NCBI GenBank assembly: GCA_023150835.1
Contig: JAKLKB010000083.1
Coordinates: forward strand, 1-29,059
Length of the DNA stretch: 29,059 nucleotides
Source of the DNA: Myxococcota bacterium
Lineage (GTDB): Bacteria > Myxococcota_C > UBA6777
Direction: 5' to 3'
Every line of letters starts with the position of its first letter. Positions within the stretch are counted from its first letter, which is position 1. The notes under the pieces are model-generated. The model worked only from the letters and a program-made list of their open reading frames with translations, ran no database searches and was not told where the DNA came from. The translations under genes were made by a program, and so were the position numbers. Of this stretch, positions 1-29,059 are shown one piece after another.

Positions 1-109
1 TGAGGCGAACAAACAGCTTTTGCCCGACTGGGAGAAGAGCTTTTGTGTGGGAGAACAGAGAATTCCGAGGCAGCGAGGGCGTATGGGACCATAGCGCATA
101 ACGGGGTGA

Positions 110-215
110 TACGAGATCCGCCTGTAGTGTGATCGTCAAAGGTAGGGGCAGCCTTGTGTGGCTGCCCAATCACAGGGCGTCTACGTACTCTCGTACACAT
201 CACCCAGATATAGTA
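110..215. mobile_element. MITE copy A (TACGARATCC family)
   Basis: The left end TACGAGATCCGCC follows TGA (107-109). The right end, AGATATAGTA, is a decayed inverted copy. The interior carries the family hairpin GGGGCAGCC / GGCTGCCC around 147-168. No coding capacity is seen. It lies downstream of the expansin gene, which ends at 390 on the minus strand. The right flank does not show a matching target duplication, so this is an older or eroded copy. Confidence 0.7.
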
Positions 216-253
216 TCGATCACCACGCCCCTTCCCCCCGCCTTTCCACTCCA

Positions 254-371
254 ATAGGACTTACGCAGTTCGATACGAAAAAGGCCCATGTTCGGGCGTG
301 GGCGGTTCGCGAACCGCCTCTACAACATTCTGATATCTCAGGGTTTCCCTTTTCAGCTACGTAAGTCCTAT
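254..371. mobile_element. 118-bp MITE-like element with 12-bp perfect terminal repeats
   Basis: ATAGGACTTACG (254-265) is repeated in perfect inverted form as CGTAAGTCCTAT (360-371). The outermost TA on each side could be the target duplication, as for IS630/Tc1-type elements, in which case the repeat proper is GGACTTACG. The interior holds the palindromic module GGGCGGTTCGCGAACCGCC (300-318), also found in the MITE at 28774-28895. It therefore shares inner modules with the other family but has different ends. It lies 18 bp from the expansin stop codon and has no coding capacity. Confidence 0.7.
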
Positions 372-389
372 CCAAGCAAGACGCCCCGC

Positions 390-1301
390 TCACGGCACAA
401 ATTGTTGTTTGCCTGTGACGAGCAGATCCGAGGCGGGCGGAGGGATCGTTTCTTCGATGGATTGGCCGTTTGTGGCCGTCAAGCGAAGGCGCAACGGCTG
501 TGTTCCCGCTCCCTTGGCATCGAGAAAATAATTGTAGCGTTCTCGTGGCAGGCTCTGCCATTGGTTGTTTTTGAAAAGCTCGACCTGTTTGAGCGGTAAG
601 CGATGATTGCGCACTTGGATCGCCGTCCACCACTGCGAAGACCCGTCCTTGTAATGGTATTGGATCGGCCCGACCTCTGGGCAAGAAACCACCTGCCACG
701 TGATCGCGATCACCCCCTGCACAGGATCGCCGATCTTCGCGAATGCTTCGCGGCTTAGATCCAGATGCCCTTTTGAACACTCAGGACAACGATCCGTGAT
801 CCGCACCAACACGCTTCCCTTCGGTCCATCCACCTTCACGCACGCACCGCAATAATCGGCCATCCCATACTCTTGTTCGTTCATCGCAGCCACCAACGGC
901 ACAGACACCGATGGAAAGCTGCAATTGCCCGAACCATCGGCATCATAATACGTCGCTTTGCCTTGATGGATCACCGCATCTTTCCACGTTTCAGAAGGCC
1001 CATCCAACGGCTGTTCTGGCACCTTTTCTGCGATCTTCTCGGGCGGATCGCTCTCCGACACCCCCTCTGCCATCGCTTCTTTGATGGCTTCGCTCGTCTC
1101 GGACACCGTCTCCACCATGACGCGCTCCTCTGTCCCCGCGTCAACCTCCCCGTCCTGCGCATATTCCTCCCGCTGTTCGGTGCTTTGCGACTCCGTTGCT
1201 GCCTTTTCTTCGGTTTTCGGAGAAATCCCCTCGCACCCCCACACCGATCCCACAAACAAAACACATCCGATCCATCCAATCACCCACGCCATCGGCCTCA
1301 T
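390..1301 (-). CDS. Bacterial expansin, predicted lipoprotein
   Basis: 303 aa. The hydrophobic N-terminus ends at VWGC with Cys23, a plausible although imperfect lipobox. It is followed by a Glu/Ser/Thr-rich acidic linker (about 25-110). The rest is a two-domain expansin. The double-psi beta-barrel D1 (about 112-208) has GKATYYD, CGACVKVDGPKGS, ITDRCPEC and GHLDLS; Asp181 matches the catalytic-site Asp of bacterial EXLX1. The D2 cellulose-binding domain (about 211-303) has GPIQYHYKDGSSQWW and RNHRLP; Trp224, Trp225 and a Tyr near 256-258 match the aromatic binding surface. Expansins loosen cellulose or other wall polysaccharide without hydrolysis; this one would be held at the cell surface by lipid and stalk. 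GGAGG lies 9 nt before the ATG. The gene stands alone. Confidence 0.9.
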   Translation of the reverse strand: MRPMAWVIGWIGCVLFVGSVWGCEGISPKTEEKAATESQSTEQREEYAQDGEVDAGTEERVMVETVSETSEAIKEAMAEGVSESDPPEKIAEKVPEQPLDGPSETWKDAVIHQGKATYYDADGSGNCSFPSVSVPLVAAMNEQEYGMADYCGACVKVDGPKGSVLVRITDRCPECSKGHLDLSREAFAKIGDPVQGVIAITWQVVSCPEVGPIQYHYKDGSSQWWTAIQVRNHRLPLKQVELFKNNQWQSLPRERYNYFLDAKGAGTQPLRLRLTATNGQSIEETIPPPASDLLVTGKQQFVP

Positions 1302-1473
1302 CGCATCATCCCTCCATCACAATCCGCTCCCCGCAAACACACAGGCAGCGCACCACGATAACGCGGATCACCCAAAAAACAAAAGACATCCACTCCACAA
1401 CCCCCACTCCACAACCCCCCCTCCGTTATCCACAACCCGATCTTCCCGATCACAACACCCCCAAAAAGATCGT

Positions 1474-1493
1474 GATCCGATCGTGATCGGATC
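1474..1493. repeat. Inverted repeat GATCCGATC-GT-GATCGGATC, possible operator
   Basis: Two perfect 9-bp arms are separated by 2 nt. Another GATCG half precedes them and GATCGATC follows, so 1469-1497 contains five GATC tetramers. It lies between the divergent expansin and Cys-rich secreted protein genes, 212 bp before the latter's start. A role as operator is inferred from position and symmetry only; the genome-wide excess of GATC makes chance symmetry more likely. Confidence 0.4.
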
Positions 1494-1690
1494 GATCAAA
1501 AAAGAAAGAAAGCATAACGTCCTGTATTCCCAAAAGAAAAAAATTTTACATCTTCGATTGAATATGCTTGTGACGATCCAGTCTTATAGCAACGAATCGA
1601 CACGATGTGGTTCGCTGGTTGTGAAGTCACAATCAGTCTGTTTCACGGTCCCCCTTGGAGGTGGCAACATCGCCACCCCGCAACCCCTTC

Positions 1691-1696
1691 GAGGAG
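1691..1696 (+). promoter_or_regulatory. Ribosome binding site deciding the Cys-rich protein start
   Basis: GAGGAG lies 8 nt before ATG 1705. The reading frame is open for more than 600 bases upstream, so this site and the signal peptide decide the true start. Confidence 0.75.
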
Positions 1697-1704
1697 TCTC
1701 TGTC

Positions 1705-2226
1705 ATGAAAAAATTGCTCGTCGCAATGTTCGCTGGCGCTCTCGTCGCTGCTTTCTCCCTCACCGCACAAGCTGAAGTTCTCGGCTTCCGCAACTACTAC
1801 AAGCCACCGAAATCCAACTGCAAAGGCCATTGCACCACCTCTTGCCGCAACTTCCGCACCACCAAGTGCAAAAACGTCCTCCAATGGAAAACCAAGTGCT
1901 CCACCCATTTCCGCACTTGGGGCAAAAAGTGTCAAACCTACGTTCAAAAACGCACCATCTGTTCGCCTTTGAAAAACTGTCACCAAAGCTGCATCCGTTT
2001 CGTCAATGACAAAGGCGCTTACATCAAGTGCTTCGGCAAACTCAAGTGCAAGTATATCCCCAACTGCCGCACCGGCTACTTCGGTACCCGCACCGTGTGC
2101 AGCCCCATCCGCACCAGATACACCCATTGCACCAAAACCCCCGTGTGGACCCGCCGCTGCACCACCGCAACCAAGCCCGGCTGGTGCGTGACCAAGTGCT
2201 CCAGCATCTGCGTCACCCGCCGCTAA
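1705..2226 (+). CDS. Small secreted cationic cysteine-rich protein
   Basis: 173 aa. It has a clear Sec signal peptide (MKKLL, hydrophobic core, cleavage after AQA at 23). The mature part of about 150 aa has 18 cysteines and many Lys, Arg and Thr. The cysteines are spaced quasi-periodically (motifs such as TTKC, KTKC, GKKC, KLKC, VTKC). An even cysteine number fits up to nine disulfides. The start at 1705 is fixed by the signal peptide and by GAGGAG at 1691-1696; upstream in-frame codons run through non-coding DNA. It is followed by a strong terminator, so it is probably monocistronic and well expressed. I recognise no family. A defensin-like, wall-bound or structural role is possible but unproven. 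Confidence 0.85.
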   Translation: MKKLLVAMFAGALVAAFSLTAQAEVLGFRNYYKPPKSNCKGHCTTSCRNFRTTKCKNVLQWKTKCSTHFRTWGKKCQTYVQKRTICSPLKNCHQSCIRFVNDKGAYIKCFGKLKCKYIPNCRTGYFGTRTVCSPIRTRYTHCTKTPVWTRRCTTATKPGWCVTKCSSICVTRR

Positions 2227-2273
2227 TCACTTCCGCCTTGTGCGGTGTGTAAGGCTCGGCTGAATACAGCCCT

Positions 2274-2310
2274 CAAAAAGCCCTTCTCCCACAAAGAGAA
2301 GGGCTTTTTG
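2274..2310. terminator. Bidirectional Rho-independent terminator
   Basis: A perfect 15-bp stem (2274-2288 with 2296-2310) and a 7-nt loop, CCACAAA. The stem carries A5 on the left and T5 on the right, so each strand reads a GC stem ending in a U tract. It sits between the convergent Cys-rich gene (stop 2226) and ccdA-trx gene (stop 2333) and can serve both. Confidence 0.93.
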
Positions 2311-2332
2311 CATTTCCGAAAAAGCCCACCGC

Positions 2333-3304
2333 TTAACGGCGGAACGGCAGAGTAGGCGAAGAAGTCGGCGGTGTAGAGACACCGCAGGCGGCTCCACTAG
2401 AGGGGGTGGCGTCTGTACGACAAGCCTGCCCTTCATTTCGAGGAGCCGCGTTGCTGGAGTGCAGGTTGGTGGGGCGAGAGGACGCAGGAGACAGCGGAGT
2501 CGAAGGCATCGGCAAAACACCCAAACCACGGCACTGTTCGCCTGTGAGCAACGCAAGCGCCTGATGCAACGAAGCCCTTCGCTGATAGCCAATCAATCGT
2601 GCGACTTCGTACCCTTGGGGGTTCACGAAGGCAAAGGTTGGAACACCACGGATCTGATAACGTTGGGCGAGATGTTGGTGCTCAGGGCGGCTGATATCGA
2701 TCTTGATCACTTCGACTCCTTTTTGGGGATCGTTGCACTCTTGCTCGATGGTCGCCACGATCGGGATCATTTGGCGGCAGATCGGACAATTCGACGAGAC
2801 GAATTCGACCATCCGAGGGCGTGTTTGTGCATTGGCGATCTGCGTTTTTGCGGTGCTTTGGATGGCTTGGCTGAGCGGGTTGGGACGAGACAGATCACGC
2901 GAAGCGGAAGGCGCGGATGCTGTAGGAGCTTGAAGCACACTAAACATGACGTAGATCCCGACTCCAGCAAGCAAAGCGCCTGTACCTCGCTCGATCCGAG
3001 GTAGCCATTGCATAAATCGCCGTAGATACGGCAGCAACGTACCCGCACCCAAAGAAGCCAACCACAACGGCGTCGCAAACCCCAATCCGTACAACAACAA
3101 AAACCACGCCCCCATCCAAGGATCGCTGGTTTTTGCAGCCGTGTATGTCAACACCGCCCCAAGGATCGGCCCCACACAAGGCGTCCATCCCAACGCAAAC
3201 ACAAAGCCCATCACAAAACTGTTCAAAACTCCCGTTGATAGGCCCAAGCTGCGATCATCGATCCGTTTTTCGCGATTCAACAAATCAAGATGCAAGACCC
3301 CCAA
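2333..3304 (-). CDS. Truncated CcdA domain fused to thioredoxin
   Basis: 323 aa from a TTG codon. Residues 1-125 match the C-terminal half of CcdA/DsbD-type thiol transporters: the GVLHLDLLNREKR loop, then LGWTPCVGP (40-46) with the second redox cysteine, and three membrane segments. The N-terminal half, with its PC motif and first redox cysteine, is absent. A Ser/Pro linker leads to a thioredoxin domain (about 160-258) with active site CPIC (173-176) and cis-Pro in GVPTF. The tail (about 262-323) is Ser/Thr/Pro-rich. Intact relatives carry electrons across the inner membrane to periplasmic thiols. There is no ribosome binding site at TTG 3304, and the frame stays open upstream into the next gene. 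The gene may be a 5'-deleted remnant or a minimal fusion. Confidence 0.75.
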   Translation of the reverse strand: MGVLHLDLLNREKRIDDRSLGLSTGVLNSFVMGFVFALGWTPCVGPILGAVLTYTAAKTSDPWMGAWFLLLYGLGFATPLWLASLGAGTLLPYLRRFMQWLPRIERGTGALLAGVGIYVMFSVLQAPTASAPSASRDLSRPNPLSQAIQSTAKTQIANAQTRPRMVEFVSSNCPICRQMIPIVATIEQECNDPQKGVEVIKIDISRPEHQHLAQRYQIRGVPTFAFVNPQGYEVARLIGYQRRASLHQALALLTGEQCRGLGVLPMPSTPLSPASSRPTNLHSSNAAPRNEGQACRTDATPSSGAACGVSTPPTSSPTLPFRR

Positions 3305-3384
3305 AAACTTGTCACGCGACGATCTTCGCTGTCGATCAACGTCACTTGTTCTTGATGTCGGATAGTTCGAAGGAAAAGGAAGAT

Positions 3385-4518
3385 TCAGGGTTTTTGAAGT
3401 ATTTGACGGTAGTCATTGCCGCGAACAAAAAAGATGCGGCACATCTCATGGAGGCGGGAATAGATGCGGTCGCCGACGCGATCGCGAAGTGTATCGCGGC
3501 TGAGGAATTCTTCGCTGTCGATGTGTCCACGTCCTCGGCTACGTTCGCGCAGCGTGGTTTCGGGATCGAGTGTGTAGTTGGTGGTGATCAGCGTGGTGCG
3601 ACCGGCATTGTAGCGGCAAGAGATCAGCGTATCGATGATGCCAAGCTCCCACTTGCTGTTGCGGCCTTTGCCGAGATCGTCGAGCAAAAGGACATCGATA
3701 TCAACCAGCGGTTGAAGGATGTGCTGTTCAGGGACATCGCGGGTGTAGCCATCGCGCATGTCTGAAAGCAGCAGTCCAAAGTCTTGGAAACGACAAGCGA
3801 TCCCGCGTTCGAGGATCAAGTTGCGCAAAAAGCCGACCATCAGGTGCGTTTTGCCGACACCGGGCGAACCCATCAACAAAACCCCCGCATCACCGGGCTT
3901 GAAAGAGCGATTGGAGGTCGGATCGTAATAAAGTTTGTAAAAGTGAGCGCGGGCTTTGGCTTGGCTATCGTCGTTTGGAGCGAAGGCATCAAGCGTTTTG
4001 TCTGCAAAACGCGACGGGATGTGCGCCGCACGATAAAGCTCCATCCGTCGGGCAAGTTTGCGACAATCACAAGTCTTCCATGCGCGGTTGCCGCTTTCAA
4101 GAGAGATGATGCTGCCCCCCTCTCCGTTGCATTGGGGGCAGATCTCCGCTTGGCAGCTACAGAGCTTGACGTCGGCTTGGGATTCGGCTGCAAACGTCAA
4201 GTAGCCCTTCCATTCGCAACGTGGGCAGTTTCCAAAGAATTTGTTTTCTTCGACGGGCTTTTGCGCGGGACTGGCTTTGACGTTGACGCGGTAAAAGCTC
4301 GTGGGTTGTCCTTGAACACGCGCACGAGGAAGCTCCCGCGAAGCTTCTGCAATCTGCGGCTCATCAGAGGCCGGTGCTTCGGCGTTTTTTGGATTGTGCG
4401 ACGGATCTTCTTTGGTTTCGGGAAACACGATCTGTTGGGGAACGATCTTTTGGTTTGTGCGTGTGCGGTAGGGGCTACGTGCAGGAAGTTCGTAGCGATT
4501 CAAGGGATTGTTGGACAT
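3385..4518 (-). CDS. DnaC/DnaI-like AAA+ ATPase with zinc-binding cysteines
   Basis: 377 aa from ATG 4518, preceded by GGAG at 10 nt. A longer in-frame start at 4611 would run into repeat DNA and is unlikely. The N-terminal 90 residues look disordered. Eight cysteines (98-152: NCPRC, CSC, CPQC, CDC) form a DnaJ-like zinc-ribbon region. The AAA+ core has Walker A GSPGVGKT (217-224), Walker B VLLLDDLGKG (276-285), sensor I LITTN and a C-terminal Arg-rich DRVGDRIYSR motif. The family loads replicative helicase onto DNA (DnaC, DnaI) or assists transposition (IstB). With no transposase beside it and a Cys-rich insert, helicase loading is the better guess. Confidence 0.85.
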   Translation of the reverse strand: MSNNPLNRYELPARSPYRTRTNQKIVPQQIVFPETKEDPSHNPKNAEAPASDEPQIAEASRELPRARVQGQPTSFYRVNVKASPAQKPVEENKFFGNCPRCEWKGYLTFAAESQADVKLCSCQAEICPQCNGEGGSIISLESGNRAWKTCDCRKLARRMELYRAAHIPSRFADKTLDAFAPNDDSQAKARAHFYKLYYDPTSNRSFKPGDAGVLLMGSPGVGKTHLMVGFLRNLILERGIACRFQDFGLLLSDMRDGYTRDVPEQHILQPLVDIDVLLLDDLGKGRNSKWELGIIDTLISCRYNAGRTTLITTNYTLDPETTLRERSRGRGHIDSEEFLSRDTLRDRVGDRIYSRLHEMCRIFFVRGNDYRQILQKP

Positions 4519-4599
4519 CGTGGTCGGTCTCCATACGCGACCCCCAAAGTATCGCCGCCGATCAGGGGTGTCAAAGGGAGGCGGGGGAGAAGCGTCACA

Positions 4600-4877
4600 A
4601 TCCGAAGACAAGACGGGGAGTTGAGCAAAAAGGCCGGATTATACGAGATCCGCAGGGCGTGTGATCGCAAAACGCAGGGGCAGACAGGTGTGGCTGCCCA
4701 ACGATCGGGCGTTTACACACTATCCTACGGGAACACATCACTCGGATATCGTATTATTCGGGAGAATGGCGTCGGAAGGCAGCGAGAAGGAAAACATCCG
4801 AAGACAAGGCGGGGAGTTGAGCAAAAAGGTCGGATTATTCGGGAGAATGGCGTCGGAAGGCAGCGAGAAGGAAAACC
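4600..4877. repeat. 81-bp tandem repeat, about 2.5 units, split by a MITE
   Basis: The block GGGAGAATGGCGTCGG begins at 4760 (ending 4775) and again at 4841, a period of 81 bp. The segment running from ATCCGAAGACAAG to CGGATTAT occurs at 4600-4642 and again at 4796-4838. The unit nearest the gene (from 4835 upward) is the genuine 3' end of the 581-aa membrane-protein gene; the others are downstream copies of that gene end. The far unit is interrupted by the MITE at 4642-4753. Confidence 0.85.
4642..4753. mobile_element. MITE copy B with visible empty site
   Basis: 112 bp. The ends are TACGAGATCCG and CGGATATCGTA (inverted, one mismatch). It is flanked by TTA at 4639-4641 and TTA at 4754-4756. 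The sister repeat unit at 4831-4845 reads CGGATTATTCGGG with a single TTA and no element, so it preserves the empty site and demonstrates a 3-bp target duplication. The inner hairpin is GGGGCAG / GTGGCTGCCC. It has no coding capacity. Confidence 0.88.
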
Positions 4878-6580
4878 GCCCCGATGGCAGCGAGAAGCAA
4901 AGAAAGCGTGACGGGGATCACTTGGGAGGGGGGCGGGGGGAGTAGTTCGCCCACGCGCAGGATCATGCTGTGTTCGGGAAAACGCACGCCTAGTTTTCGA
5001 AGGGCAGGGATCTCGTTAACGTTGATATTTTCATCGGGTAATTCGAGTTCAAGCGGCCCGGACGGGCGCAAACGCAAGGTCTTGAGAAGGCCCGTGTAGG
5101 TGCGCGCTGCGGGGACGTGGTTTGGATCTTGGAGGTCATCTTGCCAAACGGGTAAGCGCGTTATGCGGTCGGGTTCTTCGGGGTTTGTGACCACATCCTT
5201 CCATTCTTTTAAGATCTGCGATGCTTGTACAGGAGCAAGGATCAAAAGCTGCCGATGTTCGCGATCTGCAAACAACGCGTAAGATTCGACTTTTTGGGTC
5301 TTTGGAACTCGAACGGAGAGGATCGCAAAGGTCATCCGATCAGGGCGCACCGCGATCTGTGCGATACGAAACGAAGTGACGGTCTTGTTCGAGACTTCGG
5401 AGGCTTGCATGATCTGAGGGGAAGAGGGAGCCGAGGGGCCACCCGAAAAAAACAGCGCATAACCAAGCCACAAAAGGCCGAACAAAAGCAGCACTCCGCC
5501 TGACACCGCCATCCCGAGATGCGGCCCCGTCGCCAGCGGAGCCGCCACTTCTTCCTCGATGTCGTCTTCCCATGCTTCCGATGCAGGGATCGACGGAGGA
5601 GCGGTTCGGACAGAAGAAGCCGATGCGTTTTCCCCCACAGACGGCACAGGCCGCGCAGAAGAAGCTGCCAAAACGCCTGAATCATCCGCCTTTTCAGTCG
5701 AGGGCGGCAACGAAACGGAGGCTGCTTTGGTTTTCGTAGAAGGGGCTTTTTGGGGGGGCGACGCTTTTTGGGTAGATGAAGCTGTTTTGGAACCCAAAGC
5801 ATCGGTCTTTGGAGTGAGCGGGTCTGCTTTTGGAGAGGAAGCCAAAGCATGGATGGCGTCGGATTTTTGAGAAGAAGGAGAAGACGGCGTAGCCTCAGAG
5901 GGAGAAGCCTTTGCCTCGGCAGGTGCGGATGCAGCAGGCTTTTGGGTGGGCTTGGAAGGAGCGGGAGGGCTGGGTTTGTTGCTGCGTTGTTGTGCAAACA
6001 AATTGAGGATGCGGGATTCTTCACAGGGTCGGATCTGCATAAACCCCAAATCGACGAGCAGATCGCGCAGATCGGCGGGCGGTGCAAACATGACTTCGAG
6101 GACAAAAGAAGGCTGTTTTTTGGGATAACGCTTACGAAATGCGGAAGACGTGGTGTAGGCGATAGCGATCTGGACGCGCTCGCGGAGTTGACGCATCAAA
6201 AAAGGGTCCGCCTCCCAATCCAAGGGTTGAATCAAGATGATCTCTGCGAGCGTACCGCTTTCTTGCACACGATCGATGGCGGCGGGTGGGCCTTCTTCTT
6301 CGGGATCAAGAGGTCGAAGTTCGATGCCCTCCGTGACCAACCAACGGCGGATCTCAGGGGGAGGAGCAAACATAGTTTCGAGGATGATCTGTGCGGAGTG
6401 TGCGCGATATTGGATGCGAAACTGCGGATCGGCGAGTTGTTCTTGCTGCTTTGCAACCCGCTCCCGCAGAGATTTGACAAGATGAGGCTCCGTCTCCCAC
6501 TCTTTTGGTTGAAGAAAAACAAGCTCAATTCCACCGTCTTGTGCGCGCTGAATACGATCGGCTTGGGCATTGAAGACCAT
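4835..6580 (-). CDS. Membrane protein with duplicated N-terminal domain, unknown function
   Basis: 581 aa from ATG 6580 (GGAG at 6 nt). Residues 18-91 and 112-187 are two copies of one domain: both contain a QP-x-[ED]-W-E-[TA]-[ED]-P segment, LRERV and an E-[TV]-MFAPP motif. A Pro/Ala/Ser/Thr/Lys-rich linker (199-346) follows, then a membrane segment (356-378), a soluble region of about 175 residues and a second membrane segment near the end (554-574). The N-terminal pair should be cytosolic and the 380-553 region periplasmic. It is 26 nt downstream of the 293-aa gene and probably in one transcript with it. I recognise no family. Its last codons lie inside the tandem repeat. Confidence 0.8.
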   Translation of the reverse strand: MVFNAQADRIQRAQDGGIELVFLQPKEWETEPHLVKSLRERVAKQQEQLADPQFRIQYRAHSAQIILETMFAPPPEIRRWLVTEGIELRPLDPEEEGPPAAIDRVQESGTLAEIILIQPLDWEADPFLMRQLRERVQIAIAYTTSSAFRKRYPKKQPSFVLEVMFAPPADLRDLLVDLGFMQIRPCEESRILNLFAQQRSNKPSPPAPSKPTQKPAASAPAEAKASPSEATPSSPSSQKSDAIHALASSPKADPLTPKTDALGSKTASSTQKASPPQKAPSTKTKAASVSLPPSTEKADDSGVLAASSARPVPSVGENASASSVRTAPPSIPASEAWEDDIEEEVAAPLATGPHLGMAVSGGVLLLFGLLWLGYALFFSGGPSAPSSPQIMQASEVSNKTVTSFRIAQIAVRPDRMTFAILSVRVPKTQKVESYALFADREHRQLLILAPVQASQILKEWKDVVTNPEEPDRITRLPVWQDDLQDPNHVPAARTYTGLLKTLRLRPSGPLELELPDENINVNEIPALRKLGVRFPEHSMILRVGELLPPPPSQVIPVTLSLLLAAIGAVFLLAAFRRHSPE

Positions 6581-6606
6581 CACAAACTCCGAATAATAGG
6601 GGGGTT

Positions 6607-7488
6607 CTACTGACGCAACTCTTCTTGAAGAACGTGCATCCCTTCGCGCACTTCGCGAAACAACCAAGCGGCTTTGGAAAAAAACTCGGAAAAGACCTTG
6701 TGTTGGCGCTTATGAAGTTCAAGCATCTGTGTGCTTGCGCGTCGAAATGACCTCGATATCTCGTCATCCCCACGCAGCGGACATTGTTTCAACAGCACAT
6801 CCATCCGATGCTGCCAATCACGCGACCAGTCCTGCCAAGCCGTCAAATAATAACGATTCCCTCGCCGCACCCGAAACCATAAGTTTTTCGATTCTTGTTC
6901 CATCTCTTGATCGAGTCTTCGCAGACGCGCCACGCAAGTACGCAACCGATGCGGTGGCATCACATAGCCCTTGCGTTCGGTGTTTTCGAGCGGGATCCAG
7001 ACTTGTGGGGGTGCATGAACAGCCCGATAGATCGAAACAAAGATCGAGATCACCACCACGCCCGCAAACAGGCCAAAGCAGATCAACGCCACCAAACGCC
7101 CAAATCGTTGCGCTTCCTTTAAGGCGATCTGCTCGGGATCAAGGGGCTCTTCGACCTTTTTTTCCTGCCCCGCCTGCCAAGGGAAATACACCTCTTTGAT
7201 CGGATTGCTCGGAGCGGCTTCGCTGCTCTTCGCGGAGGCGGCTTCTTGTGTTGCGTCGGGCGTTCTTTCGGCCCTTTCTTCGTGGGCGGCTTCTTGGGCG
7301 ACGTTGGGCATCGACTCAACCTTTTTTTCGAGGGCGGCTTCGCTGCTTTTTTGGAAATAGGCTTCGCCAGTCTCTTCGCGAGCAACGGATCCGCTGTGAA
7401 GCGTTCTTGCCGCATCTTCCGCGACTTCAGCGATAGGTATCTCCGTAACGTGCAGCATGGACGGTGTAGACGGCTTTTGTTGCGGCAT
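6607..7488 (-). CDS. Single-pass membrane protein, unknown function
   Basis: 293 aa from ATG 7488, chosen because AGGAG stands 10 nt upstream; the frame is open further upstream but codes for an implausible Cys/Trp-rich stretch. Residues 1-120 are Glu/Ala/Ser-rich and probably disordered, with imperfect repeats of the type SSEAA. One membrane helix lies at about 132-156. The remaining 137 residues are basic with Trp-rich segments (YYLTAWQDWSRDWQHRM) and a helical tail. The architecture (cytosolic tail, one helix, outer domain) parallels the 581-aa protein encoded immediately downstream; they may act together. No known domain recognised. Confidence 0.75.
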   Translation of the reverse strand: MPQQKPSTPSMLHVTEIPIAEVAEDAARTLHSGSVAREETGEAYFQKSSEAALEKKVESMPNVAQEAAHEERAERTPDATQEAASAKSSEAAPSNPIKEVYFPWQAGQEKKVEEPLDPEQIALKEAQRFGRLVALICFGLFAGVVVISIFVSIYRAVHAPPQVWIPLENTERKGYVMPPHRLRTCVARLRRLDQEMEQESKNLWFRVRRGNRYYLTAWQDWSRDWQHRMDVLLKQCPLRGDDEISRSFRRASTQMLELHKRQHKVFSEFFSKAAWLFREVREGMHVLQEELRQ

Positions 7489-7570
7489 CGCGTTCGATCT
7501 CCTGCATAGAAAACACCTCACCAGAACGAAAAGGTGGATGGCCCCTGCCTTGCGAAAAAACGCACACAAG

Positions 7571-7648
7571 CTAACGCAGAACCAAGCCGTTGGGAAGAGC
7601 CATCGCAGCCACCCCACGCAGCAGCGGATCCGCATCGGTGAAGGTCAT
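7571..7648 (-). CDS. Possible 25-aa leader or remnant ORF
   Basis: The 202-bp gap between the phosphoesterase and the 293-aa gene contains an ATG at 7648 preceded by GAGGGGG, encoding a 25-residue peptide that ends in ALPNGLVLR. The phosphoesterase just upstream ends in KLPNMRILR, which is weakly similar. It could be a remnant of a duplicated gene end, a leader peptide or chance. A C/G-flanked T6 run (GCGTTTTTTCGC in the minus reading) follows. Confidence 0.2.
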   Translation of the reverse strand: MTFTDADPLLRGVAAMALPNGLVLR

Positions 7649-7690
7649 GGGGTGATTCCCCCTCAAAGCCACTTCGCGGCACGCATCCGT

Positions 7691-8860
7691 TCAGCGAAGA
7701 ATGCGCATATTCGGGAGTTTCAGCAGGGTTCGGCGATCCGAAGGTTGGCCGTGTAGAAAGGCGATTAGTGCTTTGGGATCGTTGGGTTTGTCGGGCGGAT
7801 ACCAAAAGGTATCTTGGCGGGCGGCTTGCGCGATCTGCGCGATCAAGATAGGCCAAGGCAGCCCGAGCGAATAGATCTGCAAAAGCTGCCCACTCGCATC
7901 CAGATCGAGGATGCGGATCTGCGAAGGATAGCTGCACGCGCCCGAGGTGACGATCTCCGTCACCGGCCACGCGGGATGCTTTTGAACGCGCTGGATGTGG
8001 TGATGCCCCGTCAGGACCAAAGGAACTTGATAATCCACCATCAACTTGAGGATGGCGTCTGCGTTGTCGGTGTGAAAGTTTCGCCACAGATGCCCTGAAT
8101 CCTCCCGATTTGCGGGATGATGGGGGATCAGCGTGTGATGGATCATCAAAAAGATCTGCTTCTTTCCTGCGTGGCGTTGTAGCGTCTGCTTGAGCCACGC
8201 AACTTGCGCATCATCCACACGACCATTCCATGTATCGCGCAACGTACCGTCTGGTGTGTCCGAGCTATTCAGGCCGATCACCATCAGACCACTCGTCACT
8301 TCGTGCGCATAATATGGCAAAGCGCTGTCGTATCCGCCGATCCTTCCGCGATACGCCGCCACCACCTCTCGAACGCCCCAGTTTTCTTTGGGCATCCACA
8401 CTTTCTGCACATCGTGATTGCCGGGAACAACGAGCGTTGGAAACGGCAGCGCCTTCAACATCCGCAACATCGCAGCGTGGTTCCAAGGCTCCGAATCCCG
8501 CGTCATGTCCCCCGGCAATAACAGCAAATCGACCTTTCTTCCCGTCAATCGGCCCATTTGATGCAGCGTTCGCAGATGATGCCCCACGATCCAAGGCGCA
8601 AACCGCAACGCCTTAAAATCCAAGCTCTGATCTCGCAACGCAAAGTGCGGATCGGTCATCACCCCGATCCGATAGCGCACTTTTTTGGGATCGACTTGCA
8701 TCAACGCTTGAAGATCATCGGCCAAAGCCAGCCCCTCTGTCGAAGGAAGGCCCCGTCCTGTCGGACGAGTCGTCTGCCCCCAAGCTTCTTCGCCCCCCAC
8801 ACACACTGCCCCTGCCGCTACTCCCCACAATAGGCTCCACAAAAACTCCCGACGTTCCAT
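7691..8860 (-). CDS. Tat-exported metallophosphoesterase (CpdA-like)
   Basis: 389 aa from ATG 8860, with AAGGAG about 11 nt upstream. The N-terminus ERREFLW followed by a hydrophobic stretch is a twin-arginine signal. All blocks of the calcineurin-like phosphoesterase fold are present: DPH (70-72), PGDM (116-119), PGNHD (146-150), HH (241-242) and GHHH (285-288), which bind two metals. The family includes cyclic-nucleotide phosphodiesterases and other phosphoesterases. The signal places it in the periplasm, so a cytosolic cAMP role is unlikely. It starts 23 nt after the TrmN6-like gene and is probably co-transcribed with it. Confidence 0.87.
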   Translation of the reverse strand: MERREFLWSLLWGVAAGAVCVGGEEAWGQTTRPTGRGLPSTEGLALADDLQALMQVDPKKVRYRIGVMTDPHFALRDQSLDFKALRFAPWIVGHHLRTLHQMGRLTGRKVDLLLLPGDMTRDSEPWNHAAMLRMLKALPFPTLVVPGNHDVQKVWMPKENWGVREVVAAYRGRIGGYDSALPYYAHEVTSGLMVIGLNSSDTPDGTLRDTWNGRVDDAQVAWLKQTLQRHAGKKQIFLMIHHTLIPHHPANREDSGHLWRNFHTDNADAILKLMVDYQVPLVLTGHHHIQRVQKHPAWPVTEIVTSGACSYPSQIRILDLDASGQLLQIYSLGLPWPILIAQIAQAARQDTFWYPPDKPNDPKALIAFLHGQPSDRRTLLKLPNMRILR

Positions 8861-8883
8861 CACTTCCGACGCTCCTTGTGGAT

Positions 8884-9837
8884 TCACCACCCAAGCCAAG
8901 CCCACGGATCACCCCGTAGCAACGCCTCGATCACTTGGGTATACACACGATGTTCACGATACAACACACAGCGCGAAAAATTCGGAGAGGATGCAGAAAC
9001 CCCCACAGACGCCCCCACAGACGCCCCCACAGACGCCCCCACAGTCTCCGAAAACGCATCCACCGCTTCATCCGAAACACTTACAGTCTCCGAAGACGCA
9101 TCCACCACAACGCCAGAACAAGCCTCGATCAAGACCAATTCTGCGGGGGCCTCTTCAAAGGGATGCACCGAACGGATATGCGAAGCTTGCCAACCAAAGC
9201 GCTCAAAAATGCGCAGCAGCCGAGCCGATTGCTTTGCAGGAAATACCCACAACGACACGCCTTCCACAGACAACATCGAATTTGCGGCAGAGGCGATCTC
9301 AACAAGCTCTCCGTGGATCTCGTGACGCGCCGCAGCACGCTCGGGGTGGCGGCTGACATCTCCCGCTGATACGGGCTGATACGGTGGATTGCAGGTGAGC
9401 AGATCGACCGCTTGTGCAGGCCGCCATGCACGCAGATCCGTGTGAACCAAAGAGATCACGCCCTCGCGCTGATTGGCCCGTAGATTCGCCCGCGCCAAAG
9501 AGATCATCGACGCCTGCACCTCCACCGCTGACCACCCTTCAAAGACCCCAAAAGCCTGCAATGGTCGGGCTTCTGCAACGCGATCTGCAAGATACAACGC
9601 CGCCAACGGAACCACACCGCTGCCCGTACAAAGATCGACCGCCCCGATCGACCGATGGATACGGTTTTGCAACAACAGCGCTCGTTCCACAGCAAAGGCT
9701 GCCAACAACACCGCATCAATCGAAAAACGATACCCTTTTTGATGTTGAAAGATCGTCACAGCGCGGCCAAAGATCCCATCCTCCGAGATCGGCCAATCTC
9801 CATACAACGGCACAACCAAACCCTCACCTGCTCCCAT
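8884..9837 (-). CDS. TrmN6-like tRNA/N6-adenine methyltransferase with repeat-bearing tail
   Basis: 317 aa from ATG 9837; no good ribosome binding site is visible and the frame is open upstream. The HQKGYRFSIDAVLLAAF block (about 31-48) is typical of the tRNA1(Val) adenine-37 N6-methyltransferase family (TrmN6/YfiC). SAM motif I is DLCTGSG (68-74) and the catalytic motif is NPPY (150-153), as in N6-adenine and N5-glutamine enzymes. The family is usually about 245 aa. Here a Ser/Val/Glu/Asp/Ala stretch of about 55 residues ending in VGAS repeats is inserted before a final conserved-looking RCVLYREHRVYTQVIEALL tail. The insert is encoded by a 12-bp minisatellite. Confidence 0.75.
   Translation of the reverse strand: MGAGEGLVVPLYGDWPISEDGIFGRAVTIFQHQKGYRFSIDAVLLAAFAVERALLLQNRIHRSIGAVDLCTGSGVVPLAALYLADRVAEARPLQAFGVFEGWSAVEVQASMISLARANLRANQREGVISLVHTDLRAWRPAQAVDLLTCNPPYQPVSAGDVSRHPERAAARHEIHGELVEIASAANSMLSVEGVSLWVFPAKQSARLLRIFERFGWQASHIRSVHPFEEAPAELVLIEACSGVVVDASSETVSVSDEAVDAFSETVGASVGASVGASVGVSASSPNFSRCVLYREHRVYTQVIEALLRGDPWAWLGW
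9000..9044. repeat. 12-bp minisatellite (CCCCCACAGACG), 3.75 copies
   Basis: Perfect units lie at 9000-9011, 9012-9023 and 9024-9035, followed by 9 bp of a fourth. The unit length keeps frame and adds Val-Gly-Ala-Ser on the minus strand within the TrmN6-like gene, so copy-number change would alter linker length only. Confidence 0.9.
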
Positions 9838-9879
9838 ACCAGACGGATAGATATCCCGCCGAAAACAGCCTGAACCCTC

Positions 9880-9908
9880 TTGGCGAAGGGTGAAAGATAT
9901 CCTATAGT
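9880..9908 (+). promoter_or_regulatory. Predicted sigma-70 promoter
   Basis: TTGGCG (9880-9885), a 17-nt spacer and TATAGT (9903-9908), matching consensus at 4/6 and 5/6. It lies about 100 nt before the coiled-coil protein start at 10006, in the gap to the divergent methyltransferase gene. Confidence 0.5.
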
Positions 9909-10005
9909 CGGCGCGCTCGCAAGCCGCAAGTGGCGGCTGAAAATGACGCAAGCGACCAGAAAAGACGCGCCACGACACCGACGATACGAGAGGATCAAAA
10001 GAAAG

Positions 10006-10509
10006 ATGTTCCAGCGCTTTGTTTCTCTATCGGCCCTATGCCTCGGCCTTTTCGCATCCCTCTCCCCAACACACGCCAACGAACCCTACACCAAAGAAGA
10101 ACTCAACCTCTCCAAACCACCGCCTGCACGCATTCAAGACAAGCGTCTCCAACGCGTCTACCAAACACTCGCCAAACAATACAAGCATGTCTACGGATAC
10201 GCCGCACAAGACGGCTACTTGATGCCCAGAGAGATCCAAGAACTCGGCTTCCATCGCCGATTGATCCGCCGCATCATCGATATCGACGAAAACTACGCAC
10301 AGCTCCGTAAAGAACTTCAAAGCCTCCATCAAAAAGCACGCACACTTCGCCGCCGTCGAAAAACGCTCGATCAGGCCGATCAAAAGCGACAAACTGAGCT
10401 GCTCGCCAAACAAGAACACATCGAACAGATGATCCGCCGCTTTGCTTGCCGACACGACGCGCAGTACAAACAACGCAACCCCAAACATTGCCCCAAGATC
10501 ACCCTCTAA
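10006..10509 (+). CDS. Secreted basic coiled-coil protein, unknown function
   Basis: 167 aa. The start at 10006 is set by a Sec signal peptide (MFQRF, hydrophobic core, THA cleavage near 24). The mature protein is rich in Arg, Lys, Gln and Leu. Residues about 95-150 form a predicted amphipathic helix with repeated RR, ELQSL, TLRRR and LLAKQEHIEQM, so it is a likely periplasmic coiled coil. Two cysteines lie near the C-terminus. The J-like protein gene begins 43 nt downstream, so the two may share a transcript. No family recognised. Confidence 0.7.
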   Translation: MFQRFVSLSALCLGLFASLSPTHANEPYTKEELNLSKPPPARIQDKRLQRVYQTLAKQYKHVYGYAAQDGYLMPREIQELGFHRRLIRRIIDIDENYAQLRKELQSLHQKARTLRRRRKTLDQADQKRQTELLAKQEHIEQMIRRFACRHDAQYKQRNPKHCPKITL

Positions 10510-10552
10510 CACGGCACGCACAAAGCCCGAAGTATCGCCGGACAGGGTTCGC

Positions 10553-11620
10553 ATGGCTCACTCTCCACCCAAAACACCACCACCGCCATCCAACCCCAGC
10601 ACCCAACCCCCTCAAAGCATTCCGCTCTCTTCTGCGCCTTCCACCTTTCCTGTTCCACCTTCCACCTTTCCTGTTCCACCTTCCGCGCCGCCACCTCCGC
10701 CTCTTGTTCCTGTTCCTCCTTCGGCCCGTTCCGTTTCGCCTCAACCACCCGAGCCGAGCCGAAAGGCGCGGCTCGGTTTTGGTGCAGTCGCGGATCCACA
10801 CAGCGACTTTTACCAGATGCTCGGGATCGAAGCACGCGCATCCATCGCCGAGATCGACGAAGCGCTGCGTTCTGGCGTTCGTTGGTGGAACGGACAACAA
10901 GCCAACCCCAAATATCGACACCTTGCCCCTGAAGCTCTCGCAAGGCTCCGTGAAGCTCGTGAAACCTTGCTCGATCCGATGTGTCGTCAAAATTATGACC
11001 GCTCGATCCAAGCCTTTCGCCATGCGCACCGCGAAGCCCGTTGGCAGCCGATCCGCGATCTCATGGATGTCCTGTTCCGCAAACCCCCCGCCACCACCGC
11101 CCAAGAAGACCTACTGATCCGCTACGCGCAAAAGCGCGGACTGGACGACGATGAGATCGAACGACTTATCCAAGAAGAATTCTTGCGACGTGGCCTGACA
11201 CGCCCCCTCCGCATCGCTCCCAACGCCGTCCCCCAACACCCCCCAAACGTCCGTTTCGGTTATCGCGTATCCATCGCAGCCATCGGACTCTGCACCGTCG
11301 GGTTGGTCGCCATGTCGCTGTTTGATCTTTCCCGTCCTGCCGTCCTTTTGATGCTTCCTCTACTCAACAACCTCCGACTGCTTGTGCGCGGATTGCACCT
11401 GCCCGAACGCACCGAAAAGGACCAGCCCAACGCATGGGATTGGATGGTCGGGATCACTGTGCTTGGTGGTTCGACACTCGCCGCTCTCGCCGATGCGTGG
11501 CGCTCCAGCCTGTTTCCTTTGGGCGCAAGCGTCTCTGTTCTGATCTGGTTGACTTGGCTGCAGATTGTGTTGTTATGGCGCAAAACGCCGCTACGTCTCG
11601 AAGATCCTCTCGACGAATAA
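10553..11620 (+). CDS. J-like domain membrane protein without HPD
   Basis: 355 aa from ATG 10553 (AGGG 6 nt upstream); the frame is open further upstream but overlaps the previous gene. Residues 1-80 are Pro-rich with a FPVPPST repeat. Residues about 84-153 look like a DnaJ domain: DFYQMLGIEA, EIDEALR, then ALARLREARETLLDP and NYDRSI. However, the HPD tripeptide that stimulates DnaK is missing, replaced by a WWNGQQANPKYR segment. A helical region follows (about 165-215), then hydrophobic segments forming three or four membrane helices in two blocks (about 230-275 and 305-345). It is probably an inner-membrane J-like protein that binds a partner other than, or not activating, DnaK. Confidence 0.75.
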   Translation: MAHSPPKTPPPPSNPSTQPPQSIPLSSAPSTFPVPPSTFPVPPSAPPPPPLVPVPPSARSVSPQPPEPSRKARLGFGAVADPHSDFYQMLGIEARASIAEIDEALRSGVRWWNGQQANPKYRHLAPEALARLREARETLLDPMCRQNYDRSIQAFRHAHREARWQPIRDLMDVLFRKPPATTAQEDLLIRYAQKRGLDDDEIERLIQEEFLRRGLTRPLRIAPNAVPQHPPNVRFGYRVSIAAIGLCTVGLVAMSLFDLSRPAVLLMLPLLNNLRLLVRGLHLPERTEKDQPNAWDWMVGITVLGGSTLAALADAWRSSLFPLGASVSVLIWLTWLQIVLLWRKTPLRLEDPLDE

Positions 11621-11795
11621 CCGATGTAGCACCAGCTTTTTATGAGTGGCGTGACGTGTTGTGACCACGAGCTGCACTACAACCAAGCCGTTCACGGGCG
11701 GAGGTATCCGCGCAAAAGACCGCTCCTCTTTTCCACCCTCGCCGTCTTGCCCCCAACACAAGCCGGCACAACCACTCAACCCAACGAGAGGTGCG

Positions 11796-12269
11796 ATGGA
11801 ACGCATCGGAATTCACTGTCAAACCTACGGCCATTGGAAGGATATTCTTGTTTGCGCGATGTCGTGCCCTCACAATCAACGCTGCAAACAATTTTCCGCA
11901 TGGCGCGAAGACCACGAAGAAGTCTTGTGGAAGCGCGTACTTTCTTATCTACGCGCCCATCCCGAACACCCCTACCGACTTGATTTTCACCCCATACCCT
12001 CAACCCTCTGGGAGGATCACATGAAACGCTACGCATGCCTTATCGGCGAAACCATCCAAATCAAAACCGAAGAAGAGATCACCGAACACCTCCTTTCTGG
12101 CGGCGAGATGTTCGAGCAGATCATCGAACTGGGCCGAGAGATGGAGATCCAAATCAAACTCGTCCCAAGCAGCGGCCCCAAACCCGCCAAAGAAGTCGAA
12201 GACAACGGCATCTCCGCCAAACCCAAAAAGAAGAAACCCTCCGATAAAACCGCCGAAGCTGCCGCCTAA
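11796..12269 (+). CDS. Small cytosolic protein, unknown function
   Basis: 157 aa from ATG 11796, with AGAGG 5 nt upstream. It starts without a signal peptide and has a Cys cluster near the N-terminus (HCQTYGHW, then CAMSCPHNQRC), which could bind metal or an Fe-S cluster. A central HPIPSTLWEDHMKRY segment, a Glu-rich helix and a Lys-rich tail ending in AEAAA follow. The TAA stop (12267-12269) is also the left target duplication of MITE copy C. It is separated from the J-like gene by 175 bp. No family recognised. Confidence 0.7.
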   Translation: MERIGIHCQTYGHWKDILVCAMSCPHNQRCKQFSAWREDHEEVLWKRVLSYLRAHPEHPYRLDFHPIPSTLWEDHMKRYACLIGETIQIKTEEEITEHLLSGGEMFEQIIELGREMEIQIKLVPSSGPKPAKEVEDNGISAKPKKKKPSDKTAEAAA

Positions 12270-12456
12270 GACGAAATCCGCCCATCGTGTTACCGTAATG
12301 GTGTAGGGGCAGCCCCCTGTGGCTGCCCAAGCACAGGGCGTCTGGTTTGACAGTGTTCTACTCTCTGCAAAAAAATCAAAGGGCAGCCACAGAGGGCTGC
12401 CCAAGCACAGGGCGTCTGGGCGCTATCCTTCGATCATAGATCACTCGGATTTCGTA
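12270..12456. mobile_element. MITE copy C inserted between convergent stop codons
   Basis: 187 bp. The left end is GACGAAATCCGCC and the right end CGGATTTCGTA. It is flanked by TAA at 12267-12269 and TAA at 12457-12459, a perfect 3-bp duplication. It carries two inner modules, each with a GGGCAGCC / GGCTGCCC stem, and a 25-bp direct repeat (12321-12345 and 12395-12419). The left TAA is the stop of the 157-aa gene. The right end supplies the last codons and stop of the minus-strand ligase gene. It may also terminate both transcripts through its hairpins. Confidence 0.88.
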
Positions 12457-13148
12457 TAAACCCCTCCCCTCGCAACGGAAGGATCGAGAAGATCCGCAGC
12501 AAGCAGGACAGGCAATCGCAGCGACAGGTGCGATTGCAGCCGTGTTTGCAAGGCCAAAAGATCACATCGTAAGCCGCGATCACGCAAGTTGGTTGTAAAG
12601 TCCCGATGTTCGCGACCTTCCCGATAATCGGGCTCGCGGGGCGGATGTTGGAGATAGCGCCCGAACAGATCGCGTGCAGCGTCGACCAGCAAGACAGCCT
12701 GATACACAAGCAGATGGCGTTGGCGACGCAATGACGAGCCGAGGATCTTGCGCCCATCGATCGCAAGGTCGGACATCCCACGCTGTACGACATCGCCGAT
12801 ACCGTCCGATGCAAGGGCTTCTTGGAGTGGTGTTTGGATCAAATGAAAGTAGCGTTTGTTTCCAAAAGGATCGCTCAGATACGCGGCAACCGCAACAATC
12901 AACATCCCGGGAGCCAAAACGACGGTTCCTCCGCCGCCTTGGCGGCGATACAGCGGGATCTGTTCTCGTTGCACAACATCCAGATGCAGATCGCGTTTTG
13001 CATCGCAGCCTTTGCCCAAAACGATGCATAATTGTTCTTGGGCAAAGACCTTGCAGCACCACGCATCGCCGCTGTGTTCGAGTTGATCGACGATCTGCTG
13101 ATCTCCCGAATAATCGGGGATCAACAAGCCTGCATCGCGATCAGGCAC
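12441..13148 (-). CDS. Lipoate/biotin protein ligase family protein (LplA-like)
   Basis: About 235 aa if GTG 13148 is the start; there is no clear ribosome binding site and the frame is open upstream, but upstream codons lie in MITE sequence. Key blocks of the LplA/LipB superfamily are present: RRQGGGGTVV (68-77), and SDLAIDGRKILGSS (126-139) with the conserved Lys at 134. The family transfers lipoyl, octanoyl or biotinyl groups to carrier lysines. This is a short, single-domain member. Its final residues (YTKSE) and stop are encoded by the end of MITE copy C; removing the MITE would give a stop right after Val230. Function as a lipoate ligase is likely but the substrate is not certain. Confidence 0.75.
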   Translation of the reverse strand: MPDRDAGLLIPDYSGDQQIVDQLEHSGDAWCCKVFAQEQLCIVLGKGCDAKRDLHLDVVQREQIPLYRRQGGGGTVVLAPGMLIVAVAAYLSDPFGNKRYFHLIQTPLQEALASDGIGDVVQRGMSDLAIDGRKILGSSLRRQRHLLVYQAVLLVDAARDLFGRYLQHPPREPDYREGREHRDFTTNLRDRGLRCDLLALQTRLQSHLSLRLPVLLAADLLDPSVARGGVYTKSE

Positions 13149-13218
13149 AAAAGAAGAAGGGGGTGGATGGATCAAGTGATTTGTAGGTTCCTGAGAAATA
13201 AGGGAATCGATCCAATAA

Positions 13219-13339
13219 GACGATATCTGAGAGAAGTGTACACAAAGGGTAGGTGCGATCCGCTGTAGACGCCCTGTGTTTGGGCAGCCACGGGGGGCTG
13301 CCCCTACATCTTGACGATCACACGATGGGCGATTTCGTA
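13219..13339. mobile_element. MITE copy D
   Basis: 121 bp. The left end is GACGATATCTGAG after TAA (13216-13218). The right end, GCGATTTCGTA, directly precedes TTA (13340-13342), which is the stop codon of the Cys-rich lipoprotein. The inner hairpin (GGGCAGCC / GGCTGCCC) is in the opposite orientation to copy C. The flanks CCAATAA and TTATTGG extend the inverted repeat. The two TNA flanks differ, so a clean target duplication is not shown. Confidence 0.8.
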
Positions 13340-14557
13340 TTATTGGCAGGTTCCTTTGCCAAGGACGCACTGTTTGTTTCCGCCGATGCTCAGACAATTG
13401 TATTCTTGGCCGACCTTGGGGGTAGGACAATCCGTGTCCACGTTACACGCTTTGCCGCAAAACTTGGTTCCGTTGTAATCGACGCAAAGGTTGGCGGTCG
13501 ACACGCCGATATTGCAGTCTTTGTCGGCAGTACAAGGATCACAGGTTTGCGGGATCTTTTTGCACTTGCCTTCCACGCAGATCTCTTCGCCTGCCTTGCA
13601 AGAAACTCCCACACAAGGATCGGCGCAAAAGTCTGTTTGCGGATAGCAGACTTTGGAACCTGCGACTTTGTCTGACGAACAAAAGAAGCCTTGTGGACAA
13701 TCGTTGGTGCCTTCGCAAGCCGTCAAACAACGCGGGCCATCCTTGAGTCCCTTGTCTTTTTGAACACAAAAGTCCTTGCTGATGCCGCAGTCGCTGTCGT
13801 TGGTACAGGTCGCACAAAGGCCCTTTTTACAAACGCCGCGTTGATCGTTGGCGGTGGGATCGCAGCGTGTCAGATCCGAACCGGGGTTGCGCTTGACGCA
13901 GTCTGCGTCCGTTTTGCAGATGATCGGGGGCTTACAGAAATAACTTTCGCACACAGGCTTTTGGCTATCGGTGCAGTCCTTGTCTTCGCGGCATTGGACT
14001 TGTCGGCATTGCTTATCGCGGCAAGCCTGACGCGCAGGGCAATCGCCGTCGGCAAGACAAGCCACGCACTTCGCGGTGTCTGCATCGCATTTGGGTTTTG
14101 TGGCTTCTTTGCAGTTGTTATCGGACTGGCAAGCTGCGACACGACAGCATTGTTCTCCGCAGACCGTACCTGTCGAACAATCCGAGTTGCTCTTACAAGA
14201 AAGCGCGCACAAGTTACACTTAAATCCCGCCCCGTCAGGGATACACTCGCCCCCCATACCGCAGTCCGTATCCTTCTTGCAATCTTTTCCGCTGTTGGCG
14301 TAGGCCCCGCAACATCCGCTGTTGCAGATCTCGTTGGTCTTGCAATCTTTGCGATCCACACAAAGGCTTGCGCCACCCGCACAGGTGTTGCACTTGGCTT
14401 TTTCCACGCAGGTGGGATTGCTTTGGTATTGAGCGGTCTTACAACAAACCTGTTGATCCATGCAGTCTGTGTCTGCTGTGCAAGTGGCGGGACCACTCGG
14501 ACAGCCCGAGGACATCAACAGAACAAAAAAAACAATACAATACAAAAGGATACGCAT
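13340..14557 (-). CDS. Cysteine-rich lipoprotein with Dickkopf-like repeats
   Basis: 405 aa from ATG 14557 (GGAG 6 nt upstream). A short signal peptide ends at the lipobox MSSGC. The mature part holds about 60 cysteines in serial C-x(5-8)-[DN]-x-DC units (TADTDC, DRKDC, KDTDC, KSNSDC, REDKDC, KTDADC, TNDSDC, TADKDC, NVDTDC), with many CC pairs. This is the Dickkopf-N-like repeat style common in surface proteins of Myxococcota and relatives. It is probably an extracellular, disulfide-rich, outer-membrane-anchored protein of adhesive or protective type. The stop codon TAA touches MITE copy D. Confidence 0.82.
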   Translation of the reverse strand: MRILLYCIVFFVLLMSSGCPSGPATCTADTDCMDQQVCCKTAQYQSNPTCVEKAKCNTCAGGASLCVDRKDCKTNEICNSGCCGAYANSGKDCKKDTDCGMGGECIPDGAGFKCNLCALSCKSNSDCSTGTVCGEQCCRVAACQSDNNCKEATKPKCDADTAKCVACLADGDCPARQACRDKQCRQVQCREDKDCTDSQKPVCESYFCKPPIICKTDADCVKRNPGSDLTRCDPTANDQRGVCKKGLCATCTNDSDCGISKDFCVQKDKGLKDGPRCLTACEGTNDCPQGFFCSSDKVAGSKVCYPQTDFCADPCVGVSCKAGEEICVEGKCKKIPQTCDPCTADKDCNIGVSTANLCVDYNGTKFCGKACNVDTDCPTPKVGQEYNCLSIGGNKQCVLGKGTCQ

Positions 14558-14909
14558 CTTCTTCTCCGGCATCGGTGCGATCAGGGCAAGGAGCCACCAT
14601 CGAAAGGGCAGATGTAGCGAGCAGAAGGCTTTCCTGTCAAGAGGGTTCCCCATCCCGCTGGCTTCTACCCGCGTACGACAAGCCCGTACTTCCTTTTGCG
14701 TTGTTTTTTCGTGACAAGCAAAATCTTTTGCGCTGTTTTTTCTCGACAGGCTCGATCGAGTTCCAAGCCCAAGCCCGCATCGCGTTCTTCTCGGTTGCGT
14801 CCTGCGCATCTCCCATCAAAGCCGTCGCCTCAGATCGGTGCCTTGTGTTCTTTTGACGATCCACTACAGTTCTTTGCGCTTGTACTGCCACAAAGGAGCC
14901 TCCTTCGAG

Positions 14910-17900
14910 ATGACCGCGAACAAACAAGATCCCGCCGATCAAGGGGGATGGTACACCATTGCTGTGGCTCGCCTTTTCCGCCTTCAACGGCAAGAAGTCG
15001 AGCGCGTTTCGTGGATGTTTGTTTACAGCTTGCTTGCTGTAGGCGCTTTCATCCTTGGGCGAATTGTCCGTGATACGCTGTTGCTCTCTCTTCCTCGAAA
15101 TCAGGGTCTTGATGCGCTACCGTGGTTGATCGCTCTCTCCGCAGTGGCCGTCAGTGCGGCGTCTTATGCCCTGTCGCGAACCACCAGCGAGCGCCGCCGC
15201 GATCAAACCATCCAGATCGTGAACCTTGCCCTCGTTGGATGCCTTTTTGTGTTGTATCTTGGGCGACTGCTGTTGCCGCCAAGCGTGGGCTTTGTAAGCG
15301 TCCAAGCCACTTACGTTTATGTCGAAGTGATGGGCGCTTTGCAAGTCATCTTGTTTTGGACCTTTGCTTCGGAGCTCTTTGATCCAAGAGCGGCACGCCG
15401 CAGCTTCGCCATCATCGGGGGCGGTGCCGTCCTCGCCAACCTGTTGGCTTTTGGCATCCGCCCCTTGCTCTCGGTGCTTTCCGACCCCCATCACTTGCTG
15501 TGGGTGTTGTGCTTGATGATGCTTGGTTGCGTATGGGTGGTTCGCCGCATCGGGCAACAAAACCTCGCAACCCTCGAAGAGAGCGCACGAAAGAAAAAAC
15601 CTTCTACACGCCCACACACTCCCAAACAACGCAAAGAGCGCGCATGGCTCAGTCATCCCCATCTCGCTGTCTTGGCGATGATCGTTGGCGTCACCTTTGT
15701 GGCCTCGACCTTGATCGACTATCAATTCAAAGCCATCGTCGCCCAAACCTACCGAACCCCCGAACAGATCGGGAGCTACTTGGGTTCTTTTTATGGCATC
15801 ACGGGGATCTTTGCTTGCGCTGTCCAATTTGGCCTTGCAAACCCGATACTGCGGCGTTTTGGGATACGCTTCTCTTTGCTGCTTTTGCCTCTTGCTCTGC
15901 TTGGAGGATCTGCCTCGCTCGGATGCTCTCTGCTGCCCGCCCTGCTGGCGATCGCCTTCACCAAGGGCAGCGAGAATGTCTTGCGTTATACGCTGTACGA
16001 TGTTTCGCAAAATCTGTTGTATGTACCGATAGTCGGGCCTTTGCGTGCGCGAGCCAAAGGGTGGATCGATGGAATCCTCAAACCTGCAGCGATCGGGTTC
16101 AGCGCGATCGGGATCGCCCTTTTCGGATACTTGGGGGTATCCTCACATCGGCTTTCTTGGGTGGTGGTTGGGCTGCTTTGTGTATGGATCATCCTGATCT
16201 TTCGTGTTCACCGAGAATACGTCGCCACGCTTGTGCGCTCCATGCAACGCAGCCGACTCGGCCTCGAAGGTTCCGCCCTCCATCTTGATTCCGAAGCCTC
16301 CGCCCTCGCTTTGCGCAGCGTCCTCTCCCAAGGCACACCACAACAAATCCTCCATGCCATCGAGCTATTACCTCACATGGCAGAACATTCTTGGTCTTCC
16401 GAGATCGCCCGTCTGTTGAAAAGCCCCCACACCGAAGTCTGCATCGCGGCCCTCACTATCCTCCCACACCTCCATGAAACCCAACACGACGCATCGATCC
16501 GCCCCCTTCTCAAACATCCCGACGATCAGGTTCGCGCCCAAGCTATCGAGATCCTGTGTATCTTGCGCACAGAAGACGCAACCCACGATGTCCTCCCCCA
16601 CCTCGGAGATCCTGCTCTCTCCGTTCGTAAAGCCGCCATCATCGGCCTGATCCGCGATGGCGGCCTTGATGGTGTGTTGCATGCCGCCGAACCCTTCAAA
16701 CGTATGCTTGATTCCCCCGATCCTACACAACGTCAATGCGGAGCAGAGATCATCGCTTCTCTTGGCGTGCGCACTTTCTATCAACCGATCCTGCGTATGC
16801 TCCAAGACCCCATCCTCTCGGTTCGCATCAAAGCCATCCAAGCAGCGGGTTCCCTTCGCTCTGCGCATTTCACCGACGCGCTCTTTTCGATGCTCCACGA
16901 ACGCTATGTGTCCTCTCATGCAGCCCGTAGCCTCGGACTTTACGGACCCGTTCTCTTGCCTCGGATCCAAGAAAAGCTCGCCGATCCCACACAAGCACCG
17001 ATCTCTCCCCTTCTATTTCGCATCCTCAGCGCGATCCCCCAACCCGAAACACTCGCTCTCCTTGAGCAGCTTCTCCCCAAACAATGCGCCTCTCGGCGCT
17101 CTGTTGTCTTACGCGCCATCTCTCGGCTCCGCCAACTACAACCCAACCTTCACCCCGATGTCGCCCTGCTCCGCTCTTGCCTTCGCACTGCCCTTCACGA
17201 CGCCTACTTCTGGCAACTCGCCAAACAAACCCTTCACGCCTCTTTCCCCCAAGCCACCGCCCTCCACGATGCTCTCCACGAACGTACTCACCTCGCACAA
17301 CAAGAGATCTTTCTTCTGATCGACCTGATTTTTCCGCACCAACAGATCACCTTGATCCACCAAAAGCTCCTCCAATCCGACACACGCTTACGAGCCAACG
17401 CGCTCGAACTCCTCGACAACCTCCTTCAACCCGAACCCCGCACGCGCCGAGTCTTGCTTCCTCTTCTCGAAGGTGCCCACTCCATCGAGCGCATTGCCCT
17501 TGAATTCTTTCAACTCAAGCCCCTGCCGCTGCCTGCCCTGATCCCCTCCTTCCAAAAAGAACCTTGCCTTTATGCCTTCCTTCTTTGGACGCTCGCAACC
17601 GACCAAAACACCCCACCCACCGATCTTTTTCTTCAAGCCCGCAGTTCTCCCGATCCCTTGCTGCGCGAACTCACAGCCCTCCTGCTTTCTCGCACACTCC
17701 CAACCCACGAACGTGATGCGCACCTCGCTCCTCTTTTGCAGGACACTTCTCCAACCGTGGCGCGATACGCCAACGTCCTGCTTTCTCGCACACCACACGA
17801 GGCCCCCATGCTTTCGACCTTTGAAAAGATCCTTTTCCTCAAAGAAGTCGACTTGTTTCAACGTCTTTCCACCGAAGATCTCTCGCAGATCGCACAGATC

Positions 17901-18254
17901 GCCGAAGAGATCCACGTCGAAAAGGACGAAGACGTGATCGTCGAAGGCGAACTCGGCGATGCCCTCTACATTTTGATTGAAGGCTCCGTCTCCGTGTTCA
18001 AAGAAGGCATCCTCTTGACCACGTTGCGCGAAAAAGAACCCTTCGGAGAGATGGGAGTGCTCGACCATGCCCCGCGTTCTGCAACAGTCCGCGCCCTCGA
18101 AGACCTTCGGCTTCTCAAGATCGAACAACAGGCATTTCGCGATCTCATGGACGATCGTATGGAGATCGCCCACAGCGTGATCCAAGTCCTGCTCAACCGA
18201 CTCCGCAAAGCCAACCAATCCTCCGTACAATCTCCCGAAAAATCTACGTTCTGA
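14910..18254 (+). CDS. Nucleotide-transporter-like MFS protein fused to HEAT repeats and a cyclic-nucleotide-binding domain
   Basis: 1114 aa from ATG 14910 (AAGGAG 11 nt upstream). Residues about 35-440 form some twelve membrane helices resembling the ATP/ADP translocase (Npt/Tlc) superfamily: GAFILGRIVRDTLLLS, a central charged linker, and FTKGSENVLRYTLYDVSQNLLYVP. Residues about 455-950 are HEAT-like repeats (SPHTEVCIAALTILPHL, HPDDQVRAQAIEIL, DPALSVRKAAIIGLI and others). Residues 967-1114 form a cNMP-binding domain with phosphate-binding cassette FGEMGVLDHAPRSATV (about 1045-1060). It is likely an inner-membrane transporter or sensor gated by a cyclic nucleotide, although cassette presence alone does not prove binding. 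The kinase gene follows on the same strand. Confidence 0.85.
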   Translation: MTANKQDPADQGGWYTIAVARLFRLQRQEVERVSWMFVYSLLAVGAFILGRIVRDTLLLSLPRNQGLDALPWLIALSAVAVSAASYALSRTTSERRRDQTIQIVNLALVGCLFVLYLGRLLLPPSVGFVSVQATYVYVEVMGALQVILFWTFASELFDPRAARRSFAIIGGGAVLANLLAFGIRPLLSVLSDPHHLLWVLCLMMLGCVWVVRRIGQQNLATLEESARKKKPSTRPHTPKQRKERAWLSHPHLAVLAMIVGVTFVASTLIDYQFKAIVAQTYRTPEQIGSYLGSFYGITGIFACAVQFGLANPILRRFGIRFSLLLLPLALLGGSASLGCSLLPALLAIAFTKGSENVLRYTLYDVSQNLLYVPIVGPLRARAKGWIDGILKPAAIGFSAIGIALFGYLGVSSHRLSWVVVGLLCVWIILIFRVHREYVATLVRSMQRSRLGLEGSALHLDSEASALALRSVLSQGTPQQILHAIELLPHMAEHSWSSEIARLLKSPHTEVCIAALTILPHLHETQHDASIRPLLKHPDDQVRAQAIEILCILRTEDATHDVLPHLGDPALSVRKAAIIGLIRDGGLDGVLHAAEPFKRMLDSPDPTQRQCGAEIIASLGVRTFYQPILRMLQDPILSVRIKAIQAAGSLRSAHFTDALFSMLHERYVSSHAARSLGLYGPVLLPRIQEKLADPTQAPISPLLFRILSAIPQPETLALLEQLLPKQCASRRSVVLRAISRLRQLQPNLHPDVALLRSCLRTALHDAYFWQLAKQTLHASFPQATALHDALHERTHLAQQEIFLLIDLIFPHQQITLIHQKLLQSDTRLRANALELLDNLLQPEPRTRRVLLPLLEGAHSIERIALEFFQLKPLPLPALIPSFQKEPCLYAFLLWTLATDQNTPPTDLFLQARSSPDPLLRELTALLLSRTLPTHERDAHLAPLLQDTSPTVARYANVLLSRTPHEAPMLSTFEKILFLKEVDLFQRLSTEDLSQIAQIAEEIHVEKDEDVIVEGELGDALYILIEGSVSVFKEGILLTTLREKEPFGEMGVLDHAPRSATVRALEDLRLLKIEQQAFRDLMDDRMEIAHSVIQVLLNRLRKANQSSVQSPEKSTF

Positions 18255-18396
18255 TTTTAACGCCTTGCCGCTCAAATCCTTGCGCCTTTGCTTCTATGCG
18301 AAGATAATGCGAGTGTTTGCTTGGAAAGAGCGCACAACAAACAAATCCTTGTTCCTCCACATCAAGCGGGCCATCGCTGCGCAAAGTACTCTCACC

Positions 18397-20640
18397 ATGC
18401 AAGAGGACGCCCCATTGAGCCACTTAGAACAGCGCATCATCGCAGAAGGTCGATACAAACTCCTACGCCCCTTCGCACGCGGCGCGCACGCAGAGATCTG
18501 GGAAGCCCAACAATCGGGCTTTGAAGGCTTTCAGCGTACCGTTGCCATGAAGATCGTTCGCATCACCCCCGAGATACCTGATATATCGCGTGAAAGCCTC
18601 TTGCGTGAAGGGCGCCTCGCCGCCATCCTCAACCACCCCAATATCGTCCAGATCTACGATGTCGGCGAAGAAAACGACCTTGTCTACATCGCGATGGAAT
18701 ATGTTCGCGGCCTCGATCTGCGACGTTGTTTGCTCCGACACACCCAACGCTACAACGCCCCTCTCCCTTGGCCGATGGTTGCGGGCCTTGGCGCATTGAT
18801 CGCTCGTGGACTTTACCATGCCCACGAACAAAAAGACGAACGCGGCACCCCCCTTCGCATCGTTCACCGAGATATCAAGCCAAGCAATGTGCTGCTTTCT
18901 CGGGATGGACTCGTCAAGCTGATCGACTTTGGGATCGCCAAAAGCTTTACCCTCTCAAGCAACCGTTCTCTCGACTTCAAAGGGACGGTGGCTTATGTTT
19001 CCCCCGAACAACTCCTCGCAAAAGAAGTCGATCATCGTAGCGATTTATTCTCTCTTGGCGTCCTCCTTTATGAGATCCTTGCTGGAACACGCCCATTTGG
19101 CCCCAAAGGGGCCGCTTTCGGAGAGATTATGCACGCCATCCTCCAGTCCGAAGTAACACCTTTGCGCGCATACAACCCAGATATCCCCGCAGTGTTCGAC
19201 AATTTGGTTTTGTCGCTGCTTGACAAAGAGCCTGCATCGCGCCCCGATTCCGCCCGAGACGTGTTTCGATGTCTCGAAAACCTTCTGCGCGACGAGCAAC
19301 ACTACATCCACCAAGAAGATTACGCGGACTTCTGTGAGACCCTTTTTCAAGAGCACAGCACAGCAGTCTCTGAACCTCCCCCTGCTCCGCCCGATACGGC
19401 CCCAAACTCTCCCGAACACAACCAACAACAAACCGCCTTGTCTTCGGGCTTTTCGACACTCCCTTCCCCACCCACCGAAACGGTGGACTACGACCAAGCC
19501 ACCACCCTCCTGCCCGGGCTTCGGCTTGAAGACTTTCTACCACCTCCCGAGGCCATCCCTCCAGCAGATCCCGATCTCTCCACCGATCCACAGGCTCTCC
19601 AACGCCCGCCCCCCTCTCCCCATCTTCCTTCTTCACGCCCCCGCGCTCTATCTCCCCATGAATCCGCACAAACCACTACACAGCCTGCCGTGTCTTCCCA
19701 TAAACCGGCACAAACCACTACACAGCCTGCCGCGTTTTCCCATGAATCCGCACAAACCGCCACACAGCCTGCCGTATTCCCTGCCGTATCTCCCCATGAA
19801 TCCGCACAAACCACGCTCCAACAGGCGATCTCCTCTGATGAGCAAGACGAGATCACGCACCTAGCCGCCTCTGCTTATTTAACCTCTTCCGACACCGCAA
19901 ACCTCACCTACCTCAAGGAAGACGACGAAGGCGAAAACACCAACGCCAATCCATCCGAAACATCCGACGCCTCCGAAGATGCGGGTGATGAAACCAGCCT
20001 GTCCCATCCTTCCGCATCCATCGAACTCCCGACATTCGTGTCTTCTCACTCTCAAGGAGCTTTACCCGCTCTTGCCGCAACACTCCCTGACAGTGTTGTT
20101 CATCTCCACAAACGCCCGTCATCCGTTCCTTATGCGCAGCTTCCTGTCACGCCGCCACACACACACCACGTCGCTCACCTCAATGAAACCACCCAACCCA
20201 CCGACACCACAAACCAAGAACAGACCGATCCGTCCGCCGTTCTCATCGGAAAACTCGATCCAAGCGAACAAACCAGCCGCTTTTTCATCCCCCCCACTGA
20301 AAAAGCCCTCCCCCAAATCGACCCTGTTCCTGTTCTGGTTGGAACGATCTCCCCCGAATCATCGCCTCTTTGGAACGCTTCTCCGCCCACATCGACCCGA
20401 TCAACCTCTTCGAACAAACCTTCCACAAACCGACCGTCGCCTCCACCCACCTCTTCGCCCTTTGCACACATGCCCTCGATGACTCCCCGCCCAATGCAGC
20501 CCCCTTCTTCGATCGCTTCCGAACCGACGGTCATCACCAGCACCCCTTCGCTGCTTCAAAAGCCCGGATTCTGGATGTTTGTGATCACGCTTTCTTTGCT
20601 TGCGGGGGGCTTTGTCGCTTGGTTTCTACGCAAAGGCTAA
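18397..20640 (+). CDS. Eukaryote-like Ser/Thr protein kinase with C-terminal membrane anchor
   Basis: 747 aa from ATG 18397; the start is uncertain because no clear ribosome binding site exists there, and an ATG at 18307 is an alternative. The kinase domain (about 19-306) has VAMK (Lys52), Glu71 in the C-helix, HRDIKPSN (157-164), DFG (177-179) and SPE (202-204). The Gly loop is unusual (ARGAHAEIWE, lacking the first and third Gly positions). A 390-residue Pro/Ser/Thr/Glu linker follows, with a repeated HESAQTTTQPA-type unit near 19640-19820, then one membrane helix (last 25 aa). Catalytic residues are intact, so it is probably active. It resembles myxobacterial Pkn kinases. The stop TAA touches a MITE-end relic. 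Confidence 0.9.
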   Translation: MQEDAPLSHLEQRIIAEGRYKLLRPFARGAHAEIWEAQQSGFEGFQRTVAMKIVRITPEIPDISRESLLREGRLAAILNHPNIVQIYDVGEENDLVYIAMEYVRGLDLRRCLLRHTQRYNAPLPWPMVAGLGALIARGLYHAHEQKDERGTPLRIVHRDIKPSNVLLSRDGLVKLIDFGIAKSFTLSSNRSLDFKGTVAYVSPEQLLAKEVDHRSDLFSLGVLLYEILAGTRPFGPKGAAFGEIMHAILQSEVTPLRAYNPDIPAVFDNLVLSLLDKEPASRPDSARDVFRCLENLLRDEQHYIHQEDYADFCETLFQEHSTAVSEPPPAPPDTAPNSPEHNQQQTALSSGFSTLPSPPTETVDYDQATTLLPGLRLEDFLPPPEAIPPADPDLSTDPQALQRPPPSPHLPSSRPRALSPHESAQTTTQPAVSSHKPAQTTTQPAAFSHESAQTATQPAVFPAVSPHESAQTTLQQAISSDEQDEITHLAASAYLTSSDTANLTYLKEDDEGENTNANPSETSDASEDAGDETSLSHPSASIELPTFVSSHSQGALPALAATLPDSVVHLHKRPSSVPYAQLPVTPPHTHHVAHLNETTQPTDTTNQEQTDPSAVLIGKLDPSEQTSRFFIPPTEKALPQIDPVPVLVGTISPESSPLWNASPPTSTRSTSSNKPSTNRPSPPPTSSPFAHMPSMTPRPMQPPSSIASEPTVITSTPSLLQKPGFWMFVITLSLLAGGFVAWFLRKG
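19655..19830. repeat. Imperfect coding repeat in kinase linker
   Basis: Four copies of a unit of about 45-60 bp encode variants of (S/P)HESAQTTTQPAV: SPHESAQTTTQPAV, SSHKPAQTTTQPAA, FSHESAQTATQPAV and SPHESAQTTLQQAI. All stay in frame and lengthen the low-complexity linker. Confidence 0.75.
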
Positions 20641-20657
20641 GACGATATCCGCTCTAT
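20641..20657. repeat. Relic or solo MITE end between convergent stops
   Basis: The 17-bp gap between the kinase stop TAA (20638-20640) and the TPR lipoprotein stop (TTA, 20658-20660) begins GACGATATCCGC, matching the MITE terminal repeat in 12 of 12 positions of consensus GACGAWATCCGC. No second end is present. It looks like a deleted copy or footprint, still bracketed by TNA sites. Confidence 0.5.
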
Positions 20658-21977
20658 TTATGGGCGTGAACGATGGGTCGGAGCAGAAAAGGGCGCAGGT
20701 GCAGAAGAAGAAGGAAGGCCGCTGGGTCGAGTCGAGGGTTGTGTCAGAGGGAAGGGATCGCCTGATCTTGCGGATGAACGGGAAGAATCGCTTGGTTTGG
20801 GTTGAAAGCTTTCGCGGATACGTCGAGCTTCTTGTTCGCTTGGTCCTTGAAGGTGTTCTTTTAGGATCAGACTGCGCAAAGACAACAACTGCTGTTGCGT
20901 TTTCTTGATGATCTCATCGTCTTGCACGCCATAATTTTCTGCGGCTTGCAGATTTTTCTCAAAAGCCACGATCGCTTTGTCTAGCAAGACGCGGATTTTT
21001 TTCTTGAGCATATCGGCGTAGATCTGCTTTTCTTCTTGGTTCAGGTGTTTTGGGATTGGAGCGCGCATCATATCGTCGTACATCTGCCGATACATCTCAC
21101 CGATCTGAAACAGCGAAGACACCACCCAACGCGGATTGCGGATGCGGATCGCCCGAAGGTAGTGGGCTTGGGCAGTCAACAGCTCACTGGCTTTGTAGTT
21201 CAGGTCTTTTTTCATCGAATCCTTGTCGGCCTGAAACGCTCGCGCACGGAAGCGATCGTCGTGCAAACGACCCAAATAAAACTGGGCCATCGCCGCAAAA
21301 TAATCGTTGCCAAGGTACTGTTTGGATTTGGCTGAATGGAAAAGCCGCAAGGTACGACGAAAGGCATCCTCTGCCATCACCTCGTTTTTGAGATGGTAAT
21401 ATGCAAGTCCCAAACTCCCCAACACTTCGAGCTGATCTGAGGTCTCTACGTCTTTTCGTTCCGCAAGCTCGCTGTAGATCTTGACGGCGTCCTGAAAGCG
21501 CTTGGTGATCAAATAAGCCGCACCAAGGCGAAATTGAGCATCTCGTGACTCTTCGGTATCAGGGCGCTCCTTCAAGATCCGATGATACAACGTGATCGCG
21601 TGGGGGTGTTGTTGGAGGCGCTCGTACGTCAACGCAAGATTGTAAATCGCAAGATGCCGATAACTGCTTTGCGGAAAGGCCGTCAATAGGCGCATATAGT
21701 AGAGGCGGGCTTTGTTATAATCTTTGGTCTGAAACGATTCTCCTGCGTGTTCAAACAAAGATTTGGGGTGCATCTGTTCGACGTGTACGACCTTTCCATC
21801 CTTTGCATAAAAGACCATCGGATCGGCTTGTACAGTCTTTTTGGCGGAGATGCGCACTTGCGAAGAGGTGGTGCATCCGCTCAAAAAGCCCGAAGCAAGG
21901 GCCATCATCAAGGAGAGGCGTACGACATCTACTCTCAAAGCGCGTTGTATGTGGCGGCTCGGTCGAATCGAAAGCAT
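20658..21977 (-). CDS. TPR-repeat lipoprotein
   Basis: 439 aa from ATG 21977, with AAGGAG 7 nt upstream. The signal peptide ends at lipobox LSGC. Tetratricopeptide-like helices occupy most of the protein: a YNKARLYYMRLLTAFPQSS segment, AIYNLALTYERLQQ, AQFRLGAAYLITKRFQDAV, GSLGLAYYHLKNEVMAEDAF, FQIGEMYRQMYDDM. The tail (about 395-439) is Ser/Pro/Arg-rich and probably disordered. It is probably an outer-membrane-anchored periplasmic scaffold. It begins 64 nt after the second ArsA-like ATPase gene, so co-transcription is likely. The minus-strand stop is 17 bp from the convergent kinase stop. Confidence 0.85.
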   Translation of the reverse strand: MLSIRPSRHIQRALRVDVVRLSLMMALASGFLSGCTTSSQVRISAKKTVQADPMVFYAKDGKVVHVEQMHPKSLFEHAGESFQTKDYNKARLYYMRLLTAFPQSSYRHLAIYNLALTYERLQQHPHAITLYHRILKERPDTEESRDAQFRLGAAYLITKRFQDAVKIYSELAERKDVETSDQLEVLGSLGLAYYHLKNEVMAEDAFRRTLRLFHSAKSKQYLGNDYFAAMAQFYLGRLHDDRFRARAFQADKDSMKKDLNYKASELLTAQAHYLRAIRIRNPRWVVSSLFQIGEMYRQMYDDMMRAPIPKHLNQEEKQIYADMLKKKIRVLLDKAIVAFEKNLQAAENYGVQDDEIIKKTQQQLLSLRSLILKEHLQGPSEQEARRIRESFQPKPSDSSRSSARSGDPFPLTQPSTRPSGLPSSSAPAPFSAPTHRSRP

Positions 21978-22041
21978 GGCGGCGCTCCTTTTTGTTGGCT
22001 CCGAAGATTTCACTCGCAGGACACAACAAAAGTCGTGTCCT

Positions 22042-23271
22042 TTATGTGCTGTGTTCGCTATCGGGAAATGTTGTCGGCGCAACGCCCCCTTGCAGGAGCG
22101 TTTGGCTCAAACGTGCAAGCCCGACAAGATCATGGATCTCTTCGTTGACCAGAGGCAATCGCCCCACAAAAGGCTTGCCGATCGCACGTTCTCGCAAAAA
22201 GACAATCTCACGATGCGCAAGTTCCGCAGCCGCATACACAAAGCGATGATACGCCCGAAGCTCTCGGGCGATCGTCCCCAAAGCCCCCTGCTCGCCTTGC
22301 ATCGAAGGAAGTCCCCGCAAGGCCACCTCGATCGCCTGTTCGGACGGCAGATCTGTTTCGTTCACGAGCGCCAACCATCCCTCCCCATGACGCAGATAAC
22401 CCGGAACACGATTGACCCAGAACCCCGCAAAAGGCATCCGCGCTTCCAATAACCGTTTTTGAAAGAATAAGGCTTCGAGGATCGAGGTGCGCTGCGGGGC
22501 CGTGACCATAAAAAATTGGCTGTGTGGTGCGCGCAGCAGCTTTTCGGTTTCTTGCGCATGCAGCCGAAAACCATCGTACAGCCCGCCAAGTTCTTGTAGC
22601 AACTGACTGACATCGTCGATCACTTCTCGGCCTGTCACACGCCCCAAAGCCCGTAGCAGAGACGCCCCGCCCCAACGCAACAAGCGACCTGCTTGGCTTC
22701 CTTCGTCCGAAACGTGCTTTTGAAACCATTGCAAGGGCTGGAAGTTGAGTACCCCCATCAGTCGCTCAGGCGCTTCCAAAAAGTCGATGGCATTGGCCGT
22801 TGGTGGCGTGTCCAACACGATCAGATCGTAGGCTCCCGTCTCCACAAGCTCGTGCAAGCGCGACACCGCCATGTAATCTTGCGCCCCCGCAAGCGCCGTA
22901 CTCATCTGTTGATACCAAGGATTCTCTTTGAGACTTTCGGCGCTTTCCACGCTTGGAGCGTACCGATCCACCAGCCGATCGAACGTCTCTTTGTGGTTGA
23001 GCATCATCGCAAAAAAGCGCCCATCACAAGCCACGCCTGCCTCCGCAAACCGCGCAGCATCGACCTCGAATGGATGATCACTACCAAACGCAGAGTTCTC
23101 GATCCCAAGCGCGTTGGCCAAACGCCGCGCAGGATCGATCGTCATCACCAAACTTTTGCGCCCCGCGATCGCCGCCCCCAACGCCATCGCCGCACTGACC
23201 GTCGTTTTGCCCACACCACCCGAACCCACATTGACGATCACCCGACTGTCTCGAAGTATCTGCGCGATCAT
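22042..23271 (-). CDS. ArsA/GET3-like ATPase (second of a pair)
   Basis: 409 aa from ATG 23271 (GGGAGG 6 nt upstream). The ATG overlaps the TGA of the preceding gene (ATGA), so translation is coupled. The deviant Walker A is GSGGVGKTT (16-24). IDPARRL follows strand 2 as in ArsA, and LIVLDTPPTANAIDFL is the switch II / Walker B region. The family includes arsenite-pump ATPases, GET3 and paired actinobacterial ArsA-like proteins. No arsB or arsenic gene is nearby, and ArsA-type metalloid Cys motifs are not evident. A cytosolic heterodimer with the upstream gene is inferred. Confidence 0.85.
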   Translation of the reverse strand: MIAQILRDSRVIVNVGSGGVGKTTVSAAMALGAAIAGRKSLVMTIDPARRLANALGIENSAFGSDHPFEVDAARFAEAGVACDGRFFAMMLNHKETFDRLVDRYAPSVESAESLKENPWYQQMSTALAGAQDYMAVSRLHELVETGAYDLIVLDTPPTANAIDFLEAPERLMGVLNFQPLQWFQKHVSDEGSQAGRLLRWGGASLLRALGRVTGREVIDDVSQLLQELGGLYDGFRLHAQETEKLLRAPHSQFFMVTAPQRTSILEALFFQKRLLEARMPFAGFWVNRVPGYLRHGEGWLALVNETDLPSEQAIEVALRGLPSMQGEQGALGTIARELRAYHRFVYAAAELAHREIVFLRERAIGKPFVGRLPLVNEEIHDLVGLARLSQTLLQGGVAPTTFPDSEHST

Positions 23272-24311
23272 CCACGCCTCCCGACCTGTTCCATCGACGC
23301 CAGATCCGACACCGCAAACGGTGTGCTGTGTTGGCAAACCTCCATCAAGGTCTTCATCATCCCCCGAAGATCGTGGTCTTCTGGCTGCGGCAATCGCGGA
23401 AGCGTGTACGTCGGTAGTTTGACTTCTCGCACAAGCTCCAACAAATACCCTCTCGCTTTATTTAGACGATGCAAACCGCCTTCTGCCGCCAACGCCAACG
23501 CCACAAGCTCGGGCTCTCGCTGCGCATCCTGATTCAGTCGGTGAAACAGCCGCTCCGCCGCCGTCTCAAGCATCGGATGTTCCGAAGATTCGGGGTCTAG
23601 CGGATGGCGCGGCCATTGATTCAAAAACAGCGCACCCAGCGGCATCTTCAGTTCTTCTCGGATCTTTTGGCACAACTCGATGGTTTCGTTGGTGGGCATC
23701 TCTTCGGGCAAACAGACCAAGTTGATGCACGTCATCCGTGGATCGAGCAACATCCGCTGGATCTTTTCAGCGGCTTGACGCATCGGCCCGGCAGGTACGG
23801 TATCCAACACCACTTTGGCGATCCGCAACAACGCCAGTCCATGCCCCGTCGAAGGCGCATCCAAGATCACCAGATCAAAGCGCGGTGCGCCTTTGACTTT
23901 GTCTTCTTCGACATGAAACCACACTTTGCCGATAAAGATCAGCTCTTGTAATCCCGGAACCGCCCGCAAAAAGTAGCGGATCAAACGATTTTCAAACACA
24001 AGGTTGTACAGCAAGCGCATCCCGAGAACTTGGACCACATACTCCTTCATCGCAGGAGCGGGACGGATATTGACCACCGAGATCCGCTCATGGGCCGACC
24101 AGATCTGATCGAGCGAGTCGTCCTCTTCGGGCGGTGTTCCTCCTAAATACTGGCTCATGCGCTCCTTGGCGTTGATCTCGCACACCAACACGCGCTTCCC
24201 ACGCGCTGCCGCTGCACGCGCCAACATCGCCGACACTGCGCTCTTTCCAACGCCGCCCTTGCCCATATTGATGATCAATTGTTTCGACAATAGATGCTCA
24301 AGCAAAACCAT
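23268..24311 (-). CDS. ArsA/GET3-like ATPase (first of a pair)
   Basis: 347 aa from ATG 24311. The strong GGAAGGAG is too close to this ATG; TTG 24305 sits 6 nt after it and may be the true start, while GTG 24332 is a longer option. The deviant Walker A is GKGGVGKS (17-24), then VLVCEINAKERMSQYLGG and LVILDAPSTGHGLALL (Walker B region). It differs from the second ATPase in these loops, so the two are a diverged pair rather than a recent duplication. It is the first gene of the ArsA-ArsA-TPR lipoprotein operon. Confidence 0.85.
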   Translation of the reverse strand: MVLLEHLLSKQLIINMGKGGVGKSAVSAMLARAAAARGKRVLVCEINAKERMSQYLGGTPPEEDDSLDQIWSAHERISVVNIRPAPAMKEYVVQVLGMRLLYNLVFENRLIRYFLRAVPGLQELIFIGKVWFHVEEDKVKGAPRFDLVILDAPSTGHGLALLRIAKVVLDTVPAGPMRQAAEKIQRMLLDPRMTCINLVCLPEEMPTNETIELCQKIREELKMPLGALFLNQWPRHPLDPESSEHPMLETAAERLFHRLNQDAQREPELVALALAAEGGLHRLNKARGYLLELVREVKLPTYTLPRLPQPEDHDLRGMMKTLMEVCQHSTPFAVSDLASMEQVGRRG

Positions 24312-24618
24312 CTCCTTCCACCCAAACGACACCCCCCTCTCTCACAGCGCACGCCTATTTCGTGCGACGAAACCGCCTGAACTTGGGTGGTGTGCTTTTC
24401 GTGCGCTGTGTCTCAACGAGGCCTTTCGACTGACCCACCACAACGCGCACACGCAAAAAGCAAAGCATCTATGCACAAAGACGCCCTCCCACGCAATGCT
24501 TTTCTACACGCCCTTGCATTCGCTTTGCTCGGGTGTCAACCCACACCGACGAACTCAAGAAGACGAGTTAACGCGCCTCGGTGCATTCGTATATGAGCAG
24601 CAGCGAAGATCTTCGCTG
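24312..24618. other. 307-bp intergenic region
   Basis: This lies between the first ArsA-like gene and the ORF fragment downstream of the methyltransferase. It must hold the ArsA operon promoter, but I see no convincing -35/-10 pair and no believable reading frame. Confidence 0.5.
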
Positions 24619-24929
24619 TTATTTCAAGATCCAATCCTGCCTTTGTTCTGTAAGAGCTATCGCACGAATCGTCGCCCAAACCATCTGTTTGACTTCTCCG
24701 TCTGTTTTTTGCTCCACGAGAATCCGATGCTTTTGCAAAGGCGCAAAAAAAGTTTTGGGGATATGCGGATTGTTTAACGTCGAGCCACGTGTGCTTAGAT
24801 ACAGAGATCTTTCCCGCAAGATATCCAACATTCTTTGTGGGCTGTAGCCATCGGCAAGATCCATCTGCGTTTTGTATTGCTTTTTTGTCCATTGCTTTTT
24901 ATGCGGCGATCATCTTGGACGGTGGCCAT
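24619..24929 (-). pseudogene. Frameshifted ORF directly after the cytosine methyltransferase
   Basis: An ATG at 24929 follows the methyltransferase stop with no gap (TAA-ATG) and begins MATVQDDRRIK. The frame then fails at an A5 run near 24896-24902. The next frame continues KQWTKKQYKTQMDLADGYSP and runs to a stop at 24619, with an ATG at 24864 giving an 81-aa open frame. Adding one A would give one continuous protein of about 103 aa. By position it could be a restriction-endonuclease or accessory-gene remnant, but no endonuclease motif is recognised. Base composition is AT-richer than the neighbours. Confidence 0.5.
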
Positions 24930-25793
24930 TTAGCCTCCCAACAACTCTAAAACCACTTTTGCGATGGCATAACTGACGGGCGGACAAACAGAATTGCCGA
25001 TCTGCCCTAAAATTTGGTACACAGCCCCATCAAAATGCCAATCTTCTGGAAACCCTTGCAAGATCGCGCAGTCTTGCACAGACAACCGAAAATGCTCATT
25101 TTCGGGTGGAAATTGGCCAGCCATAGTCCGATTTTTTTGCACACCATTCGGCCAGATCTGCAAATGGTCCCACACTCGTTGGCTTGCTTTGCTGTTCAGG
25201 ATGCTCGTTGATTTTCTGGGTCCTGTAAAACCAGATCGCAACGTGGGTGCAAGAGCATCCCATCCAAGATCCTCCAGCCCCAACGCTTCTCGCACTCCCA
25301 TCGTGCGGGGTAGAAAACAAAGCAAGTCCCGCTCAAAAGAATGGGTTGGTTGTGGTAAACGAAAACGGCGGAATATTTTTTCCGAGCGACAACCAATAAA
25401 AAAAAGCCGCTTTCTTGCCTGAGGAACGCCAAAATCGGAAGCACACAACAAAAATCTTGTTATGTGGTAATTTTTTGAGAGTGGTTCGGAGATCACTTTT
25501 TCGACATAATCAGCAAATTTAGGCTCACCAAGGCCCGGAACGTTTTCCGCAACGAAAACAGACGGTAACAATGCCTTTATCGCTTTTGTAAAAGAGGGCC
25601 ACATATCGCGACTGTCTTGTGCTCCCTGTTGCTTCCCGGCGACAGAAAAAGGCTGACACGGTGGGCCTCCATGAACAACGTCGATAGAATCCTGATACAA
25701 AGGCCAATCCTGCCGCAAAACATCTCCCTCCACCCCACCAAAAACTTTCCATGCAGGACGGTTTCTTTGTAACGTTCGCTGGCAGACTTCCAA
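24930..25793 (-). pseudogene. DNA (cytosine-5) methyltransferase, main fragment (motifs IV-X)
   Basis: About 287 codons (288 with the stop) lacking the SAM-binding start. It holds motif IV GGPPCQPFSVAG with the catalytic Cys, motif VI VAENVPGLG, motif VIII QARKRLFFIG, a target-recognition region, motif IX (RLSVQDCAILQGFPEDW) and motif X QIGNSVCPPVSYAIAKVV. The frame stays open to 25829 and reads VVHHVASYDVLEVCQRTLQRN, which aligns with the segment normally following motif I. The missing 5' part is in another frame at 25850-26095, split off by a hairpin insertion. Target sequence unknown. The AT-richer composition suggests transfer. As it stands it should be inactive unless frames are rejoined. 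Confidence 0.85.
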
Positions 25794-25820
25794 AACATCG
25801 TAGCTTGCGACGTGGTGAAC

Positions 25821-25855
25821 TACTCGGCTCTAAAGAGCCGAGCTTCGGATCAGAA
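25821..25855. mobile_element. About 35-bp hairpin insertion in the methyltransferase gene
   Basis: CTCGGCTC (25823-25830), loop TAAA, GAGCCGAG (25835-25842): an 8-bp perfect stem. The context ACTACTCGGCTCTAAAGAGC... resembles terminal hairpins of IS200/IS605-type elements as I recall them; no transposase is present. It shifts frame and introduces stops in all methyltransferase-compatible frames (TGA at 25850-25852 in one, TAG at 25830-25832 in the other). Exact borders are inferred from protein alignment by eye, plus or minus a few bases. Confidence 0.6.
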
Positions 25856-26095
25856 GTCAAAACCTGCCCGTTCAAACCCCAGATCAAGTCCTCCTCCTCC
25901 CGAAAACAGCGAGAGAGCACGAAAACCATTCTTTGGCAGCAGGGGCATCAGCACCTCGGGGTACAGCTTCGGCTTATTTTCAGGACGAACCACACAGGCG
26001 AGATCACCATTCATCGCAGCCACCTTGCGCATCCGCGATCTTTCTGCCACATGGCGATACCACTCTCGTTTTTTGTCTGAGATCTCGTAAGGCAT
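25850..26095 (-). pseudogene. DNA (cytosine-5) methyltransferase, 5' fragment (motif I)
   Basis: 81 aa from ATG 26095. A basic leader (PYEISDKKREWYRHVAERSR) is followed by motif I, ALSLFSGGGGLDLGFERAGF, the SAM-binding Gly-rich loop of C5 methyltransferases. It ends at a TGA four codons after the motif. The continuation is the fragment at 24930-25793 in another frame. A symmetric promoter at 26203-26231 could drive it. Confidence 0.8.
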
Positions 26096-26202
26096 ACAGA
26101 TCCACCCCAAAGTACGTTAAAAACCACCCAAAACGCGCATAAAAAACAACCACCCCAACGATACCGTTGGCTTTACCTTCGGCGAAACGAAAACAAGAGA
26201 GG

Positions 26203-26231
26203 CTTCTAATACCTAGCGGAACAAATGTCAA
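26203..26231 (-). promoter_or_regulatory. Predicted minus-strand promoter for the methyltransferase
   Basis: On the minus strand TTGACA (26231-26226), 17 nt, TAGAAG (26208-26203), 6/6 and 4/6 matches. The -35 lies in the inverted repeat shared with the fmt promoter. About 108 nt separate the -10 box from ATG 26095. Confidence 0.45.
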
Positions 26232-26256
26232 GCAAGACAAGGGACGTGCTTGACAT
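26225..26256. promoter_or_regulatory. Inverted repeat holding two divergent -35 boxes
   Basis: ATGTCAAGCA (26225-26234) and TGCTTGACAT (26247-26256) are perfect 10-bp arms with a 12-nt spacer. Each arm contains TTGACA on one strand. A dimeric regulator bound here would cover both promoters; that is inferred. Confidence 0.65.
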
Positions 26257-26278
26257 CTTGTGCGTCCCCGCCTACTTT
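26250..26278 (+). promoter_or_regulatory. Predicted sigma-70 promoter of fmt-rsmB
   Basis: TTGACA (26250-26255, full consensus), 17-nt spacer, TACTTT (26273-26278, 3/6). ATG 26321 is 43 nt after the -10 box. Confidence 0.55.
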
Positions 26279-26320
26279 GCGGGCCGTTTGATGAAACCGC
26301 AGCACCTTCGGAGACACACC

Positions 26321-27334
26321 ATGACCGCCCTTATTCACAGCATCCCTTATGATCGCCCTATCCCAAAAGATCGCCCGCTGCGTATCGTTTTTATGGGGAC
26401 CCCTGAGTTTGCCGTCCCCACCCTCCAAGCCCTCCTCGACGGGCCTCACGATATCGTCGCCGTTTACACACAACCCGACCGCCCCCAAGGGCGTGGAAAA
26501 AAACTGACGCCTCCTCCCGTCAAAGTTCTCGCAGAACAAGCAGGCATCCCGCTATTTCAGCCAGAAAAGTTTGCAACCCAAGACGCTTACGAGCGCTTTT
26601 GCAGCGATGCACCCGATCTTGCGGTGGTTGTCGCCTACGGCAAGATCTTGCGCGCTCGTTTTCTTGCTGTACCGCCCCTTGGCTGTATCAATTGCCACGC
26701 CTCGCTTTTGCCCTATTATCGGGGAGCAGCACCGATCCAATGGGCGGTTGCGCATGGAGAAACCCAAACAGGCATCACCACGATGCTGCTGGATGAGGGC
26801 ATGGATACAGGCCCGATGCTGCGCTGGAATAGCCTTGCCATCGCCCCCGAAGAAACGGGCGGAAGTGTCCATGATCGACTGTCATGGCTCAGCGCAACGA
26901 CACTCACGCAAACACTAGAAGATCTGATCGAAGGCCGCTTGACGTTGACGCCCCAAGATCATAGCCGCGCCACCCACGCCCCGATGATCCACAAAGACGA
27001 TCTGTGGATCAACTTTGCCCAGCCTGCGCCCTCCGTTTCAAACTGGGTCCGAGCGCTGGATCCTGCCCCGGGCGCACGCTGCCTTGATCCCGAAGGTGAA
27101 GCGTGGAAGCTATTTGCCTCCGCCCCGGTCGAGCTCGAACACAGCGCCCAGCCCGGTGATTTGTTGCGTGTCGAAAAAGAGGCGCTGTGGATCGCCTGTT
27201 CCCAAGGAGCGATCCGTGTTCAAGAGGTCCAAAAGCCCGCAAAGCGCCGAATGACCGTCCAAGAAATGCTCTCAGGAACCCATCTTCCCGAAGGATGGCG
27301 CTTTTCTATCCCCGTATCCCCGAAAACCCTCTAG
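26321..27334 (+). CDS. fmt: Methionyl-tRNA formyltransferase
   Basis: 337 aa from ATG 26321 (GGAG 7 nt upstream). It formylates Met-tRNAfMet with 10-formyl-THF for translation initiation. The N-terminal formyltransferase fold has VFMGTPEFAVPTL, VYTQPDRPQGRGKKL, INCHASLLPYYRGAAPIQWA (catalytic Asn and His) and LDEGMDTGPML (catalytic Asp). The C-terminal domain starts near 210 (APMIHKDDLWINF) and ends normally. Length fits the family (about 310-320) with a short N-terminal extension. A 25-bp tandem duplication covers its last codons and stop. It heads a two-gene operon with rsmB, a common arrangement. Confidence 0.95.
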   Translation: MTALIHSIPYDRPIPKDRPLRIVFMGTPEFAVPTLQALLDGPHDIVAVYTQPDRPQGRGKKLTPPPVKVLAEQAGIPLFQPEKFATQDAYERFCSDAPDLAVVVAYGKILRARFLAVPPLGCINCHASLLPYYRGAAPIQWAVAHGETQTGITTMLLDEGMDTGPMLRWNSLAIAPEETGGSVHDRLSWLSATTLTQTLEDLIEGRLTLTPQDHSRATHAPMIHKDDLWINFAQPAPSVSNWVRALDPAPGARCLDPEGEAWKLFASAPVELEHSAQPGDLLRVEKEALWIACSQGAIRVQEVQKPAKRRMTVQEMLSGTHLPEGWRFSIPVSPKTL

Positions 27335-27359
27335 CCCCGTATCCCCGAAAACCCTCTAG
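27310..27359. repeat. 25-bp tandem duplication over the fmt stop codon
   Basis: The unit at 27310-27334 (beginning CCCCGTATCCCCG and ending in the TAG stop) is repeated exactly at 27335-27359. The second copy lies in the gap before rsmB and repeats the stop codon. Confidence 0.9.
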
Positions 27360-27379
27360 CCCTCGCACGAGTCCAACGC

Positions 27380-28738
27380 ATGTCATCTAATGATTCGCTC
27401 AATCCGCGCTCCGCCGCCGCGCAGATCCTTCATCGCGTTCTTCACGAAGACGCTTACGCTGCTCGCCTTGTTGATCACGCCTTGTCAAAACCCGGATGGG
27501 ACAGCCGTGATCAAGCACTCTTGACCGAGATCGTCTATGGCGTCTTGCGAAGGCTGCTCTTGCTAGACCGAGGCATCGGGCGTTTTGCGTCGCGTGGCTT
27601 GGATTCGATCGATCCCATGACCCTCCAGCACTTGCGCATCGCTGTCTATCAGATGCTTTTCCTCGACCGCATCCCTCACCACGCCATCCTTCACGAAGCT
27701 GTCGCCGCCATCCAAGCCCTGCGCGGTCCCAAGATCGCCGGCTTTGCCAACGCAGTCCTTCGCAAGATCCAATCCCACCTGCGCGATCTTCATCCCCCTG
27801 ATCCCTTACTCGATCTGCCCGGTTATCTCTCGATCTCCCAAAGCCACCCCGCTTGGTTGATCGAGCGATACCTCCAACAGCTCGGCCCCGACCGCACCGA
27901 AGCTCGCCTCCAAGCCCACAACCAACCCCCTGCCCTCGTCCTTCGCGTCCACGCCCCTTGGGGCTCACGCGAGGATCTGCTTCGCGTCCTTCAAGAACAC
28001 GCCATCCAAGCCACACCAACGACCTTTTCTCCAGATGGCCTCCGAGTCGAGTCCTCTTCAGGTCCGATCATCCAGAAATTATTCAAAGAACTTCCCCAGT
28101 CTTTCGTCATCCAAGATGAAGCAGCCCAATGTATCGCCCACCTCCTTGAACCCCAGCCCGACGAGCGCATCCTTGATGCTTGTGCCGCACCCGGCGGAAA
28201 AACCGCCCACCTCGCCTCGCTTGCCCCACACGCCCAGATCACCGCTGTCGATCGACACGCCAACAAGCTGCACTTGGTCCAAGAAGTCTGTGATCGCCTC
28301 CATCTCTCCAACGTCCGCATCCGTCAAGCCGATCTGACCCAGCCCCTCCCCGAAGACGGCTTTGACCGCATCCTCTGTGATGCCCCCTGTTCCGGCCTTG
28401 GAACGCTTCGGAAAAACCCTGAGATCCGCTACCGCCGCACGCTCCAAGATATCCAGCAACTTTCGCAAACACAACGAAAGCTGCTTCACCAACTCGCCCT
28501 CGCCCTCAAACCCAACGGGCGCTTGATCTATGCTGTTTGCACCGATACACCCGAAGAATGCGAAGAAACTGTCCAACATTTTCTTCAAGAACATCCCGAA
28601 TTTTCGATCGAAACCGATCCTCCCTCCCATCTCCCCTCCATCGCTCCTTTGCTCGATGCTTCGGGCTTTTTCCGCACCTCCCCCGAACAACATCAGATGG
28701 ACGCCTTTTTTGCCGTTCGATTGCGCAAAAACGCCTAA
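27380..28738 (+). CDS. rsmB: 16S rRNA (cytosine-967-C5)-methyltransferase
   Basis: 452 aa from ATG 27380; the ribosome binding site is weak (GAG only), consistent with coupling to fmt 45 nt upstream. An NusB-like RNA-binding domain fills residues 1-140 (RSAAAQILHRVL, DQALLTEIVYGVLRR, HHAILHEAVA, GFANAVLRKI). The SAM-dependent methyltransferase domain follows: motif I ILDACAAPGGKTAHLA, motif IV CDAPCSGLGTLRKNPEIRYR with one active Cys, and the second Cys in YAVCTDTPEECEE. It methylates C967 of 16S rRNA. Length and order are typical. Confidence 0.93.
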   Translation: MSSNDSLNPRSAAAQILHRVLHEDAYAARLVDHALSKPGWDSRDQALLTEIVYGVLRRLLLLDRGIGRFASRGLDSIDPMTLQHLRIAVYQMLFLDRIPHHAILHEAVAAIQALRGPKIAGFANAVLRKIQSHLRDLHPPDPLLDLPGYLSISQSHPAWLIERYLQQLGPDRTEARLQAHNQPPALVLRVHAPWGSREDLLRVLQEHAIQATPTTFSPDGLRVESSSGPIIQKLFKELPQSFVIQDEAAQCIAHLLEPQPDERILDACAAPGGKTAHLASLAPHAQITAVDRHANKLHLVQEVCDRLHLSNVRIRQADLTQPLPEDGFDRILCDAPCSGLGTLRKNPEIRYRRTLQDIQQLSQTQRKLLHQLALALKPNGRLIYAVCTDTPEECEETVQHFLQEHPEFSIETDPPSHLPSIAPLLDASGFFRTSPEQHQMDAFFAVRLRKNA

Positions 28739-28773
28739 CGCTACCCCCCTCCCCACCCACAAGGCAGGACTTA

Positions 28774-28895
28774 TACGAAATCCGCCCGTTGTGTGATCGT
28801 AAAAATGTAGGGGCAACCCCCCGTGGCTGCCCAAAAATCGGGCGGTTCGCGAACCGCCCCTACATCATGCGATCATACATGACGCGGAGATCGTA
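28774..28895. mobile_element. MITE copy F
   Basis: 122 bp. Ends TACGAAATCCGCC and GCGGAGATCGTA. It is flanked by TTA (28771-28773) and TGA (28896-28898), both TNA but not identical. It holds both inner modules: GGGGCAACC...GGCTGCCC and the 20-bp palindrome GGGCGGTTCGCGAACCGCCC (28840-28859). It is 35 bp downstream of rsmB. Confidence 0.85.
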
Positions 28896-28980
28896 TGAGA
28901 GGGTGTCTAACATAGCGATATCTTTTGGACTGGTAGACAGAAACATCGGAGGAATGGACGTCTTGTGATGTCCCCTCTCA

Positions 28981-29059
28981 GACGAGATCCGCCCGTTGAG
29001 TGATCGTAAAAATGTAGGGGCAGCCCCCTGTGGCTGCCCAACCATCGGGCGGTTCGCGA
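28981..29059. mobile_element. MITE copy G, cut by the window end
   Basis: The left end GACGAGATCCGCCC follows TCA (28978-28980). The interior is nearly identical to copy F through the GGGCGGTTCGCGA module, where the window stops. The closest relative is copy F, about 85 bp away, in the same orientation. Confidence 0.8.

Follow-up and report, generated by a model that had tools for sequence, protein, structure and literature searches.

The window, the whole stretch of 29,059 nucleotides that was analysed, was contig C17 of a 7.56-Mb Myxococcota genome assembled into 239 contigs with a completeness of 93%. It carried copies of a MITE of about 112 bp with inverted ends TACGANATCCG (also given as TACGANATCCGNNNNNTGTGTGATCG), a TNA target duplication and inner GTAG-tagged REP hairpins. 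KLAP109, a Myxococcota MAG of the same genus that carries the element, was used as the sister genome. The following features were considered:

110-215, plus strand: copy A; left TGA at 107-109, GTAG REP hairpin at 142-167, right flank degenerate (TCG); off stops
4642-4753, plus strand: copy B, 112 bp; TTA target duplication at 4639-4641 and 4754-4756
4835-4837, minus strand: true stop of a 610-aa ORF (TTA; TAA on the minus strand); the surrounding GGATTATTCGG is the empty version of the copy B target
12270-12456, plus strand: copy C, 187 bp; TAA duplications at 12267-12269 and 12457-12459, REP hairpins at 12307-12328 and 12381-12402
12441-13430, minus strand: LplA-type lipoate ligase ORF (lplA); stop TGA 12441-12443 now within copy C
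13219-13339, minus strand: copy D; right end touches TTA 13340-13342; also present in the sister genome
13340-14809, minus strand: gene of a Cys-rich protein of 489 aa; its TAA stop touches copy D and is TGA in the sister genome
20638-20660, plus strand: alleged relic, made up of the TAA stop of a kinase gene and GACGATATCCG
28774-28895, plus strand: copy E (28771-28898 with flanks); TTA and TGA at its flanks, with the nearest stop about 32 bp away
from 28981, plus strand: copy F (feature 28978-29059), cut by the contig end

The contacts with gene ends that the preliminary description had reported were confirmed for copies B, C and D. The left end of copy C directly followed TAA 12267-12269, the stop of a plus-strand ORF (11661/11796-12269), and the right end of copy D adjoined the stop of the Cys-rich ORF at TTA 13340-13342. 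At 4600-4876 a gene-end segment was present as a tandem duplication. Copy B occupied only one of the two units, leaving a filled and an empty site side by side, and the right flank of copy B duplicated the gene stop found at 4835-4837 in the tandem copy. No stop was contacted by copies A, E and F. The relic that had been placed at 20641 on the kinase stop was rejected as an element, the resemblance to an end being limited to the 11 bases of GACGATATCCG; the sister genome had TAG followed by AGCGATATCCAATCC at this position and was element-free.

The region of the window was 87-95% identical to KLAP109. The site of copy C was empty there, reading GCCGCCTAACTCCC (GCCGCC-TAA-CTCCC) with the stop already in place, and the site of copy B was also empty with its TTA present, which shows that the element inserted into existing stop codons. 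At four further stop insertions (contigs C12, C38, C53 and C75) the joined flanks matched KLAP109 unbroken over about 200 bp. At the stop insertion of contig C22 the sister genome had about 118 extra bases, so that this site is occupied there. Copy D, common to both genomes, is an old insertion.

The target of copy C consisted of two overlapping convergent stops, TAA on the plus strand and TAG on the minus strand, the latter being the stop of lplA in the sister genome. The plus-strand gene kept its TAA and an unchanged protein end (..AEAAA*). The lplA gene lost its TAG, and the end ..RGGS* of the sister protein was changed to ..RGGVYTKSE*, with a new TGA located in the inverted repeat of the element. 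A gene stop lay inside the element at six ends of the sample. Similarly, a MITE at the 3' end gives enhC a new C-terminus in the case of QMITE2 of Coxiella burnetii; however, QMITE2 is unrelated in sequence and was described without stop-codon statistics (PMC5896051).

The genome-wide counts were obtained from 2.52 Mb in 99 contigs, about one third of the genome, by using a home-made gene caller and a 26-bp end profile with a cut-off of at least 14 bits. This search yielded 461 ends, when the reversed control gave none. Terminal inverted repeats were evident from 156 inward-facing pairs of ends, most of them 100-139 bp apart. A TNA was found on both flanks in 90 of the 156 pairs, and the duplications were identical in 64 of these 90. 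The idea that a TNA target makes stops near-harmless landing sites was upheld by these duplications, which recreate the stop, and by the empty sites of the sister genome. In total, 323 of the 461 ends adjoined a TNA, and the target logo showed a preference for TTA/TAA over TCA/TGA together with a G+C-rich flank motif. Contigs often broke at MITE copies, as at 29059 of the window and at the ends of contigs C1, C15, C20, C24 and C77, and thus the assembly probably under-counts the elements. The strict end motif was absent from three genomes of two other genera of the same family.

A typical copy read TACGA[A/G]ATCCGC...TGTGTGATCGTAAA..GTAG-GGGCAGCC-loop-GGCTGCCC..GGGCGTCTAC..CGATCACACATCACTCGGATATCGTA. 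Its core was an inverted pair of GTAG-tagged hairpins, a hallmark of REPs, and the strict motif (a GTAG tag with a palindromic stem-loop) occurred in 375 copies in the genome. Stem variants were often compensatory, AGCC/GGCT being replaced by AACC/GGTT or GGTT/AACC. The inner modules were also amplified in tandem, for example at C21:14960-15123, C62:16418-16521, C75:42748-43041 and L172:1128-1301, with periods of about 69, 39, 67 and 43 bp. Other small elements starting with GAGGGTGT were interspersed among the MITE copies at TNA sites (window 28899-28980 and L177 1463-1878). The latter had GAGGGTGTTTGCGAAAAAGTG ends with TTA on each side and carried a broken fragment of an IS5-type transposase; since this degraded transposase sat in an element of its own, it was rejected as the autonomous parent.

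No transposase gene was found inside the MITE at its typical length of about 112 bp, nor within two long end pairs that enclosed genes (C12 and C54). Pfam transposase matches in the 93% complete assembly numbered five for PF01609, one for PF13586, three for PF13358 and none for PF13359 and PF13340, and none of the PF01609 loci checked was framed by MITE ends. An IS5-type transposase with matching inverted ends was not found in the assembly, and the MITE was not filed as IS5. A RAYT-like gene was present as a 254-aa ORF (L172 1450-2214, minus strand) with a Pfam Y1_Tnp match above the cut-off; its best match, NCBIfam REP_Tyr_transpos, scored 58 bits, below the cut-off of 80. Five tandem REP units followed just past its stop, and within its coding sequence GQAQI units were encoded by an array of GTAGGGGCAGGC repeats in frame, so that REPs apparently lie inside their own transposase gene.

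IS5 groups of the IS1031/IS427 type have MITEs with TNA duplications, and the short inverted ends, the 3-bp TNA duplication and the lack of coding capacity are shared by the present element; unlike for those MITEs, a transposase with these ends was not found in this assembly. PIF/Harbinger elements are eukaryotic relatives of IS5 with a TWA duplication and a palindromic extended target, and their likeness is limited to the target. Target duplications are not known from REPs alone. The GTAG-REPs and BIME/REPIN dimers (Di Nocera 2013, PMC3733652) resemble the element in having GTAG and hairpin modules arranged as inverted pairs and as arrays, a RAYT gene beside an array, and a location mainly between tandem and convergent genes; here, in contrast, the REP core is enclosed by inverted ends with a demonstrated TNA duplication. 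REP dimers inside long palindromes have already been described in Anabaena variabilis (PMC3733652). The literature searched held no report of stop-codon enrichment of MITEs, nor any on MITEs of Myxococcota.

Exactly on a gene stop were 56 of the 323 TNA-bordered ends and none of the non-TNA ends, a number of contacts far above a positional shuffle; each position 1-40 bp away from a stop had about 1.5 ends. The excess was absent when the availability of TNA targets in the same intergenic regions was taken as the null. TAA and TGA, two of the three stop codons, are TNA by definition. Only 8 of the 323 TNA ends fell within genes, although genes made up 82% of the sequence, and in insertable DNA stops accounted for 9% of TNA sites, a share that rose to 15% when the sites were weighted by TWA and flank preference. 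Under a region-matched null weighted by target preference, 47 of 203 elements were on a stop when 47.7 were expected, and the fitted stop preference factor f was 1.01 (95% CI 0.60-1.68). In gaps of up to 100 bp, 20 elements at stops were observed versus 20.1 expected between convergent genes, and 7 versus 7.9 between tandem genes. It was concluded that stop codons are not favoured beyond their share among TNA targets.

Matched nulls superseded the roughly 2-fold stop enrichment seen under a first, class-level null. Over all gaps, with the middle base alone weighted, 28 convergent elements were at stops versus 14.9 expected (p = 3e-4); this excess was gone when gaps were limited to 200 bp, and genes missed by the caller in long gaps may be its source. 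For pairs with perfect duplications only, f was 1.49 (0.58-3.60), and a mild stop preference of up to about 1.7-fold is possible. Stop copies did not differ clearly in age as judged by end score (28.6 versus 30.6, p = 0.065). The true bias was that of the region, as with other REPs: per target site, convergent gaps held 2-4 times as many elements as tandem gaps, and divergent gaps fewer still. Enrichment between convergent genes is usual for REPs (PMC3733652) and is expected under selection against promoter disruption.

It is very likely that the stop contacts result from TNA target choice and the loss of harmful copies, with no affinity for stops. A transposase, which we infer to be probably of the DDE type, would insert the MITE into TNA and duplicate three bases, favouring TTA/TAA targets over TCA/TGA in the context of the G+C-rich motif. 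Because TAA and TGA stops are TNA sites and an insertion rebuilds the stop, copies at stops would survive, and copies within genes and promoters would be lost through purifying selection, as we infer. The gaps between convergent genes are short, and their TNA sites are for the most part the stops themselves, so that frequent contact would arise without any affinity for stops.

The preliminary description had suggested gene-end punctuation spread by transposition, in which the inner hairpins could act as portable bidirectional terminators; on such a reading the element would be retained at stops for ending transcription on either side. The density of elements in convergent gaps and the compensatory preservation of the REP stem are in line with such a role, which is nevertheless very improbable. 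An intrinsic terminator has a G+C-rich hairpin followed immediately by a U-tract, when most copies had 0-1 T in the 8 bases past the forward REP hairpin; terminator-like matches were at background level, in 6-7% of elements versus 9-10% of ordinary 3' flanks. There was no bias of end type at stops (p = 0.50), stop contact matched the target expectation, and stem conservation is equally expected of a RAYT substrate. Weak or Rho-linked effects on termination may occur. Active targeting, in which the transposase or a partner would recognise gene ends (such as complexes that have stalled, or a stop codon within its context), could explain the roughly 37-fold spike at distance 0 relative to neighbouring positions and the 2-fold excess under unweighted class nulls. 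It was judged very improbable: TAG, which made up 287 of 1600 stops (18%), was abutted by no end (p = 1.6e-5), a result that also counts against punctuation, and region-matched nulls abolished the excess.

By analogy with proposals for REPs and certain MITEs, the hairpins might instead stabilise the 3' end of mRNA or serve in RNA processing, leading to mild selective retention downstream of genes. The 3'-biased location and the inverted repeats would fit this, and REPs have been viewed as acting at transcript 3' ends (PMC3733652), but purifying selection alone predicts the same location, and the proposal was considered unlikely. It is quite improbable that gene-end copies are kept for a useful role at transcript ends, through termination or stabilisation, as a 3'-end module spread by transposition.

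On the preferred reading of target choice and loss of harmful copies, a three-base target rule makes stops safe sites, and about one quarter of the elements come to lie exactly on a stop without special targeting. Function should not be read into stop contacts unless the null is target availability. The element also provides a case of a MITE rewriting a gene end, that of lplA, and a case of REP hairpins carried within an element that has a TNA duplication.

Follow-up and report, generated by a model that had tools for sequence, protein, structure and literature searches.

In IS608, the ends are cut at TCAA on the right and at TTAC on the left, with the guides GAAT and AAAG, and there is a preference for C at position +1 (PMC5934647). 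Derivatives reduced to their ends have also been described, including the terminal-only IS605-type PATEs of Haloquadratum (HqIRS46, ISHwa23), which are 52 bp long, for which deletion of the core has been proposed as the cause and for which there is a hint of continued movement (PMC3119063). Similarly, Halanaerobium hydrogeniformans carries a PATE-like, ends-only IS605 derivative that keeps part of the 3' end of tnpB (PMC7290912). The REPs and REPINs associated with RAYT transposases consist of a short hairpin that has a tetranucleotide on its 5' side (PMC8266576), one that is related to the IS200/IS605 guides.

The locus described here is a very short case of this known kind of genome decay and not a new system, 52-bp terminal-only IS605 derivatives having already been published. 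It lies in a window of 29,059 nucleotides from a Myxococcota bacterium (contig JAKLKB010000083.1 of assembly GCA_023150835.1; the window is the whole stretch that was analyzed), where 41 bp at 25815-25855 interrupt a C5-cytosine methyltransferase gene on the minus strand (26098 to 24930). This insert derives from an IS200/IS605 end and is neither a two-ended PATE nor a REP. As in IS608 and ISDra2, its family has subterminal hairpins, a guide at the 5' foot, cleavage on the 3' side of the right hairpin and a target kept on the left, and the complete relative has a Y1 TnpA and a TnpB; C is favored after the target, as in IS608. Unlike IS608 (TTAC and TCAA), the family uses the target TTGAA and the right cleavage site TCAC, and unlike both IS608 and ISDra2 the window copy has neither a left end nor genes. 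The insert resembles the Haloquadratum PATEs in being an IS605-type element brought down to a piece of about 50 bp, with one palindrome, no target duplication and the transposase lost. In those PATEs, however, deletion between repeated palindromes fused both outer ends (52 bp), whereas the window holds the right terminus only, 41 bp long and inside a gene. The Halanaerobium element resembles a 385-bp element of a sister species, KLAP109, and is two-ended, whereas the window insert is single-ended.

The interrupted gene and its intact orthologue

The sequence-only reading had placed a segment of about 35 bp between motif I of the methyltransferase and the next block; the position stands, whereas the net size is 41 bp. 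The N-terminal fragment (25850..26098, minus strand) comprises 82 aa from the ATG at 26098, carries motif I (FSGGGGLDLGFERAGF) and ends in the residues AGFDF, followed by a TGA supplied by the insert. The C-terminal fragment (24930..25793, minus strand; 287 aa) retains motifs IV, VI, VIII, IX and X and the target recognition region, and its match to PF00145 in a profile search (E 3.5e-44) identifies it as a C5-cytosine methyltransferase. The anticipated frame shift with a stop is present, as the insert carries this in-frame TGA and 41 bp is not divisible by three.

KLAP109, a Myxococcota MAG of a sister species (assembly G001; the window's own genome is G000), has the methyltransferase in one piece at locus L014. 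The protein is 379 aa long, is 95% identical and matches PF00145 at E 1.4e-56, and the fmt gene adjoins the methyltransferase in both KLAP109 and the window. The DNA alignment of the two genes contains a single gap, of 41 bp: the empty site reads GGTTTTGAA/CACGTCGC in KLAP109, compared with GGTTTTGAC/TTCTGATCCGAAGCTCGGCTCTTTAGAGCCGAGTAGTTCAC/CACGTCGC in the window (slashes mark junctions). The orthologue is thus full length and lacks the segment, rather than carrying it in frame. The earlier proposal that removal of the segment would join AGFD to VHHVASYD holds on the AGFD side, whereas the first residues of VHHVASYD come from the insert; the true join is AGFD/HVASYD, according to AGFE-HVASYD in the orthologue. 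Translational bypassing over the hairpin, in the style of T4 gene 60, was considered and set aside in view of the orthologue without the insert and of the identity of the insert as an element end.

The left flank of the insert, TTTTGAC (25856..25862, minus strand), corresponds in KLAP109 to TTTTGAA, which includes the family target TTGAA, and the KLAP109 gene reads exactly TTGAA/C where the window has the insert. Target-site duplication is absent, the net change being 41 bp with no repeat besides that supplied by the right terminus. These observations support the proposal that the gene was disabled by a terminal hairpin of IS200/IS605 type lacking a transposase: the insert is a right end and the gene is interrupted, and, judging from the broken reading frame, the function of the enzyme has probably been lost in the window's organism. 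In this way, an empty site and a parent end reveal a transposon-end fossil in a methylase, in the form of 41 bp that annotation would overlook or report as a frameshift.

The right end, its copies and its complete relatives

Read on the minus strand (25815..25855), the insert is a solo right end of IS200/IS605 type with the order TTCTGATCC-GAAG-CTCGGCTC-TTTA-GAGCCGAG-TAGT-TCAC. The guide tetranucleotide GAAG (G_R; 25843..25846), recognized from guide/cleavage covariation over 33 right ends, sits at the 5' foot of the terminal hairpin (25823..25842), in which a perfect 8-bp stem, CTCGGCTC with GAGCCGAG, encloses the loop TTTA. This is the 8-bp stem with a TAAA loop seen earlier, TTTA on the minus strand being TAAA on the plus strand. 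The right cleavage site TCAC (C_R; 25815..25818) forms the element terminus, and the flanks of the copies diverge immediately beyond it. The hairpin by itself is weak evidence, because, of 100 shuffled windows, 14 contained a match to the stem pattern at three mismatches or fewer; the folding z-score is just -1.6, and Rfam at the gathering threshold gave no match within the window. The identity of the insert rests on the empty site of the orthologue, on further genome copies and on an identical 45-nt right end in KLAP109.

To find further copies, the own genome, a draft of 239 contigs that is 93% complete, was searched by pattern and then with a covariance model trained on four of the copies. 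Among the 60 genomes searched, matches were nearly all in KLAP109, in the own genome and in G003, another genome of the same family. Further copies, whose existence the sequence-only reading had proposed to check, are indeed present, with four strong matches across the own genome, counting that in the window, plus nine in KLAP109; both drafts are broken at repeats, and these copy numbers are minimum values. The 45-nt stretch shared identically with the window lies at an element right end on KLAP109 contig C504, where, as in other copies, the sequence extends leftward as element (GAGCCGTCAAAAATGAGGGTCACTTCTGATCCGAAG) and the window has host gene. The KLAP109 right ends and the copy on contig C124 of the own genome, a right-side remnant of 285 bp, have 100-285 bp of common element sequence leftward of the end. 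Most right ends besides the window's carry more element sequence, and the 41-nt unit was found once only. One KLAP109 copy is full and extends for 385 bp, from TTGAAC up to the terminal TTCAC, which is below the size of a transposase gene; this element is two-ended, as expected of a PATE, whereas the window has the right hairpin only. No complete copy was found in the assembled contigs of the own genome (93%-complete draft), where none of the TnpB genes (PF07282) has such a hairpin nearby. A TnpB fragment beside C124 was rejected as parent, as it lies on the opposite strand and left of the common 285-bp stretch. For the copy on C120, the flanks could be located in KLAP109, but without a clean empty site.

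In addition to its four source copies, which scored strongly, the covariance model recovered eight right ends of a different multi-copy element. This second element, with the right end CAAGCCCGCCCC-TTTA-GGGGTGGG-TCATTGAC (L019-L027, L048, L050-L052), is repeated and unassembled, because several contigs end about 100 nt inside it. The copy on contig C55 of the own genome (L060) has its right end in common with contig C368 of KLAP109 (L059), where KLAP109 has 675 bp more; the extra sequence begins exactly at the element terminus and holds two small genes that by eye look like a toxin-antitoxin-type pair.

Elements with both tnpA and tnpB and with matching ends, which the earlier reading had also suggested looking for, occur in G003 as three 2.0-kb copies with the borders of this family and a right-end anatomy like that of the insert. 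They encode a Y1 (HUH) TnpA (PF01797, E 2.5e-44) and, divergently from it, a TnpB (PF07282, E 3e-18; OrfB_IS605, 6e-11) whose gene points to the right end and extends into the hairpin, and the layout is that of a classical IS605. The G003 TnpA has no match in the own genome or in KLAP109, which is weak evidence of absence as both drafts break at repeats. Within the own genome, PF01797 is represented by just a fragment and a RAYT-like protein, and no intact TnpA of this element family was found there; the lack of a cognate enzyme bears on present mobility and not on origin.

The IS608 sequences provided a pairing rule, derived here, in which site positions 1, 2 and 4 correspond to guide positions 2, 1 and 4. 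This rule is obeyed by 31 of 33 distinct right ends, which fall into two types, GAAG with TCAC (20 ends) and CAAG with TGAC (11 ends). Both types fit at all three positions, and thus guide and cleavage site covary. At the left end, the tetranucleotide CAGT at the hairpin foot would match the site TGAA under the same rule. Of the 33, 18 have a C directly after the right end, in agreement with the preference of IS608 (PMC5934647). Left ends come after TTGAAC in differing host flanks, five in KLAP109 and three in G003, and two KLAP109 empty sites (methyltransferase and C183) likewise contain the fixed target TTGAA.

Solo left ends occur in the own genome as well, as remnants of 28 to 54 nt beginning with TTGAACGAAAAGTGAGCGCAGTCCCGCT, at C97:24798, C146:950, C183:9651 and C87:12550 (L103-L106). 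At C183 the KLAP109 empty site reads TTGAA, and 374 bp past the remnant have been deleted in the own genome; these 374 bp are present in KLAP109 and are host sequence, not element. The solo left end with the 374-bp host deletion sits in a cysteine-rich gene. Deletions therefore do yield solo ends in this genome. The remnant on C87, for which the KLAP109 empty site is apparently clean, mirrors the window case with the opposite end. Some remnants must be old, because the solo left end on C146 is common to its KLAP109 counterpart. With both kinds of solo end, left and right, the own genome offers a set of sites for asking by what route IS200/IS605 elements are reduced to single-hairpin fossils.

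Origin of the insert

We consider it probable (about 0.6) that the insert goes back to a two-ended element that entered a restriction-modification pair, now dead, and subsequently lost its left end and core. An IS200/IS605-type element, or its non-autonomous form of about 385 bp, would have entered as single-stranded DNA via a Y1 TnpA, 3' of the TTGAA target in the methyltransferase gene and without duplicating it. A later illegitimate deletion would then have removed the left end, the core and one target base, and the product would be 41 bp of right end, in which the guide GAAG and the hairpin are followed by a terminal TCAC that directly abuts the host sequence CACGTCG. The empty site, the right-end identity, the target, the covarying guide, the solo left ends elsewhere and the endonuclease deletion are the observations behind this account; the order of insertion before deletion, and TnpA as the agent, are what they suggest. 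As to the very small palindrome-associated element proposed earlier, its IS200/IS605 origin is upheld, whereas a self-contained mini-element gives way to the remnant of a larger insertion, which is likelier given that the insert consists of nothing but the right terminus, at a site that the left end of the family targets. The left junction reads TTTTGAC/TTCTG, and the deletion point can be placed at TTTTGA^CTTCTG with 1 nt of microhomology; because the model needs just this single nucleotide, no signature proves the deletion. A full element at the methyltransferase site was seen in no genome, leaving the intermediate without direct sight.

The perfect right junction and imperfect left junction at a canonical target could also reflect an aborted one-step integration, in which the right end joined at TTGAA/C, the left join failed and repair lost most of the element. 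Solo left ends, including that on C87 with its apparently clean KLAP109 empty site, are compatible with such an event, which we nevertheless regard as unlikely: its end sequence is identical to the product of insertion and deletion, the solo end on C183 was made by plain deletion into host DNA, and we know of no precedent for aborted integration, which we count against it. Somewhat more doubtful is that the 41-nt single-hairpin unit moved alone, GAAG directing cuts at both TCAC sites and insertion occurring after TTGAC. The parent right end does have a second TCAC just left of the insert start (GGGTCAC/TTCTGATCCGAAG), such that both insert borders follow TCAC; entry at TTGAC/C would entail neither duplication nor loss if the ancestor had GAC; and the terminal-only elements of Haloquadratum, 52 bp long, may be mobile (PMC3119063). 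However, KLAP109 reads GAA, and the guide that recognizes TTGAA is that of the left end, which the unit lacks, so that a coincidence would be needed; moreover, the guide GAAG fails to pair with TGAC at one position, and the unit is a single instance, most other right ends holding more element sequence. That a 41-nt terminal hairpin is a transposable unit, with TnpA acting in trans to cut and insert one end via two TCAC sites, is if anything a shade less credible; were single hairpins mobile, gene-breaking hairpins without a left end would be scattered.

Two further explanations carry very little weight. The draft consists of 239 contigs, and an assembly error or strain mixture might conceal an intact gene, but this is most improbable for an insert that is a precise element terminus at the family target site, next to an endonuclease gene broken independently. 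Least credible of all is a REP element moved by a domesticated RAYT transposase. The own genome does have a gene for a RAYT-like protein (C113), and the short hairpin with its 5' tetranucleotide is REP-like; however, the repeats near that gene and across the window form a different hairpin, GGGCAGCC...GGCTGCCC, the insert has the guide GAAG instead of GTAG and no linkage to the RAYT gene, and its copies run on into TnpB-type elements. With neither GTAG nor RAYT linkage found, this origin was rejected.

The restriction partner and neighboring repeats

A remnant of a PvuII-like restriction endonuclease gene lies at 24619..24929 on the minus strand, with an out-of-frame loss of 409 bp between 24902 and 24903. 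In KLAP109, an intact endonuclease ORF of 239 aa (L014:2865-3584) is located directly downstream of the methyltransferase. Its product is predicted to be a PvuII-like restriction endonuclease, based on similarity to PvuII over 84 aa (E 4.1e-7 for 3ksk, which is a tandem construct, and only 0.011 for single-chain entries) and to the REase_II profiles of PADLOC (3e-5). The partner methylase of PvuII is an m4C enzyme, whereas that encoded here is m5C. Homologues of the endonuclease were sought on plasmids and none was found. Both halves of what is predicted to be a type II restriction-modification pair, the m5C methyltransferase and the PvuII-like endonuclease, are broken in the window lineage. 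The endonuclease gene would have lost its 409 bp before, or together with, the breakage of the methyltransferase, because a cell that lost only the methylase while its nuclease was still active would be expected to die. The breakage of the methylase may be tied to the loss of its partner gene, which fits the expected death order of restriction-modification systems.

The window also contains REP-like repeats of the type GGGCAGCC...GGCTGCCC, at 146-184, 4678-4716, 12307-12345, 12381-12419, 28811-28849 and 29018-29056, which form part of larger units measuring about 83-93 nt. This hairpin also occurs beside the RAYT-like gene on C113 (L013:1450-2214), in whose product the HUH motif is followed directly by roughly a dozen GQAQI-type repeats in tandem. 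At 4600-4880 of the window, a REP-like unit is surrounded by direct repeats of 47-49 nt that are nearly identical, and a 42-nt repeat occurs four times at 19651-19830, in the linker region of a serine/threonine kinase gene.
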